A DNA stretch of 64,000 nt from Candidatus Magnetobacterium casense (GTDB taxonomy: Bacteria; Nitrospirota; Thermodesulfovibrionia; Thermodesulfovibrionales; Magnetobacteriaceae). Under the pieces are notes generated by a model. The model was given only the letters and a program-made list of their open reading frames with translations. It made no database searches and was not told the DNA's origin. A program made the position numbers and the translations under genes. Of the stretch, positions 1-64,000 are shown piece by piece; position 1 is the stretch's first letter; each line of letters begins with the position of its first letter. The stretch spans positions 1 through 64,000 of the forward strand of contig NZ_JMFO01000007.1 of the NCBI RefSeq assembly GCF_000714715.1. Direction: 5' to 3'.

Positions 1-335
1 CTCTTACAGGTCCACCGTAATGGAGACTCAGGGTCTCCTCGGGTAACCGGATCTACCAACCCCTCAATATCTACAAGCACGGATGGGTCTGTTTCAACAA
101 CCGGCTTGCGTCCACCTCCAGGTAAACGTATCTTCTTTTTCCCTTTTGAAGGTTTTTCCTTTGATTCAGCAATACGTCTAATTCCTTCATATATCGTTGT
201 CCGCGAAAGACCAGTAGATATGGAAACTGAAGTAACTCCTCCTCGTCCCAATGCCTCGGCTTCCACTGCAGCCCACATTCGTCTGCCTTGTTCGTCTAAA
301 ACATCTTTGAGTACTTCAAATTTTCTTTGTATCAT
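1..335 (-). CDS. ISAzo13-type transposase, N-terminal part (cut by window edge)
   Basis: The minus strand reads an open frame from ATG at 335 to the left edge, about 111 residues. It starts MIQRKFEVLKDVLDEQGRR and contains WAAVEAEALGRGGVTSV, RLPGGGRKPVVETDP and TRGDPESPLRWTCK. These match my recollection of the conserved N-terminus of ISAzo13-family transposases, in which an alpha-helical DNA-binding region precedes the DDE core; the core lies outside the window. An upstream in-frame GTG at 356 could add seven residues, but the ATG gives the usual family N-terminus. The gene lies directly downstream of a short gene (375-596) that seems to be cut by the element. The family call is firm from the motif set; whether the transposase is intact cannot be judged. 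Confidence 0.82.
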   Translation of the reverse strand, partial: MIQRKFEVLKDVLDEQGRRMWAAVEAEALGRGGVTSVSISTGLSRTTIYEGIRRIAESKEKPSKGKKKIRLPGGGRKPVVETDPSVLVDIEGLVDPVTRGDPESPLRWTCK

Positions 336-374
336 AAGTTCGGTATCGCTTTGCACTTTTTGATCATAACATAT

Positions 375-596
375 TTAGACACCATTTGTACAAGTTATTT
401 GTGGACAAATCCTTAGCTTCTTTTTTGGAAACACTATTGACGTTTTATCCTCGTTAATATCTACACGCCCGATTTCTTTCAGGTTTTCAGAAATCTCCCT
501 CAATATCTTTCCACGGTTATCCATATAAAGATAACCTCCCGAGTATCTTAGCTCAAACGTTATAGAATTAGGCATTAGTGCGTCGTAACTAATCAT
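375..596 (-). pseudogene. Truncated small protein next to the insertion element
   Basis: A 73-residue frame on the minus strand begins MISYDALMPNSITFELRYSG and ends within about 20 nt of the transposase leader. It has no family that I recognise. A strong promoter lies immediately upstream and the N-terminus looks like a normal soluble protein start with alternating beta strands. The last residues (PQITCTNGV) may be encoded by the end of the insertion element. My inference is a longer gene truncated by the insertion; an intact 73-residue protein is the alternative. Confidence 0.5.
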
Positions 597-603
597 GACA
601 GGT

Positions 604-633
604 ATTATCGCACAACAAAATTACATTTGTCAA
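604..633 (-). promoter_or_regulatory. Sigma-70 type promoter of the truncated gene
   Basis: On the minus strand TTGACA (633-628) is followed after 18 nt by GATAAT (609-604). The start codon at 596 lies only 7 nt beyond the -10 box, so the transcript should be leaderless or nearly so; no Shine-Dalgarno sequence is present. Confidence 0.65.
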
Positions 634-711
634 GGATATTTTCTTGTGCGATTGAATATTTTCCCGCTCACACTATAAAAGTAGGCACGATAAAGTAAAC
701 AGGCTCAAGTA

Positions 712-826
712 GAAGGGGTCAAGGGGGTTGGCCCCCTTGCGGGGTGGGTCTGAGGGAGGGGCGGAGGGGGTGAGGCACCCCTGCCACAGACCGCCCCCTT
801 CTTTCTTTTCTTCTTTTTTTTTCTTC
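712..826. repeat. G/C-rich dispersed repeat, copy 1
   Basis: The first half (about 716-762) carries the block GGGTCAAGGGGG, CCCCCTTGCGGGG and GGGTCTGAGGGAGGGG. The second half has GGGGCGG (758-764 region) pairing with CCGCCCC (791-797), with GGGTG/CACCC as inner stem, followed by a T-rich tract that runs into the stop codon of the alpha-2-macroglobulin gene. Read on the plus strand it resembles an intrinsic terminator facing the 3' end of a minus-strand gene. Related copies lie near 6697, 12663, 28620, 32669, 38545 and 51871. The rest of 597-711 shows only the promoter at 604-633. Confidence 0.75.
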
Positions 827-3800
827 AGGGCAGTATTTCCCAGTTTGCATTTGGGAGTTCTCCGAACATCTCAGGGGCATAAAGGGCCTCTACACGAGTC
901 TGCGGCAACTGAAATACACCGCTGTTGTTGAGCCTGATCACGTAATCAACGCTCCAATTGCCCTTGGGGACGTACTCGTAATACACTCGCAGCCCCTCAA
1001 AGGAAAGCTCCCTGTATGCCTCCCACACCCAACCATTGCCGCCGCTATCTCGCGAAAGCAATGATGAATCACGCCCCAAACCACCCCCAAGGATCGTTGC
1101 CCCGGCCGGGATCGGATCATTTATCACAACCCACGTCATATCAGATTGTGCCTCCAGCTCAAGATGCACCTTTACGACATCGCCGCTGGTGTACTTGCCT
1201 TTGACCTTCTGGTCTACAGGGGTAACGGTCTTTTTTATCTTGTAGCCACTCGAAAACGGCTCCTTCAACACCGTGGCAGCCAGCGACTGCACGGTCAACC
1301 ACGGTTTGCCAGTCCCATCGTGTTTAACGGTCAAGGTTTCCTTCGTCTCCGGCCACTTCAGGAGGGTACTCTCAGAGCCTTTGGCAGACCCCTTGACCGC
1401 TGTCCAATCAACTGCCTTAGACTGCTTGTTGAGCGTTGAAACCGTATGACCGGTAACAGGCACCTTCTCAAAGACCTGCGTAAATCGCGCCATCGCCAAC
1501 ACGCCCCAGGCATTGGCCGGCGTGGTATCCCACCTGCCCTTCCTCAACCTCCCCAACGCCCCTGAGACCATCCGCGGTATATCCTCCTTCCACGTTGGCA
1601 ACTGCACAACGGCAAGCAAGGCCTTTACGGCATTGAGGTCGGGTGTGGTCATCAACCACCACAGATTATCCATCGATTCCGTGGAAAAGCCCATCGTCGT
1701 ACCCTGGAAATTCATCCGGCTGTGCAGGATGTGCAGTGCCTCGGTCAGCTTCTTATCGGCATCGGGTATGGCCTTGAGCCTCTGTAGCACATTGATCCAA
1801 TCTATCACCGCCGACGTCGGCCAAAGGTTTGGCTCTATCGCAATCGACCCCAACAGGGCCACATCGGCAGCCCCGTAACGACTGAGGGCCTCCACGGCGG
1901 CCATCTTCCGGATCGAAAGGTCTGCCGTGGGCAGCGCAGAACGCCGGATAACCTTGCCCTCAACAAAACCCCTCAGACCGGCAAGCAGCAAAGCACGCAC
2001 GTTATCAGAAAGCTCATAGCCCGCCTCATGGCTGATCGCCAACACGTATGACGTCAGCACGTCGCTGCCATACTGCATGGTCGGAAAGTACTTAAGCAGT
2101 CCGGCGGAGTCTGTATGCGCCGGCATTTCATTAACGGTATCCTCCCACAGCAAATCATCCCTGAGCGCCACCGCCCGTGAGACCTTCTGCTCCATACACG
2201 TATAGGGATATGCCTTCATGTAGTCGGTTACACCAACCAGGGAATTTTCAAGCGTGGGCCTCAGCGTCACCCGTATTCCGCCAAGGGCGGGCAGGGCATC
2301 GGCGGGTCTTTCCACCTCCATGCTCGATGTACCGTCAAGTTGTGTGAGCGTTGCCTGGATGGTTCGCACCATGTAGGGGGCAATGGCCTTGACGGAGACC
2401 TTGACCTTATCAGCGGCTTCTCCGTTGGTCTGCCTGGCCTTGGCTTCGTAGGTGAGCTTATCCTGATTAGGGGCGACGATGTCCCAGCCTATGTTGTCTG
2501 CCGCACCGGGTTTGAGTTGGACGTTAATCGGTTTAAGTGCCGCGGTGGACGTCTTGTCACTGGTGAGGGTCACCTCAACGGTCATGTCCTTGTTGGAGGC
2601 ATTTCTTACAGTAAAGCCGGCACGAAACTTGTCCCCCTGTCTTACAAGCGGAGGCAGACCGGACAGCAGCATCAGCTCCTGTGTTGTCCGTATGGAGGTC
2701 TCACCGGTGCCAAAAAGCCACGTTGTCGCGGTTGCCACTGCCACGATCTTAAATGACGTCAATGAGTCATTCAGCGGAATGTGTACCAATGCCTCACCCT
2801 TGTCATCCAACACCACGGTGGACTTCCACAACAACAGAGTGTCAAAGAGCTCACGCGTGGTGCTCTTGCCGCCACCACCCCCGGCGGGGAGCGACTTCTT
2901 GCCAAAGTGCCGCTTGCCCACCACCATCATCTGAGCCGTTGAGGTTTCGACCTCGTAGGGTCTGTGCTGCATCATTGCCTCAAGCAACTGCCAACTGAGG
3001 TTGGGTTTAAGCTCCAGCAACCCCTCATCTACGGCAGCGATGGCAACCTCTGTTCCTTTTGGGGGTATTTTATCAGATTCGCTCCTTACAGTCGCGGGGT
3101 CTGAAACCGTGCGCACCTTCACCTTGACCGCAGCCTTCTGGCGCACCTTGTAGACGGCTTGGTCGGTTGAAACGCTGACTTTTAAGGTGTAGGGCTGCCA
3201 GCCAACGTTTATCTGTGTCAGTCCCAGCTTGTAGGCGGGTTTGCCCGGGTCAAACAGTGCCGTTGGTTTACCCTCCCCCACACGGCCACGCACCACAATG
3301 GCCGAAACATAGACGTTGGGGGCATAGTTGTCCTTTATCGGTATTTCGATCACGGGGGACTTTCTGGATATCTTCTTCAGATATACGTTAATGATCCCCT
3401 CCCGTTCCACGCTGACAAGCACATTTGCCTCACTGAAGGGCATCCTCACCTGAAACCTTGCCATCTGGCCAGGCTCATACTTCTTCTTCTCAGGCAGGAG
3501 GTCGATCCGGTCATCGCTGCCTGCCTCAAACCACCACTCACCCTTGCCTGCCACCCAGACCTCCTGTCTTGTCACAGAGACCTTCTTTGAGTCGTCAATG
3601 GCCTGTGCCTGGAGGATAACGCTGCCCGATATGGGGCTTTTGCCTTCGCACGACAGGAGTCCTTGTGCGTTGGTCTTGCCGGTACACAGGGGGGCAACCT
3701 TTTTGATCTCCGTCATGTGTTCAAAGGAGTAAAACCCGCCCGTAAGACGCCTCCTGTGCGAAATCGTTCTACGCTCAAACATGTTTACCACAACGTCCGC

Positions 3801-6647
3801 ACCGGCAACGGGCTTCCCACGGAGGTTGACCACGGCAACCTCACACTTGACTGAATCGTTTGAGAGCGTCCAGCCCTCCGGTTTTATGCCAATCAACCAC
3901 TTTGACGGATACAGTGCAATCCGTGAGGATACGGTCTGAACCTCTCCGTTTGGGTCTCTGTATTCAAGCTCTGCGAGGATATCCCTTGGGGTATCTGCCG
4001 GTATCAGACCGGAAATCTTTGTCCTTGCAGCACCGGCCTTATCGAGGGTGAGGTCTGTGCTGTGCATCTTGGCACGTCTCTTTGCCTCTTCCGAGGGGAC
4101 AGCGGCATCCGCGTCTTGCCCAACTGTGGCATCCGAGACATCGGTATCCTCCGTATCCTCCTGTTGCTGGTAGGCCGGAACCACACCCTCTTTGACACCT
4201 CCTGTTGAGAAGGAAAAACCCTCGTAATCGGGCACCGTAACGGTCTTGGGCTGTACGTCTGAACGCAGCTTAACGGGTAATCCGGATGTCCCCCCACCGG
4301 ATAGATACGTCACGGCCACATCCACCGGAGCCTCCGTAACCCCCACGAGGGGTTCTGCCGGACCCTGGACAACACCCTTCATCAGCGGAACACGGAACTC
4401 CTCGACCCTGAAGCTGCCCGACAGCAGATTGGTTTTGTCCTTGCTGTTGCCCCAGACCTCCGCCTCTATGATCAACTCGTAGGCGCCAAGTTTGGCGTCT
4501 TCAGGTACCTTCCATGTGGACTCCGCACTACCCGTTGGTGTCCACTTCAGTGCAAGCTCGTAGGTCTGCTCGCTGCCCATGTGTCTGATGAGGAGCTTTC
4601 CGGGGGCTTTGGACTTTGGCAGGAACTCAAACCCCTTGGTGGTATGTCCCCTGATGATATGCTTCATATGCAGAGTCTCACCGGCCCTGACAAGCGTGCG
4701 ATCAAAGACGGTATGGGCAATGAGACCACGACCTTCGCCACTTTGACTATAATCGCTCATCTCTGCTGCCGATTCAATCTTAAAGCGCCAAGGCTCTATG
4801 CCCTCATTCCAGGACGAATGGGTAAAGGTCATGTCATCGGCGCTGCGTACAAAGACAAACAGGCCACCGTTTATTCGTGTCAGTGAGCCGGACAGTTCGG
4901 AGTAGTTGAACTTATCGGCCTTGCACCAGGGCAGTTTACTCTGCGAGGGTAGTTCCTGGTCTATGCGTGCTAATCCGTCTGAGTCGGTCTTACCGGTCCA
5001 TCTGACCTTGCCGGTACAATCCCTTATGACGACGGAGGCGTCCTTTACGGGTGCGGCATCATCCAGGGATGTCACCCACACGGCGGATGACTCTCGTCCC
5101 CACTTAAAGTGTGCCACCATATTGGTCACAAGCGCTGCCGTGGGGACGTACATGGGTGCGGGTTTGGCCAGCAGTGAGGCACCAAGTACCTCGCTCTCTA
5201 ATTCGACTATGTACAGGCCGGGTTTTTTCAGTGGAATTCCTATGACCTCAAAGGCCTTGGCCCCTTCCGGTTTTGGTATCCTGAGTTCGTCAACCCCCTT
5301 GGCTGCCTTAAGTGCCGGCTTTTCACGCTTGGCAGAGGCTATGGTGTTTAGCCACTTTATGACCTCTTCATCATCGCCCGGGACGACCTTATGAATCTTG
5401 CCGTTGATGTTTGCGTTTGTTTCCGGTGGTTTTTGTTGAGGGTGTATATCCTGGCCGGATTTTTTTAGCCAGAGTTTAAGTTCCTGTTCGATGTTTCTGA
5501 CGGTCAGGGGCAGCATGGCCCCGGCCTTAAGCTCTATGATCCCAAAGCGTGAGGCAAACTTCGCCAGTGGCGGATAGCCTTCCGTGCTCACCGCAAGCGG
5601 GAACTTGCCCTGATTGGACAGCTCCCTGCCGGAATCGTCCTTGAGCGTGGCATTTAATTCAAGTGTATACTTTGTGTGTTCGGGGAAAGGTCCCACAAAG
5701 TTTACATAGCTGACATAGTCGTCTTTGTTGGCCTTGCCGTCCTTGCTTTCGGCGGCGAGTGTGTTTTTTATGACCTTGCCATCGCTGCTCTTTAGCACGA
5801 TGCCTCTTGCCAGGTCACTGCTTACGGGAGCCGAAAAGTTCAGATTCATGTTAGATATGGGGATACAGCCGCTGCCGGCCTTCTCTCGCATACAGTGAAA
5901 CGTAGCCGTAAACTCTGCCCTGCTCTTATAGGCCAGCACCTGATCGGCAGCGTTAGAGACACCGCTGAGACTCTTAACATCCTTGCCCCAGACGAGTTTT
6001 ACGATGGTGTTGGGTGGGAAGGTGCGTTTGCAGGTCAGGACGATGAATTTTGGGTTGGCGCTCTTTTTGTCGCCGTAACCGTAGGCGGTTTTTATGTAGT
6101 CCAAGCGATCTTGTCCCTTTAGGATGTTGACCCCGACTCGGTCATTTATACCGTCGATGGCGCAGTAGACGTTTTTGGTGATGCTGTCCTCAACGGCCTC
6201 CGTATTTAGCGTGAGCACGAAGACCTGTTTTTCATCGATCTGCTCGTTGCCTTCGTAGGGGCGCATTTTTACAATTACCGGCCCACCGGTGGAGAAGGAA
6301 AACTCCCGTTTGCCTTCGATGGGTCTGCCGTTTAGTGTCTTGAGTTCAGGTTTCAGTGTGAACTTGCACACCACCCCACCTGGGAGGTCATTATCGAAGT
6401 CGTATGACCAGTTTTTGCCATCCACCCATCGGCCTGCCCCCTTCTGGACGCAGTCAATCTTGAAAGGGTTGTCAAGACGGGGCTGTCCAAATGGAACCAT
6501 CTGCTCAGAAAAGCGCACAGTGACCTGTCTTACGTTCTTAACCGTCCCCTCCGGAGAAAACATCTCAACCGTACCAGCAGCACCTGAATGCGTCGTCCCC
6601 GGAATCAAAAACACACAACCAAACAACAACACCAAAACCCTTAGCAC
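825..6647 (-). CDS. Bacterial alpha-2-macroglobulin family protein
   Basis: About 1940 residues, a large periplasmic protease-trapping protein of the YfhM type. The N-terminus is hydrophobic (VLRVLVLLFGCVFLIPG), consistent with a signal peptide; the Cys at about residue 11 is a poor lipobox. Beta-sandwich MG domains fill the first half, followed by the bait/A2M region (GETSIRTTQELMLLSGLPP) and the thioester domain with YPYTCMEQKVSRAV; Cys1484 and Gln1487 would form the thioester bond. An acidic low-complexity insert (QQQEDTEDTDVSDATVGQD) lies mid-protein. GTG at 6647 was chosen because AAGGAGG sits 7 nt upstream; TTG at 6653 would be too close to it. No penicillin-binding protein 1C gene, the common partner, is next to it. 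The family call is very secure. Confidence 0.95.
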   Translation of the reverse strand: MLRVLVLLFGCVFLIPGTTHSGAAGTVEMFSPEGTVKNVRQVTVRFSEQMVPFGQPRLDNPFKIDCVQKGAGRWVDGKNWSYDFDNDLPGGVVCKFTLKPELKTLNGRPIEGKREFSFSTGGPVIVKMRPYEGNEQIDEKQVFVLTLNTEAVEDSITKNVYCAIDGINDRVGVNILKGQDRLDYIKTAYGYGDKKSANPKFIVLTCKRTFPPNTIVKLVWGKDVKSLSGVSNAADQVLAYKSRAEFTATFHCMREKAGSGCIPISNMNLNFSAPVSSDLARGIVLKSSDGKVIKNTLAAESKDGKANKDDYVSYVNFVGPFPEHTKYTLELNATLKDDSGRELSNQGKFPLAVSTEGYPPLAKFASRFGIIELKAGAMLPLTVRNIEQELKLWLKKSGQDIHPQQKPPETNANINGKIHKVVPGDDEEVIKWLNTIASAKREKPALKAAKGVDELRIPKPEGAKAFEVIGIPLKKPGLYIVELESEVLGASLLAKPAPMYVPTAALVTNMVAHFKWGRESSAVWVTSLDDAAPVKDASVVIRDCTGKVRWTGKTDSDGLARIDQELPSQSKLPWCKADKFNYSELSGSLTRINGGLFVFVRSADDMTFTHSSWNEGIEPWRFKIESAAEMSDYSQSGEGRGLIAHTVFDRTLVRAGETLHMKHIIRGHTTKGFEFLPKSKAPGKLLIRHMGSEQTYELALKWTPTGSAESTWKVPEDAKLGAYELIIEAEVWGNSKDKTNLLSGSFRVEEFRVPLMKGVVQGPAEPLVGVTEAPVDVAVTYLSGGGTSGLPVKLRSDVQPKTVTVPDYEGFSFSTGGVKEGVVPAYQQQEDTEDTDVSDATVGQDADAAVPSEEAKRRAKMHSTDLTLDKAGAARTKISGLIPADTPRDILAELEYRDPNGEVQTVSSRIALYPSKWLIGIKPEGWTLSNDSVKCEVAVVNLRGKPVAGADVVVNMFERRTISHRRRLTGGFYSFEHMTEIKKVAPLCTGKTNAQGLLSCEGKSPISGSVILQAQAIDDSKKVSVTRQEVWVAGKGEWWFEAGSDDRIDLLPEKKKYEPGQMARFQVRMPFSEANVLVSVEREGIINVYLKKISRKSPVIEIPIKDNYAPNVYVSAIVVRGRVGEGKPTALFDPGKPAYKLGLTQINVGWQPYTLKVSVSTDQAVYKVRQKAAVKVKVRTVSDPATVRSESDKIPPKGTEVAIAAVDEGLLELKPNLSWQLLEAMMQHRPYEVETSTAQMMVVGKRHFGKKSLPAGGGGGKSTTRELFDTLLLWKSTVVLDDKGEALVHIPLNDSLTSFKIVAVATATTWLFGTGETSIRTTQELMLLSGLPPLVRQGDKFRAGFTVRNASNKDMTVEVTLTSDKTSTAALKPINVQLKPGAADNIGWDIVAPNQDKLTYEAKARQTNGEAADKVKVSVKAIAPYMVRTIQATLTQLDGTSSMEVERPADALPALGGIRVTLRPTLENSLVGVTDYMKAYPYTCMEQKVSRAVALRDDLLWEDTVNEMPAHTDSAGLLKYFPTMQYGSDVLTSYVLAISHEAGYELSDNVRALLLAGLRGFVEGKVIRRSALPTADLSIRKMAAVEALSRYGAADVALLGSIAIEPNLWPTSAVIDWINVLQRLKAIPDADKKLTEALHILHSRMNFQGTTMGFSTESMDNLWWLMTTPDLNAVKALLAVVQLPTWKEDIPRMVSGALGRLRKGRWDTTPANAWGVLAMARFTQVFEKVPVTGHTVSTLNKQSKAVDWTAVKGSAKGSESTLLKWPETKETLTVKHDGTGKPWLTVQSLAATVLKEPFSSGYKIKKTVTPVDQKVKGKYTSGDVVKVHLELEAQSDMTWVVINDPIPAGATILGGGLGRDSSLLSRDSGGNGWVWEAYRELSFEGLRVYYEYVPKGNWSVDYVIRLNNSGVFQLPQTRVEALYAPEMFGELPNANWEILP

Positions 6648-6696
6648 AACCAAACCTCCTTAAAATACAACAAAAAGCAAAAACATAGATAGGGAT

Positions 6697-6775
6697 GGCT
6701 TTGCCCCTTTTATGCCGGGGGTCGCCGACCCCTCCCTCAGACCCACCCACAAAGGGTCACGGACCCTTTGAACCC
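6697..6775. repeat. G/C-rich dispersed repeat, copy 2 (inverted)
   Basis: The complement contains the same blocks as copy 1: a GGGTTCAAAGGG variant, then GTGGGTGGGTCTGAGGGAGG. This copy is in reverse orientation and sits upstream of the alpha-2-macroglobulin gene, downstream of the ParA operon's last gene on the other side. Only the first module is present; the GGGGGCGG...GTGGCAGG module is not seen. Confidence 0.65.
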
Positions 6776-6824
6776 GTTATAGACTAATTCTACATGTTAT
6801 CTTTATGTACAGATACTTTGATTG

Positions 6825-7457
6825 TTACCTATAACGTCTTCTTTCACGTAATTTATTATATATTGCCTTGAGCATATTTTCCCTTATAGGTTCACCTTTG
6901 ATTTCTAAATAGTTTGCCTCGCATAAGCGTTGTAAATCTTCATCTGAGCAGCGTTCGACTTCGATTTTTACCTCTTTTTCTTTCGCCTCTTCTTCTTTTT
7001 TTTCCTCTCCAGATGCCCATATTCGTGACAGTTCATTGAATTTACTCTGTAGTTTTTCTCTATCTCCAGATGAAAGTTCAATAGTCTGCGTTGGTTGTGA
7101 TTTTTGTTTTGAAAGTTCGTTTAAGTTTGATGTAATAAGACTTATAAGTTCTTCTTTCGACGGTCTTGTTTTTGTTTTTAATCCACTTCCAGTGCATAGC
7201 TTTTTTAAAGTTGGTATAGTGTGAGTTCTAATTTCTTGTTCAACTTCATCCTTTTTTCCAATATTCCAATCTTCTAGTAACTTATCCATTGTAGAAAGAG
7301 GTAGAGGTTCTTTTTTCGGCTTATTGTCTTTTATATCAGCAATAGCCTTGTCTATTTTAGATAGATGTTCTTCCAGATTTTTTATTGAGTTGTTTATATC
7401 TTTTAAGGCTTTTATAATATCGAGGTTAGTCAGCTTATCCTTATCTTGATGTATCAA
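6825..7457 (-). CDS. ParA-linked coiled-coil protein with a duplicated SAP-like motif
   Basis: 210 residues, lysine/glutamate rich, no family that I can name. Residues 10-50 look like a coiled coil (IKALKDINNSIKNLEEHL). Two segments resemble each other: 83-108 (LKKLCTGSGLKTKTRPSKEE) and 174-203 (LQRLCEANYLEIKGEP then MLKAIYNKL), both following the pattern LxxLC...L..K..P..E. This resembles SAP or Rho-N type helix-extended-helix nucleic-acid binding motifs. An acidic linker (EEKKEEEAKEKE) separates them. The TTG start at 7457 has GGAGG 7 nt upstream. It lies 19 nt behind the ParA gene, so the two should be co-transcribed; a DNA-binding adaptor for ParA is my inference. Composition is AT-rich compared with its neighbours, suggesting transfer. 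Confidence 0.75.
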   Translation of the reverse strand: MIHQDKDKLTNLDIIKALKDINNSIKNLEEHLSKIDKAIADIKDNKPKKEPLPLSTMDKLLEDWNIGKKDEVEQEIRTHTIPTLKKLCTGSGLKTKTRPSKEELISLITSNLNELSKQKSQPTQTIELSSGDREKLQSKFNELSRIWASGEEKKEEEAKEKEVKIEVERCSDEDLQRLCEANYLEIKGEPIRENMLKAIYNKLRERRRYR

Positions 7458-7476
7458 TGTTATTCCTCCGTGTTAT

Positions 7477-8364
7477 CTAAAAACTAAGTTCGTCACAAAT
7501 TTTATTTAGCTGTTCTCTGACATCATAGGGCAAATCATTCCTGAAAACCCTTTTAATTGAGACACTATCTCGTAGAAAATTATCTAAACATTCAATGATA
7601 AATGTATTATTATTTGAATATTCCACTGCTTTGCTTTTTGCGTCTAAGAAATAACTATTAGTCTCTTTGGTAAAAGAGCTACCTTTTGCAAGTTGTGCCT
7701 TGTTCATTAAGACGTAAATCTTCGGAAAAACGCTATGTTCAAAGATTCCATGATTTCTTAACTCCCATAGTACATCCTTTAAAAGTAAGCCAAGTCCATT
7801 GATGGCGAAAAAATCAGGATTTATTGGTATTATAAGCGTATCAACACATTGCAGTACAGAGAAACTCAAGATACTTAATGACGGTGGACAATCAAACAAA
7901 ATATAATCATAGGGTGTTAATTTTTCCGACTTTTCAATCTTGTTGATTAATTGTGTTATAAACTCTCGGGAGTGTCTGATTATATTAGGGTCTATGATAC
8001 GGACTATCTCATGGTAGTATAAGCCCTCTACGGCAGGCACAAAATGCAGACTGTTTGATAGTTCAGTGTATATAAAACCATTATCTACATCAAAATCGAA
8101 ACGCCTATTTCCATCTACGAATTTTTCCCACGCGTTGCTAATGGTCATATTTTTTTGGCGACAGGCTTTTTGCCAATACCTGAAGTGAGCATCAATTGCG
8201 CCCTCCTCATCACTAGTCAGGGCTTGTGTCAGAGACATCTGGGCGTCGATGTCAAAGAGCAAGACCCGCTTCTTCAGGGCCTGGGAGACGTACTTTCCCA
8301 ACAACCATGTAATCGTGGTCTTACCGACACCACCCTTAAAGTTTATTATGGCTATCTTACGCAT
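7477..8364 (-). CDS. ParA/MinD-type P-loop ATPase
   Basis: 295 residues. The deviant Walker A motif FKGGVGKTT (residues 9-17, signature Lys at 10) and FDCPPSLSILSFSVLQ (Walker B region) place it in the ParA family; IPINPDFFAINGLGLLL is the usual third conserved block. Such ATPases position plasmids, chromosomes or protein complexes by dimerising on DNA in an ATP-dependent way. The N-terminus starts directly with the P-loop strand, so there is no HTH extension as in plasmid type Ia ParA. No ParB gene is adjacent; the next gene encodes a coiled-coil protein with duplicated SAP-like motifs instead. The region is AT-rich and probably acquired. It is unlikely to be the chromosomal parA, which normally sits beside parB and gidB. 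Confidence 0.9.
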   Translation of the reverse strand: MRKIAIINFKGGVGKTTITWLLGKYVSQALKKRVLLFDIDAQMSLTQALTSDEEGAIDAHFRYWQKACRQKNMTISNAWEKFVDGNRRFDFDVDNGFIYTELSNSLHFVPAVEGLYYHEIVRIIDPNIIRHSREFITQLINKIEKSEKLTPYDYILFDCPPSLSILSFSVLQCVDTLIIPINPDFFAINGLGLLLKDVLWELRNHGIFEHSVFPKIYVLMNKAQLAKGSSFTKETNSYFLDAKSKAVEYSNNNTFIIECLDNFLRDSVSIKRVFRNDLPYDVREQLNKICDELSF

Positions 8365-8452
8365 ATATCTTAATAGCTACCGAATTAGTATAGCATATTT
8401 GTGTAATATAATTCTTGCTGTAAAAAACCGGCAGCAACCCAATCAATCGTTG

Positions 8453-9001
8453 TCAAAGCCGGTATACACTGAGCATTGTATCGCCGTATCTGTACGATCG
8501 TTTAAGCGTAAGCCTCTCCGATATCTCAGACATGGAGCGCCTTGAGGGGTGTTCGACAATCACTACAGCGTCTTTTTTCAGTACACTGCCGGTGCCTATG
8601 AGGGGGAGGGTGATATCGATCTCATCGCTGTTATATGGGGGGTCAACGTAGACTACGTCAAAGGTCTCCGAGTGGATTGCAAATTTCTTTAGCGCCTCTG
8701 CGGCAGGTGCCACAATTGCCTGATTGTTTGGGGTGGAGCAGAACGGCGGATATCTCTTTATGTTGTCTATGGCTGCGGGGTCTTTATCGACGAAGCAGAC
8801 CCATGCGGCACCCCTGCTGAGGGCCTCAAACCCCACCGCCCCACTGCCGGCATACAGGTCCAGGAAGGCCGCACCCACAATCCCCTCACGGAGGATGTTA
8901 AATAGCGCCTGACGTACCTTTGCACCGGTGGGGCGGACTCCCTTACCCGCCCCTGCAGAGGCAAGCATCCTGCCCTTTGAGCTACCACCTGTGATCCTCA
9001 T
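8453..9001 (-). CDS. rsmD: 16S rRNA (guanine966-N2)-methyltransferase RsmD
   Basis: About 182 residues from ATG 9001. It begins MRITGGSSKGRML, the standard RsmD start, followed by RPTGAKVRQALFNIL, the SAM-binding motif FLDLYAGSGAVGFEALSRG and the catalytic motif VYVDPPYN for N2 methylation of G966 in 16S rRNA. An upstream GTG at 9031 would add ten residues (TEQVLHARG), but neither start has a clear Shine-Dalgarno sequence and the shorter one fits the family. It is last in a minus-strand run behind the YbjN gene, separated by about 80 nt. The common partner coaD is absent. Confidence 0.93.
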   Translation of the reverse strand: MRITGGSSKGRMLASAGAGKGVRPTGAKVRQALFNILREGIVGAAFLDLYAGSGAVGFEALSRGAAWVCFVDKDPAAIDNIKRYPPFCSTPNNQAIVAPAAEALKKFAIHSETFDVVYVDPPYNSDEIDITLPLIGTGSVLKKDAVVIVEHPSRRSMSEISERLTLKRSYRYGDTMLSVYRL

Positions 9002-9080
9002 GCCCCGCGCATGTAAGACTTGCTCTGTCACCTAAGACATCAGGGGATTTCCTGCTGCCTGGTAGTTATTACTTATTGTG

Positions 9081-9548
9081 CTAATACGGGTCATGCTCCG
9101 TAAAAATCCGCGCACCAAACTCATCCGCAAACTCATTGTCGTACTTGTCCGCAAAATACGACAGCGTATCCAGATTAAACTCAAGTTCCTCAATGTCCAG
9201 ACCCTCTATAGGACGCCTGTTTACCAGATAAATGATATCGTTAACGACGGCAAATGCACAGTTGTTTGTATACATATTCAGCTCAAGGCATCGCCTGTAA
9301 ATGGCAACTATCCTGTTGTCAGGCAAAAACACGACAGGAGATTCTATGCTGATAACCGTGATGTCCTCAACGATAAACAAACGAATAAATATCACCGCAC
9401 TGCCCCTGGAAATAACCCAGTAGGGGTGCCTGGTCAGATTGTCCTTGTAGCGTGAATTTGCCACATTAATCCCCTTGCCTTCAAGGAGCGTATCTACCAT
9501 GGAGATTACTTCATCAATAGTTCTTTCTGATTTCTTCTTTTTACTCAT
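9081..9548 (-). CDS. YbjN-domain protein
   Basis: 155 residues. The stretch WVISRGSAVIFIRLFIVED, then VISIESPVVFLP and IYRRCLELNMYTNNCAFAVV, matches the YbjN / type III secretion chaperone-like fold: a central sheet plus the helix LEELEFNLDTL-like segment near the end. YbjN proteins are peptide-binding or stress-related cytosolic proteins of poorly known function. ATG 9548 is preceded by GAGGA at suitable spacing. The gene starts 27 nt after the TerD-protease gene and should be its operon partner. No signal peptide or membrane segment is present. Functional coupling to the protease is inference from spacing only. Confidence 0.8.
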   Translation of the reverse strand: MSKKKKSERTIDEVISMVDTLLEGKGINVANSRYKDNLTRHPYWVISRGSAVIFIRLFIVEDITVISIESPVVFLPDNRIVAIYRRCLELNMYTNNCAFAVVNDIIYLVNRRPIEGLDIEELEFNLDTLSYFADKYDNEFADEFGARIFTEHDPY

Positions 9549-9575
9549 TCTTGTATCCTCGTCAGCGGCTTACGG

Positions 9576-10808
9576 TTAATCCTTTTTTATCACGGCACCA
9601 CAGAATTCACAGTAATCATTGTATGAGGTCAGCTTGCCGCAGATGTGGCAGTAGTATTTTTCACGCATACTTCCGATGAGACCTCTGACCCTTTTAATCT
9701 TCTCCTGAAGTATATCGGCAGGAATGGCGAAATTAAGACCCTGCATACCTCTTATGCCACTGGTATTTACACCGATCGCCTCGCCATAGTCATTAAACAG
9801 GGGACCTCCGCTGTTGCCAGGATTTATGGCCACATTGGTTTGAATATATCTTCTGCTGTTTATCTGCCGGTTTATATCGCTGATCAGGCCATCAGTAAAG
9901 GTAAAACTAAGCCCCGCAGGATTGCCAATGGCATAGACCCTGTCACCTACCTCCAGCTTGTGTCTGTACAACTGAGCCATCGTAACCGTCCTGGGAGAAG
10001 CGGCGTCTATCTTGACAAACGCTATGTCTGCGTCTTTAAAGTGATATATCACCTTACCTCTGAACTCTTTTTTATTGTACAGTCTGACATTGACACTGAC
10101 ATTGTTTGCCACCACATGCCTGTTTGTAACAATCAGTCCATCGGGGGCCACAAAGAATCCGCTGCCACTGCCGTCACTTGTCTCAATCAACACAACGGCA
10201 TCCACCACCTGGTTAAAGATTTCCTTAGGGGCCAGGGGATGGTGTTGTGGTTGCCCGGAGGCGGCATCAGTGCCGGCGGTATCGATATCAATATCGGGGG
10301 CATAGAACTTGAGTATTTCGCTGAACCCCCCGGAAAAACCCTGTCCCATGGCACTGAATCTCCATTCATCCGTGAAGTAGAGTTCACATGTAATTATCGA
10401 CCGCTCCGAGGAGAAATCACTGCCGGGATACTCATACGAAAGCAGTGTCCCCACGGATGACAATACCTGCGTATAGGCGCCAGACAACTGAGACATCAGA
10501 TCATTACCATCAATGGTTTGTACAAATATGAGCTTCCTTACGTCCTTTGACAACCTTTTAAACGAAACGGAGAAGTCCTTATAGCCGGCGTTGGCATTGT
10601 CAAATCTGATACCCTTACAAGGAGATTCCATCTGATTGTAGAATATGAAGTATTTTTCATTTAACAGCTTTTCGTGTGCATCCAGAGCCAGACAACAGAC
10701 ATCGAAAAAGAGCCTGCAGTTGCTACCCCAACCTATTCTGACTGTAACGTTGTCGTCGGTTGTCACGGTTGACAGCTTTAATCTCTGACCTCTGCTGACG
10801 GATTTCAT
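9576..10808 (-). CDS. TerD domain - trypsin-like serine protease - zinc ribbon fusion
   Basis: 410 residues with three parts. Residues 5-170 match TerD: RGQRLKL, VRIGWGSN, YFIFYNQMESPCKGIRF, RKLIFVQTIDGNDLMSQ and WRFSAMGQGFSGG. Part of the TerD calcium motif (FDLDA in the family) has become FFDVCCLAL. Residues about 195-380 form an HtrA/trypsin-like protease with a complete triad: His in VTNRHVVAN, Asp in FKDADIAFVKID, Ser in NPGNSGGPL. A C-terminal ribbon has CHIC and CEFC (residues near 388-404). There is no signal peptide, so the protease should be cytosolic, unlike DegP/DegQ, and it lacks PDZ domains. ATG 10808 is chosen because AGGAGG is 5 nt upstream; the ATG one codon earlier is too close. 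It is followed 27 nt later by the YbjN gene. TerD links it to tellurite/phage/chemical stress; substrate unknown. Confidence 0.92.
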   Translation of the reverse strand: MKSVSRGQRLKLSTVTTDDNVTVRIGWGSNCRLFFDVCCLALDAHEKLLNEKYFIFYNQMESPCKGIRFDNANAGYKDFSVSFKRLSKDVRKLIFVQTIDGNDLMSQLSGAYTQVLSSVGTLLSYEYPGSDFSSERSIITCELYFTDEWRFSAMGQGFSGGFSEILKFYAPDIDIDTAGTDAASGQPQHHPLAPKEIFNQVVDAVVLIETSDGSGSGFFVAPDGLIVTNRHVVANNVSVNVRLYNKKEFRGKVIYHFKDADIAFVKIDAASPRTVTMAQLYRHKLEVGDRVYAIGNPAGLSFTFTDGLISDINRQINSRRYIQTNVAINPGNSGGPLFNDYGEAIGVNTSGIRGMQGLNFAIPADILQEKIKRVRGLIGSMREKYYCHICGKLTSYNDYCEFCGAVIKKD

Positions 10809-10864
10809 CATAGCCTCCTAAATGCTGTGCTAAAATAGCTTACCCATGTTTACAACCCCAGGCT

Positions 10865-11614
10865 TTATGTCGGTATGGTATCAACGGAGGCGAAGCTGGG
10901 TTCGTGCAGGGGCAGCAGGATGTCGGCCATATCCCTGATTTGGACCATGATGTCGTATGCCTCATAGACGTTTACGTGGGTACCCGTGGGGATCACCTCC
11001 ATGTCCATGCCCCTGATGGTGGGCGGTGGATTGAAGTTTTCCATAATGCAGCAAAAGCCCGTGATGATGGCCTTACCACTGTTTGTCTGCACCTCGATGC
11101 TCATCCCGCCTTCGGTGTGTACGGGCGTGTGTATGGCGACAATGCCGCTGACTATCTCCTTATCGACGTACATAGGCTTGAGTTGCCCCCTCTGCTCCAC
11201 CTCCAGGATGTAGTCCTCCATGTACCGGAAGTCCAGGGGGTGGGGGTTGTGTATGCGTTGTATCTCTTCTGCGTGTACGTAGATGTCGGCGTTGACGCAT
11301 TTTTCGTCGTTTTCGCAGTGGTCGTTGTGCAGGTGCGTGTGGATGACTATGTCAATGTCCTCCGGGACAAGGTTGTACTTGGCAAGGCCCTCCTCAAACG
11401 TGTATATTCTGCCACCTATGGCCTTTTCTGCCGCCTGGGAGCGCGCAGGGGCCAACTCCCCCGTATCAACAAGTATCTTAGGCCCATCACCCTCCAGATA
11501 CCAACTGTAGATCGGTATCGTAAACACCTGACCATAGCCATACTGGTAGGTCATCATCGTCTTGTCAAACACCTTCATCCCCATCACTATGGGGTGTATC
11601 TTATAAACGCCCAT
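10865..11614 (-). CDS. Metallo-beta-lactamase-fold hydrolase, lactonase-like
   Basis: 249 residues with IHTHLHNDHCEN (His94, His96, Asp98, His99), the zinc site of the MBL fold, then IHTPVHTEGG and a late PLHEPSF. The arrangement YSWYLEGDGPKILVDTGE and the spacing of the HxHxDH motif resemble AHL-lactonase (AiiA/AttM-like) and related hydrolases. The bridging aspartate that normally follows the second strand region (ID-AS-Y in AiiA) appears as GFCC (KAIITGFCCIMENF), so the second metal site may be altered. GGAGG lies 12 nt before ATG 11614, slightly long. It is 56 nt upstream of the TerD fusion gene on the same strand. Quorum quenching is only one possibility; substrate cannot be read from sequence. 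Confidence 0.85.
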   Translation of the reverse strand: MGVYKIHPIVMGMKVFDKTMMTYQYGYGQVFTIPIYSWYLEGDGPKILVDTGELAPARSQAAEKAIGGRIYTFEEGLAKYNLVPEDIDIVIHTHLHNDHCENDEKCVNADIYVHAEEIQRIHNPHPLDFRYMEDYILEVEQRGQLKPMYVDKEIVSGIVAIHTPVHTEGGMSIEVQTNSGKAIITGFCCIMENFNPPPTIRGMDMEVIPTGTHVNVYEAYDIMVQIRDMADILLPLHEPSFASVDTIPT

Positions 11615-11678
11615 GACTGACTGAAACCTCCTTTATCAGGGATTCTATCATAATTTATATAATATTTATCGTCTTTAT

Positions 11679-11963
11679 TCACTGGTATATTACTCTGAGG
11701 TCTTTCCTTATATTGTCTATGAGATACGGACTAATGGCATGTTCAGTTAAGAGGTCAACCTTATGATTAATGCTTTCTGTCAACTCCCTCTCTATTGCAA
11801 CAAGCTCAAGAAGGCTTTTGCTGTCGCTAAAACTTACAAGGATATCTATATCACTATCGGGTGTCTCCTGCCCTCTGGCATAAGAACCGAACAGTCCTAT
11901 CATCGTGGCATCATACTGCCTGAGAACAGATACTATCATCTCTTCTATCTCTTGCGCTTTCAT
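11679..11963 (-). CDS. MNT-type nucleotidyltransferase (MntA-like antitoxin)
   Basis: 94 residues. IGLFGSYARGQETPDSDIDI is the minimal nucleotidyltransferase signature GSxxRGxxxxxSDxDL. Proteins of this size are usually the antitoxin of HEPN/MNT systems and AMPylate or poly-AMPylate the HEPN toxin. No HEPN gene follows; the next reading frame downstream belongs to the lactonase-like gene and the upstream neighbour is HicB-like. The gene begins 23 nt after the HicB-like gene and both are AT-rich, consistent with transfer as a unit. It has no strong Shine-Dalgarno sequence and may be translationally coupled. Confidence 0.87.
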   Translation of the reverse strand: MKAQEIEEMIVSVLRQYDATMIGLFGSYARGQETPDSDIDILVSFSDSKSLLELVAIERELTESINHKVDLLTEHAISPYLIDNIRKDLRVIYQ

Positions 11964-11986
11964 AGTACCATTAAAGCGTACAACAC

Positions 11987-12220
11987 TTAAATGTTACTTA
12001 AAAACTCTTCAATGTTTATTTCTGCATCACGCAAAGAATTTTTTAACGTAAAACGGTCAACTTCATCGTAATCTGGCTCTATAAACAACTCAATAGCCTC
12101 CTTGATATTGGTCAAAACCTCCTGCTGAGTCTTACCTTGTGACCAACAACTTTTTAATGACGGACAATGGGCTACAAAATAGCCATCCTCTCCTTTTTCT
12201 ACTATGACTTTTATCTTCAT
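11987..12220 (-). CDS. HicB-like antitoxin-family protein
   Basis: 77 residues with the partial RNase H-like fold of HicB/UPF0150: MKIKVIVEKGEDGYFVAHCP, then LKSCWSQGKTQQEVLTNIKE and a negatively charged tail. GGGAGG sits 6 nt before the ATG. HicB proteins normally neutralise the small HicA mRNA nuclease encoded beside them; no HicA-sized frame is present on either side. The protein has no C-terminal HTH or ribbon-helix-helix domain. It may be an orphan antitoxin or may work with the following MNT gene. Confidence 0.82.
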   Translation of the reverse strand: MKIKVIVEKGEDGYFVAHCPSLKSCWSQGKTQQEVLTNIKEAIELFIEPDYDEVDRFTLKNSLRDAEINIEEFLSNI

Positions 12221-12306
12221 TTAAAACCTCCCTGACATTGTCTCTACCGAAAAGGGGACCACATCGGATGCAGCCCCCTCCAGTAGGTGTAGCCGTCTAC
12301 GGCTAA

Positions 12307-12525
<219 letters not shown>

Positions 12526-12662
12526 TCATTGGATGCTCTCTGCACCCAAAACTTGTCCCTTTATGGTACAATAATGTTAAACAAAAGAGTGACAAATATG
12601 CAAGTAAAAATATTTCTATGGTGTAAAATTGGCAGTTGACATCATCCTAAGCTTGGAACCTG

Positions 12663-12798
12663 TTCAGAAGGGGTCAAGGGGGCTGGCCCCCTTGCAGGGG
12701 GGTCAAGGGGGGGCGGAGGGGGTAAGGCACGATTTTCCCGCAGCGGGTCGCACCCGCCCCTGCCACAAACCGCCCCCTTGTTCTTTTCTTTTCTTACA
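12663..12798. repeat. G/C-rich dispersed repeat, copy 3, abutting the copA start
   Basis: Both modules are present: GGGTCAAGGGGGCTGG and CCCCCTTGCAGGGG (12669-12705), then GGGGGCGG pairing with CCGCCCCC (12770-12777) around a second stem CCCGCAGCGGG. The structure ends in a T-rich tract (TTGTTCTTTTCTTTTCTT) that touches the copA start codon. It looks like an intrinsic terminator placed directly before the gene. The rest of 12496-12662 holds no gene; it should contain the ferredoxin promoter, but I could not place one with confidence. Confidence 0.75.
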
Positions 12799-15030
12799 AT
12801 GAATGAGACAACGTCGATAAAGGTTCGGATAAAGGGTATGAGCTGTGCTGCGTGCGTTGGGGCTGCGGAGAGGGCCTTGCGCTCACTGAAGGGGGTCACC
12901 TCCGTGTCAGTGAACCTGGCCGCTGAGAGGGCATTCATCCAATACTTGCCAGCCATTGTCGATTTTGAGGGCATCAGGGTGGCCATCGTCAACTGCGGCT
13001 ACGAGGCAGAACTTATCACACAATCCCGCACCGACAAGGAGAGAGTTGAACGCCAGAGGGACTTCAAAGCCCTAAAGACGCACTTCATCATAGCCGCACT
13101 GTTGACTATCCCGATTGCTGCGGGGTCGATGTTTACGCTGCCCGTGCTCTCCAACCGGTATGTGCTCTTTGTCCTGGCCAGTGTGGTGCAGTTGTGGTTG
13201 GGGATGCGTTTTTACGGGGCAGCCATATCGGCGCTGAGGCACTTTTCGACCAACATGAACACACTCATAGCGGTTGGCACCACCGCGGCATACCTCTACA
13301 GCAGTGTGGCGGTGTTTGCCCCGGGGCTATTTGAGGCCGGCGGGATTACCCCACACGTATACTTTGATACCTCGGCGGTGATAATCACGCTGATCCTGCT
13401 GGGCAGGATGTTAGAAATGCGGGCAAAGGGACACACGTCGGAGGCCATAAGGCACCTCATCGGGATGCAGGCAGAGACGGCAAGCGTCATACGCAATGGC
13501 GTGCAATCGGATATCCCCGTGGAGGACGTCGTCGTGGGCGACATCGTAGTAGCCAGGGCCGGTGAGCGGATCGCAGTTGACGGCGTCGTTGTTGAGGGGA
13601 CGTCTGCTGTGGATGAGTCCATGCTAACGGGGGAGAGCTTGCCCGTTGACAAGACCGTGGGCGACATCCTGCTGTCAGGTACGCTAAATGGTTTGGCAGT
13701 GCTTAAGTTCAGGGCAACGAAGGTCGGCGAGGACTCCACCATCGAACGGATTGTCAGGCTGATTGAACAGGCACAGGGGTCCAAGGCCCCCATACAGAGG
13801 TTTGCCGATAAGGTGGCATCGGTGTTTGTCCCCGTTGTGATATCGATAGCCGTGCTGACGTTTTTGCTGTGGTACACTTGGGGGCCATCTTTTACGATGG
13901 CTATGATGAACTTCATAGCCGTGCTGATCATTGCCTGTCCGTGTGCCCTGGGGTTGGCAACACCTACCGCTATCATGGTGGGAAGCGGCAGGGGGGCACG
14001 TCAGGGGATACTCATACGGGATGCCGAGGCACTTGAAAAGACATGCAAGGTACGCACCGTCGTCATGGACAAGACCGGCACCATAACCGTTGGCAGACCA
14101 AGCGTTGCAGAGGTAAGCACAAGTCCCGGCTCTGCAATGGACGTTCAACAGGCACTGAGGTTTGCCGCGTCGATAGAGCAGGAGTCGGAGCACCCACTTG
14201 GAGCGGCCATTGTTAACCTCGCCAGGGACAGGGGGATTGAGCTCATTGGGGCAGAGGGCGTGGCGTCGCTGCCCGGGGGGGGCATCCGGGGACGCTTAAA
14301 GGGTATGGGCGATGAGATCGTCATTGGCAACATACAGCTTATGACGAGGGAGGGGATTGATTGCTCTGCGCTGATGCCCGATGTCGAGCGCCTGACGCAG
14401 GAGGCCAAGACAGTTGTGGTCATGGCAGTGGGTGGCAGTGCGGCGGCCGTCTTTGCCATTGCCGATACCATCAAGGAGACATCGCCCGATGCCGTCAGAA
14501 GGCTCACGGATATGGGCATAGAGGTGGTAATGCTCACCGGAGATAATCAAAAAACGGCGGAGGCCATTGCAGGGCAGGTCTCAATCACCCGTGTCTTTGC
14601 CGGCGTGCAGCCGCAGGAGAAACTCGATGTCATCAGGCAGCTCAAGGGAGCAACGACAGGATTGGTCGCCATGGTGGGCGATGGCATAAACGATGCTCCG
14701 GCGCTGGCACAGGCCGACGTGGGCATTGCCATTGGAACGGGGGCAGATGTGGCCATAGAGTCCTCCGATATCACGCTTATCAGGGGCGACCTCATGAGTG
14801 TTGTCGATGCCATAACGCTCTCACTCGCAACCATGAGGGTCATCAGGCAGAACCTGTTCTGGGCCTTCTTCTACAACATAATCGGCATCCCGATTGCGGG
14901 CGGAGTGCTATATCTCTTTGGCGGTCCGCTGCTAAACCCCATGCTTGCCTCGCTGGCCATGGCCTTTAGCTCGGTGTCGGTTGTCACCAACTCCCTGCGG
15001 CTGAGGGTAGCACTCCAATCAAGCGGGTAG
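12799..15030 (+). CDS. copA: Cu(I)-translocating P1B-type ATPase CopA
   Basis: 743 residues exporting Cu+ across the inner membrane. One N-terminal HMA domain carries GMSCAAC. Then come the A-domain ([10 protein letters not shown]), the transmembrane metal site CPC (Cys380-Pro-Cys382 in [12 protein letters not shown]), the phosphorylation loop with Asp424 ([11 protein letters not shown]), HP motif (SEHPLGAAI) and [18 protein letters not shown]. The later membrane motifs YN (FFYNIIGIP) and MxxSS (MAFSSVSVV) mark the Cu+ (P1B-1) group. ATG 12799 is the first plausible start before the HMA domain; it has no Shine-Dalgarno sequence and directly follows a terminator-like repeat with a pyrimidine tract. 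No CopZ chaperone or CsoR/CueR regulator is beside it. Confidence 0.97.
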
Positions 15031-15141
15031 CACCACAATCAACTGTGGTTAGCAGGATTTAAGCCATTTCTGTACCCGCATAATATGGCACTGTTAGTTA
15101 TGCTTAAGCAATGTGTCCACGTTTGAATGGAGTGCTACCAG
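15006..15141. repeat. Dispersed ~110-bp element, copy A, with terminal inverted repeats
   Basis: GGTAGCACTCCA (15006-15017, inside the copA 3' end) and TGGAGTGCTACC (15128-15139) are perfect 12-bp inverted repeats. Inside are a hairpin ACCACA-N6-TGTGGT (15032-15049), GATTTAAGCCA (15056-15066), TATGGCACTGTTA and TGCTTAAGC (15101-15109). The same ordered blocks occur at 57431-57542 and, more weakly, at 48745-48820. Function unknown: MITE-like element, terminator or small RNA. Confidence 0.7.
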
Positions 15142-15179
15142 ATGCTAAAAAACAACCCTCTATGCTACACTAAATCTAT

Positions 15180-15710
15180 ATGGAAACACAGACATTAGAG
15201 AGAGACCTTGACTTGACTGAGATCATCAATGGGGTGGAAGTTATGGGGCCTAGTCCGTTTGGAAAGCATCAGGATGTTAGCAGTAATCTATACGACCTTA
15301 TACGTCAGCACATAAAAAAGACTAAAACAGGTAAGGTTTTTTATTCCCCGCTTGACGTTATCCTCAAAGAAGGTGAACAAAGATTACAGCCTGATATCTT
15401 GTTTATCAGAAAAGAGAATATAGATATCTTTCAAGACTGGATACGGGGTGTGCCCGATATGGTTTGTGAGATAGTCTCTAAGGGGTCAGTTACTAAAGAC
15501 ACTGTTACCAAGAAAAAAATATATGAACGCTATAAAGTGCCTGAGTTTTGGATAGTCCTTCCTGAATTTGAGACCATTGAAGTATTTATTATCGAAGGGG
15601 GCGTATACGAGCTTTTTTCCACATCAGAGGGAGAGGTGATCGTCAAGTCCAAGGTCATTGAAGGGCTGGAGATAGACATTAAGGACGTGTTTGGTGACTT
15701 CTCTTTTTAG
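15180..15710 (+). CDS. Uma2-family (DUF820) PD-(D/E)XK protein
   Basis: 176 residues. The nuclease-like core shows GPSPFGKHQDVSSNLYDLI, LQPDILFIRKENID, VCEIVSKGSVTKDTVTKKK and YERYKVPEFWIV, the standard Uma2 pattern with PD and ExxS...D...K..Y. Many Uma2 genes occur in multiple copies and in mobile neighbourhoods; their biological role is unclear. The gene precedes a type IIG-like enzyme by 43 nt. No Shine-Dalgarno sequence is visible; a possible -10 (TACACT, 15166-15171) ends 8 nt before the ATG, so a leaderless transcript is possible. Confidence 0.9.
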   Translation: METQTLERDLDLTEIINGVEVMGPSPFGKHQDVSSNLYDLIRQHIKKTKTGKVFYSPLDVILKEGEQRLQPDILFIRKENIDIFQDWIRGVPDMVCEIVSKGSVTKDTVTKKKIYERYKVPEFWIVLPEFETIEVFIIEGGVYELFSTSEGEVIVKSKVIEGLEIDIKDVFGDFSF

Positions 15711-15753
15711 GGATAGAGGATATTTTACCGGATGAGCCAACCTTTGGCTCTAT

Positions 15754-18700
15754 ATGGCAGACTTTAAATCCAACGAACGTGAGTTCACCGGGCAGGTCGT
15801 ATTGTGGCTCAACGAGTCATTAGGGGAGGAGGGATATCCCTTTGAGGTGGTCTCATCGGAGGCCTCTTTGAGGGACGCGGAGGACAGTACGCTGTTTCCC
15901 GATGTCATTGTATGGCTAAACAGGCAGTCCCAACAGGGCTTTTGCGGCTGGGAGTTAAAGACCCCCTCCACGGCAGTTGATGACCGGGAGCTGCTTGAAA
16001 ATGCCGCACGGAAGGCCAGGGCAATCCACGCCGATTACTTTGTTACGTGGAACATGGTTGAGGCCATCATCTGGAGAACCCCTCTGTACCCCGATCAAAT
16101 GAGCAGGGAGCACAGGTTAAAGACCTACGCCCCGATAACCGTGGTAACAACACCCGACGACCTCTGGGTGGAATCCAAAAGGCTGCTTCTGAGGGCAAAG
16201 GCGAAGGAGATATTAAACGACCTTGCAACCCTTAGCAGGGAAGGACATCTCCACCTGATTGACGTTGACTCCACATACTTTGTCTACGAACTCTCCAAGG
16301 CCGTAGAGACCCTCAGACCACTCATGCACCGGTCATTGATAACGGAGCTCGGCAAGAGTACCGCCTTCAGGGAAGGGCTCTTTGATTGGGCGGTTAAACA
16401 GGGCATTGCCGCATATGATGCGGGGGATGTCTTTTTTGAGACCGTCTCAAGACAGATCGTATACAGACTCCTGGGAAAGATACTCTTTTATCTCACTTTG
16501 TATCGGTTTCGTTCAGATATACCCAGGTTTGACCTGCGTGCGGATGAATCAACCAGGATAGACTCCAAGCTCAGGGAATACTTTGAGATTGCAAGAAGGA
16601 TAGACTATCAGGCAGTGTTTGAAGAGGACTTTTCCGACAAGGTGCCATTTCCACAGGATGGCGCTGAAACACTGATCAACCTGGTTACAGACCTCAACCG
16701 CTACAACTTTTCGCGTATGCCCCAGGACGTGGTGGGCAATGTCTTTGAGAGACTGATACCGCCACAGGAGAGGCACACACTTGGACAGTATTTTACCAAC
16801 GAGGCCCTTGTAGACCTCATTACGGCCTTTTGCGTCCGGTCTGTGACAGACAGGGTACTGGACCCCACGTGCGGTACGGGGACATTCCTTATCAGGGCCT
16901 ACGACAGGCTCAGAAATTTTGGAGAGAGAGACCACAGAAGGTTGCTCAGTCAGATATGGGGGGTCGATATTGCGCGCTTCCCCGCCGAGCTTGCCACGAT
17001 CAATCTCTATAGGCAGAGGATCGAGGACTACACAAACTTCCCGCGCGTGATATCGAGGGACTTCTTTGAGATCAAGACCGGTGCCATATTAAGATTCCCG
17101 CCTCCGAGGCCGACTATCGGGGATGATTTTATGATTGACGAGGCCATACCGACCTTTGACGCCATCGTGGGCAACTTCCCCTACATACGGCAGGAGCTGA
17201 TTGAGAAACGGATTCCGGATTACAAGGATACCATCGGGAATGTTTTGAAGATAGAGTATCCCGAGCTGTTTAACAATGGAGGTATACGGCTTTCAGGGCA
17301 GGCGGATATCTATGCCTACCTGTTTTTCCACGCAGCAAGTCATCTCAGCAACAACGGGAGGATGGGGATTGTGACGTCCAACTCCTGGCTTGATGTTGCC
17401 TACGGGTATGAGCTTCAGAGGTTCTTTCTGAAGAGATTCAAGATAGTGGCCATTGTTGAGTCCCGTTGTGAGTCGTGGTTTGAGGACGCGGCGGTTAACA
17501 CGGTCTTTACGATCCTTCAGCGTTGTGAGAATGAGAATGACAGAAACGACAACAACGTCAAGTTCGTAAAGCTAAAGAAACGCCTCAAGGAGTTAATCCA
17601 CTGGGATATAAATAACCCTACAGACCGATGGTGGGGGCTTAACTGGCTGACACATATGATAGAGAGGGTCGGTTCTGAATACTATAAGCTCCATGAACAG
17701 AGGATTGTAAACACCCTGGAGGGACATGTTACCTTTGAAAACGATAACTTCAGTATAAGGATAATCAGACAAAAAGAGCTATCTGACGGTGTAGAAAGCT
17801 CCGGTAAGACGGTCAAGTGGGGACAGTATCTCAGGGCGCCGGGGGTTTATTTTGAAATTTTGCAGAGGTGTGCAGATAAGCTGGTAGCGTTGAAGGAAGT
17901 GGCGAATGTGACAAGGGGAATTACAACTAATAATGTTAAGTTTTTTTATTTTAAGAAGGATATTATTGATCATTGGAGTTTGGAGAAAAATTATGTTGTT
18001 GGTCCTATAATCTATACGCCAAAAGAGGTTCCAGATATTCTTATAGATACGAGTTTGTTAAAGAGGTACTTGTTTGTTTGTAACGAAGAAAGAAAAAGAT
18101 TAGCAGGTACAAGTGCACTAAAATATATTAAAGCCGGAGAACTAAAGAGGTATGACGCCTCTCTAACCTTTAAAAGTAGAGATGATTGGTATGGCATTGG
18201 TGAAATAAATGAAGAACCGTGCTGTTTGTATTATGCAAGGCAAGATGTTAGCTACAGAGTGATTTTTAATCCAGATGGCATTATCGCAAATGACAACCTT
18301 TATCGTATAACGCCACGAGACAAAGATAACAACAAGCTTCTATGTGGGGTGCTTAACTCTACGCTTTTTTATTTAGAGATAGAAATAAATGGCAGAATAA
18401 ATCTTGGTGATGGGGCATTAAAAATTCAAGTCTATGAGGTTGAAATTTTACCCATTTTAGATATTAGTAACATCTCTAATAACATGAAAGAGTCTATCCT
18501 GAAGGCATTTGAAAAGTTGATCAGTCGTCCGGTTAAGTCCATCTTTGAGGAGGTCAAACTCAGGGATAGACAGGCCCTTGACAGCGCCGTGCTCGAGGCC
18601 CTCGGACTTGACCCCAAGGTCTATCTCAAGCCCTTGTATGATGGCCTTACGGGGATGGTCAGAGAACGGATCGAGCTGGCCAAGTCACGAAAGAGGTCCA

Positions 18701-19143
18701 AACAGGCAAGGACCACACGAGATGTTGAGAGCCTTAAAGAACAGGTCATTGAAGAGGTCATCCCCTATGGCCTGAAGAGATTTCCGGAGGGGTTTGTTGA
18801 CCCCAAAGACCTTAAGGGTGTCAGGGAGATATCGGTGGACAAGGGACCCTTGAGGCTCGGTTCATACTTTATGGGGCAACAGGAGGTCGTCTCAGAGGGT
18901 GGATTCAGGTACGTTGCAGCGAGCTTGCATGAGGCCAGGTTTATTGTCTATGCCCACAGGCCGAATTCCTTTATCATAAGAATTCCAAAGGAGCCACTTG
19001 TTATAGCAAAGGCAGTTGATGACTACGAGCGATATCTGACAGACCTCAAGGCAAGGCTCTTTTCGGCGTTCCTTGTCAGGACACACGACCATAAACAGTC
19101 AGAGGCATTGGTGCAGCAAATGTTTCAGAGGCTTGGGTTATAA
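15754..19143 (+). CDS. Type IIG-like restriction enzyme/DNA adenine methyltransferase
   Basis: 1129 residues. The N-terminus holds a PD-(D/E)XK nuclease site: Pro49-Asp50 (LFPDVIVWL) and Glu67-x-Lys69 (WELKTP). A helical connector leads to the gamma-class N6-adenine methyltransferase: ERHTLGQYFTNEALVDLI, motif I DPTCGTGTFLIRAYDRL (about residue 369) and motif IV GNFPYIRQEL at 473-482, where the usual NPPY reads NFPY. Residues about 700-920 correspond to the target recognition domain; this DNA (about 17900-18500) is strikingly AT-rich compared with both flanks. The C-terminal part resumes normal composition. A single-chain enzyme should both cut and modify the same site. No separate specificity subunit is present. 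No Shine-Dalgarno sequence; a GAGCCAA/TTGGCTC hairpin (15735-15751) lies just before the ATG and could hide the start. Confidence 0.87.
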   Translation: MADFKSNEREFTGQVVLWLNESLGEEGYPFEVVSSEASLRDAEDSTLFPDVIVWLNRQSQQGFCGWELKTPSTAVDDRELLENAARKARAIHADYFVTWNMVEAIIWRTPLYPDQMSREHRLKTYAPITVVTTPDDLWVESKRLLLRAKAKEILNDLATLSREGHLHLIDVDSTYFVYELSKAVETLRPLMHRSLITELGKSTAFREGLFDWAVKQGIAAYDAGDVFFETVSRQIVYRLLGKILFYLTLYRFRSDIPRFDLRADESTRIDSKLREYFEIARRIDYQAVFEEDFSDKVPFPQDGAETLINLVTDLNRYNFSRMPQDVVGNVFERLIPPQERHTLGQYFTNEALVDLITAFCVRSVTDRVLDPTCGTGTFLIRAYDRLRNFGERDHRRLLSQIWGVDIARFPAELATINLYRQRIEDYTNFPRVISRDFFEIKTGAILRFPPPRPTIGDDFMIDEAIPTFDAIVGNFPYIRQELIEKRIPDYKDTIGNVLKIEYPELFNNGGIRLSGQADIYAYLFFHAASHLSNNGRMGIVTSNSWLDVAYGYELQRFFLKRFKIVAIVESRCESWFEDAAVNTVFTILQRCENENDRNDNNVKFVKLKKRLKELIHWDINNPTDRWWGLNWLTHMIERVGSEYYKLHEQRIVNTLEGHVTFENDNFSIRIIRQKELSDGVESSGKTVKWGQYLRAPGVYFEILQRCADKLVALKEVANVTRGITTNNVKFFYFKKDIIDHWSLEKNYVVGPIIYTPKEVPDILIDTSLLKRYLFVCNEERKRLAGTSALKYIKAGELKRYDASLTFKSRDDWYGIGEINEEPCCLYYARQDVSYRVIFNPDGIIANDNLYRITPRDKDNNKLLCGVLNSTLFYLEIEINGRINLGDGALKIQVYEVEILPILDISNISNNMKESILKAFEKLISRPVKSIFEEVKLRDRQALDSAVLEALGLDPKVYLKPLYDGLTGMVRERIELAKSRKRSKQARTTRDVESLKEQVIEEVIPYGLKRFPEGFVDPKDLKGVREISVDKGPLRLGSYFMGQQEVVSEGGFRYVAASLHEARFIVYAHRPNSFIIRIPKEPLVIAKAVDDYERYLTDLKARLFSAFLVRTHDHKQSEALVQQMFQRLGL

Positions 19144-19253
19144 CGCATTTAGATTGCGTGCAATACAAGAAAAAAAAGCTGCGGAGTCGCCCCCTTCTTT
19201 CTCCAAGGCACCCACGACTTTTTTATGCACCCCGACAACGACAATTTACGACG

Positions 19254-19283
19254 TTGACAAGATGATTGCAATCAGGTTATAAT
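19254..19283 (+). promoter_or_regulatory. Perfect sigma-70 promoter boxes before the small membrane protein
   Basis: TTGACA (19254-19259) and TATAAT (19278-19283) are separated by 18 nt. The ATG at 19289 comes 5 nt after the -10 box, so transcription would start at or inside the first codons. The upstream stretch 19222-19233 (TTTATGCACCCC) is repeated before rpoD. Confidence 0.75.
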
Positions 19284-19288
19284 ATCAC

Positions 19289-19609
19289 ATGATGCCGGCA
19301 AGGAAGGATTATGGGACTTATATAAAGATAGCCCTGTTGATGTTTTTCATCGTGATGACTGTCAGACCGGTTGATTTCAGTCTTACAAGAAGCAGCGATA
19401 TGACAATATCCTTCACGCTCGACATATGCAACATCTCAAGTACTGTAGTGCATTCAAAGGCGGACATGCCTTTTATAAATGAATGTCTGTACTTTCTGAT
19501 AATAATGCCTATCTGTGTTTTTATTGCATTAGAAAAGGTTTTCAGATATTTGGTTATAGGCTTTCCCATTGAGCACCCACCTGAAGGCCGCCTGAAAGCC
19601 GGAAGATAG
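19289..19609 (+). CDS. Small two-helix membrane protein, unknown
   Basis: 106 residues with two hydrophobic segments (IKIALLMFFIVMTV and CLYFLIIMPICVFIAL) flanking a roughly 40-residue loop that would be periplasmic. I recognise no family. Support is a perfect promoter immediately upstream and a topology typical of small integral membrane proteins. It has no Shine-Dalgarno sequence and would need leaderless translation at ATG 19289 or 19292. The downstream flank converges on phoU. Moderately likely to be real. Confidence 0.5.
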   Translation: MMPARKDYGTYIKIALLMFFIVMTVRPVDFSLTRSSDMTISFTLDICNISSTVVHSKADMPFINECLYFLIIMPICVFIALEKVFRYLVIGFPIEHPPEGRLKAGR

Positions 19610-19724
19610 GGAGATTAGCGGCATCTATGGATTTCACAAGTCCCTCAATGGCAGCCTTGGTCTCAGCCTCCCCGTGGGTGTTGCCTTCGTTATATGCCAA
19701 AGCGTCAGGGGAGGGCTGTACACC

Positions 19725-20393
19725 TTACAGGGATTCGTGGGTATCGGCTATGTGTCTGACGATACGGCCTTCTATCATGTAAATGACCATTTCGGCTACA
19801 TTGGTGACGTGATCGGCTATGCGTTCGAGGTTTCTGGAGATGTAGGCCAGTTTGGTTGCGTGGACGATGGCCTCGGGGTGCTTTGTCATGATGGCCATCA
19901 ATTCGTCTATGATGATGTCGTTGAGGTCGTCTACTTCGTCGTCGCGCATGATGACGTCCTTGGCCAGGCGCTTGTCTTCGTTGACGAAGGAGTCGATGGC
20001 ATCCTTGATCATACGTTGTGCGACCTCACGCATCCGGGAGATATCGTCATAGGTGTTGTTGAAAGGCTCATTGCTGAGTTCGACGGCTCTCTGGGCAATA
20101 TTTACGGCATGGTCTGCGATCCGTTCGAGGTCTGTGGTGATCTTCATCCCCGTGGTGATAAAGCGCAGGTCCTTACCTACCGGTTGGCGGCGGGCGATGA
20201 ATTTGATGCACGCCTCATCTATATGGACGTCGTAGGTATTGATTACGTGGTCGTTTTTGATGACCTTGTTGGCCAGTTCCGTGTCCCGCTCCAGAAGGGA
20301 CCTTACACTGTCCTTGATGGCAGCCTCAACCAGAGAGGCCATCTTCAGGAGCATATCCTTTATTGCCCTTAGTTCATCATCCTTTATTGACAT
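19725..20393 (-). CDS. phoU: Phosphate regulon protein PhoU
   Basis: About 222 residues from ATG 20393 (MSIKDDELRAIKDMLLKMAS). Two three-helix PhoU repeats are visible, each with the metal-binding pattern: TTDLERIADHAVNIAQRA in the first and ISRNLERIADHVTNVAEMV in the second. PhoU restrains phosphate uptake by Pst and signals to PhoR. The gene begins 4 nt after the pstB stop codon, so the two are co-transcribed. A longer frame to 20471 lies inside pstB and is not used; GGGAG sits about 11 nt before the chosen ATG. Confidence 0.95.
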   Translation of the reverse strand: MSIKDDELRAIKDMLLKMASLVEAAIKDSVRSLLERDTELANKVIKNDHVINTYDVHIDEACIKFIARRQPVGKDLRFITTGMKITTDLERIADHAVNIAQRAVELSNEPFNNTYDDISRMREVAQRMIKDAIDSFVNEDKRLAKDVIMRDDEVDDLNDIIIDELMAIMTKHPEAIVHATKLAYISRNLERIADHVTNVAEMVIYMIEGRIVRHIADTHESL

Positions 20394-20397
20394 ATGC

Positions 20398-21159
20398 CTA
20401 AAATCTCCCTGATATATAATCCTCTGTGAGAACGTTAGAGGGGTTTGTGAATAAGAGGTCTGTCCTGCCAAACTCCACCAGCTCGCCGAGCATCATAAAG
20501 CCAGTCCAGTCCGATATCCTTGCGGCCTGTTGTATGTTTTGTGTGACAATGACGACCGTATAATATTTCTTGAGGCTTGCGGCAAGCTCTTCTATCTTCG
20601 ATGTGGAAACGGGGTCGAGCGCCGATGCAGGTTCGTCAAAGAGCAGCACCTCCGGTTTGACTGCCAGTGAGCGAGCAATCACAAGTCTCTGCTGTTGTCC
20701 GGCGGAGAGACTGTAGGCACTGTTGTGCATCCTGTCCTTGACCTCATCCCACAGCACGGCGTGTCTGAGGGCCGTCTCAACGGATTGGGCAAGTTCGTTT
20801 TTGTTCCTGACGCCCTTTAAGCGCAGTCCGTAGGCAACGTTTTCAAAGACAGTCATCGGAAACGGCGTCGGCCTCTGGAATACCATGCCTATCTTGCAGC
20901 GCAGTTGGATGAGGTCTACGGCGCTGGAGAGGATGTTGGTGTTGTCGAAGTATATCTCTCCTTCGTAGCGGCTACCCGGGTAGAGGTCGTGCATCCGGTT
21001 AAAGCATCGCAACAACGTGGTCTTGCCACACCCCTCAGGGCCGATGAGCGATGTTACCGCTTGCTTGTAGATAGGCAGGGAGATGCCCCTGAGGGCATGG
21101 ACATCATCGGAGTAATAAAACCCCAACGATTTCACATCGATTACCCTCTCAGATTCCAT
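20398..21159 (-). CDS. pstB: Phosphate ABC transporter ATP-binding protein PstB
   Basis: About 253 residues. Walker A is GPEGCGKTT (GPSGCGKST in most PstB), Q-loop [20 protein letters not shown] is the PstB signature, the ABC signature is [13 protein letters not shown] and Walker [13 protein letters not shown]. It powers high-affinity phosphate import with PstA and PstC, whose genes and pstS are not in the window. ATG 21159 has GAGAGG 8 nt upstream and gives a normal N-terminus ([16 protein letters not shown]); ATG 21180 or GTG 21186 would add up to nine residues. A TATAAT on the minus strand (21207-21202) is a possible promoter -10. Confidence 0.93.
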
Positions 21160-21354
21160 ATCTGAAAACCTCTCTGACATAATCACTTATCATAAGCAGT
21201 AATTATATCATAGAGTACAAAATAAAAGCATATTTTTTGCAACTGGCAAATAGTCAGGATTAATTTGTTCTGTCTGAACAGGATTTTTTTAATGCAAGAA
21301 AAAAGTTCAAGACTTTCTTGTTTGAGATATGTTATGATTATCTTTGTGCGATAT

Positions 21355-21520
21355 TACAGGCGCCGGTTGGTGACGCTGTTGGTTGAATGCAGTTGGGCAA
21401 TGGCCCTGCGCAACAGGAGGGTGTGAACCCCGTCAGGTCCGGAAGGAAGCAGCGGTAAGCATTTATTCTGTGTGCCGCAGCAAGTCTTTGCTCGGCTGCA
21501 TTGAAAAAACAGACGTCGGT
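21355..21520 (+). ncRNA. ffs: Signal recognition particle RNA (4.5S/ffs)
   Basis: The apical helix-8 signature is present at 21420-21456: GTGAACCCCGTCAGGTCC followed by GGAAGGAAGCAGCGGTAAG. Flanking arms pair, for example GAATGCAG (near 21386) with CTGCATT (21497-21503), and GACGCTGTT with AACAGACGTC. This is the Ffh-binding RNA of co-translational targeting. The ends are approximate. A further structured C-rich stretch (21518-21640), including GGTGGACC/GGTCCACC, follows before dnaX and may be part of the transcript or of the dnaX leader. ffs directly before dnaX is a common arrangement. Confidence 0.92.
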
Positions 21521-21676
21521 GGACCCCCCCCGGCATCCAGGTCCGCCCCCGGTAGGCAGGTCCACCCCGGTTGTCGGAGTGCCAATGTGCCACAACAGTA
21601 GGGCACCACTGGGGGAACCAAATCCCCTTGGGCTGCAGAATAGCGGAGAGCTTTATAACGTGTTAAGGAGAGCTGA

Positions 21677-23458
21677 TTGTCTTACTTAGTGCTCGCCAGG
21701 AAGTGGCGACCGCAGTTTTTTGAGGACCTCGTTGGGCAGGATACAATAATCAGGGTGCTGCGTAATGCCTTGCTGGAAAACAGGCTGGCACACGCGTATC
21801 TGTTTTCAGGTCCCCGTGGGGTCGGCAAGACCTCCGCTGCCCGCATACTGGCAAAGGCCCTCAACTGCGAAAACGGTCCCACACCTACACCATGTGGTAA
21901 CTGTACCTCCTGCCAGGCAGTGCGCGATGGCTCCTTCATGGACGTTATCGAAATAGACGGCGCCTCAAACAACAGCGTGGACGACATCCGTGACCTACGG
22001 GAAAAGGTCAGGTATGCACCCTCCGGTTCCAGGTACAAGCTCTACATCATCGATGAGGCCCACATGCTCTCTACGGCAGCCTTTAATGCCCTCTTAAAAA
22101 CCCTTGAGGAACCACCCCCGCACGTCATATTTGTCCTGGCCACAACGGCAGCCAATAAGATAATCGCAACGGTGCTCTCCCGGTGCCAACATCTGCCCTT
22201 TAAGCGCGTCCCCTCCGCACAGATCAAGGAGCGCCTTATGGTGATCTCAAAGGCCGAGGGGTTTAACATCACATCGGAGGCACTCGACCTCATCGCCAGG
22301 GCCGCAGATGGCGGTATGAGAGACTGTCTCACCCTGCTTGATAAAATAGCCTCTTTCACCACCGACATAACGGCCTCCGCCGTGAGAGACCTCCTGGGGA
22401 TTGCAGACCTCTCCAATGTATCTGCCATTGCCAATGCCATTGTAACGGGTGACAGGGTACAGATACTCCGGATAATCGACACGCTCTATGAGGGAGGGGT
22501 TGACCTGCGGGGGGTTGCATCCGAACTTACCGTGTTCTTAAGAGACGCCCTGGTCCAGTGCGTACACAATGCCCCGACAACTGCCACCACAGGACTTTCT
22601 ACCACCGTGGACGTGGAAACCCTGACCGTCATCCTGAACGAACTGATAAAGGCACATGCCACAATAAAGACCTTCTTTTCACCACGCATCGCCCTTGAAA
22701 TGACGCTGATAAAGCTCAGTCTCCTGGGTTCGCTCAAGGGTGTGGAGGGCGTCATGGCGGACTTGCTCCAGAGGGCCAGGCAGTTGGGACCTCTACCCGC
22801 TCTGCCGTCAGCCGGACAACAAAAGACCATAATATCAGCACCAATATCAGTACCAAAGGCGCCGGAGCCAACACCTCCTCCCCCCCCTGCAACTGCTGCC
22901 GCTTCCGACAAGGACACAGGACCAAACGACGTCCTCCTCAGTCTGATACCATCTGAGCAGACGCCCCCGCCGGAGATACCCGCAGAACCACCACCGATGC
23001 CGCCATCAAAACCTGTTGATATCGGGCAGGATATCCCACAACCCACACAGCCAGTCAGTGGCAACAACCTGTGGCAGGCCCTGATTGAGGCCGTTACCAA
23101 TGTCAGCGATCCCCTTGGCGGGAGACTCAATGAGGCAACCTTTGACATTACCGAAGACAATCTCAACGTGTATTTTTCGGGTGGCAAATTTAAAGTCCAT
23201 GGCGAAGCGGCTAAAAAAGGCAAAACAACGATAGAAACCGTAGCAAAACAACTCACGGGTAAAAAATATAAAGTACATGTAAAGGAGGGTTCCCCCGATG
23301 GTGCATCAGTCCCGGAGACAACCGCCGTCACGGTTCAGGACGCCCCTCTCCCCCCGGTCAGGGACCTAAAGGCCGAGGCCATGGCAGACCCCGTCATCAA
23401 GGAGGCCCTTGATACCTTCGGGGGATACATCGTGTCGATAAAGCCGATTGATAAATGA
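21677..23458 (+). CDS. dnaX: DNA polymerase III subunit tau/gamma
   Basis: 593 residues. The AAA+ clamp-loader part has MSYLVLARKWRPQFFEDLVG, Walker A GPRGVGKTS, four zinc cysteines (CENGPTPTPCGNCTSC), Walker B YIIDEAHMLS and sensor motif LATTAANKIIATVLSRCQ. A proline-rich linker (about residues 385-455) precedes the C-terminal tau region, which binds the polymerase core and helicase. The TTG start at 21677 follows AAGGAG by 6 nt and matches the family start. An A6G run near 23211 is not a convincing programmed frameshift site. It heads the dnaX-ybaB-recR operon. Confidence 0.97.
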   Translation: MSYLVLARKWRPQFFEDLVGQDTIIRVLRNALLENRLAHAYLFSGPRGVGKTSAARILAKALNCENGPTPTPCGNCTSCQAVRDGSFMDVIEIDGASNNSVDDIRDLREKVRYAPSGSRYKLYIIDEAHMLSTAAFNALLKTLEEPPPHVIFVLATTAANKIIATVLSRCQHLPFKRVPSAQIKERLMVISKAEGFNITSEALDLIARAADGGMRDCLTLLDKIASFTTDITASAVRDLLGIADLSNVSAIANAIVTGDRVQILRIIDTLYEGGVDLRGVASELTVFLRDALVQCVHNAPTTATTGLSTTVDVETLTVILNELIKAHATIKTFFSPRIALEMTLIKLSLLGSLKGVEGVMADLLQRARQLGPLPALPSAGQQKTIISAPISVPKAPEPTPPPPPATAAASDKDTGPNDVLLSLIPSEQTPPPEIPAEPPPMPPSKPVDIGQDIPQPTQPVSGNNLWQALIEAVTNVSDPLGGRLNEATFDITEDNLNVYFSGGKFKVHGEAAKKGKTTIETVAKQLTGKKYKVHVKEGSPDGASVPETTAVTVQDAPLPPVRDLKAEAMADPVIKEALDTFGGYIVSIKPIDK

Positions 23459-23513
23459 CAGAGAACATGTTTAAATACAAAACAACAAATCTTAAGAACA
23501 AAAAGGAGAATAC

Positions 23514-23855
23514 ATGTCAAAGAAGATGCTAGGCAATCTCATGCGTGAGGCCCAGAAGTTCCAGGAGAAGATGACCAAGCTGCAGGAGGAGGCGAGTCAG
23601 ACCACGGCTGAAGCAAGCTCCGGCGGTGGAATGGTCAGTGTCGTTGCCAACGGCTCCGGCCAGATAGTGTCTATAACGATAGACAAGGAGGTGGTCAATC
23701 CCGACGATACCGAAATGCTCCAGGACCTGATAATAGCCGCCTGCAACGAGGCAATCAAGAGGGCTCATGAAGGCGTCCAGGAAGAGATGTCAAAACTGAC
23801 TGGTGGAATGCAGTTACCCGGTATGCCGGATATCGCAAATCTGTTTGGGAAATAA
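23514..23855 (+). CDS. ybaB: YbaB/EbfC nucleoid-associated protein
   Basis: 113 residues: LMREAQKFQEKMTKLQEE coiled-coil arm, SGGGMVSVVANGSGQIVSI and VVNPDDTEMLQDLIIAACNE, then the methionine/glycine-rich tail GGMQLPGMPDIANLFGK. It is a dimeric tweezers-like DNA-binding protein whose gene lies between dnaX and recR in very many bacteria, as here. AAAGGAG is placed 6 nt before ATG 23514. Confidence 0.97.
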   Translation: MSKKMLGNLMREAQKFQEKMTKLQEEASQTTAEASSGGGMVSVVANGSGQIVSITIDKEVVNPDDTEMLQDLIIAACNEAIKRAHEGVQEEMSKLTGGMQLPGMPDIANLFGK

Positions 23856-23894
23856 CAGGAGAGATACCAAGTTCTCTCCCAGGGAGCATAAACC

Positions 23895-24488
23895 ATGTCT
23901 GAAGGCATCATCGAGACCCTTATAAGCGAGCTGACGCGACTACCCGGCATAGGCCGTAAGACTGCTCAAAGGCTGGCCTTTTTCATCCTCGCCATGCCCC
24001 CCGATAAGGCCAAGGGTATCGCACAGGCAATCATAGACGTAAAGGACAAGGCCGGGTTTTGCAGACACTGCTTTAACATCACCGAGTCTGACCCCTGTGC
24101 CATCTGCCGCGACAACTCACGCGACACCAGCCGCATCTGCGTAGTGGAGGAGCCGGCCAATATCATCGTAATAGAGCGCACGAACTCGTACAAAGGTCTG
24201 TATCACGTACTGCTGGGGGCACTTTCACCCATTGATGGCATCACACCCGACAAACTCAAGCTCGACGAACTCGTAACCAGGGTCAAGGGTGGCAGCATAT
24301 CCGAGGTAATAGTGGCCACCAATCCAAATACCAAGGGGGAGATGACCGCTCAGTACATAGCCGGTCTGCTTCACCCCCTACAGGTAACGGTAACACGTAT
24401 TGCCTACGGCCTTCCCATGGGGGGCGACCTGGAGTTCGCCGACGAGGTAACGCTTAAAAAATCCCTTGAGGGCAGAAGAAAGATGTAA
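23895..24488 (+). CDS. recR: Recombination mediator RecR
   Basis: 197 residues: helix-hairpin-helix LTRLPGIGRKTAQRLAF, zinc finger with Cys56, Cys59, Cys68 and Cys71 (CRHC...CAIC), Toprim domain beginning ICVVEEPANIIVIER, and the C-terminal Walker-like end AYGLPMGGDLEFADEVTL. RecR with RecO (and RecF) loads RecA onto SSB-coated DNA gaps. The arrangement dnaX-ybaB-recR is standard; a terminator-like hairpin follows at once. Confidence 0.98.
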   Translation: MSEGIIETLISELTRLPGIGRKTAQRLAFFILAMPPDKAKGIAQAIIDVKDKAGFCRHCFNITESDPCAICRDNSRDTSRICVVEEPANIIVIERTNSYKGLYHVLLGALSPIDGITPDKLKLDELVTRVKGGSISEVIVATNPNTKGEMTAQYIAGLLHPLQVTVTRIAYGLPMGGDLEFADEVTLKKSLEGRRKM

Positions 24489-24493
24489 CACAC

Positions 24494-24530
24494 GGGGGCA
24501 GTGGGTACGCCATTTGGCCCCTTCTTTTTA
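24494..24530 (+). terminator. Intrinsic terminator after recR
   Basis: GGGGC-AG-TGG pairs with CCA-TTT-GGCCCC around a short loop, followed by TTCTTTTT. It starts 6 nt after the recR stop codon and would end the ffs/dnaX/ybaB/recR transcript. Confidence 0.7.
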
Positions 24531-24644
24531 GCCGATCAAACTACTGTCTCTCTGTAGCAAGTGGGTGTAAATTAATCATCTGATGTTGACAGCAAAAAAG
24601 AAAGGGTGTGTGAACTAAGACGTTAGCGACACTTTGCAGGTATT

Positions 24645-25856
24645 CTACATAGGCATTTCGTTTATGCTAAAGATGGCCATGAGCATAGACATCACGATGA
24701 ACCCCACGACAACGCCCATTATAAGTATCATGGCCGGTTCGACGATGCTTATGAACCTCCTGACGGTTGTCTTTAGGGCCTTTTCGTAGGTATCGGCTAC
24801 CTTCAGGAGCATCGTATCCAAGTGCCCGGACTCCTCACCGACCTTGATCATGGATATGGCCAGGGCGGGAAAGACGTTGGATGCTATGATAGGCCCCGTG
24901 ATACCTTGTCCCTCCTTGGCGCCCTTTATGACGCCGTCTATGGCCTGACGGATTACCACGTTGCTGACGACATCCTTGACGTTGCGCAAGGCATCCAGCA
25001 GGGGCACACCGCTCTTTAACAGCGTCCCCAGGGTCCTGCAAAACCTTGACGTCTCAAGTCGCACCACGATGTCCCTGAAGACCTTCAGCATTAAGGCATC
25101 CCATGAGTTCCGGCCCTCCGGTGAGTTGATGTAGACCCTGAATAGAAATATAATCGTTGCAATCGCAGCAACGATTGCCCACCAGTAAGCGATCATAAGG
25201 TCGCTGATCTTTAACAGTATCTGGGTTGGCAGCGGGAGAGTCTGACCGAGGTCTTCAAAGATCACCGAAAACTTGGGTATAACATACGTCATCAGAACAA
25301 CAACCGATGCCCCGCCGCTTAACATAAGTATGATGGGATAGATCATGGCCGAGTATATGTGGTCTTTGAGCTCCTTTGAGGTCTCAAGAAAGTCGTTGAG
25401 CTTGAGCATGACAGAGTCAAGGACGCCCCCCAGCTCCCCGGCCCTGACAATGTTGACGTACAGACGGGGAAAGACGCTCGGGTGTTTCATGAGTGCATCG
25501 GAAAAGGAACTCCCCTCACGGATGTACCTAAGTATCGAGGAGATGACCTCCTGCATGGAGGCGTGTTCGGATATCTCACTGAGTATGCCCAGCCCCCTGT
25601 CCAATGGCAGACCCGCACCCAGGAGCGCCGATAACTCAGTCGTAAAGGTCAGAACCTCGGAGGCGGCTGAACGCTTTATCAGCTCCATCTTTTTGCCTGC
25701 CTCTGCCTTCTTGCCCTCCCTGCTCTGGGTGATCTTAAGGGGTATGAGGCCGGAATTTTTCAGGGACTCCGCAACCGCCCTCTCATCGGCGGCATTGATC
25801 ACCCCTTCGGTGAGTTCCCCGGTGCGGGTGGTTGCACGATATTGGAAGACCGGCAT
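24645..25856 (-). CDS. Type IV pilus / type II secretion inner-membrane platform protein (PilC/GspF)
   Basis: 403 residues: N-terminal FQYRATTRTGELTEGVI, two GspF domains (LTFTTELSALLGAGLPLDRGL and SRFCRTLGTLLKSGVPLLDAL) and three membrane segments near 170-190, 215-235 and 375-395. The platform couples the assembly ATPase to pilin extraction and insertion. The gene is immediately downstream of a PilB/GspE gene (9 nt), so they form a functional pair. ATG 25856 has AAGGA at good spacing. Major pilin, prepilin peptidase and secretin genes are not in the window, so pilus and secretion roles cannot be separated. Confidence 0.95.
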   Translation of the reverse strand: MPVFQYRATTRTGELTEGVINAADERAVAESLKNSGLIPLKITQSREGKKAEAGKKMELIKRSAASEVLTFTTELSALLGAGLPLDRGLGILSEISEHASMQEVISSILRYIREGSSFSDALMKHPSVFPRLYVNIVRAGELGGVLDSVMLKLNDFLETSKELKDHIYSAMIYPIILMLSGGASVVVLMTYVIPKFSVIFEDLGQTLPLPTQILLKISDLMIAYWWAIVAAIATIIFLFRVYINSPEGRNSWDALMLKVFRDIVVRLETSRFCRTLGTLLKSGVPLLDALRNVKDVVSNVVIRQAIDGVIKGAKEGQGITGPIIASNVFPALAISMIKVGEESGHLDTMLLKVADTYEKALKTTVRRFISIVEPAMILIMGVVVGFIVMSMLMAIFSINEMPM

Positions 25857-25865
25857 TGTGTTTCC

Positions 25866-27416
25866 TTACACCTCTTGAGTGACTCTCAGAATTTCGGCGA
25901 TAGTGGTCATGCCCTTGCTGACCTTGTCCTTGCCGCTTTCCAGCAGGGTTCTCATACCGGCGTGGCGTGCGGCATTTCTGAGTTGTGCGGAGTCGGCATT
26001 GGCCATGATGAGTTTTCTGACATCGTGGTCGATGGTCATAAGCTCAAAAATACCGGTTCTACCAAGGAATCCGGTGTGTGAACAGTTATCGCATCCCCTG
26101 CCCCTGAACAGCCTTGCCTCCGCACCCAGACCAATCATGGCAAGCTCCTCCGGTGTGGCCAGAGTATCGTCGGGTTCCTTGCAGTGTGGACAGATCATGC
26201 GCACAAGACGCTGGGCCAGCAGTCCCCTCAGCGTGGAGGAGAGCAGGAAGTTTTCCACCCCCATGTCTATGAGCCTTGTGATGGCGCTTGGGGCGTCGTT
26301 TGTGTGTAGCGTGGAAAACACCAGATGCCCCGTCAGGGCCGACTGTATGGCGATCTCTGCGGTTTCGAGGTCCCTGATCTCTCCGATCATTATGATGTCG
26401 GGGTCTTGCCTGACGATGTGTCTGAGCGTGTTGGCAAAGCTCAGTCCGATCTGCTGCTTGACCTGTATCTGATTAACCCCGTTGAGGTGATACTCGATGG
26501 GGTCTTCGACGGTGATGATCTTCTTGTCTTCGGTGTTGATTTTGTCCAGGGCGCCATAAAGGGTGGTGGTCTTGCCGCTACCCGTAGGACCGGTGACCAG
26601 GATTATACCGTGCGGCTTCTTGATGAGACCGTTAAAGGTATTCAGCAGGTCAGAGGGAAACCCCAACCTGTCAAGGTCTATGACGATGGACTCCTTGTCC
26701 AGGAGCCTCATCACTATGCTTTCGCCATAGAGCACCGGGATGGTAGAGACACGGATATCGATCTCCTTTGCGGCAATCTTGAGCTTTATCCTGCCGTCCT
26801 GGGGCAAACGACGCTCGGCTATGTTGAGCTTGGCCATTATCTTTACCCTGGAGATGATGGCAGGCTGGAGTTTTTTGGGAGCCGATTCCACGTCGTGCAG
26901 GACGCCGTCTATGCGGTAGCGCACCTTCAGCTCGTTATCGAAAGGTTCTATGTGGATATCGCTTGCCCTGCCCTCGATGGCTCGTGTAATCAGGAGGTTG
27001 ACCAGCTTGATAATCGGGGCCTCCGAGGCCAACCCCTTGAGGTGATCGACGTCCTCGTCATATTCCTCCTTGAAGTCGAAGGAGGCATCGCCAACGCCAA
27101 TGTTCTCTATTATCTTGTTGACGGTGGCCTCTTTGCCGAAGAACTTGTCGAGGTAGTCCTTGATGAGATTTTCATCGGCACTACAGACATCGATTTCGTG
27201 TCCCGTGGCCACAGACATGGCATCTATGACGTCCATATCCCAGGGTCTTGCCATTATAACGCGCAACCTGTTGTCACGCACATCGCAGGGGATTATGAGA
27301 TTACGATTCAAAAACCGGGAGCTTATGCCATCAAGAACAAGGGGGACCTTTGGAAAATCACTGACGATGACCACAGCACTGGTGTTGACCCCATTACCGG
27401 TTAATTGCTCCTGCAT
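25866..27416 (-). CDS. PilB/GspE-type assembly ATPase
   Basis: 516 residues. A degenerate N-terminal GspE domain precedes the hexameric motor: ASDIHIEPFDNELKVRYRID, Walker A GPTGSGKTTT, Asp box LRQDPDIIMIGEIRD, His box LVFSTLHTNDAPSAITRLID and a zinc site with CPHC and CDNC. The N-terminal domain lacks the RLGxxL...Q repeat of MshEN. It is cytosolic and works with the following PilC/GspF. It starts 8 nt after the asd stop codon; no good Shine-Dalgarno sequence is seen, so translation may be coupled. It is one of three such ATPases in the window. Confidence 0.95.
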   Translation of the reverse strand: MQEQLTGNGVNTSAVVIVSDFPKVPLVLDGISSRFLNRNLIIPCDVRDNRLRVIMARPWDMDVIDAMSVATGHEIDVCSADENLIKDYLDKFFGKEATVNKIIENIGVGDASFDFKEEYDEDVDHLKGLASEAPIIKLVNLLITRAIEGRASDIHIEPFDNELKVRYRIDGVLHDVESAPKKLQPAIISRVKIMAKLNIAERRLPQDGRIKLKIAAKEIDIRVSTIPVLYGESIVMRLLDKESIVIDLDRLGFPSDLLNTFNGLIKKPHGIILVTGPTGSGKTTTLYGALDKINTEDKKIITVEDPIEYHLNGVNQIQVKQQIGLSFANTLRHIVRQDPDIIMIGEIRDLETAEIAIQSALTGHLVFSTLHTNDAPSAITRLIDMGVENFLLSSTLRGLLAQRLVRMICPHCKEPDDTLATPEELAMIGLGAEARLFRGRGCDNCSHTGFLGRTGIFELMTIDHDVRKLIMANADSAQLRNAARHAGMRTLLESGKDKVSKGMTTIAEILRVTQEV

Positions 27417-27424
27417 TGGGGGTT

Positions 27425-28444
<1,020 letters not shown>

Positions 28445-28493
28445 CTTACCGTATCTCCTGTTTGTTTCATGTCATAATAATATTGATTCACAT

Positions 28494-28499
28494 ATTATA
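28494..28499 (-). promoter_or_regulatory. Possible -10 box for asd
   Basis: TATAAT on the minus strand (28499 to 28494), 50 nt before the asd start. The -35 region is poor (ATAACG at 17 nt), so this call is tentative. Confidence 0.35.
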
Positions 28500-28619
28500 A
28501 CATAAACATGCAAAGACGTTATTTATTAACCCAAGTCGAGGGTACATAAAAAAATGGTGGCGAAACAAGATGCACTACCTTCTTGTAAAGCAGCGTAAAA
28601 CTTTCAACGAAGCCTTGTG

Positions 28620-28685
28620 AGAAGCGACCGCAGAAAGCGTGGGGGGGCAGCGAGGGGCGAGTCCCCCTTTCTTTGCTTTTTCTTT
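28620..28685. repeat. G/C-rich dispersed repeat, copy 4 (diverged)
   Basis: GGGGG (28641-28647 region) pairs with CCCCC just before TTTCTTTGCTTTTTCTTTTT, whose last bases form the pmbA stop codon. The plus-strand reading looks like a terminator facing the 3' end of pmbA, as copy 1 does for the alpha-2-macroglobulin gene. Sequence identity with the other copies is limited; the placement is the shared feature. Confidence 0.5.
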
Positions 28686-30023
28686 TTACCCGCTGATGTC
28701 TACGTCTTTTACGAGGAGCGCCGGGGCACCGATGTTGCCATAGAAGCAGAGGTCGTCGCCGAGGGCCTCAATGTTTTTGAGCAGTGTGATAAGGTTGCCC
28801 GAAATGACGGCTTCCTTGATGGGATGGCAGATGCGACCGTTTTCTATCCACAGGCCGCTTGCGCCAATTGAGAAGTCGCCGGAGATGCGGTTGGCCGTAT
28901 GCACGCCCATCACGTCGGTGATAAGCAGTCCCTTGCCCATGAGTTCGATGAGCCTGTCTGTGGGGTATACGGATGCCGTTGAGGCAGGTTCTATACAGAG
29001 ATTGGAGATACCCACGCCTGGCAGCCCCGATATCCCACCCTTGGCGGCATTGCCCGTGGAATTGGTGTTTGATTTTTTTGCGGTATACGTATTGTACAAA
29101 AAGCCGTTTAGGACGCCGTTGCTTACGAGGTCGTTGCGCTGGGAGGGGACGCCCTCGGCATCGAAGGGTCTGGTGCCCGTTTTGCCTGGCAACATGGCGT
29201 TGTCAACGATGTGGATGGCGGATGAGGCTATCTGCTGCCCCACCTTTGAGGCAAGCAGGGACTTGCCCTTCTGCACGTTGTCCGAGGACAGCGATGAGGT
29301 AACGATCTCCAGGAACTCCGCAGCGATGGAACTCTCCAGTATGACGGGGGATTTCACCGCGGCAATGCCCCTTGCCCCAAGGAGCTTGACTGCCCTGTCA
29401 GCGGCACTGGTACCAACGCGTTGAGCCGATACGGCACGGAGGTACCTGTCCACTTCAAACCCCCAACCCATCTGACTCTGCCCCTCTCCTTCGGCCAGGA
29501 CGGTTGCCGAGGCACTAAATGAGGTGCCTGTGTAACTGCCCCGCAACCCCTGCGTGTTGGCAATCAACACCTCGCTGACCGAAAAGCCGGCCACCGCCTT
29601 CCTGACCTTCCTGATGCGCGGGTCAAAGGCCAGTGCCGCCCGTTCCACTTCCATTGCCGTCTCTATGACGTATGCCTCACTGGCCCCTGCCACGTCCTGG
29701 TCATAGATATCCACCTGCCGGTATGAGGCACCCCCTGGGGGATAATCCGTAAAGGGGTCCGGCTCTGTCCACTTTGATATTTCAAGTGCCTTGTCTGTGA
29801 CCTCCCTCCACATGTGGAAGTCGTTTGAGTAACACAAGCCCTGTCTGAGGCCGTTGAGTACGCGCACCGAAAATCCTGCCACATCTGCACGCTGCAATGC
29901 CTCCACCTGACCATCCTTTGCCTCGGCACTGATGTTGCGCGAGCTGACGCAAAACACCTCCCCCCTGAGGCCATTTAACGACGATATATACCCTATTACC
30001 TTCTCTGCTATCTCAGTCTTCAT
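28686..30023 (-). CDS. pmbA: PmbA/TldE-family metalloprotease-like protein
   Basis: 445 residues with the TldD/PmbA architecture: the N-terminal domain (VEALQRADVAGFSVRVLNG), the central NTQGLRGSYTGTSFSAS and the C-terminal GVPSQRNDLVSNGVLNGFLY and GISNLCIEPA. It lacks the HExxxH zinc motif that marks TldD, so it is the TldE/PmbA-type partner. TldD/TldE proteases process peptides such as microcins and antitoxin CcdA. No tldD gene is next to it. Its ATG overlaps the queD stop by 11 nt, indicating translational coupling. Confidence 0.92.
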   Translation of the reverse strand: MKTEIAEKVIGYISSLNGLRGEVFCVSSRNISAEAKDGQVEALQRADVAGFSVRVLNGLRQGLCYSNDFHMWREVTDKALEISKWTEPDPFTDYPPGGASYRQVDIYDQDVAGASEAYVIETAMEVERAALAFDPRIRKVRKAVAGFSVSEVLIANTQGLRGSYTGTSFSASATVLAEGEGQSQMGWGFEVDRYLRAVSAQRVGTSAADRAVKLLGARGIAAVKSPVILESSIAAEFLEIVTSSLSSDNVQKGKSLLASKVGQQIASSAIHIVDNAMLPGKTGTRPFDAEGVPSQRNDLVSNGVLNGFLYNTYTAKKSNTNSTGNAAKGGISGLPGVGISNLCIEPASTASVYPTDRLIELMGKGLLITDVMGVHTANRISGDFSIGASGLWIENGRICHPIKEAVISGNLITLLKNIEALGDDLCFYGNIGAPALLVKDVDISG

Positions 30024-30384
30024 AATAAGTAGCCGATGCCGTTTCGGACTCCCACACCGTTACCGCGGCAAGTCGCACGTCGTCCCCGGGCAGTTTCTTT
30101 TTGAGCGAATCGTAAATCCACTTGGCAATGTTTTCAGAAGACGGGTTTATCTCCGTAAACGGGAAGACGTCATTGAGGTATGCGTGGTCCAGTTGCTCGA
30201 CAACCTCCTTTGCGTACCGCTTGATCTCATGGAAGTCCATTGCTATGTCTATATCGTTAAGGTCATCGGCCTGCACATGTACCTGGACCTTAAAGTTGTG
30301 CCCGTGCAGGTTCTCACACTTACCCTTGTAACCCCTCAACTGATGAGCGGCCGAAAAGGTCGCCTCGATCATTAGCTCGTACAT
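30013..30384 (-). CDS. queD: 6-carboxy-tetrahydropterin synthase QueD
   Basis: 123 residues. Zinc ligands His14 (FSAAHQL), His27 and His29 (ENLHGHNF) and the catalytic Cys23 define the PTPS/QueD fold; MDFHEIKR, LDHAYLND and NPSSENIAKWI are family blocks. QueD converts dihydroneopterin triphosphate to carboxytetrahydropterin in queuosine synthesis. No queC, queE or folE gene is adjacent. It overlaps pmbA by 11 nt. Confidence 0.94.
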   Translation of the reverse strand: MYELMIEATFSAAHQLRGYKGKCENLHGHNFKVQVHVQADDLNDIDIAMDFHEIKRYAKEVVEQLDHAYLNDVFPFTEINPSSENIAKWIYDSLKKKLPGDDVRLAAVTVWESETASATYYED

Positions 30385-30423
30385 GTCGCCTCTCTCTGTG
30401 TATTTTTGGATTTAGGTTTTCTT

Positions 30424-30945
30424 TCAGGTTGCCTTCTTGAGCGTAGATATGTAGGGAAGGTTTCTGAACTGGTCGTTATAGTCTACGCCGTAGCCTATGA
30501 CAAACTCATCGGGTATCTCAAAGCCCACGTAATCAACGGGAACATCAACGATCCTGCGTGACTTCTTATCAAGAAATGCGCATATCTTAAGCGAGTCAGG
30601 TTCCATCTGCAACAACCTCTCTCTGAGGTAATTCAGCGTGATGCCGGTGTCTATAATGTCCTCCACCAGGAGGATGTTCTGACCCGCTATGGGCTGCCGG
30701 ATATCGTAGTGGACGACCACCTTACCCGTTGTCTGTGTATCTACGTAGCTGGAGGTAATTATGAAGTCCATTGCCAGAGGACCATTCAACTGTCGTATCA
30801 GGTCGGCAAAAAATACGCAGGCTCCCTTGAGTATCCCTACGGCCAAAAAGCTCTTACCCTTGTAATCGTGGTTTATTGCCTTGCCCAGCTCGTGTACCCT
30901 GATCCTTATCTGCTCTTCGGTAAATAACGGCTTACCAACTACCAT
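30424..30945 (-). CDS. hpt: Hypoxanthine phosphoribosyltransferase
   Basis: About 173 residues. The PRPP-binding loop is LLVEDIIDTGITLNYL, with the flexible loop SSYVDTQTTGKV and a purine-specificity segment FEIPDEFVIGYGVDYND. It salvages hypoxanthine and guanine to IMP and GMP. ATG 30945 is chosen since AAGGAG lies 8 nt upstream; the GTG at 30954 would overlap that site. It is divergent from rpoD. In many bacteria hpt stands next to tilS and ftsH, which are absent here. Confidence 0.95.
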   Translation of the reverse strand: MVVGKPLFTEEQIRIRVHELGKAINHDYKGKSFLAVGILKGACVFFADLIRQLNGPLAMDFIITSSYVDTQTTGKVVVHYDIRQPIAGQNILLVEDIIDTGITLNYLRERLLQMEPDSLKICAFLDKKSRRIVDVPVDYVGFEIPDEFVIGYGVDYNDQFRNLPYISTLKKAT

Positions 30946-31215
30946 AGCTGACACTCCTTATTTTTTTTATATATAAAAGATGACTCTGCTTAATTTAATA
31001 CTACAACAGTTCCTTGATGAATTTCAAGCCGGAAAAAAAAGAAAGGGGCGGCTCCACGAAAAATTTATGCACCCCACGGAAAAACGACTTGCAAAAAAAT
31101 TGCTATCAATGCTACCATGATAAGTTGTGCTTATTATAATAAAGATTAGGAGACATTTTTTTGTACGTCGGTGTAGATGAATGTTAAGCAAGTTGGGAGA
31201 TACGGGAGACACAAG

Positions 31216-32628
31216 ATGAAAGAAAGGGATATTTTTGAAGAGATAATCAATATAGGCAAGAAACGAGGCACGCTTACCTATGATGAGATTAATGATGCCT
31301 TGCCCTCGGAGTTCTTTTCACCTGATGAGATAGAAGACCTGATGGACCTCCTGCAGGACATGGGCGTCAAGGTAGTTGATCAAGAGAGGGCTGCTGCCAT
31401 CCTCGAAACCGAAGAGGATGTCGAGGGCTATGAAAAGACGGAAGACCTCGTTCAGGCCTACTTCCATTCGATGGGGGATATCTCTATACTGAGCAAGGAC
31501 GAGGAGACAGAGCTTGCAAAGACCCTTGAGGACGGCAGGGAAATAATAAAGGATATCGTGGTATCTCTACCGCTTTTTAAGAGATTACTGGCCGGTCTTG
31601 ACCTCAGCGATGACACCCTTGTTGAGGAGGAAAAGGTTGAGGAGGCATTAAAGCTAACCTTGGAACGTATTGAGGAGTTGATCGACACCGTCAGGAGCAT
31701 AGATACGAAGATTGCCAAGTATGGGACGATAAGGGATGTTAAGCGCATCATAAACCTCAAGCAGTTTGCCTCAACGGCCACAAAGAACACGGGCAACATT
31801 TTACGAGAGGCTATCTCTGAGCACAAGAACATAGAGTCAGAGTTAGGCATCAAGGTTGAAGACCTCAAGAAGCACTGGGAGCGAGTGGCAAAGGCAAAAG
31901 AGCTGGTCGTCAAGGCAAAGGATGAGCTGATAACGAGAAACCTCCGTCTTGTTGTCAACATTGCAAAAAACTACGTAGGTCGAGGTCTGCCGCTTCTTGA
32001 TCTCATCCAGGAGGGCAATATCGGTCTGATGAAGGCGGTGGATAAGTTCAAGTACGAAAAAGGGTTCAAGTTCAGCACCTATGCCACGTGGTGGATCAGG
32101 CAGGCCATAACCCGCGCCCTCATAGACCAGACAAAGACTATACGAGTGCCCGTGCATATGATGGAGTTCTACAATCGAGTGACGAAGGTTTCCCGTGAAA
32201 TCACCCAGCAACTGGGCAGAGAGCCTACCAATGAAGAGATAGCCCAGCGCCTTGATGTTGCAGTACGGAAGGTGGAGGAGGTCTTTAGGGCCATACAGGA
32301 CCCCATTGCGCTACAAACCCCCGTGGGGGATGAGGACACGGAACTGGAAGACTTTATCGGTGACAAGAACAGCCCCTCGCCGTTTACGGATGCCGAAAAG
32401 AGCGAGGCCTCCGAGTACGTCCAGAAGGTGCTCAGAACCCTGTCGGCCAAAGAGGAAAAGGTCATCAGGATGAGATTTGGTATCGGCGTTGACAGAGACC
32501 ACACCTTGGAAGAGGTTGGCCGTCATCTTTCCATTACACGAGAGCGTGTCAGGCAGATCGAGGCAAAGGCCCTGCGCAAGCTCAAGCATCCAAGCAGGTT
32601 AAGGGCACTAAAAATCCTGACCTCTTAA
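31216..32628 (+). CDS. rpoD: Primary RNA polymerase sigma factor RpoD
   Basis: 470 residues from ATG 31216. Region 1.1 (MKERDIFEEIINIGKKRG), 1.2 (YFHSMGDISILSKDEE), a short non-conserved insert, region 2 (NLRLVVNIAKNYVGRGLPLL and FSTYATWWIRQAI), region 3 and region 4 (FGIGVDRDHTLEEVGRHLSI, ERVRQIEAKALRKLKHPSR) are all present. The start has GGGAG 8 nt upstream; a frame start at 31177 has none. A TATAAT at 31136-31141 is a likely -10 box with a weak -35. dnaG, the common upstream partner, is missing. The recognition regions fit the TTGACA/TATAAT boxes seen elsewhere in this window. Confidence 0.98.
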   Translation: MKERDIFEEIINIGKKRGTLTYDEINDALPSEFFSPDEIEDLMDLLQDMGVKVVDQERAAAILETEEDVEGYEKTEDLVQAYFHSMGDISILSKDEETELAKTLEDGREIIKDIVVSLPLFKRLLAGLDLSDDTLVEEEKVEEALKLTLERIEELIDTVRSIDTKIAKYGTIRDVKRIINLKQFASTATKNTGNILREAISEHKNIESELGIKVEDLKKHWERVAKAKELVVKAKDELITRNLRLVVNIAKNYVGRGLPLLDLIQEGNIGLMKAVDKFKYEKGFKFSTYATWWIRQAITRALIDQTKTIRVPVHMMEFYNRVTKVSREITQQLGREPTNEEIAQRLDVAVRKVEEVFRAIQDPIALQTPVGDEDTELEDFIGDKNSPSPFTDAEKSEASEYVQKVLRTLSAKEEKVIRMRFGIGVDRDHTLEEVGRHLSITRERVRQIEAKALRKLKHPSRLRALKILTS

Positions 32629-33032
32629 TAAGGATACACCTCTTTATCCAAGGCTAAAACATTTGACCAAAAAAAGGGGCGTTTTGTGGCAGGAGTACCC
32701 TCCCTTCGCCCCACTTTAGTCCCCCTGCAAGGGAACAGCCTCCTTTTATGACGGGGAAACTTAGCCGGAGGCGGCCCGCCCCTCGCTGACCCCATTTGGA
32801 ATAGATAACACCCCTCTCTGCACAACAAAGCACTTATGACCTAGCAATGGGGAGTGTAAAATATGGCCAAATTAAACCTCTCCTATATTGCCAGTTGTAC
32901 TAGAGCCTTGAGCAAACCATCGCCATTGGCAAAACTGTACACAGAAACGTTACACTATTGATATGTCCTGGCTGTCTCGTAATGACACGTCCTTGCTTTT
33001 TTGTATTTGTAATCGTGTGCTTATTTTAGGTT
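32629..33032. repeat. Gene-free stretch with G/C-rich repeat copy (32669-32800)
   Basis: After rpoD comes a purine tract (AAAAAAAGGGGCG at 32669-32681) and TTTTGTGGCAGGAGTACCC, matching the second module of the dispersed repeat (GGGGGCGGTCTGTGGCAGG in copy 1). CGCCCC at 32709-32714 can pair with GGGGCG. A short stem GGATA/TATCC (32636-32651) lies between. Position 32800-33032 shows no gene, tRNA or clear promoter that I can support. Confidence 0.55.
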
Positions 33033-33500
33033 CTATTTTGGGTTCTTCTTTCTTATTTTTTTTTTATATCCGCCAACTACAAATACTGTAACAAGACCAA
33101 CAACAGTAGTTCCACCAATTATTCCACCTACGACTGGATGTCCTAATGCAGTACAAGTTATTGCCGATGCTAAAGCTGATAAACCAATTATTAAACCATA
33201 AAGTTGTCCACGCTTTCGTTCTGCCACATCATAATCTAAAAATTTCTCATCTATCCGTAATTTCTCACGTTACACTTCGCGCGTATGTTTGGCTTCTTCT
33301 TCTGCCATTTTTAATATTCTTTCAGGAAAGCCGGAAGACAGCTCACCATATCCTTTGAGTATATCAGGATGAGGTACGGGACCTGACGAAAAGGAGAGCG
33401 CCGAAGCAGTAAGCACTTTACCTTTAATCTTTTCAGATGGATTAGGAGACAGTGTCGTTAAAGAATCATCTTGTTTATTCTTCCGTGCCATTTGTGTCAT
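33033..33500 (-). pseudogene. DUF2335 membrane protein broken by an in-frame TAA
   Basis: One frame on the minus strand reads MARKNKQ...GPVPHPDILKGYGELSSGFP, ERILKMAEEEAKHTREV, then TAA (33272-33270), then REKLRIDEKFLDYDVAERKR and two hydrophobic segments (LIIGLSALASAITC and GIIGGTTVVGLVTVFV). Together the two parts make a normal-length DUF2335 protein, small membrane proteins of unknown function found in accessory regions. Only the nonsense codon interrupts it, so the inactivation is recent, or a sequence error. Start at ATG 33500 or 33491. It overlaps the 3' end of the preceding gene (33475-33681), a pairing that I recall as frequent for this family. Confidence 0.8.
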
Positions 33501-33681
33501 CACAAGTCATGTTGATGGCATATGTAATGTTGTTTCCAACCTTTTCCCAATATCTCCGGATACGGTCAGCAACGGTTTCTTTTTGAGACGGTTGACAATA
33601 TCTCCTGTAATTGTGGGAAGAGGGGTAAATATCCAGTACGCTGCCAATACCAATTATTGTATTGCGGGTTTTACGCTTCAT
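33475..33681 (-). CDS. Small protein paired with DUF2335
   Basis: 68 residues: MKRKTRNTIIGIGSVLDIYP, then QKETVADRIRRYWEKVGNN. I recall similar short proteins, with the SVLDI-P motif and the basic RRYW helix, encoded just upstream of DUF2335 genes, but no function. The last 26 nt overlap the start of the DUF2335 gene. AGGAGG precedes the ATG within 6 nt. The region is AT-rich. Confidence 0.65.
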   Translation of the reverse strand: MKRKTRNTIIGIGSVLDIYPSSHNYRRYCQPSQKETVADRIRRYWEKVGNNITYAINMTCDDTNGTEE

Positions 33682-33684
33682 TTT

Positions 33685-34071
33685 TCAACCTCCTGTCTTA
33701 ACTTGCTCTTTTGATTTCTTGCTCATTTGCTTTAGTGTTTCCTTGTCGATGTTTTTTGTCCGCTTTAATCCGTATAGGCTGTGGAGTAGAGCCAGGATCG
33801 GAGTTCTGAGGATCATCCACTTGCCCGAGTATCGCATTACGGCCTTTATTTTCTCCCGCATGGCGGGCTTGTAGCAGTGTATGGGGCACTTTGAACACGT
33901 CGGTTTGTCGTTTTGATATACACACTTGTCAAGACGCATCCACGAGTAGTTCAACAGCTCACTGCACTGACTGCATGAACCATACACCTCGGGGTGGTGC
34001 TTCTTGCAATACATATCGATCATTATCTTTACGGATTTTTTCTCTGTTGCTATCCTGTTGTCTTTAAACAT
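33685..34071 (-). CDS. YgbA-family (nitrous oxide-stimulated promoter) protein
   Basis: 128 residues with a cysteine-rich pattern: MYCKKHH, CSQCSELLNYSWMRLDKC and KPTCSKCPIHCYKPAMREKI, followed by VMRYSGKWMILRTPILALLH. This is the YgbA family, whose E. coli member is induced under nitrosative stress. The six to eight cysteines suggest metal or Fe-S binding. The stop codon is 3 nt before the start of the next minus-strand gene, so these three small genes (33033-34071) form one transcription unit. Confidence 0.87.
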   Translation of the reverse strand: MFKDNRIATEKKSVKIMIDMYCKKHHPEVYGSCSQCSELLNYSWMRLDKCVYQNDKPTCSKCPIHCYKPAMREKIKAVMRYSGKWMILRTPILALLHSLYGLKRTKNIDKETLKQMSKKSKEQVKTGG

Positions 34072-34162
34072 GCTGTCACCAATCCTGAAAACGTCTCCCG
34101 ATATTTATTAAAAGCACTTTATTGCATAAACCACTATGATTATGATAACATTACTATAAGCA

Positions 34163-34474
34163 ATGATACAAGTGGCAGAGATACAAACAAAGCGTGACGC
34201 AAAAACGACACCAGAGCGAATGTGCATATGCTGCCGGCAAAGGCGTGACAAACCCGCACTGCTTCGGATGGTCATCAACGACAATAGCTTGGTCTTTGAC
34301 CGGAAACAGAAAAAAGGCGGGAGGGGGTACTATATTTGTCCTGACCTGACCTGCATAGAGAAGTGCCTCAATGGCAAGAAGATAAAAAAAGTTGTCAACA
34401 ACAAGGACCTTGAGGACTTGGTGGCACTTAAGGAGATAATGAAAAGGGAGGTTGGGATTAAATGGCAGAAATAA
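34163..34474 (+). CDS. ylxR: YlxR-family RNA-binding protein
   Basis: 103 residues with ERMCICCRQRRDKPALLRMV, the YlxR signature, and GRGYYICPDLTCIEKCLNGK. YlxR sits between nusA and infB in most bacteria and modulates RNase P or transcription. Here infB follows with a 13-nt overlap, but nusA and rimP are not upstream; small accessory genes occupy that place on the other strand. No clear Shine-Dalgarno sequence precedes ATG 34163; a TATAAG lies 2 nt away and TTGCAT at 34122 may be part of the promoter. Confidence 0.92.
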   Translation: MIQVAEIQTKRDAKTTPERMCICCRQRRDKPALLRMVINDNSLVFDRKQKKGGRGYYICPDLTCIEKCLNGKKIKKVVNNKDLEDLVALKEIMKREVGIKWQK

Positions 34475-36813
34475 GGATATATGATCTTGCAAAGAACCTT
34501 GGTGTTAGCAATAAAGAGGTGCTCAGTGTTTTGAGAAAATTAGGAATTGAGGGTAAGACTCACTCTTCCGGGGTCTTGCCTGAGCACGTAGATAAGATAA
34601 AAGAAGAGTTGAAACGCAGGGCAAACAGGGCAGCACACGACAAAAGACCCGCTCCGCTCAAAAAGGACGAAAAGAAACGCCCGCATGTTTCGGAAGAAAA
34701 AAAACCCGCTAAAGAAGCTCACGCCAAAGAAACTCAAGCAAAAGAGGTTCACGGCAAAGAGACTCCCGCCAAAGAGGTTCCGGTAAAAGAGACGGCAGAG
34801 AAAAAACCGGCAACTGCGGTAACGGAATTGGAAGAAGACATAGAGATACTGGACAGATTTAAAAAGAAGGTAGACCTCGAAAAGGTTGAAAAAATAAAAC
34901 CCAAGGTCGGTATGCAACGAGCCTTTCAGTCTATCAGGAAGGTGGAGCAGAAGAAGGTCTTTGACGCCTCGGCAGGCAAGAAGGGGCAGAAGATGCGTCC
35001 TATGGGTAAGTTCTCTCACCACAGGCACCAGCAACCACAACAACAGGCTATTACGGCACCCAGGAAGAAAATAATAAAGATACAGGAAGGCACAACGGTC
35101 AGTGAGTTTGCAAAGACAATCGGTCAAAAGGTGGCCGAGGTCATAAAAAAGTTCATGGAGCTTGGTATCATGACCACAATCAATCAGCCAATCGACCTCG
35201 ATGCTGCCATTCTGGTGTCGGATGCTTTTGGTGTCAAGGTTGAACCGATGCAGGTGGAGGATATAGAGACGGTCGTAACGCAGGAGCAGCCAGGTGACCT
35301 TAGGCTAAGGCCCCCGGTTGTCACGATCATGGGACACGTTGACCACGGCAAGACGTCCCTCCTGGACGCCATAAGGGAAACAAAGGTGACCGAAACTGAG
35401 GCCGGGGGAATTACACAACACATCGGGGCATATAAGGTGACTCTCAGGGGCAAGGAAATAGTGTTTCTGGATACGCCCGGTCATGAGGCATTCACCGCAA
35501 TGAGGGCGCGTGGGGCCAAGGTCACGGACATCGTCGTCCTGGTGGTTGCCGCCGATGACGGCGTCATGCCCCAGACGATTGAGGCCATTGACCATGCCAA
35601 GGCCGCTGCGGTGGCCATCGTTGTGGCCATCAACAAGATAGACAAACCCAATGCCGACATCAACAGGGTCAAGCAGGAGTTGGCAGAGCATGGGGTGGTG
35701 CCCGAGGACTGGGGTGGGAAGAACATCTTTGTGGAGGTTTCGGCAAAGAAGCGTATCGGCATCGGAGACCTGCTTGAGATGATCATCCTACAGGCTGAAA
35801 TGATGGAGCTCAAGGCCAATCCCGACAGGTACTCAAAGGGGATAATCATTGAATCAAGGCTTGATAAAGGGCGTGGCGCCATAGCCACCGTGCTGATCCA
35901 GTCCGGAACCCTGCGCGTGGGGGATGTTTTTGTCACGGGTATGAGTTTTGGTCGAGTACGTGCCCTCATTGACGACGTGGGTGCAAAAATTGTTGAGGCA
36001 ACGCCCTCGACCCCTGTGGAAGTGATTGGATTCTCCGAAGTGCCGATGCCGGGAGAAATATTTATGGTCGTTGAGGATGAAAAGAAGGCCAGACAGATTT
36101 CCATGTTGCGCAGGCAAAAGACCCAACTGGCACAGGCAGTCCCGGCAAAAAAACTCAGCCTCGATGAACTCTATGCACGCATAAAAGAACAACAGATAAA
36201 GGAACTCAACATCATCATAAAGGCTGACGTTCAGGGTTCTGCCGAGGCCATAAAGTCCTCCCTTGAGGGGATCAAGCACGCCGAGGTCAAGGTCAAGGTC
36301 ATACATACCTCCATGGGGGGCATCAACGAGTCCGACGTGATGTTGGCAGCCGCCTCTACGGCCATAATAATCGGCTTTAACGTCAGGGCTGATGTAAAGG
36401 CCGCCAAGTTGGCCGAAAGGGAAGGCGTTGACATCAGATTCTACAACGTAATATATGACGCCATAGAGGACGTGAAAAAGGCCCTCGAAGGACTCCTGGA
36501 GCCAACCCTCAAGGAAACCATCCTGGGGACAGCCGAGGTGAAGCAGACCTTCGTTATATCGAAAATCGGCACCGTGGCTGGATGTCAGGTGATCGAGGGA
36601 GTCATACAGCGTTCCAGTGAGGGGATCAGGGTGATCCGTGACAATATCGTAATATATGAGGGAAAAATCGGCACGCTCAAGAGGTTTAAGGATGACGTCA
36701 AGGAGGCACAGAAGGGCTATGAGTGTGGTATACTCGTTGAAAACTTTAACGACATCAAAGTTGGCGATACGCTGGAAAACTACAAGATCGAAAAAATAGC
36801 AACCAAACTCTGA
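34462..36813 (+). CDS. infB: Translation initiation factor IF-2
   Basis: 783 residues. N-terminal IF2_N motif (IRIYDLAKNLGVSNKEVLSV), a lysine/glutamate-rich linker with imperfect KETxAKEV repeats (about residues 75-120), a second IF2_N-like segment (TVSEFAKTIGQKVAEVIKK), and the GTPase: G1 GHVDHGKT (291-298), G2 AGGITQHIGAY, G3 DTPGHEAF, G4 NKIDKPNA, G5 SAKKRIG. The C-terminal domains bind fMet-tRNA. GGGAGG precedes the ATG. It overlaps ylxR and begins the run infB-DUF503-rbfA-nrnA. Confidence 0.98.
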   Translation: MAEIRIYDLAKNLGVSNKEVLSVLRKLGIEGKTHSSGVLPEHVDKIKEELKRRANRAAHDKRPAPLKKDEKKRPHVSEEKKPAKEAHAKETQAKEVHGKETPAKEVPVKETAEKKPATAVTELEEDIEILDRFKKKVDLEKVEKIKPKVGMQRAFQSIRKVEQKKVFDASAGKKGQKMRPMGKFSHHRHQQPQQQAITAPRKKIIKIQEGTTVSEFAKTIGQKVAEVIKKFMELGIMTTINQPIDLDAAILVSDAFGVKVEPMQVEDIETVVTQEQPGDLRLRPPVVTIMGHVDHGKTSLLDAIRETKVTETEAGGITQHIGAYKVTLRGKEIVFLDTPGHEAFTAMRARGAKVTDIVVLVVAADDGVMPQTIEAIDHAKAAAVAIVVAINKIDKPNADINRVKQELAEHGVVPEDWGGKNIFVEVSAKKRIGIGDLLEMIILQAEMMELKANPDRYSKGIIIESRLDKGRGAIATVLIQSGTLRVGDVFVTGMSFGRVRALIDDVGAKIVEATPSTPVEVIGFSEVPMPGEIFMVVEDEKKARQISMLRRQKTQLAQAVPAKKLSLDELYARIKEQQIKELNIIIKADVQGSAEAIKSSLEGIKHAEVKVKVIHTSMGGINESDVMLAAASTAIIIGFNVRADVKAAKLAEREGVDIRFYNVIYDAIEDVKKALEGLLEPTLKETILGTAEVKQTFVISKIGTVAGCQVIEGVIQRSSEGIRVIRDNIVIYEGKIGTLKRFKDDVKEAQKGYECGILVENFNDIKVGDTLENYKIEKIATKL

Positions 36814-36876
36814 TTCTTTAGTTTAAAAGGCGTTTTTTCTACGGCACTCTTAACGTGGTGGCTTGAAGGTGTGTGT

Positions 36877-37155
36877 GTGTTTTTAGGAACGTTGACGTTT
36901 GACCTCTATATACCCGAATCGGACTCGCTCAAGGGTAAGAGGTTTATAATCAAATCGCTCAAGGACAGACTGAGAAAGCGGTTTAATGTCTCCGTTGCCG
37001 AGAACGCAAACGACCTCTGGCAGCGCACTACGCTGTGGGTGGTGTGTGTCTCAAACGACGGACGGCACCTCTATAGCACGATGCAAAACGTCAGAGACAT
37101 GATTGAAAAGGAACCACTTATCGAAATACTCAATTGTACCGTTGAGGTCAGTTGA
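36877..37155 (+). CDS. DUF503 (YlxP-like) protein
   Basis: 92 residues: GTLTFDLYIPESDSLKGKR, LKDRLRKRFNVSVAE, DLWQRTTLWVVCVSND and a final beta strand. The small ferredoxin-like DUF503 protein regularly lies between infB and rbfA, and may act in ribosome biogenesis. The first of several GTG codons (36871) lies almost on the AAGG; GTG 36877 has AAGG 7 nt upstream and is preferred. The GT-repeat at the start (GTGTGTGTGT) could be prone to slippage. Confidence 0.88.
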   Translation: MFLGTLTFDLYIPESDSLKGKRFIIKSLKDRLRKRFNVSVAENANDLWQRTTLWVVCVSNDGRHLYSTMQNVRDMIEKEPLIEILNCTVEVS

Positions 37156-37177
37156 CAGTTAGCAGGAGGGAGATATT

Positions 37178-37528
37178 ATGTTGCCATACAGACGAAGTCA
37201 GCGGGTGGGTGATCTGCTCAGACGTGAGGTATCCGATATTATCCTGACCAGGGTGAAGGACCCCAGGATAGGTTTTGTCACGGTGACGGATGTGGAACTG
37301 ACCGATGACCTGAAGGTGGCGCGTGTCTATATCAGCGTGCTTAACAGCGATCAGCTTGAGCATACGCTGAAGGTACTGCGTCGTGCAACGGGGTTTATCC
37401 GTCACGAGTTGGCTATGAGCGTGGACTTGAGGCGTGTACCGGCGTTGGAGTTCTTAGGTGACCGCTCCATAGAGTATGGAAGCAAGATAGATGGCATTTT
37501 AAGGCAGATAAAGGAGGAAGAAGGTTAA
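37178..37528 (+). CDS. rbfA: Ribosome-binding factor A
   Basis: 116 residues with a type II KH fold: RRSQRVGDLLRREVSDII, RVKDPRIGFVTVTDVELTDD, LKVARVYISVL, and LRRATGFIRHELAMSVDLRR followed by PALEFLGDRSIEYGSKID. It matures the 16S rRNA 5' end in the 30S subunit, notably in the cold. AGGAGGG stands before ATG 37178. The stop codon overlaps the nrnA start (TAATG). Confidence 0.97.
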   Translation: MLPYRRSQRVGDLLRREVSDIILTRVKDPRIGFVTVTDVELTDDLKVARVYISVLNSDQLEHTLKVLRRATGFIRHELAMSVDLRRVPALEFLGDRSIEYGSKIDGILRQIKEEEG

Positions 37529-38529
37529 TGTCGGCAAGTTTGCAAGAGGGGGGCCGGACTCCGGAAGCAATGACGCCAAGGTGCCCCGATGAGCTTATTT
37601 CGCACCTGCAGGAGGCGGATGACTTCCGCATAGCGGTTCACGTCTTTCCGGATGGCGATGCGATAGGCTCTGCGCTGGCGCTGGCTATGGGGCTTAGGGC
37701 GATGGGCAAGCAGGCGACGGTTTACTCAAAGGATGTCATCCCGCAGATGTTTGGATACCTGTCGGCAGTGGAGGACTTCAAGGATATAAGCGTTATCAGC
37801 CGGCCGGATACCACTAAGGCAACGCTCATTGTGGTTGATTGTAACTCACCGCAGCGGGCAGGGTTGCCGGAGGTGAGGTTTAAAAAGGCAATCGTAATAG
37901 ACCACCACCTGACCGAAACGGACTTTGGGGATATCAGGTGGGTCAAGCCCGATTATCCGGCCACGGGCCTTATGGTATATTTCCTGTTAAAGGCCCTGGG
38001 GGTCACGATAACCACCGATATTGCCACCAATGTCTATACGGCCCTGTGCATTGATACGGGTACCTTCAGGTTTTCCAACACGACGGCGGAGACCCTTCTG
38101 GTGGCTGCGGAGTTAGTCAATGCCGGCGTCAACCCTTCCAGTGTGGCCAATTATATATACAACACCTGGAGTGCGGCGAGGTTCCTGCTTCTCAAGGACG
38201 TGCTTAACTCCGTGGAGATACACAATAAGCTGGCGATGACGTTCATCACGGAGGCCATGCTCAGGCAGACAGGTGCGAAATCGGAGGACTCGGATAACTT
38301 TGTCAATTTCCCGCTAATGATCGAGAGTATTTCGGTGTCGGCGTTGTTCAAAGAAGTAGGCCCCGATAAGTGGAAGGTGAGTCTGCGCTCTCGTGGCGAT
38401 ATCGATGTTTCGGTCATGGCCCAGGAGTTCGGTGGAGGAGGTCACAGAAACGCTGCCGGCTTCAGGATCAGCGGCAGCCTCGTCAGCACCAGGCAGAGGC
38501 TGATAGAGTCATTCCAGGGGAGAAAATAA
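37528..38529 (+). CDS. nrnA: DHH-DHHA1 phosphoesterase (NrnA-like nanoRNase/pAp phosphatase)
   Basis: 333 residues. Metal motifs: HVFPDGDAIGSALALA (DxD), VVDCNSPQ (D), VIDHHLTE (DHH) and CIDTGTFRFSNTT; the C-terminal DHHA1 domain ends in EFGGGGHRNAAGFRI, the substrate-binding GGGH motif. It degrades 2-5 nt RNAs and pAp. It follows rbfA with a 1-nt overlap, a common arrangement (infB-rbfA-nrnA-truB), but truB is missing and the operon ends here with a terminator at 38626. Confidence 0.96.
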   Translation: MSASLQEGGRTPEAMTPRCPDELISHLQEADDFRIAVHVFPDGDAIGSALALAMGLRAMGKQATVYSKDVIPQMFGYLSAVEDFKDISVISRPDTTKATLIVVDCNSPQRAGLPEVRFKKAIVIDHHLTETDFGDIRWVKPDYPATGLMVYFLLKALGVTITTDIATNVYTALCIDTGTFRFSNTTAETLLVAAELVNAGVNPSSVANYIYNTWSAARFLLLKDVLNSVEIHNKLAMTFITEAMLRQTGAKSEDSDNFVNFPLMIESISVSALFKEVGPDKWKVSLRSRGDIDVSVMAQEFGGGGHRNAAGFRISGSLVSTRQRLIESFQGRK

Positions 38530-38544
38530 AGACAAACGCAAGAA

Positions 38545-38622
38545 TGGAGGGATCTGCCCTCCCTCAGACCCACCCGCAAGGGAGCACGGCCCCCTTGACC
38601 CCGTAAAGGGGTGGTTGGTTAA
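38545..38622. repeat. G/C-rich dispersed repeat, copy 5 (inverted)
   Basis: The reverse complement contains GGGGTCAAGGGGGCCGTG, CCCTTGCGGGTGGGTC and TGAGGGAGGG, the first module of copies 1 and 3. A short stem GGAGGG/CCCTCC (38546-38565) begins right after nrnA. It is followed by a separate terminator. Confidence 0.65.
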
Positions 38623-38625
38623 GTT

Positions 38626-38655
38626 GGGGCGTAGCCGCCCCTTTCTTTCTCTTTG
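38626..38655 (+). terminator. Intrinsic terminator of the infB-nrnA operon
   Basis: GGGGCG (38626-38631) and CGCCCC (38636-38641) enclose a 4-nt loop (TAGC), followed by TTTCTTTCTCTTTG. A TATAAT at 38657-38662 comes directly afterwards and may be a -10 box toward the HD gene. Confidence 0.75.
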
Positions 38656-38751
38656 CTATAATTATGGGCAAAATATCATCACAGGATTTTTTACAGGAAG
38701 AAACAATTTACGATATCGATTAAGGATGAGTAGTCAACAGACATATGTAAG

Positions 38752-39534
38752 ATGAACAGAGAAGACTTTGTTTCACTTAAGAGCTGGTTTAAGGACTTTT
38801 GCCAATCCTTCCATAGTGCAGAAAGAGAGGACCAGTTGAACATTGCATTGAAGGAGAGGCACTCCTTCAGCGTTTGGGAAAACATGGCGCTGATAGCACG
38901 GCAGCACCTCGACGGCGAAGGGGACGTCGTGCTTGCCGAGGCCGTGGGGCTGCTGCATGACGTGGGCAGATTCCCCCAGTACGCCCGGTACAAGACCTTC
39001 AGGGACAGCATCTCCGTCAACCACGGTACCCTGGGCATGGAAACCCTCATTAAGGAAGGCCCGCTTGCGCAGATGAACGACAAAGAGTATGCCATCCTCA
39101 CACAGTCCGTCAAGTATCACAACGCCTACAAGATTCCCCCCGAACTTGACGCTGAGACCGTGACGTACCTGAAACTCATCCGTGACGCCGATAAACTTGA
39201 CATCTGGCGGGTGTTTGTCGAGTACTTCGATACCGCTGAGGCCGACCGCCCCTCGGCAGCGGCACTTGGACTGCCCCTGGTTGGCGCCTGTAGTGATGCC
39301 GTATTGAGGTGTATTTACAACCGGCAAATGGTGGCCCTCAAGGACGTCTCCACGCTGAATGACTACAAGCTGCTGCAGTTGTCATGGATATTCGATCTCA
39401 ACTTCAGCACCTCACACAGGCTGCTGTTAGAGAGGGGATATATTGGCCGTATACTTGAAAATATGCCACAGGCTGATGGCCTTGAGGCTTTTTTGACAGA
39501 CTGCGTGCGGGAAAAAACCACGGTTGACTTTTAA
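38752..39534 (+). CDS. HD-domain phosphohydrolase
   Basis: 260 residues. Metal-binding pattern of the HD superfamily: His37 (LKERHSFSV), His69-Asp70 (GLLHDVGRFPQYARY), VNHGTLGMETL, SVKYHNAYKIP and IRDADKLDIWRVF. The C-terminal half is helical and has no second domain that I recognise. Such proteins cleave nucleotides, phosphoesters or cyclic nucleotides; the substrate here is unknown. No Shine-Dalgarno sequence is clear at ATG 38752. Its last codons contain the -35 box of the tol operon promoter. Confidence 0.87.
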   Translation: MNREDFVSLKSWFKDFCQSFHSAEREDQLNIALKERHSFSVWENMALIARQHLDGEGDVVLAEAVGLLHDVGRFPQYARYKTFRDSISVNHGTLGMETLIKEGPLAQMNDKEYAILTQSVKYHNAYKIPPELDAETVTYLKLIRDADKLDIWRVFVEYFDTAEADRPSAAALGLPLVGACSDAVLRCIYNRQMVALKDVSTLNDYKLLQLSWIFDLNFSTSHRLLLERGYIGRILENMPQADGLEAFLTDCVREKTTVDF

Positions 39535-39552
39535 GTAACGTTGTACTAAAAT
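39524..39552 (+). promoter_or_regulatory. Promoter of the tol-pal operon
   Basis: TTGACT (39524-39529) and TAAAAT (39547-39552) are spaced by 17 nt; the -35 box lies inside the 3' end of the HD gene. The tolQ start follows 26 nt later with AGAAGG as Shine-Dalgarno sequence. Confidence 0.6.
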
Positions 39553-39578
39553 ACCTCTTAGTAGAAGGTATAACAATT

Positions 39579-40223
39579 ATGGATCAAACAGCGTTTAGTT
39601 TAGTGCTCCAGGCAGGGGTTGTCGTAAAGCTAGTATTGGTGACACTGCTGCTGTTTTCAGGCATATCATGGGGTATCATCCTGACCAAGTGGAGGCACTT
39701 CTCCAAGGCCAAGGGAGAGACCCTTTCGTTTCTGAGGTACTTCAAGGCCGGCAAAGAGGCATCTGGGCTTAATAAGGTGGCCAGGGCATGCACTCTTAGT
39801 CCGGTGGCCAACATCTATAGGTCTGTCTATGAGGACAGGGACATCGAGGGCGTAGACGGATTACGACGGGCAGTACGCAGGTACGGCTCCATTGAAAGTG
39901 CCAAGCTCGAAAAGTATTTGGCCTTTCTGGCAACCACCGGCTCCACAACTCCGTTCATAGGGTTGTTTGGCACGGTATGGGGGATAATGAACTCCTTCAT
40001 GGGGATTGGTTCGGCGGGGTCAGCATCGCTGGCGGTGGTGGCTCCGGGCATAGCGGAGGCGCTCATCGCAACAGCCGCGGGGCTCGCAGCAGCCATACCT
40101 GCCGTTATGGGATACAACTTCTTCCTGAGCGTTGTGCGGACGCTCACGATAGAGATGGATGATTTCGCCGAAGACCTCGTTGCCTTCTTTCATGGGATGA
40201 TGGATGAAGATAGAAAGAGATAG
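39579..40223 (+). CDS. tolQ: Tol-Pal system proton channel subunit TolQ
   Basis: 214 residues with three membrane helices: about 10-35 (VVKLVLVTLLLFSGISWGII), 110-140 (FLATTGSTTPFIGLFGTVWG) and 150-175 (EALIATAAGLAAAIPAVMG). The last two carry the MotA/TolQ/ExbB pore signature. With TolR it uses the proton gradient to energise TolA during division. Its end overlaps tolR by 20 nt. Gene order tolQ-R-A-B-pal-cpoB separates it from an exbB homologue. Confidence 0.97.
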   Translation: MDQTAFSLVLQAGVVVKLVLVTLLLFSGISWGIILTKWRHFSKAKGETLSFLRYFKAGKEASGLNKVARACTLSPVANIYRSVYEDRDIEGVDGLRRAVRRYGSIESAKLEKYLAFLATTGSTTPFIGLFGTVWGIMNSFMGIGSAGSASLAVVAPGIAEALIATAAGLAAAIPAVMGYNFFLSVVRTLTIEMDDFAEDLVAFFHGMMDEDRKR

Positions 40224-40605
40224 ACGTGTCCTTGCCGAGATTAACGTCACCCCCCTGGTGGACGTTATGCTGGTGTTGCTGGTGATCTTTATGGTAACCG
40301 CTCCGATGATGAAACAGGGACTCGATGTAGACCTGCCAAAGACAAAGGGTACGTCTATGCCCAGTCAGGACAGGTTTACCATTACCATAAAAAAGACCGG
40401 CGATATCTATCTCAACAAAGAGCAGTTTACCATGCAACAATTGGTGCAGAAACTCAAGGCCATCAGTGCACGTAACCCCGATGTATACCTTGAGGCCGAT
40501 AAAGACGTCCCCTACGGTAAGGTTGCCGAACTAATGGCAGAGATAAAGACCGCAGGAATTGAAAAACTCGGCATGGTTACCGAACCGGTACAATCGAAAA
40601 AATGA
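40204..40605 (+). CDS. tolR: Tol-Pal system protein TolR
   Basis: 133 residues: cytosolic start RRVLAEINVTPLVDVMLVLL, whose Asp in the membrane helix is the proton-binding residue, then a periplasmic domain with DVYLEADKDVPYGKVAELM. It overlaps tolQ by 20 nt and shares its stop region with the tolA start (ATGA). Confidence 0.97.
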   Translation: MKIERDRRVLAEINVTPLVDVMLVLLVIFMVTAPMMKQGLDVDLPKTKGTSMPSQDRFTITIKKTGDIYLNKEQFTMQQLVQKLKAISARNPDVYLEADKDVPYGKVAELMAEIKTAGIEKLGMVTEPVQSKK

Positions 40606-41519
40606 ACAGACAACCAAATATAAACAGACAGCAAAATATCAGCAGGCGACCGGTTATAACCAGACAGCTCAATATCAACAGACAACCTAATATTATGACA
40701 AACACGGCGCTGTCATTTATACTCCATGCGGTGGTGTTTACGCTGCTGGCCTATACGGTGAAAAAGCAATCCCCGATGCTGATCCCCCCTGCGTATAAAG
40801 TAAGCCTTGTCTCTGTGGGTGATGGCGCCGGGGCTAAGGCATCCCAACCTCCGGTGAAAAAAGCGCCGGAACTACAACCGCCTGTAACAAAGCCTCGCGT
40901 GGAAAAACCGGAGGTGCAGCAACCTGTAGCCAAAAAGGACCCCCCGGTAAAAAAAGAAGAAAAAACCGTGCCCATCCCCAAGGAGGTACCAATTGCCAAA
41001 AAGGAACCGGTTAAGCCTGTTGCAGAGCCCAAAAAGGAAGACAAGGCAACGCCAGAACCAAAGCCCCAAGAACCTACGGTAAATGTCGAAGATACCATAG
41101 CGGCACTAAAAGCCAAAAAAAAGCTGCAACAGCAGAGCAAGCTGCGGTCTATGATAAGTCTCAAGGCCGATAGCAGCTCCAACAGTACTCAGGCGGCAAC
41201 ACAGCGTCCGGGTAGCAGTCCCTCTCTGTATGATTCACCCAACGGGGTTGAAAGCAACGATATATTGGCTCAATATATTGGCCTGGTTGGAACTCTGATC
41301 AGGAAGCAGTGGATATTTCCGGATTCTTCAAAAAAGGGCCTGGAAGCAATCGTCTTTTTTAGCATCACAAAGGACGGCAAGGTTGAACATGTAAAACTCG
41401 ATAAATCCTCCGGCAATACCTTCTACGACCGCTCCTGCCTCAGCGCAGTGAACAAGGCGGTTCCGTTGCCGGTTCCGCCGGTGGAAAACATGGAGGTCGC
41501 CATAAGGTTTTACCCATGA
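40602..41519 (+). CDS. tolA: TolA-like protein with TonB-type C-terminus
   Basis: 305 residues. Residues 2-31 are five copies of a 6-residue unit (NRQPNI, NRQQNI, SRRPVI, TRQLNI, NRQPNI) encoded by an 18-bp tandem repeat. A membrane anchor follows (TALSFILHAVVFTLLAYTV), then a long P/K/E-rich periplasmic stalk, and the C-terminal TolA/TonB domain (YIGLVGTLIRKQWIFPDSSK, IVFFSITKDGKVEHVKLDKS). It links TolQR in the inner membrane to Pal/TolB. ATG 40602 overlaps the tolR stop; ATG 40695 (MTNTALSF) would omit the repeat and give a conventional N-terminus, but no Shine-Dalgarno sequence supports it. Confidence 0.92.
   Translation: MNRQPNINRQQNISRRPVITRQLNINRQPNIMTNTALSFILHAVVFTLLAYTVKKQSPMLIPPAYKVSLVSVGDGAGAKASQPPVKKAPELQPPVTKPRVEKPEVQQPVAKKDPPVKKEEKTVPIPKEVPIAKKEPVKPVAEPKKEDKATPEPKPQEPTVNVEDTIAALKAKKKLQQQSKLRSMISLKADSSSNSTQAATQRPGSSPSLYDSPNGVESNDILAQYIGLVGTLIRKQWIFPDSSKKGLEAIVFFSITKDGKVEHVKLDKSSGNTFYDRSCLSAVNKAVPLPVPPVENMEVAIRFYP
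40605..40694 (+). repeat. 18-bp tandem repeat encoding the TolA N-terminus
   Basis: Five consecutive 18-nt units, each close to AACAGACAACCNAATATN, in frame with tolA. Units 1 and 5 are nearly identical, unit 3 is most diverged (AGCAGGCGACCGGTTATA). Unit-number changes would leave the frame open. Confidence 0.85.
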
Positions 41520-42796
41520 AGAAGTCAAGCTTAATAAACACATTACAACTGCTCGTATTGCTGCTGGTGCTGTGTGCAGGCAGCGTGGCCCAGGGCAGGG
41601 TCTACATTGATGTAACTTCCCCCGGGGGACGGAAGCTCCCCATTGCCGTACAGGACTTTACCGGCATTGCGGAGGGAACCGGGGTGTCGGATATAATAAA
41701 GTCCGACCTGCAGTTTACAAATCTCTTTTCGTTTGTTGATAAAAATGCCTTTATTGAGACGTCGGATACGCCATTTAATCCGGATAACTGGAGACCGCTT
41801 GGCGTGGAAGCCGTGGTAAAGGGCGTCTTTGAGGGAACCGCTGACTCCTCCCTCAGTGTAACGGTGTCGGTGTACGACGTCGTTGAGGCAAGGAATATAC
41901 TAAAAAAGAACTACTCAACCAGAAAGGACCTCCTGCGCCCCCTGGCACACAAAATAGCCGATGACATCTATGAGGCAATCACGGGTCAAAAGGGGATATT
42001 CAGTACCAGGATCGCATTTGTTGGTTACGACAGTGGTGAGGGCAGGTCTATATACCTCATGGACTTTGACGGACAACGCATAAAGAAAATCGTCAAAAAA
42101 AGCAGTCTCATCGCCAGACCACGCTGGTCACCCGATGGCAAGAGGTTGACATACTCCGCCATGAAGAAAGGGAAGTGGACTATTAATCTGTTGAACTTTG
42201 ACACGGCTTCCGAAACGGAGATATTCTCCTCTAAGGCAACCGACCTTGTTGGGGACTTTACCCCTGATGGCAAGGCTTTACTGCTGTCTTCCTCCAGTAA
42301 GGGGTCCCCGGACATCTACATGCTACAGCTCAACTCCAAGGTGCTGAACCCGCTGACATATGCCGATACGATAGAGGTCTCACCGGCCTCCTCGCCCGAT
42401 GGCAGACAGATAGTCTATGTCTCAAACAGGAGCGGCTCCCCACAGTTGTACATCATGAACTCCGATGGCAGCGATTCCCGCAGACTCACCTTTGAAGGCA
42501 ACTACAACACGGCCCCTGATTGGTCACCGGCAGGCGATCTGATCACCTTCTGTATGACGGCAGGGGGCAGGTTTCAAATAGCCACGGTAAAACCCGATGG
42601 CTCTGGTCTGACGGTCCTCACAAGTGCAGGTAACAATGAAGAGCCGGCGTTTTCACCCGATGGCAGATACATAGTGTTTACCTCGGACCGTGACGGTGCA
42701 AAGGGCGTCTATGCAATGAGTGTAAACGGAGAAGGACAACACAGGATATCACCAAAAAATATAAGGGCCCTTGGCCCTTCATGGTCACACAATTAA
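41516..42796 (+). CDS. tolB: Tol-Pal system beta-propeller protein TolB
   Basis: 426 residues. Signal peptide (LLVLLLVLCAGSVAQG), TolB_N domain (PIAVQDFTGIAEGTGVSDII) and a six-bladed WD40-like propeller with repeated PxWSPDG motifs: RPRWSPDGKRLTYSA, ASSPDGRQIVYVSNRSG, PDWSPAGDLITF, PAFSPDGRYIVFTSDRDG. It is periplasmic and binds Pal. It overlaps tolA by 4 nt (ATGA). Confidence 0.97.
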   Translation: MKKSSLINTLQLLVLLLVLCAGSVAQGRVYIDVTSPGGRKLPIAVQDFTGIAEGTGVSDIIKSDLQFTNLFSFVDKNAFIETSDTPFNPDNWRPLGVEAVVKGVFEGTADSSLSVTVSVYDVVEARNILKKNYSTRKDLLRPLAHKIADDIYEAITGQKGIFSTRIAFVGYDSGEGRSIYLMDFDGQRIKKIVKKSSLIARPRWSPDGKRLTYSAMKKGKWTINLLNFDTASETEIFSSKATDLVGDFTPDGKALLLSSSSKGSPDIYMLQLNSKVLNPLTYADTIEVSPASSPDGRQIVYVSNRSGSPQLYIMNSDGSDSRRLTFEGNYNTAPDWSPAGDLITFCMTAGGRFQIATVKPDGSGLTVLTSAGNNEEPAFSPDGRYIVFTSDRDGAKGVYAMSVNGEGQHRISPKNIRALGPSWSHN

Positions 42797-42809
42797 CGGA
42801 GGTTTTTGA

Positions 42810-43373
42810 ATGAAACGTTTGGCGGTTTTGATTTTTGCAGTGCTCTTTATAGTGAGCTGCGCACAAAAGGAGGTTGTAGTCCCTGATCAACCACCACCAC
42901 CACCTAAGGACAGTACCAGCAGGGATAAGGATGTCAGCTCTAAGGATAGTTCAAAGGACGGACGCGATACAACATCGATTGACAAAGATTCGATCAAGGA
43001 CAGAGGACTGACGGAAGAGGAAATTAGGGCGGCAATGCAGAATGTCTTTAAAAACGTAAACTTTGCTTACAACAGATATGACATCCTGGATGAGGCCAAG
43101 CCAATACTGCGCAAGATATCAGATTGGATGTTGGCCAATAAGTCGGCGAGTATCCTCATCGAGGGGCATTGCGACGAAAGAGGTACCAGCGAGTACAACC
43201 TTGCACTGGGAGACCAGAGGGCACAGGCTACAAAGGCCTTTCTGGTATCTTCAGGAGTTCCGGCAACGAGAATGGAAACGGTGACTTTTGGTAAGGAAAA
43301 ACCCCTATGCCCTGAACACAATGAGACCTGTTGGTCTAAGAACAGAAGGGCTTCTTTTGTAATCAGCAGGTAA
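42810..43373 (+). CDS. pal: Peptidoglycan-associated lipoprotein Pal
   Basis: 187 residues. Lipobox IVSC puts lipidated Cys17 at the N-terminus. A linker rich in Asp, Ser and Lys (residues 25-65) is longer than usual. The OmpA-like domain has VNFAYNRYDILDEAKPIL, LIEGHCDERGTSEYNLALG and NRRASFVI, with the diaminopimelate-binding Asp/Arg pair. It anchors the outer membrane to peptidoglycan. GGAGG stands before the ATG, 13 nt after tolB. Confidence 0.97.
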   Translation: MKRLAVLIFAVLFIVSCAQKEVVVPDQPPPPPKDSTSRDKDVSSKDSSKDGRDTTSIDKDSIKDRGLTEEEIRAAMQNVFKNVNFAYNRYDILDEAKPILRKISDWMLANKSASILIEGHCDERGTSEYNLALGDQRAQATKAFLVSSGVPATRMETVTFGKEKPLCPEHNETCWSKNRRASFVISR

Positions 43374-43394
43374 CTGCAGGCAGGAGGCGTTTAA

Positions 43395-44447
43395 GTGCGT
43401 TATAAGCCAGGACCATTGATACAACTATGCACGCTGGCAGTGGTGTCAGTTATCGCTAGTGGTTGTGCATCAACAGACGATCACAGCCAAATAAGAAATG
43501 AACTCAATGTGTTGCGTAGCGCTCAGTATACCCAAAAAGACGAACTACAGGAGGTAAAGAAGCGTTTGGCTGCTGTAGAGGCTCAAAAACAACAACAGCA
43601 ACAAAAGCCCGCAAAGCCCGACGTCTCTGACGCTATACGTGAAAGCCAGGAGAATCTGAACTCCAGGTTTGAGCATTTAAACAAAGAGATGCAGCAGTTA
43701 CAGGGTCGTTACGAGGAGCGAAAGTACTACGTAGACAAGATGTTTGGTGAGGGTAAAACAGACAGGGACGTTATTAAGGCTCAGATTGAGAACATTGAAA
43801 ATGAAATAAAAGAGCTGCAACTGAAAATGGGCAGAATAGATGCCACATTGCAGCAGAAGGGTATGACCGTAATCCCTCCCGGACGCGAAACGAACCGTGA
43901 ATTGCCTCAACCCACGCCTCCGCCTCCTACACCACAGGCACAACCGGAAAATGGTAACGTCAAGACCCTCTATGATGCAGCCATCAAGGACTTCCAGGAT
44001 GGCAAATTCAAAGAGGCCAGAGACAAGCTTACTCGCTTGATCAAAGACAATCCGGCAAACCCCCTTGCCGGCAACAGTCACTTCTGGATTGCCGAAACCT
44101 ACTACAGAGAAGGTAGCTATGAGGATGCCATACTAAGCTACGATGTAGTTGTAAAAAAATATCCGGGTAACAGTAAAATCCCTGCTGCAAAGTTGAAACA
44201 GGCACAGGCCTTTATTGAAATAAAGGACCCAAGAACTGCCAAGGTTATTTTGCAACAACTGATAGAGGAATTCCCAAAGAGTACGGAGGCCGAAACAGCC
44301 AAAAAAACCCTCCAGGGAATAACCACCACACCATCTCCTCGCAAAGTGGAACCTGTAAAAAAGCCCCAGGAAAGCAAAAAAACCGAACCACCAAAGACAA
44401 GACCCATCAGGCCTGTTGCTAACAACACTCAGCAATCCGACGAATAA
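43395..44447 (+). CDS. cpoB: Tol-Pal associated protein CpoB/YbgF
   Basis: 350 residues. N-terminal lipoprotein-type signal (VVSVIASGC, Cys24), unlike the soluble E. coli protein; coiled coil at about 30-145 (QKDELQEVKKRLAAVEAQ and IENIENEIKELQLKMGRID); proline-rich linker; C-terminal TPRs (YDAAIKDFQDGKFKEARDKL, HFWIAETYYREGSYEDAILS). CpoB coordinates peptidoglycan synthesis with outer-membrane constriction. The GTG start has AGGAGG 7 nt upstream. It ends the operon. Confidence 0.92.
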   Translation: MRYKPGPLIQLCTLAVVSVIASGCASTDDHSQIRNELNVLRSAQYTQKDELQEVKKRLAAVEAQKQQQQQKPAKPDVSDAIRESQENLNSRFEHLNKEMQQLQGRYEERKYYVDKMFGEGKTDRDVIKAQIENIENEIKELQLKMGRIDATLQQKGMTVIPPGRETNRELPQPTPPPPTPQAQPENGNVKTLYDAAIKDFQDGKFKEARDKLTRLIKDNPANPLAGNSHFWIAETYYREGSYEDAILSYDVVVKKYPGNSKIPAAKLKQAQAFIEIKDPRTAKVILQQLIEEFPKSTEAETAKKTLQGITTTPSPRKVEPVKKPQESKKTEPPKTRPIRPVANNTQQSDE

Positions 44448-44486
44448 CCAGGTGGCACACTAAAGTGGGGGGGACAATAAGGGTAC

Positions 44487-44510
44487 GGCAGGAACTTGCT
44501 CCTGCCTGTC
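44487..44510. terminator. Hairpin at the end of the tol-pal operon
   Basis: GGCAGGA (44487-44493) and TCCTGCC (44500-44506) form a perfect 7-bp stem with a 6-nt loop. The following bases are pyrimidine-rich but not a pure T run. It lies between converging genes and could serve both. Confidence 0.55.
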
Positions 44511-44553
44511 CTTTGCCTGTTCCCTCTCATCTTTCTTGTCTGAGGCACTTCAT

Positions 44554-46038
44554 TTAAACATCGGAGCCCCTCAGAAGGTGTCGTATGAACGTCTTTGCGG
44601 ACTTGAGATTTCTCCTGAACTCATGAACGCTCCCCAGAGACTGCCACAGCTTGTAGGCAATATAACTAGGGCGCAGGTAGAACTGCCTCCTGGCATAATC
44701 ACAGAAGCGGACAAGCTGTTCCGAGGACAGTGCGTGTGTCCTGATAACTGTGTTGTGTAACCCCGAGGGGGTCAACCACGCAGAGAAGTCCTGATTTTGC
44801 AACAATCCCTCCTGCTTGTACCAGTTGTACGCCACGGTTGCCGGGTAGACCATCACGGGATAAAACTGCACGGTGTCGGGGTTTAGCGACTTAGCAAGGG
44901 CCAAGGTCTCCTGCATCGTAGCGGTGGTCTCTGCGGGCAGCCCTACCATGAAGCATCCGTGGACCAGTATCCCGGCCCTGCGTGCATCACGCATAAAGCG
45001 ATGCATGATTTCGATGCTGACCCGCTTTTTCATGCCATCAAGGAGCAGTTGACTGCCGCTTTCAAACCCCACACACAACGCCCTGCATCCGGCGGCCTTC
45101 ATTGCCGCCATCGTGTCGTAGGTGAGATCGGCGCGTGCGTTGGCGCTCCAGGATATCCGCAAGCCCTCCCTGATTATCGCCTCAGAGAGCATCCTGCAAC
45201 GGTTGGTATTTACGGTGAAAGTGTCGTCTTCAAAAAATATTGCCCTTGCCTCCGGGAAGGACTTAACGATATAGCGCATCTCGGCAATAACGTTATCGAT
45301 ACTGCGAGTTCTGACCCTGTGTCCCATCATTGTCTGCGGATACAGGCAAAAGATGCATTCAAAAGGGCATCCCCGGCTGGTCGTTATCGTAACCATGGGG
45401 TAGAGGGCGTTGGGATTAAAATAATTGCGATGATTAAGAAACCGCCTATACATGGGACTGACAAATGGCAGGTCATCGAGGTTGTCTATCAACGGTCGTC
45501 TTCCGGTATCTGTAAAACCGCCACCATGTTCACCATCCTGGCCGGCATCCCGCAGCACAAGCCCCTTGACCTCCACCGGAGACGTTCCCTGCCGCAGCGC
45601 CACGGCAAGCTCCCTCAACGTGTAATCGTACTCGCCGACGGCTACGGCATCAACGGCCCTCTCCAGCATTAGCGATTCTCGTGCAAGTGCGGATACATGC
45701 GTCCCAACCATCACGATGAAGCTATCGGGTAGCGCCTTCTTGAGAGGGACACACATGGCAGCGTCGTTGTATATGCTTGGCGTGCTGGTGTCAACGACTA
45801 TCAGGCGAGGGCCAAATGCACGCACTCTGTCCGTAACAGCGTCGATGTTGATGTTGTCGGCAGGGGCATCGATGAGGTCTATCTCAAATCCCGCACCGGC
45901 AACAGTGGCTGCGGCATAGGATAACCACATGGGATAGTACAGCGTAGCGCTCTTGGTAACGGCAGGACTGCGCTGGCTGCGCGAAAAGCGCCTCAGAAAA
46001 GGCGGGTTGAGAAACGTCACCCGAAAGTCCCTGCTCAA
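44554..46038 (-). CDS. B12-binding-domain radical SAM protein (BchE/Hpn-like)
   Basis: About 494 residues. N-terminal cobalamin-binding-like domain (FRVTFLNPPFLRRFS, LIVVDTSTPSIYNDA, VGTHVSALARE, VGEYDYTLREL) and the radical SAM core with CPFECIFCLYP (CxxxCxxC), then FEDDTFTVN, LCVGFESGSQLLLDGMKK and CFMVGLPAETTATM. Enzymes of this class modify lipids, hopanoids, tetrapyrroles or glycan-linked products, mostly anaerobically; the substrate cannot be told. TTG 46038 has GAGGGGG 5 nt upstream and gives the normal start (SRDFRVTFLNPPF); GTG 46077 would add 13 residues. It stands alone, converging with the tol-pal operon. Confidence 0.87.
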   Translation of the reverse strand: MSRDFRVTFLNPPFLRRFSRSQRSPAVTKSATLYYPMWLSYAAATVAGAGFEIDLIDAPADNINIDAVTDRVRAFGPRLIVVDTSTPSIYNDAAMCVPLKKALPDSFIVMVGTHVSALARESLMLERAVDAVAVGEYDYTLRELAVALRQGTSPVEVKGLVLRDAGQDGEHGGGFTDTGRRPLIDNLDDLPFVSPMYRRFLNHRNYFNPNALYPMVTITTSRGCPFECIFCLYPQTMMGHRVRTRSIDNVIAEMRYIVKSFPEARAIFFEDDTFTVNTNRCRMLSEAIIREGLRISWSANARADLTYDTMAAMKAAGCRALCVGFESGSQLLLDGMKKRVSIEIMHRFMRDARRAGILVHGCFMVGLPAETTATMQETLALAKSLNPDTVQFYPVMVYPATVAYNWYKQEGLLQNQDFSAWLTPSGLHNTVIRTHALSSEQLVRFCDYARRQFYLRPSYIAYKLWQSLGSVHEFRRNLKSAKTFIRHLLRGSDV

Positions 46039-46265
46039 GCTATCCCCCTCATGAGTGCCTGACAGCAGCCAGTACACAGGGCACGGAGAGTTCCCTGGTC
46101 GTGTAATTTGCTCCCGCTGCCTTTCGCTTTTGCGATATCAAACCCATTGTGGTTTAATCTAACATTAGTTTTTCACCGTTGTCAAAATTTCTGGTAAGCA
46201 GAAGAGGATTAAAAAACTCTTGCTGTAAAAAATTTTGTCAGGAAGAAAAAAACACAGAGACTCTC

Positions 46266-46295
46266 TTGCTGTATTTACGTGAAATAATGTATAGT
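46266..46295 (+). promoter_or_regulatory. Promoter of the cNMP-binding regulator
   Basis: TTGCTG (46266-46271) and TATAGT (46290-46295), spacer 18 nt, about 42 nt before the ATG at 46338. Confidence 0.6.
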
Positions 46296-46337
46296 AATAA
46301 ATAGGTATGGGTTTATTTTTATAATTAGGGAAAAGTA

Positions 46338-47213
46338 ATGGAAAAAGACAACTTAAATATTATGATATTGAACTCCGATCAACGGAGTCAGGATTTTGCC
46401 AAGGGTTCACTGAACTACTTGGGCTATGCAAAGGTCCTTGGGGTTTCAAAGGTAAACAGCCTGCTGAACAACCTCAGGACCGAAAAGGTAGACCTGTTGT
46501 TGGCCGATTATAATACTATAATGAAATACGACGAGGAACTGCTTGAAAAACTCAGGCAGTCTCACGAGGAGTCCCCGTTGCGGGTCATACTGATGATAGA
46601 CAGCGACATAAACGTCAGAGAGCTAAAGCGGATGTACAGGGAGGGCGTCACCTCCGTCTTGCAATACCCCTTCCAGATGAACGATGTCGAAAAGGCCATT
46701 AACGATGCAATCAGGAGCGTCCCCATAGCCATCACCAAGACAGTCAGAAAAATCAGGGACCTGGACTTCTTCTCCTTTCTCTCCGACGATGAACTCATGT
46801 CGATGCTGAAGATATGCAAGTGCAGAAAATACAAGGAAGGCGACACCATCTTTGACGAAGGCGAAAAACCCGACAGATTCTACGTCATCGTAGACGGGAT
46901 CATTGCTATCACCAAGGGGATTGAGCGCAAGCGAGAAGAGGTGCTGGCTCGTCTGCGACGCGGCAGTTGCTTCGGTGAGATGGGCATCCTCGATGGCTCA
47001 CCACGTTCGGCACGCGCAAAGGCCTATGACGACGTTGTGCTGCTGGAGTTCGACAGACGCATCATGGAAGGCTACGACGACATCCTGACCCTAAAACTCT
47101 TCAAGAAACTCACGCAGGTCTTTAGCAGACGATTACGGGGGGCAAACAATAAGATAAAGGAACTGGCAATCTTCGCCCAGAGCAAAAAGACAGACTCGCA
47201 ACCTAAGGGCTGA
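46338..47213 (+). CDS. Receiver-like plus cyclic-nucleotide-binding domain protein
   Basis: 291 residues. Residues 5-130 resemble a response regulator receiver: Asp57 (DLLLADYN) is at the phosphorylation position, but the conserved Lys-Pro pair reads Gln-Tyr-Pro (QYPFQ, 109-113), so signalling may be atypical. Residues 145-265 are a cNMP-binding domain with the phosphate cassette FGEMGILDGSPRSARAKA (Glu214, Arg223). There is no HTH, so it is not a CRP-type transcription factor, and no output domain. It probably acts by protein contact. GGGAAAAG stands before the ATG. It is monocistronic. Confidence 0.87.
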   Translation: MEKDNLNIMILNSDQRSQDFAKGSLNYLGYAKVLGVSKVNSLLNNLRTEKVDLLLADYNTIMKYDEELLEKLRQSHEESPLRVILMIDSDINVRELKRMYREGVTSVLQYPFQMNDVEKAINDAIRSVPIAITKTVRKIRDLDFFSFLSDDELMSMLKICKCRKYKEGDTIFDEGEKPDRFYVIVDGIIAITKGIERKREEVLARLRRGSCFGEMGILDGSPRSARAKAYDDVVLLEFDRRIMEGYDDILTLKLFKKLTQVFSRRLRGANNKIKELAIFAQSKKTDSQPKG

Positions 47214-47521
47214 CAGGGCAGTACTCCACCTCCTGCTCTGTTATCGGTCATTTTACAAATCTCCGGCAAAGGAACCGTTTTTTTTGTTAGTGGGGCGGTA
47301 AGTATTTCTTCTAATTCGGGGAACAGTACCCTCGTTGTATTTTAAAACTTAACTCAATCTATGTACAACTATGCCCATATGTGCAATAATATAGACATAA
47401 AGTTGAGGGTGCAAAAAATGCCTGGAATAAGTTATAATGGATGAGAGACGGTAAACTTGGCGCTTGTCAAATTTACACAGGATTGATAAGAGCAAACAAT
47501 CAAGATAGAAGGAATTAACAA
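47214..47521. other. Gene-free AT-rich stretch before tnpB
   Basis: A T8 tract (about 47278-47285) after a short weak stem may end the preceding transcript. Near 47410-47445 lies AAGTTATAATGG, a possible -10 box for tnpB. The section 47350-47420 should hold the left end of the element, but I cannot define its border. No gene is seen. Confidence 0.4.
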
Positions 47522-48583
47522 ATGACAAGAAAATCAACAATTAACCTTAACTACGGCAACTCAAATAAAGATATAAAATTAAGAGAGTTTATATCTGAGT
47601 ATACCAGGATAGTCAATATTTTTATAAACCTGCTATGGGACAAGCAGGTATTTAGTGGTTGTTTTATTTCAAAAGACTTTCTGTATCAGGCAACATGGTT
47701 AAGTGCAAGGGCAAAACAATGTGCTGGTAAGCAGGCATTACAAATAGTAAAGTCTCAAAGAAAAAAGAAAAACAAAACAAAACCTGTATTCAGTGGTAAC
47801 TCCATTGAATTAGACAGCAGATTTATAGAAATACAGAAAGGTACCAATAGCTTTGATATATGGATAAAAATATCATCGTTAGGGAAAAAGATAGTAATTT
47901 TGATACCTTCCAAAAGACATTATCATTTTAATAAATTTGAAACATGGACTATGAAAAAATCTGCAAGACTAAGAATAGACGGTAAAGGTAAAATGTACCT
48001 TGACGTGTTTTTTGATAAGACAGAGAAGGAAAAGAAAAGTGAAGGGGAGAGTGTTGGTCTGGATTGCGGATATAAGAAACTTGCAGTTTTATCTAATGGA
48101 AATGTGATAGGAAGAGAATTGCAAAACAAAATAGAAAATATTAGCCGCAAGTTGCAAAAGAGTAAAGGATTTAACAGGGCATTAATAGAAAGAAACGAAT
48201 ACATAAACAAGGAAATTAAGCAGATCAAATTAGATAATGTAAAAGAGATGGTAGTTGAGGATTTAAAAAATGTAAAACATGGAACAAAAGGTAAAATAAG
48301 AAAAGAGTTTAACAATAAGTTACAAAGATGGGTTTATAGTTATTTTCTAAATAGGTTAGAGCAACATTGTGAGGTAGTTGGCGTCCAATTGCACAAAGTT
48401 AATCCAGCCTATACAAGTCAAACTTGTTTTGACTGTGGAGATGTCCACAGGGCTAACCGAAATGGTGAGTTATTTAAGTGTAGAAGTTGTGGCTATACAG
48501 CGGATGCAGATTATAATGCATCTTTAAATATCTTGAATCGGTTTAGACCACAGGTGCATATGGTCCCTGTACACAAAAACTAG
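47522..48583 (+). CDS. tnpB: TnpB RNA-guided nuclease (IS200/IS605 type)
   Basis: 353 residues. RuvC I Asp181 (VGLDCGYKKLAVLSNG), RuvC II Glu246 (MVVEDLKNVKHGTKG), zinc ribbon Cys302, Cys305, Cys320 and Cys323 (CFDCG...CRSCG), RuvC III Asp330 (TADADYNASLNIL). All catalytic residues are kept, and the length is near the usual 350-400. TnpB uses an omega-RNA from the element's right end to cut the donor joint and so keeps the element. No tnpA (Y1 transposase or serine recombinase) is present nearby, so the element is a solitary TnpB, movable only in trans. AGAAGGAA precedes the ATG. AT-rich composition points to acquisition. The downstream 48584-48740 stretch is where the guide RNA would be encoded. 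Confidence 0.93.
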   Translation: MTRKSTINLNYGNSNKDIKLREFISEYTRIVNIFINLLWDKQVFSGCFISKDFLYQATWLSARAKQCAGKQALQIVKSQRKKKNKTKPVFSGNSIELDSRFIEIQKGTNSFDIWIKISSLGKKIVILIPSKRHYHFNKFETWTMKKSARLRIDGKGKMYLDVFFDKTEKEKKSEGESVGLDCGYKKLAVLSNGNVIGRELQNKIENISRKLQKSKGFNRALIERNEYINKEIKQIKLDNVKEMVVEDLKNVKHGTKGKIRKEFNNKLQRWVYSYFLNRLEQHCEVVGVQLHKVNPAYTSQTCFDCGDVHRANRNGELFKCRSCGYTADADYNASLNILNRFRPQVHMVPVHKN

Positions 48584-48744
48584 TGATATGGCTATATTTG
48601 TCCATAGAAATAGTAACTATATTTTCCACTAACCATGATATACTCTCTGATAGTATTATGTTTTCATTTTATTTTGGTATCTTAGTTTGCTATATTATAG
48701 CACAAAAAGGACTAGTTCAGGAGTTTTGCAAGAGGCTCTTATGA
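48584..48744 (+). other. Candidate omega-RNA / right-end region of the TnpB element
   Basis: AT-rich sequence directly after tnpB with no gene. By family knowledge the omega-RNA scaffold overlaps the tnpB 3' end and runs to the element border. A stem CTAT/ATAG (around 48590-48605) is visible, but the border and guide cannot be set from this sequence alone. Confidence 0.3.
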
Positions 48745-48820
48745 TATTACGTTAAAGCCATCCTAAAAGTATGGCCCCGGATATTTTTTAAGATGTCCAC
48801 CGACGTTGATGCTACCAGGG
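48745..48820. repeat. Dispersed ~110-bp element, copy C (partial)
   Basis: Contains GTTAAAGCCATC (48751-48762), AGTATGGCC, TTTTAAGATGTCCACC (48787-48801) and GATGCTACCAG (48808-48818) in the same order as copy A (TTTAAGCCAT, ATATGGCA, TTAAGCAATGTGTCCACG, GTGCTACCAG). It lacks the 5' hairpin. Confidence 0.5.
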
Positions 48821-48857
48821 TTTCTGGATGTCCGGTTCCCCTGTCGTCAAACAGGGG

Positions 48858-48908
48858 TTGCCACTTGTGAGGAGATATTATTATAATAAGCCTTCTCCCT
48901 TCAGGGAG
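48858..48908 (+). promoter_or_regulatory. serA promoter with hairpin at the mRNA 5' end
   Basis: TTGCCA (48858-48863), 18-nt spacer, TATAAT (48882-48887). Transcription would begin near 48894, right before the stem CTCCC-TTCA-GGGAG (48895-48908). A 5'-terminal hairpin in the roughly 80-nt leader could stabilise the mRNA or bind a regulator. Confidence 0.6.
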
Positions 48909-48976
48909 GGTTATGGAGAGCAAATTTACCATAATTTTATAGTATCAGAAAAAAAGTTTATGGAGGTATTTACCCA

Positions 48977-50554
48977 ATGAGGGTTCTTATTAGCGACAAC
49001 ATCTCAGCCGAAGGGGTTGAGATACTAAGGCAGGCCGGTCTTGAGGCAGACGTCAAGGTGGGGATGCCCAAGGATGAGCTGATTGCCTGTCTTTCTGATT
49101 ATGACGGCATAGTGATCCGCAGTGCCACTAAGCTGACGGCCGATGTGATAGAATCCACGACGAGGCTTAAGGTGATAGGTCGGGCCGGTTCCGGTCTTGA
49201 CAACGTGGACAAGGCCGCTGCCACAAGAAAGGGCATCGTGGTGATGAATACCCCCGGGGGCAATACCATTACTACGGCCGAACATACGATGGCCATGATG
49301 TTATCGCTGGCGCGCAAGGTGCCACAGGCCACTGCATCAATGAAGGATGGCAAGTGGGAGAAAAAGAAGTTCATGGGCGTGGAGCTGTATAACAAGACGC
49401 TAGGTATTGTCGGTATGGGTAATATCGGTACACAGGTGGCCAAGAAGGCCCAGGGACTTGAAATGAACGTCATCGGATATGACCCGTTTCTGCAAGAGGA
49501 GCTTGCCCTGCAGATGGGTATAAAGAAGGTCTCCATCCAAGAGTTGTTTAAGAACGCCGATATCATAACGGTCCACACCCCGTTGACCGCCGAAACAAAG
49601 AACCTGATAAACAAGGACTCCATTGCCACGATGAAAGACGGCGTGCGGATAATCAACTGTGCCCGTGGCGGGATCATCAACGAGCAAGACCTGTATGATG
49701 CCATCAAGGGCGGTAAGGTGGCTGGCGCAGCAATCGACGTCTTTGAGAAGGAGCCTCCGGAGGACTCCCCACTGGTCAAACTGGACGAGGTGATATGCAC
49801 ACCGCACCTTGGGGCGGCAACCGTTGAAGCACAGGAGAACGTTGCTTTGGCCGTAGCCGCACAGGTGGCCGACTATCTGATCAACGGCACCATCCGCAAT
49901 GCAGTAAACTTCCCCTCCATTCCGGCTGACCAGGTCAGCACCCTCAAGCCATACATAGACTTGGCTGAAAAACTGGGATGTTTTGCCTGTCAGTTTGTCG
50001 AGGACGAGGTGAAAGAGGTAAACATAGAGCTCTGTGGTGAGGCCGCAGAGATAAACGACGCCCCGGTAACCCTGGCAGCCATGAAGGGGTTTTTGTCGCC
50101 GATATTGGAGGCTACCGTGAACTTCGTCAACGCCTCGGTTATAGCAAAGGACAGGGGGATTGAGGTCAAAGTGACCAAGAGCGAGGATGCCGGCGATTAC
50201 AACACAATGCTGTCGCTGAAGGTAAAGACAGATCGTGCCGAGCACGTCCTTTCGGGGACGTTGTTTAGCAAGAGGGACCCAAGGATAGTCAAGGTCAACA
50301 ACTTCTACATAGAGATCATCCCCGAGGGGATCATGCTGTTTATAAACAACAACGACAAGCCCGGCGTCATAGGCAACATCGGCAATCTGCTGGGACAGGC
50401 GGGTATAAACATCGCCCGTATGAACTTTGGTCGGGAGACCAGGGGGGGCAGGGCCGTATCGGTTGTCAGCGTTGACAGTGACATTGGGGCGGAGATGATG
50501 AATCAGATAAAGGGACTGCCCAACATCCTGAGCGTCAAGAAGATTACAATATAA
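48977..50554 (+). CDS. serA: D-3-phosphoglycerate dehydrogenase
   Basis: 525 residues, long form: substrate domain, NAD-binding motif IVGMGNIGTQVAKKAQG, catalytic Arg in INCARGGIINEQDL, Glu in DVFEKEPPEDSPL and His in CTPHLGAATVEAQENV. Then come an allosteric substrate-binding domain and a C-terminal ACT domain (IPEGIMLFINNNDKPGVIGN). It is the first step of serine synthesis. GGAGG is 10 nt before the ATG. It is followed after 32 nt by purA. Confidence 0.98.
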   Translation: MRVLISDNISAEGVEILRQAGLEADVKVGMPKDELIACLSDYDGIVIRSATKLTADVIESTTRLKVIGRAGSGLDNVDKAAATRKGIVVMNTPGGNTITTAEHTMAMMLSLARKVPQATASMKDGKWEKKKFMGVELYNKTLGIVGMGNIGTQVAKKAQGLEMNVIGYDPFLQEELALQMGIKKVSIQELFKNADIITVHTPLTAETKNLINKDSIATMKDGVRIINCARGGIINEQDLYDAIKGGKVAGAAIDVFEKEPPEDSPLVKLDEVICTPHLGAATVEAQENVALAVAAQVADYLINGTIRNAVNFPSIPADQVSTLKPYIDLAEKLGCFACQFVEDEVKEVNIELCGEAAEINDAPVTLAAMKGFLSPILEATVNFVNASVIAKDRGIEVKVTKSEDAGDYNTMLSLKVKTDRAEHVLSGTLFSKRDPRIVKVNNFYIEIIPEGIMLFINNNDKPGVIGNIGNLLGQAGINIARMNFGRETRGGRAVSVVSVDSDIGAEMMNQIKGLPNILSVKKITI

Positions 50555-50586
50555 CTCAATTATAGGGATCAAAGAGAGGAGAATTA

Positions 50587-51870
50587 ATGCCAAATATCGT
50601 GATTGTTGGTGCCCAGTGGGGGGATGAGGGAAAGGGCAAGATTGTTGACTGCCTGACGGAGACCTCCGACGTCGTTGCCAGATACCAGGGTGGGCATAAT
50701 GCCGGTCACACGGTCGTCATAGGCAATGAAAAGTTTATCCTGCATCTGCTTCCCTCGGGGATACTGCACAAGGAGAAGCTGTGTATCATAGGCAATGGGT
50801 TGGTGGTGGAGCTATCAGCCCTTGTTGAAGAGATAGATGCGCTAAGGATGCGTGGTGTAGCGGTAGGGAGCAACCTCAAGGTCAGTAAGGCCGCACACCT
50901 GATAATGCCCTATCACGTGGCACTTGATCAGCTTAGGGAATCCGCCAAGGGCGACAAAAAGATCGGTACCACCGGAAGGGGCATTGGCCCGGCCTATACA
51001 GACAAGGCAGCCCGCACCGGTGTTAGGGTCTCTGACCTGTTCTACCCCGATGTGTTGCGTGAGAAGCTGCAGTACAATCTCACCGAAAAGAACCTGATTA
51101 TCGAAAAGCTCTACGGTGGCAAGCCTGTCAGTCTTGATGAGGCCTATGATACGACCATGTCCTTCAGGGATAAGATAGAGCCTTTTGTGGATGACACTGA
51201 TGTTACAATCAACGGGTACATATCCCAGGGCAAGCACATACTGTTTGAGGGCGCCCAGGGTACGATGTTGGACATAGACCATGGAACATATCATTGCGTA
51301 ACGTCTTCAAGTGCGTGTGCCGGGGGTGCGTTGACGGGTTTGGGTGTAGGACCAAAGGTCATAGACGAGGTCTTGGGGGTAGCCAAGGCCTACACGACGC
51401 GCGTTGGTGGCGGACCGTTTCCCACCGAGCTGGAGGATGCCACGGGTGAGATGTTGCGCGAACACGGTGGGGAATATGGTGCTACAACGGGCAGGGCACG
51501 TCGCTGCGGGTGGCTTGACCTTGTTGTACTAAGACACGCCGTGAGGATTAATGGACTTACGGGGATTGTTATCACAAAGCTGGATGTCCTTGATGGTTTG
51601 AGTTCGGTCAGCGTATGTGTTGGTTACCGGTATGGTGGCAAGGTGTTGACGGAGTTTCCAAAGGAGATGACCATACTGGAGCAGAGTCAACCGGTGTATG
51701 AGCAATTTGATGGTTGGAGTAGTACTGCCGGAGTGAGGGATTTCCAGGGGCTACCGGATAATGCCAGGGCTTATCTGAAGATGATTCAGGAGCGGCTCAA
51801 CGTACCAATTGTCATCGTCTCCACAGGCCAGGACAGGGACGATACAATTTTTCTGAAAGACCTGAGATAA
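50587..51870 (+). CDS. purA: Adenylosuccinate synthetase
   Basis: 427 residues: VGAQWGDEGKGKIVDCLTE (P-loop and catalytic Asp), GGHNAGHTVV (catalytic His), GTTGRGIGPAYTDKAART, FEGAQGTMLDIDHGTYHCVT, and GRARRCGWLDLVVLRHAVR. It converts IMP and aspartate to adenylosuccinate using GTP. AGAGGAG precedes the ATG. The serA-purA pair probably forms one operon. Confidence 0.98.
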   Translation: MPNIVIVGAQWGDEGKGKIVDCLTETSDVVARYQGGHNAGHTVVIGNEKFILHLLPSGILHKEKLCIIGNGLVVELSALVEEIDALRMRGVAVGSNLKVSKAAHLIMPYHVALDQLRESAKGDKKIGTTGRGIGPAYTDKAARTGVRVSDLFYPDVLREKLQYNLTEKNLIIEKLYGGKPVSLDEAYDTTMSFRDKIEPFVDDTDVTINGYISQGKHILFEGAQGTMLDIDHGTYHCVTSSSACAGGALTGLGVGPKVIDEVLGVAKAYTTRVGGGPFPTELEDATGEMLREHGGEYGATTGRARRCGWLDLVVLRHAVRINGLTGIVITKLDVLDGLSSVSVCVGYRYGGKVLTEFPKEMTILEQSQPVYEQFDGWSSTAGVRDFQGLPDNARAYLKMIQERLNVPIVIVSTGQDRDDTIFLKDLR

Positions 51871-51965
51871 GAAAAGAAGGGAGGGCTCTGCCTATATGCC
51901 AAGGGCGGCTTGCCCCCTCCCTCGGACCCACCCGCAAAGGGGTGGGGCACCCTGCCATATAGAGC
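51871..51965. repeat. G/C-rich dispersed repeat, copy 6
   Basis: Directly after the purA stop comes the purine tract GAAAAGAAGGGAGGG. CCCTCC further on can pair with GGGAGGG; CTCGGACCCACCCGCAAAGG is the inverse of the first module (TGGGTCTGAGGGAGG). The minus-strand reading looks like a hairpin plus T-rich tract facing the 3' end of purA. 51966-52092 holds nothing recognisable. Confidence 0.6.
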
Positions 51966-52092
51966 GTTTCGATTATCCATGCAGTTGTGTTTCATACAAA
52001 ATTGCCCGAAAAAAAGTCTTTTAGTCCATGTAAACACACGTCATATCTATGTTCGCTTGATACTCTGAATGGCTGATTTCAGCCTGTAGTTT

Positions 52093-53232
52093 TTACTTTA
52101 GGCCGTAGTCTTTTATTTTAGTAATGAGCGTCTTATAATCAATCTTTAGCAGGGCGGCAGCCTTTTTCTTGTTTCCACCGGTAAAGGCGAGCGCCTCTTT
52201 GATGGCCTTGCTTTCGGTCTGTCTGACCACCTCGGCAGTAGAGGCCTTAAGCGGTGGAATAGGTGAGCTTTCAACGGCAGACACTGACTTCTGACTCAAC
52301 ATCTCAATGTGCCGGGGCAGTAATCGCTCCGTCGTGCATACCAGGGTTGCTCGTCTGGCGACGTTTTTGAGTTCCCTGATATTGCCGGGCCAGTGATGTT
52401 GTTTGAGGATGGTAAAGACGTCCTCTGATATGTCCACAATATTGCGGTTGAGTTCGATACTGGCGTCGGCAACAAACCCACTGAACAGCGCAGGTATGTC
52501 TTCCTGTCTGTTTCTCAGTGGCGGGACGGTGATGAAGAACTCACCAAGCCTGTAAAACAGGTCATCGCGCATTGTCCTGTCCATCAGACTCACCGTAATA
52601 TCCACGTTGGTGGCCACTACCAGACGGACGTCCACGTGGACGGCCTTGGCAGTGCCTACGGGGTAGAACCGCTTTTCTTCAACCACGCTCAGTATCTTGC
52701 CCTGCACCTTGCCGGAGAGATTTTGTATGTCGTCAAGGAAGATGGTGCCACTGTCAGCACTTTCAAAGAAGCCCTTCTTTCGCTTGTATGCCCCCGTAAA
52801 CGAGCCCTTCTCATAGCCAAAAAGCTCCGTCTCTATGAGGGACTCCGGCACCGCATTAATATCCACGTGGACAAATGGGTGCGAGCTACGCTTGCTAAAC
52901 GTGTGCAACAGACGCGCTATCATGGTCTTGCCGGTGCCCGTCTCTCCCTGGATAATTACGGAAAAATCCGTCCCAGCTACAAGGGTTATCTTTTCGATAA
53001 CCTTTTGCATCTCCGCATTCTTGCTATATAGAAGATGATTATTTATAAGTTCTCTTCCCTGTTGACTTATGTAATTTTCCTGACCATCTGAAACGGACAA
53101 GGTAATACTCCTCCGCGGCAGATCATACGTCCACTTACCCTCAGGAACATAGCTGATACCAATATCTGTCGCATGAGCGTTTATGGTTCTCATCAAATGC
53201 TCAATAAATAGGTGCAATTGGTTATAAGACAT
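52093..53232 (-). CDS. Sigma-54-dependent transcriptional activator
   Basis: About 379 residues. The short N-terminal part (1-70) is no receiver, GAF or PAS domain that I can recognise. The AAA+ domain has Walker A GETGTGKT, the sigma-54 contact loop ELFGYEKGSFTGA (GAFTGA in most), Walker B GTIFLDDIQNLS, and the arginine-finger region DLFYRLGEFFITVPPLRNR. The C-terminus has a Fis-type HTH (ESKAIKEALAFTGGNKKKAA, LLKIDYKTLITKIKDYGLK). It activates RpoN promoters from a distance. ATG 53232 or GTG 53235. No paired kinase is adjacent; the kinase at 55696 has its own receiver partner. Confidence 0.93.
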   Translation of the reverse strand: MSYNQLHLFIEHLMRTINAHATDIGISYVPEGKWTYDLPRRSITLSVSDGQENYISQQGRELINNHLLYSKNAEMQKVIEKITLVAGTDFSVIIQGETGTGKTMIARLLHTFSKRSSHPFVHVDINAVPESLIETELFGYEKGSFTGAYKRKKGFFESADSGTIFLDDIQNLSGKVQGKILSVVEEKRFYPVGTAKAVHVDVRLVVATNVDITVSLMDRTMRDDLFYRLGEFFITVPPLRNRQEDIPALFSGFVADASIELNRNIVDISEDVFTILKQHHWPGNIRELKNVARRATLVCTTERLLPRHIEMLSQKSVSAVESSPIPPLKASTAEVVRQTESKAIKEALAFTGGNKKKAAALLKIDYKTLITKIKDYGLK

Positions 53233-53573
53233 CACTTTCTCATATATCGTTCACCCCAATCCACCGATAACCTGGTTTGTCATATTCTCTCTATGACCTC
53301 TCTTTTCACAATCCCAACATTATCCTTGCCATAAAAGGATAGCTACAGTATAACCAAGTATCAGAGATGGATTCCAGTGAATTTTACTTCACATGTTTTT
53401 TTTCACTATAACCGTTTTGCCAGAAAACACGGTTATATCTTTTATTTTTGGCGTATATCCACTTTTTTCGAGCATAATCTTGTATTTGCCTCAAGCCCTG
53501 TTGAGCTTGTTTAGACCTAATTATAGCAGACATCCTATAAGAAAATACAACGCCGTGTGAACTCTCTGAGAGG

Positions 53574-53603
53574 TTGGACAAAAGGATTTATTTCATCTAT
53601 AAT
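53574..53603 (+). promoter_or_regulatory. Sigma-70 type promoter upstream of fadD
   Basis: TTGGAC (53574-53579), 18-nt spacer, TATAAT (53598-53603). It lies about 340 nt before fadD; it could serve a long fadD leader or an unrecognised small transcript. Confidence 0.5.
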
Positions 53604-53730
53604 TAAAGCTGGATATAAACACTGATAAGTACATGAGCAAAAGTTTTGTTATATTAAACTCAGGATTAAGCATTACAGGTATCCTCTTTAAAAAGCAGGG
53701 TAGTTTTTATTTCACGATTAAAAGGTATGG

Positions 53731-53823
53731 ATTCCTGCTTTCGCAGGAATGACAGTTACAGCCGTTTTCCAATTGTGCCTGCCCTTGGCTCGAACAGGGG
53801 TCATTCCTGGCTTGACCAGGAAT
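53731..53823. repeat. Pair of REP-like hairpins
   Basis: ATTCCTGC-TTTC-GCAGGAAT (53731-53750) and ATTCCTGG-CTTGA-CCAGGAAT (53803-53823) are perfect 8-bp stems in the same family of palindromes, as often found dispersed between genes in many bacteria. Confidence 0.75.
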
Positions 53824-53943
53824 CCAGGATGCGTAAAAGTATAGTTACCATGAAATATAAAAAAGATACCATTACAGAGTCAAGGGTAGAGGGAACGGAG
53901 GGTACAGTCCCCTTCTTGCCTTTACATAAGGAGGTATAAAAAA

Positions 53944-55671
53944 ATGACAGAGGCGCAGATACTTTTTGAAACGGGCACGAAGCATCCTCAGGCCATAAGG
54001 TTTATGTATGAGGGTACAGACGGCACCTGGCAAGGCATCACGTGGGGGGAGTTTCTTGGACGTGCAACGCAGGTTGCCCTCTACATGCGCAACATCGGCA
54101 CAGGGTCGGATAAAAAGGTTGCCATCTTTGCAAGAAACCGAATCGAGTGGCCCTTTTGCGTGATGGCCATACATGTCTGCCGTGGGGTGCTTGTTCCGGT
54201 CTACCAGGCAAACACACCTAACCAGACCCGGTACATACTCAACCACTCGGACTCCGAGGTGCTCATCACCGAAGCTGATTTGCTACCCACTCTGTTCAAG
54301 ATATGGAGGGAGCTGCCCAGACTTAACAATATCATTGTCCTGGGACTCAACGACTCCGACGAGGTGGAGAGACGCCTTGAGGAGTTCAACGCAACCGCAA
54401 CCCTGCCCCTGAAGCTGGCAGACGTTACGCAGAGACTGGTTTCAATAAACGACGTCTACGGCACCGGTGAGGCACTAAGCAGGCAACACCCTGGCGCCTT
54501 TGAACAGCTCTGTGCCTCGATAACAAAGGACGACGTATCATCAATCCTCTATACATCGGGCACCACTGGCCAACCCAAGGGCGTGACCCTCACCATAGAC
54601 AACCTCTACACAAACGCCAGTGACTGGATCGAGGTCTTAGGGCCGCTGATCCCGGAGAGTCGCGTAGACCTCTTGTGGCTGCCCATGTCGCACATCTTTG
54701 GTCTTGGCGAGCTGGGGCTTGGCAACACGCTGGGGTTTACAACGTACCTTACGACCCCGCAGGCCGTCCTGGGACACATGACTGAGGTGCATCCGACGGT
54801 CTTTATGAGTGTGCCGGCATATTGGGAGAAACTTTACCTCGACGCCGTTGGATTCTCCGGGCAGAGGTCGCAGCAGCTTGACAGACTCCACGTCCTGACG
54901 GGCGGACGTCTGAGGTTTTGTCTCTCCGGTGGGGCAGGGCTGAAGAGACAGGTCAAGGAGTTTTTCTACGACGCCGGGCTATTGATCATCGAAGGCTATG
55001 GCCTCACGGAGTGCTCACCGACGTTGACGATGAATCGCAAGGACGACTTCGACTTTGACACCGTGGGCAAGCCGTTTCCCAACGTGCAGCTCAGACTTGC
55101 CCCCGATGGCGAAATTCTGGCAAAGGGGCCAAACATCTTCCGGCAATACTACAAGGACGAGGTCGCAACGGCTGAGGCATTTGACGCTGACGGCTGGTTC
55201 AAGACCGGCGATCTCGGTTCACTCACTGACGACGGTTTTTTGAAGATACTGGGGCGCAAGAAGGACATAATTGTCACATCTGGCGGTAAAAACATCTCTC
55301 CGCAGATAATAGAATCCCTGTTCCGTGACGACCCCTACATAGAGCACATCGTCCTCTACGGGGATGAACGTAAGTACCTGACGGCGTTGATCACGCTAAA
55401 GGCATTTGCCTTAATGGCATACGCCGCAGGGGCAGGCATCGTAGAGGGGGATTATTCGGCACTGGTCAGACGCCCGGAAGTCGTTGCCCTCGTGCAAAAG
55501 GCCGTGGATGCGGTAAATACCAATCTCTCGTCCGTTGAGACGATCAAACGGTTTTACATCCACGACGGGTCGTTGAGCGTAGAGGAGGGCTTTCTGACGC
55601 CGTCGTTTAAGCTCAAACGCAGGCAGGTACACGAGCGCTTCAAGGACGTTCTGGACGGACTGTATAAGTAA
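53944..55671 (+). CDS. fadD: AMP-forming long-chain acyl-CoA synthetase
   Basis: 575 residues of the ANL superfamily: P-loop-like YTSGTTGQPKGVTLTIDN, adenine-binding EGYGLTECSPTLTMN, A8 hinge TGDLGSLTDDGFLKILGRKK and a late lysine region (TPSFKLKRRQVHERF). It activates fatty acids to acyl-CoA; closest in layout to the FadD15/bubblegum group. AGGAGG precedes ATG 53944. A two-component pair follows 25 nt downstream. Gene symbol by family only; other acids as substrate are possible. Confidence 0.9.
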   Translation: MTEAQILFETGTKHPQAIRFMYEGTDGTWQGITWGEFLGRATQVALYMRNIGTGSDKKVAIFARNRIEWPFCVMAIHVCRGVLVPVYQANTPNQTRYILNHSDSEVLITEADLLPTLFKIWRELPRLNNIIVLGLNDSDEVERRLEEFNATATLPLKLADVTQRLVSINDVYGTGEALSRQHPGAFEQLCASITKDDVSSILYTSGTTGQPKGVTLTIDNLYTNASDWIEVLGPLIPESRVDLLWLPMSHIFGLGELGLGNTLGFTTYLTTPQAVLGHMTEVHPTVFMSVPAYWEKLYLDAVGFSGQRSQQLDRLHVLTGGRLRFCLSGGAGLKRQVKEFFYDAGLLIIEGYGLTECSPTLTMNRKDDFDFDTVGKPFPNVQLRLAPDGEILAKGPNIFRQYYKDEVATAEAFDADGWFKTGDLGSLTDDGFLKILGRKKDIIVTSGGKNISPQIIESLFRDDPYIEHIVLYGDERKYLTALITLKAFALMAYAAGAGIVEGDYSALVRRPEVVALVQKAVDAVNTNLSSVETIKRFYIHDGSLSVEEGFLTPSFKLKRRQVHERFKDVLDGLYK

Positions 55672-55695
55672 GGGATTGACGGATGAGGTGTTGAC

Positions 55696-56472
55696 GTGAA
55701 ACTTTTTAATAAAATCATCAAGGGCCTATCTTTACCCATCAGCCAAAAAAGACAAAAGATACGCTCAGATGCCATCCGTGATCTGACTACCGGCATCACC
55801 CATGAATTTGGCCAACCAATCACCAATATACGGTTTACGGTTCAATTTTACAGGAGGAAGTTTGAAAAGGAGGGCGAAGACGGTAAGATCGACAGGGAAG
55901 AGGTCTTTAAGGTATTTGACTCAATCCTTGAGGAGACGCAGCGCCTGGGTACCCTCAACAAGAGGCTGTCTCCCCTGACCTCAAGCAAAAGTGTTACAGA
56001 GACCTTTGATGTCGTTGAGCGTATCAGGAAGAGGCTGGAAGCTGAAAACCTGTGCATAAGAAACGGCAATATCACCGTAGAGGTATCTTCCAACAAAGGT
56101 GCCGTAAGCCTCAACGCCGACCCTGTTATATTTGACCAGTTGATAAACAATCTGCTTATAAATTCAATTGATGCTATTAATGAAAAGACGACGCAAGGGC
56201 CCGGCAAAATTGACATAAGGATTAAAGGGGACTATAATAAAGATTATATACGGCTTGTGTTTGAAGACAATGGCGCGGGGATACCAGTGAAAGATAGAGA
56301 AAAGGTTTTTCATCCATTTTTTACGACCAAACCGGCAGGCAAGGGTGAGGGGTTAGGTCTGTTCATAGTACACAACATACTGAAGATGTACGGTGGTACA
56401 ATCTCAATAGATGAGGCATTTAATAACGGAACACGGTTTATTATAACAATTCCTAAAAACATTGAAAATTAA
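55696..56472 (+). CDS. Soluble histidine kinase
   Basis: 258 residues, without membrane segment or sensor domain. HisKA-type phosphoacceptor His36 in GITHEFGQPITNI; N box QLINNLLINSIDAI, G1 FEDNGAGIPV, F box HPFFTTKPAG, G2 GEGLGLFIV. It must receive signals through partners or the roughly 30-residue N-terminus. The GTG start has ATGAGG upstream. It is followed 15 nt later by a single-domain response regulator, its likely partner. Confidence 0.92.
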   Translation: MKLFNKIIKGLSLPISQKRQKIRSDAIRDLTTGITHEFGQPITNIRFTVQFYRRKFEKEGEDGKIDREEVFKVFDSILEETQRLGTLNKRLSPLTSSKSVTETFDVVERIRKRLEAENLCIRNGNITVEVSSNKGAVSLNADPVIFDQLINNLLINSIDAINEKTTQGPGKIDIRIKGDYNKDYIRLVFEDNGAGIPVKDREKVFHPFFTTKPAGKGEGLGLFIVHNILKMYGGTISIDEAFNNGTRFIITIPKNIEN

Positions 56473-56487
56473 AAGGAGGTTTTGATT

Positions 56488-56946
56488 ATGGTAGACATGG
56501 TTTTATTGGTTGAAGATGAGCCAAAGACAGGTGAGATGCTCAAGAAGGCATTGGAGTATGAAATTAAGGACATTTCTGTAACGTGGGCACAGGATGGAAA
56601 AGCCGCTATGGGGGAGATGAAGAGGGGGAAGTTTGACCTTATAATATTGGACCTCAGGCTCCCTGACTTTGAGGGTGCAGAGTTACTGAAGATGATACGA
56701 AAGGTTGACAAATATGCCGAGGTCATAGTATACACGAATTATCAAGACCCGACGGTGATGAAAGAACTGATCAAAAACAGGATTGGCGCTTATATTAACA
56801 AGGGACCAGAGTCAGACGTATGGGAAATCGTTGAATGGGCAAAGGATTATTTGGAACCCTTTACTGAGCAAGAGAGAGAAGAGCTGCTTGCTGCATTACC
56901 TGCGGGGATGTTTCAGGAAGCCAGGAGAAGAGATGGAGACCTATGA
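56488..56946 (+). CDS. Single-domain response regulator with short tail
   Basis: 152 residues from ATG 56488 (AGGAGG 8 nt upstream). Receiver residues: acidic VEDEP, Asp55 (LIILDLRLPDFEG), Thr in VYTNYQD and Lys105 (YINKGPES). The C-terminal 35 residues (LEPFTEQEREELLAALPAGM) are helical, with no DNA-binding domain. Together with the preceding soluble kinase it forms a phosphorelay with no visible transcription output. Its end overlaps the PIN gene start. Confidence 0.92.
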   Translation: MVDMVLLVEDEPKTGEMLKKALEYEIKDISVTWAQDGKAAMGEMKRGKFDLIILDLRLPDFEGAELLKMIRKVDKYAEVIVYTNYQDPTVMKELIKNRIGAYINKGPESDVWEIVEWAKDYLEPFTEQEREELLAALPAGMFQEARRRDGDL

Positions 56947-57431
56947 TGCCATCACAATTTTTACTGGACACAAATGTCTACTATATACTCTTTGATCCGT
57001 TATGTCCTCCATCCTACGCAGCATTGACTGCAAAACTAAACGATAAAGGAGTTGTTTCTTTTTATATCTCCGAGATAACATCAATGGAGATTCATTCGGT
57101 TTTAGGACAATACAGAAAAAAATCTCCTCCTCTAATGCCTATTGCACCATCTTAGCCATGATCAAAGATTGTGAGGCCGGTAGAGGGAATATACAGGCAA
57201 CAACGATTAAGGTTGATTCCTTTTGTGTAAAGCACGCTCAATATCTGTTAGAGGAGTACAGTGGGCGGTTTAATTTTGGCTCTCATGACGCGCTTATTGC
57301 CGGTTCGCTCATCGCTGCAAGACAACGGGATGGCTTTGGATTTGGAATTGGTGACATCAGACAAGGGACTCAAGGCAGTCCTTAAAGAAGAGAGCATTCC
57401 TTATTTTGATCCGTCTGATCCCATAGCGTGA
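56946..57431 (+). pseudogene. PIN-domain protein with two compensating frameshifts
   Basis: The first frame gives MPSQFLLDTNVYYILF and SEITSMEIHSVLGQYRKK. At an A7 run (57116-57122) the reading shifts by -1 to ISSSNAYCTILAMIKDCEAG and FGSHDALIAGSLIAARQR; at a GGG (about 57330) it shifts back to LALDLELVTSDKGLKAVLKE and ends at TGA 57429. The four acidic PIN residues (D in LDTN, E in SMEI, D in SHDAL, D in TSDKG) are spread over the three parts, which shows that they were one protein. PIN toxins are Mg-dependent RNases. No antitoxin gene precedes it; the response regulator overlaps its start. Confidence 0.8.
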
Positions 57432-57542
57432 CAGTACCACAGTCAACCGAGGTTGCCTTGATTTAAGCCACTTTTATATTTTCGTGGTATGGCATTGTTA
57501 CTGTGCTTAAGCGATATGACCACGCCGGCCTGAAGTGCTCCG
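57431..57542. repeat. Dispersed ~110-bp element, copy B
   Basis: Shares with copy A, in order: ACCACAGTCAAC, GATTTAAGCCA (57460-57470), TATGGCATTGTTA, TGCTTAAGC (57504-57512), GACCACG and GAAGTGCTCC. Like copy A it begins at the stop codon of the upstream gene. The 12-bp terminal repeats of copy A are not conserved. Confidence 0.7.
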
Positions 57543-57586
57543 CAATCCGCAATTTTCGTAGGGTATCATAATTTCAAAAACTCTGG

Positions 57587-57592
57587 TATAAT
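57587..57592 (+). promoter_or_regulatory. -10 box directly before the pilB-like gene
   Basis: TATAAT at 57587-57592, with ATG at 57601 just 8 nt later and no Shine-Dalgarno sequence. The -35 (TATCAT at 57564) is weak. A leaderless transcript is likely. Confidence 0.5.
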
Positions 57593-57600
57593 ATAGGTCT

Positions 57601-59415
57601 ATGGCTATAAACGACAAGGGTTCAAAATCTCAGATCAAGAGCTTAAACGTGGCGATGGTGACGGCTATGCTCTTGAAGCGGGGGCTGATTTCGCAGGAGC
57701 AGCATGATACGTTGATGCTCAGGGGGGAGGAGCACCGTGTCAGGATGCAGAGGGCTAATGATGCAGCCCTGGCCAAGAGACACAATCAGGTACGTGATGT
57801 GGTTACCCCGGCTGAGGCCATTGGTGCCTTGGGACTTGAGATGCCAATGTCTAACGGTAAGCTCCTAACCGAAGACAAGATAACCGAAGTCATTGCGGCG
57901 GAGTTTAACATGCCCTACAAGAAGCTCGACCCGTTGAAGCTGGACCTCAAGATAGTCACCAGTCATATCCCCAGGCCTTTTGCCATGCGGCATCTCATCG
58001 TGCCTGTGGAGGATAGTCGCGGGGTGGTTGGCATGGCGGTGGCCGATCCGCTGAACACCGAGGGCATAGACAGTATCAAGCGCGTTAAGAAGTTTGATAT
58101 GCGACTGATCCTCAGTTCCAAGTCTGACATATTAAAGATCGTGCGGGAGTTCTTTGGTTTCCAGGCATCGATTGTGGCGGCAAGTGCGGAGATGAAGCCC
58201 TCCATCGACCTTGGTAATCTCGAACAGTACGTTAGGATGAGGGGACATGCCGAAATAGAGGCTACCGACTCACACGTCATCAATGCTGTTGAGTATCTGT
58301 TGCAGTATGCCTTTGACCAGAGGGCGAGTGACATCCACGTCGAACCAAAGCGCGACCGCTCTATTGTGCGTCTGAGGATAGATGGTGTGATGCACTACAT
58401 CCACTCTATGCCCAAGAGCGTCCATTCTCCGGTGGTGTCGAGGATAAAGATGCTGTCGAGGCTGGATATAGCCGAAAAGCGTCGTCCGCAGGATGGCAGG
58501 ATCAAGGCACATCACAGGGACAAGGAGCTTGAGCTCAGAGTATCGACGCTGCCGGTGGCCTTTGGTGAAAAGGTGGTCATCAGGATATTTGACCCCGACC
58601 TGGTCATGCAGGAGTTGAGCGAGTTGGGGTTTTATCCGCGGGAGTATCAGTTGCATTCATCGTTTATAAGGCGTCCGCACGGAATATTGCTTGTGACCGG
58701 ACCAACGGGAAGCGGCAAAACTACCACGCTGTACTCGTCGCTCAAGGCCATAGCCACCCCCGAGGTGAACATCATCACAATCGAGGACCCCATAGAAATG
58801 GTCATCGAGGAGTTCAATCAGGTGGGTGTGCAGGCATCGGTCGGGATAACGTTCGACAGCATCCTGCGCAACTTTCTGCGCCAGGACCCCGACATAATCA
58901 TGGTGGGTGAGATCAGGGACAAGGAAACGGCAGACAACGCCATACAATCGGCCCTAACCGGACATCTCGTGATGTCCACGCTGCACACCAACGATGCTCC
59001 CAGTGCCATAACGAGACTCCTCGACATTGGGGTACCGGCCTTTTTGATTTCGTCAACGGTGGTGGGGATAATTGCCCAGCGTCTGGTAAGGAAGATTTGC
59101 ACGCACTGCAAGGTCGAACGTGAGATGACGGAGGAGGAGATGGATTATCTGCAACTTGAAAAAAAGCCTTACGTGATATCCTACGGGGAGGGCTGTTTAG
59201 AGTGTCGCGGCACCGGTTATCGGGGCAGGATTGGCATCTTTGAGGTGATGGATTTTACTGAAAACCTCAAGCGTATCCTCAGAAATAACGTCGAGCTTGC
59301 CGAAATCATCGACGTAGCCAAGGCAGATGGGATGGTAACCCTCCGTCAGGCTGCAATCCGCAAGCTCCTCGACGGCATGACCACCTACGAGGAAGTTATC
59401 TCAATGACCGGATAG
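57601..59415 (+). CDS. PilB/GspE-type assembly ATPase with divergent N-terminus
   Basis: 604 residues. A basic N-terminal segment (about 1-60) is followed by a GspE_N-like domain (KLLTEDKITEVIAAEFNMPY, LIVPVEDSRGVVGMAVADPL) and the motor: ASDIHVEPKRDRSIVRLRID, Walker A GPTGSGKTTT, Asp box FLRQDPDIIMVGEIRD, His box LVMSTLHTNDAPSAITRLLD, and zinc cysteines CTHC and CLEC. No platform, pilin or secretin gene is next to it. It may drive a different pilus from the pair at 24.6-27.4 kb. The start codon follows a -10 box at 8 nt; no Shine-Dalgarno sequence. Confidence 0.94.
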   Translation: MAINDKGSKSQIKSLNVAMVTAMLLKRGLISQEQHDTLMLRGEEHRVRMQRANDAALAKRHNQVRDVVTPAEAIGALGLEMPMSNGKLLTEDKITEVIAAEFNMPYKKLDPLKLDLKIVTSHIPRPFAMRHLIVPVEDSRGVVGMAVADPLNTEGIDSIKRVKKFDMRLILSSKSDILKIVREFFGFQASIVAASAEMKPSIDLGNLEQYVRMRGHAEIEATDSHVINAVEYLLQYAFDQRASDIHVEPKRDRSIVRLRIDGVMHYIHSMPKSVHSPVVSRIKMLSRLDIAEKRRPQDGRIKAHHRDKELELRVSTLPVAFGEKVVIRIFDPDLVMQELSELGFYPREYQLHSSFIRRPHGILLVTGPTGSGKTTTLYSSLKAIATPEVNIITIEDPIEMVIEEFNQVGVQASVGITFDSILRNFLRQDPDIIMVGEIRDKETADNAIQSALTGHLVMSTLHTNDAPSAITRLLDIGVPAFLISSTVVGIIAQRLVRKICTHCKVEREMTEEEMDYLQLEKKPYVISYGEGCLECRGTGYRGRIGIFEVMDFTENLKRILRNNVELAEIIDVAKADGMVTLRQAAIRKLLDGMTTYEEVISMTG

Positions 59416-59475
59416 GGGGTAACATCTTCTTTCCCCTCCGGTCAAATGCTATAGCCCTGGTAAGTCCCCTGCCTG

Positions 59476-60420
59476 CTACAAGAACAGCGAACTGATGGAG
59501 GACTCTACGTGTATCCTTTCGATAGCCTCACCAAGCAGACGCGCCACGCTCAGAATGGTCAGTTTGGGGCAATTTTCTCGTTTGCTGTCAAGGGGGATCG
59601 TGTTTGTGGCAATGACCTGCTCAATGACAGACTCATTGATCCTCTGCACTGCCGGGCCTGAGAGGACGGCGTGCGTGCAGGCGGCATACACGACCTTGGC
59701 GCCGTTTTCTATCAAAATCTGGGCAGCCTGAGCCGTTGTACCGGCGGTATCTATCATATCGTCCAGTATCAGGACGTCTTTGCCTTTTACGTCACCGATG
59801 ACGTTCATCACCATGCAGACGTTTGCCTCCTCACGCCTCTTGTCAATTATGGCCAGGGAGCAGTTAAGGCGTCTGGCAAACGCCCTGGCCCGCTCCACGC
59901 CTCCGGCATCGGGGGAGACAATGACCAGGTTATCCACGGGGCAGTTCTGGCGGATATACTCCAGGAGCACCGGGATGGCATAGAGGTGGTCTACGGGGAT
60001 GTTGAAAAATCCCTGAATTTGTCCGGCGTGCAGGTCTATGGTCAGCACCCGGTGTGTGCCTGCCACTTCGATGAGATCGGCTACCAGCTTCGAAGATATG
60101 GGCACGCGCGGTTGCACCTTTCTGTCCTGCCGGGCATAGCCGTAGTAGGGGATAACGGCCGTTATTCTTCCAGCAGAGGCTCGCTTGAGGGCGTCTATCA
60201 TCAGCAGCAACTCCATGATGTTGTTGTTGACAGGCATGCACGTTGACTGTATGACGAAGGCGTCATCACCGCGAACGTTCTCGTTAATCTTTATGGATAT
60301 CTCACCATCGCTAAAGTTCTTTACCGATGTGTCAATTAACGGGATGTTCAGGTACTGAGACACCTCTTCTGCTAACATGCGGTTAGAGTTACCCGTTAGA
60401 AGTTTAATCTCTTTAGGCAT
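59476..60420 (-). CDS. prs: Ribose-phosphate pyrophosphokinase
   Basis: 314 residues: [19 protein letters not shown], the flexible loop [19 protein letters not shown], the pyrophosphate-binding [14 protein letters not shown] and the ribose phosphate loop [17 protein letters not shown]. It makes PRPP for purine, pyrimidine, His, Trp and NAD synthesis, and supplies hpt. AAGGAG precedes ATG 60420. It lies 80 nt after tRNA-Gln on the same strand; co-transcription is possible. ispE and rplY, common neighbours, are absent. Confidence 0.98.
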
Positions 60421-60501
60421 TCTAATAACTCCTTTACTAAGTTGGCCAACCTTGTTAAGGTGGCCATCCTGCTAATTAATTAGGCCCTCTTGCCAAAATT
60501 C

Positions 60502-60573
60502 CTGGGACGGGAGGATTCGAACCTCCAGATGGGAGATCCAAAGTCTCCTGACTTGCCGTTTGTCGACGTCCCA
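60502..60573 (-). tRNA. tRNA-Gln (anticodon TTG)
   Basis: The minus strand gives acceptor stem TGGGACG/CGTCCCA, D arm GAC...GTC, anticodon stem GGAGA-CTTTGGA-TCTCC with anticodon TTG, and T arm GGAGG-TTCGAAT-CCTCC. The discriminator base is G and CCA is not encoded. Confidence 0.95.
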
Positions 60574-60630
60574 ACTGTTCAAAGGGAATTATAAACCATA
60601 TGCAGCACAATTGTCAAAAAAGAAAAAAAT

Positions 60631-63600
60631 CTACGCCGTTGCCACTTCGGTGAAGCTCTTTGTGCAGTAGGGGCAGAAGTGCCAGCCTGGCAACCTCTGT
60701 TTGCCGCAACAGGTGCATTTATCATCCCTGAGGGTGCCACAAAAGGGGCAGAGCACATAATCGGGATAGAGCATATTTCCGCATTTCGTACAGGGATGCC
60801 CCATGCCCTCATCATCATGCTCGGTATCCCCCATATGGATGCTCCTGACAACCTCATCAATGGTTGTCAAACCGTTTTTGACCTTATAGATGGCATCATC
60901 ACGGATAAAAGACATGCCACCCTCCACGGCCGCCTTCTCTATTTCTTGTTCGGGTGCCTCTTTGACGATCAGAGTGCGTAACTTCTGATTGAGCGTCAGT
61001 ATCTCAAAGATGCCCATACGCCCCTTATAGCCCGTCTTGCCGCAATTGGAACATCCAGCGCCTCTGGAGAAGTTAAAGCTCTGTGATTTTGCGTTGCCGT
61101 TAAGCCCTATCTTTAAAAGCTCTTCACTTGAGGGGGTGTATGACTTACTGCACTTGGTGCATATCTTGCGCACAAGCCTCTGGGCAATGATGCACCTCAG
61201 GGCCGAGGCCAGCATAAAGGGCTTGACCCCCATGTTGACCAGACGTGCAATGGCCCCCACTGCGGAGTTGGTGTGCAGCGTTGACAACACCAGATGGCCC
61301 GTAATAGAGGCCTGTACCGCTATGTTGGCCGTTTCGGCATCCCTCATCTCACCCACCAGGATGATGTCAGGGTCCTGCCTCAGCGCAGCACGCAGACCAT
61401 ACGCAAACGTCATGCGCTCGGTGATTGGTATCTGGTTTATGCCATCAACGTTGTACTCTATTGGGTCCTCGAGGGTCATTATGTTAATTGTTGGTTCCTT
61501 GACTGAGTTGATTATGGCATAGAGCGTGGAGCTCTTACCACTGCCCGTAGGCCCCGTTACAAGGACAATGCCGTTAGGGACGGACAACGCACCATTTAAC
61601 CTTGTGGCGTCCCTGTCTGTCAGCCCTATGTCCTTGACGTTGAGGATGGCCGAACTTGAGTCCAAAAGCCGCATGACCACCTTCTCCCCATACTGGCTGG
61701 GCAGCGTATTGACACGCAAATCGACCTCCTTGCCGTCTATCTTGATCTTTATCCGACCGTCTTGCGGAATCCGTCTCTCCGCTATATCCAGCGCCGACAT
61801 GATCTTCAACCGCGATGACACCGCACGTTGCACGTGTGCGGGCAGTTGATTAACGCTGCGCAACATGCCATCTACCCTGTAGCGAATGTCAAGAGTCTTC
61901 TGCTTTGGCTCGATGTGGATATCGCTGGCCTTCATCCTCACGGCCTGAAGCAGTATCTTGTCAACTATGCGGATGATTGGGGGGGAGTTGATGTCATTTA
62001 TCAGGTCATCGCTGGTCTGATATATATCCGCATCAATATCTGCCTTGTCTGCGCTTACGTTTATATCCCTCAGGGGGCTGTTGTACTGATAATAGCGCAT
62101 GATCGCATCCCTGATCATCAACGGGGTTGATACGTTGACCGTTATCTGCTTTCCGGTGATACGCCCTATTTCCTTTATGGTTGCTATGTCCAGGGGGTTG
62201 GCCATGGCAATGGTCAGGTCGCGGTTGTCCAGCTTCAGGGGGATTAACATATTGGCCTGCGCCACCGCCTCGGTGATAAGCTCGATGGCCTTTATGTCGG
62301 CTGTAACTACGGTCAGGTCCGTGAAGGGTATCCCCAACTGCGTGGAGAAGGCCTTGCAAATGTCCCTTTCGCTAACGATACCCTTTTCCGTGAGCAGTTC
62401 GCCCAACTTCTTTGTGCAGCTCTGCTTGTCACTAAGGGCTTCCGATATCTGCTGCTCGGTTACCAGTCCTGCATCCATGAGGATGTCGCCCAGTCGTTTT
62501 ACCGGTTTTTTTTGATAAAATTGGACTATCCCCTTTCGTATGTCCGTGGCAGTAGAAACCTTTACCCTGATGCTCTTACCGGAGGCAAACGTCAGGGTAT
62601 CAATTACCTCTCTGTCGAGGGGATCGCTTGTGGCTACATACAGGATGTTTCCCTCAACACTTAGCGGTATTGTCAGAAACTTGACGGCCAGCTTCTCCGG
62701 GATGAACTTCAATGCCTCCGGCTGACAATTGTAATCATCCATTTCAACAAACGGTAAGCTCAGTTGAGCCGATACCGCCCTGGCTATATCCACATCCTTG
62801 ATCAGGCCCTCCTCAACCAGGATGTCCCCCAGTCTTTTCTTTTTCTCCTTTTGAAGCTCAAGGGCATGTTCAAGATTAGCAGGTTCCAGCAGTCTGGCTG
62901 CCAGCAAGACATCGCCCAGCATCACCTTTTTACCTGATGGCGAGTGCTTTGTCTCTATCGCATTTGCCAGAGATGATGTCACGGGTATCTCACCCAAACA
63001 CTGGGGGCATTCAACGTTATAAAACCTGTTAATCGCCTCTTTTATCTCCGTTGTAGTGGATATCACGATCTTCATGATCATCCCCGTGGCAATGGCAATG
63101 GCGTTGATGGCGTTGATGTCGAGTGGATCGGCCATGGATACAACCAGCACCCGCCTGATAATTGTCAAAGGGACGATGAGGTGCAGTTGAGCCAACCCCT
63201 GGGGAATGAATCGCAGGGCATCCTGGTTTGCTTCAACGTCTTTGAGCTCCTTGTAGGGGATGCCCAACTGTGCGGAGCAAGCCAGAACGATGTCTTTTTC
63301 CGTAGCCACCTTGTCGGCAACGAGTATCTCTCCCAGTCGGCGGTTGTCCGTCTCTTGTTTTTTCAGTGCTGCGGCAAGCTGTCTTTTGTTTATGACCTTT
63401 GCCTTTATGAGAATGTCACCTATATGCTCAACCTTTATCCCGGTGTAGAATCTGATTATAGCCTTTCTTATTTCGGTAGTGGTGGCCACACTGGTTTTGA
63501 TTTCCTTACCGGTGGCAAACCTTATGGCCCCCCGGAGGTGGTCATCGAGGGGGTCGGCCATGGCAACGCTTAAGATATTGTTTTCAAAGCTCAGGGGCAG

Positions 63601-63873
63601 GGTCAGGTACCTCTTGGCAAGGCTCTGCGGAATGATCCTCAGGGCCACGTGGTCGGGTTCAAAGGTTTTCAGGTCAACATAGGGGACTCCCAGCTGATTG
63701 GAAAACGCCCTTACTATATCCTCTTCCTTGAGCCACCCCTTATGGCACAAGATTATACCGAGACGCTTCTTTGTCCGCTTCTGCTCCTCCAGTGCCTCCT
63801 GCAACTGCTGCGACGTAATCATGCCGGATTGCACCAGGATGTCACCGAGTTTTTCACTTGCCCTTAACACCAC
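60631..63873 (-). CDS. GspE/PilB-type ATPase with four MshEN modules and zinc ribbons
   Basis: 1080 residues, nearly twice the usual length. Four MshEN-like modules occupy residues 8-145, 150-286, 318-454 and 460-596; each opens with a pair of RLGxxL...G...L...Q motifs (KLGDILVQSGMITSQQLQEA and RLGIILCHKGWLKEEDIVRA in the first). MshEN binds cyclic di-GMP. The motor follows: ASDIHIEPKQKTLDIRYRVD, Walker A GPTGSGKSST, LRQDPDIILVGEMRD, LVLSTLHTNSAVGAI, zinc site CTKC and CSNC. The C-terminus adds a double zinc ribbon (CTKCGNMLYPDYVLCPFC and CTCCGKQRLPGWHFCPYC). The GTG start at 63873 has AAGGAG 8 nt upstream. No pilus gene is adjacent. Confidence 0.94.
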   Translation of the reverse strand: MVLRASEKLGDILVQSGMITSQQLQEALEEQKRTKKRLGIILCHKGWLKEEDIVRAFSNQLGVPYVDLKTFEPDHVALRIIPQSLAKRYLTLPLSFENNILSVAMADPLDDHLRGAIRFATGKEIKTSVATTTEIRKAIIRFYTGIKVEHIGDILIKAKVINKRQLAAALKKQETDNRRLGEILVADKVATEKDIVLACSAQLGIPYKELKDVEANQDALRFIPQGLAQLHLIVPLTIIRRVLVVSMADPLDINAINAIAIATGMIMKIVISTTTEIKEAINRFYNVECPQCLGEIPVTSSLANAIETKHSPSGKKVMLGDVLLAARLLEPANLEHALELQKEKKKRLGDILVEEGLIKDVDIARAVSAQLSLPFVEMDDYNCQPEALKFIPEKLAVKFLTIPLSVEGNILYVATSDPLDREVIDTLTFASGKSIRVKVSTATDIRKGIVQFYQKKPVKRLGDILMDAGLVTEQQISEALSDKQSCTKKLGELLTEKGIVSERDICKAFSTQLGIPFTDLTVVTADIKAIELITEAVAQANMLIPLKLDNRDLTIAMANPLDIATIKEIGRITGKQITVNVSTPLMIRDAIMRYYQYNSPLRDINVSADKADIDADIYQTSDDLINDINSPPIIRIVDKILLQAVRMKASDIHIEPKQKTLDIRYRVDGMLRSVNQLPAHVQRAVSSRLKIMSALDIAERRIPQDGRIKIKIDGKEVDLRVNTLPSQYGEKVVMRLLDSSSAILNVKDIGLTDRDATRLNGALSVPNGIVLVTGPTGSGKSSTLYAIINSVKEPTINIMTLEDPIEYNVDGINQIPITERMTFAYGLRAALRQDPDIILVGEMRDAETANIAVQASITGHLVLSTLHTNSAVGAIARLVNMGVKPFMLASALRCIIAQRLVRKICTKCSKSYTPSSEELLKIGLNGNAKSQSFNFSRGAGCSNCGKTGYKGRMGIFEILTLNQKLRTLIVKEAPEQEIEKAAVEGGMSFIRDDAIYKVKNGLTTIDEVVRSIHMGDTEHDDEGMGHPCTKCGNMLYPDYVLCPFCGTLRDDKCTCCGKQRLPGWHFCPYCTKSFTEVATA

Positions 63874-64000
63874 ATCAAAAGCTCCTTATGCCTACTTTTT
63901 TAGCAGCCCCTATGTGCTTAAGAAACACCTCAACATACTTCATATTATTTTAATTTATCGGTTAATTAAAAGTAAATCTTTATCTAAATACCCATAACCC
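63874..64000. other. Right-edge intergenic sequence
   Basis: AT-rich upstream region of the GspE-type gene. I see no gene or convincing promoter before the window ends. Confidence 0.5.

Follow-up and report, generated by a model that had tools for sequence, protein, structure and literature searches.

Ter systems are presented in PMC7824862 as signal, sensor and membrane-response modules directed against phages and xenobiotics. In Kaur et al. (2020, PMC7159879), the vWA-MoxR ternary systems and other NTP-dependent conflict systems also use trypsins and TerD, the former counted among the effectors and the latter among the nucleotide-binding domains. TY-Chap1 is predicted in PMC9503650 to be a chaperone that binds peptides and belongs to ADP-ribose-linked immune systems. 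A pair consisting of a TerD-protease and a TY-Chap1 protein is not described in the available portions of these three papers; the main Ter survey (Anantharaman et al. 2012) lay outside the comparison.

The present study describes a two-gene cassette of a Nitrospirota bacterium, in which known parts are unusually rearranged. With the TerD-vWA (TerF-type) proteins of ter operons, its fusion protein shares the TerD subfamily and the position of TerD N-terminal to an output domain; in those proteins the output is a vWA domain inside the ter operon, whereas the fusion carries an HtrA-type protease and a ribbon and is encoded outside the operon. The protease domain and its catalytic motifs resemble those of DegP/HhoA/HtrA, but the fusion is without signal peptide or PDZ domain and has TerD in front and the ribbon behind. 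The partner passes the cut-off for TY-Chap1, a member of the TY-Chap1/YbjN/CesT group whose context in the available literature is ADP-ribose-linked immunity and not TerD proteases. Unlike the NTP-dependent conflict systems, the cassette has no MoxR, VMAP, iSTAND or GTPase among the adjoining genes tested.

Results

The following features were assigned in the window, which denotes the whole stretch of 64,000 nucleotides that was analysed.

9081 to 10811, minus strand: two-gene cassette, recognised by GC composition, an empty site in the sister species G001 and G002, and a partial copy in G003
9576 to 10811, minus strand: TerD-trypsin-CxxC fusion ORF, 411 aa, ATG start, AGGAGG upstream
10296 to 10811, minus strand: TerD domain, residues 1–172 (Pfam PF02342, AlphaFold2, Foldseek, alignments)
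9684 to 10241, minus strand: HtrA/DegP-type trypsin domain, about residues 191–376 (Pfam Trypsin_2, NCBIfam DegP/HhoA, solved HtrA chains, motifs)
9576 to 9665, minus strand: CxxC-x9-CxxC tail, residues 383–411 plus stop, a probable zinc ribbon (motif, sub-threshold Zn-ribbon matches)
9081 to 9548, minus strand: TY-Chap1 (YbjN/CesT-like chaperone) protein, 155 aa (PF22551), 27 nt downstream of the fusion
10865 to 11614, minus strand: flanking metallo-beta-lactamase-fold hydrolase (PF00753; 81–83% identical in the sisters)
8453 to 9031, minus strand: flanking RsmD-type 16S rRNA methyltransferase (PF03602, E 8e-48; 64–74% identical in the sisters)

Pfam assigned residues 1–170 of the fusion to TerD (PF02342; E 1.9e-28; 99.6 bits, cut-off 25.3) and residues 216–348 to Trypsin_2 (E 1.9e-32), with the catalytic triad intact in HtrA motifs, namely His232 in TNRHVV, Asp262 in DADIAF and Ser334 in GNSGGP. 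The best sequence match to solved HtrA proteases reached E 7e-30, and the protease domain was about 42–50% identical to the best HtrA matches; in NCBIfam, DegP/HhoA was closest, with every HtrA model far under its own cut-off. The tail holds the cysteine pairs 388/391 and 401/404, on which the Pfam ribbon models gave best E values of about 0.01–0.02, under the cut-off; the ribbon is assigned by motif only. The Pfam search detected no PDZ domain in the fusion, and no signal- or TM-like hydrophobic segment was found in it (maximum 19-residue Kyte-Doolittle mean, 0.94). These data bear out the preliminary description, which had combined a TerD domain, an HtrA-like protease with an intact triad and a two-CxxC tail in one protein lacking signal peptide and PDZ domain. 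A magnetosome protease was considered as an identity and rejected: the MamE/MamO matches were weak, and the DegP/HhoA models scored far better.

In the AlphaFold2 model, built on a 24-row alignment, the TerD half (residues 1–170) was mostly above a pLDDT of 89 and matched the solved TerD structures 3ibz and 2kxt in Foldseek; the TerD fold expected from the letters alone was thus recovered by structure prediction. The protease half was modelled poorly because few alignment rows cover it. The acidic loop of canonical TerD (GDNxTGxGxGDDE-type) binds calcium, as is also indicated by the title of 2kxt. In the alignments this loop is absent from the fusion, where DNANAGYKDF stands in its place, and metal sensing by the fusion TerD is therefore doubtful, judging from its sequence.

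The partner passes the Pfam cut-off for TY-Chap1 (PF22551; E 4.5e-8, 33.2 bits, cut-off 27), and its score for YbjN itself is under the cut-off (PF10722; 19.3 bits, cut-off 22); the YbjN-type gene previously noted 27 nt after the fusion stands in this form. Its solved relative is 2plg (E 8e-9). A single-sequence model of low confidence (pLDDT 47.5) has helix, strands and helices in order, and a fold search with it gave no significant match. Within the class, TY-Chap1 occurs in the window genome (G000) and G003 only, and searches of plasmids and viral contigs gave no relatives. When the genomes behind five TerD-fusion loci were examined, TY-Chap1 came up once (G231), at another site, amid glycosyltransferase-like genes.

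In the sister species G001 and G002, the metallo-beta-lactamase gene adjoins rsmD, the matches being 74 and 120 bp apart, and in the window the same flanks are parted by exactly the fusion and TY-Chap1 genes. G003, a third relative whose genome is 56% complete, has a contig that starts inside the TY-Chap1 gene and runs into rsmD; the last 20 TY-Chap1 residues are 95% identical to those of the window and the adjacent RsmD just 70%, 20 residues being little for such a comparison. The cassette, or at least its TY-Chap1 gene, is common to the window genome and G003, and the two genes are gained or lost as one unit within the genus, a single complete copy being known among four genus genomes. The cassette has a GC of 0.46 and a GC3 of about 0.53, as against 0.53–0.55 and 0.61–0.73 in the flanking genes, which is in keeping with acquisition; alternatively, the cassette may have been lost in the sisters. 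No Rfam family or tRNA was detected near the site, and promoter and terminator scans remained at chance level. No second example of the full TerD-trypsin-ribbon architecture was found in 231 class genomes or in two other groups, of 297 and 301 genomes; plasmids, phages and viral contigs, queried with the TerD half, gave no second full architecture either, and no relative came up in the viral contigs.

Two other gene groups were observed in the neighbourhood. Just after rsmD (window 6825–8364, minus strand) lie a ParA-like ATPase (7477–8364), which matches the phage/plasmid partition family phrog_164, and a protein of 210 aa that no Pfam model matches (6825–7457); this patch has a very low GC of 0.355 and is absent near rsmD in the sister stretches examined. 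About 4 kb from the cassette (15180–19143, plus strand), the sequence suggests a 176-aa Uma2-like protein and a 1129-aa adenine-specific DNA methyltransferase-like protein, the latter a possible restriction-modification enzyme.

TerD is rare in the class, since only 4 of 231 genomes match with the fusion TerD as query. Its nearest relatives, at about 40% identity, are TerD domains preceding varied C-terminal domains, namely vWA-TerF in G001 and G002, HNH in L032 and L034, and AIM24 in Streptomyces (L037); the identity to the TerD of the sisters' TerD-vWA proteins is 38–41%. The ter operon of the sisters has the order TerD-vWA, AIM24, TerD, TerD, and that of the window genome consists of AIM24, TerD, TerD, without a TerD-vWA gene. 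The window genome has just three TerD genes, with the ter genes on contig C1 and the fusion on contig C7.

Some of these relatives were observed at the gene level. TerD is followed by a C-terminal HNH endonuclease at L032:1797-3830 and L034:162-1757, a nuclease counterpart of the protease fusion, and TerD and AIM24 are joined in one Streptomyces protein (L037:4956-6689), these being separate neighbouring genes in the window genus. In the window genome itself, the N-terminal half of a TerF-type vWA protein (L170:3022-4353) is not recognised as TerD by Pfam and resembles a divergent TerD by eye (GGDNEE motif). The ter operon of that genome encodes, directly after the canonical TerD, a protein of 118 aa whose CxxC motifs resemble a zinc ribbon (L131:9799-10152, minus strand).

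Nine further TerD-trypsin fusions were found, mostly in Myxococcota genomes. Three of them (L063, L096 and L097) were among the 80 loci of the TerD search; a profile of these three and the window fusion recovered eight, including L096 and L097, in 284 genomes of the L096 phylum, making nine distinct fusions with L063. We know of no name for this type. Its members resemble the window fusion in domain order, similar length, intact triad (9/9) and lack of a PDZ domain, but they have a trypsin of another lineage (GAAPGSSGGP), lack the CxxC pair of the ribbon (0/9) and mostly stand beside other TerD genes. At least seven of the nine directly adjoin another TerD-fusion gene, and no such neighbour occurred in the stretches examined for two. 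In their 1.5–5 kb flanks, no TY-Chap relative was seen by a single-sequence search, which is insensitive.

The search for the same domain order, proposed in the preliminary description, therefore succeeded for TerD-trypsin and failed for the ribbon. A regular linkage to YbjN/TY-Chap did not emerge, the linkage being seen in one genus only and in none of the examined flanks of the nine other fusions. As to whether the fusion is unique to one genome, the three-domain form with its chaperone belongs to one genus, and TerD-trypsin as such is not unique.

In the tree of protease domains, the nine other fusions formed one fully supported group, and the window protease was placed among HtrA proteases; all ten fusions were grouped in 0 of 200 bootstrap trees. 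A single group of all ten was not rejected by the AU test (p 0.126; long branches). Because the window protease differs and the tree favours a separate origin, the window fusion probably arose separately from the Myxococcota-type fusions, as far as these sequences can indicate.

Discussion

The reading that we tentatively prefer, at somewhat short of an even chance, is that the cassette encodes a serine protease acting in the cytosol under the control of the Ter stress system, which would make it an alternative Ter output. Since the joining of TerD to a trypsin recurs and the C-terminal domain is exchanged among relatives, TerD can be regarded as a module for sensing or docking, with the protease as one of its outputs. 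The earlier proposal of a protease under TerD control gains support from the recurrence of TerD-trypsin fusions inside ter clusters of the Myxococcota type.

In such a mechanism, the TerD subfamily of the fusion would be a plug-in module joining a stress-sensing TerD assembly made by the separate AIM24-TerD-TerD operon, and the C-terminal domain would be the output, TerF-type vWA in the sisters and HtrA-type protease in the window genome. The stress signal might be a metal, a nucleotide-like metabolite or membrane stress, in response to which the protease would be recruited or set free by TerD and would cut cytosolic proteins. The ribbon may help to place the protease, and TY-Chap1 may hold the substrate or restrain the enzyme. 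Against control by Ter, the fusion gene lies on another contig than the ter operon of the genome. Moreover, the vWA output was not simply replaced, as the window genome also encodes a TerF-type vWA protein whose N-terminus is of another kind.

An unlikely alternative is that a trypsin potentially toxic in the cytosol is restrained by TY-Chap1 and set free by phage or stress to cause growth arrest, with TerD as the trigger sensor of a defence or toxin-antitoxin-like pair. Such a pair would suit a two-gene cassette with a GC lower than its flanks that two of the four genus genomes have and the other two lack. Trypsins are common in conflict systems, with TerD among their nucleotide-binding domains (PMC7159879), and the definition of TY-Chap1 came from immune systems centred on ADP-ribose (PMC9503650). 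However, the PADLOC matches came from the generic trypsin domain only, mostly to much longer profiles, the cassette has no known defence gene, the toxin-like gene comes first, and no relatives of TY-Chap1 were found in the plasmids and viral contigs searched. The phage response considered in the preliminary description gains no direct support, since these PADLOC matches are generic and no relative was found in viral contigs; phage defence is possible.

General protein quality control, in which an HtrA-like protease would receive damaged proteins from a chaperone and TerD would serve only for placement at a membrane or complex, is about as unlikely as the restrained pair. The protease domain is closest to DegP/HhoA, but neither an export signal nor a PDZ domain was found in the fusion, and both are usual in the HtrA proteases of quality control. 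The patchy presence within the genus also fits housekeeping badly, although TY-Chap/YbjN proteins are regarded in PMC9503650 as probable peptide-binding, protein-stabilising chaperones. A chance fusion without lasting function, with TY-Chap1 as an unrelated neighbour that travelled along, would account for an exact architecture confined to one genus and for the absence of the ribbon from the other fusions and of the chaperone from their flanks as far as examined, but it is quite improbable in view of the intact frame, triad and TerD fold, the closer match in G003 of the TY-Chap1 end than of RsmD (little as 20 residues are), and the persistence of TerD-trypsin fusions in another phylum.

Returning to a protease controlled by the Ter system, a wider proposal would be a new class of Ter effectors in which TerD directly gates a cytosolic serine protease, having evolved at least twice and being combined in Nitrospirota with a dedicated chaperone or inhibitor in a mobile cassette that responds to stress or phage; we rate this proposal, taken as a whole, somewhat unlikely.

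The ribbon and chaperone are confined to one genus so far, and the recurrence of TerD-trypsin in another phylum makes the fusion more than a curiosity of one genome. TerD proteins are widely spread, yet their function is unclear, and a TerD fused to an enzyme with a simple readout offers a direct way to probe it. Should TerD control the protease, the activity of the enzyme would report what TerD senses.
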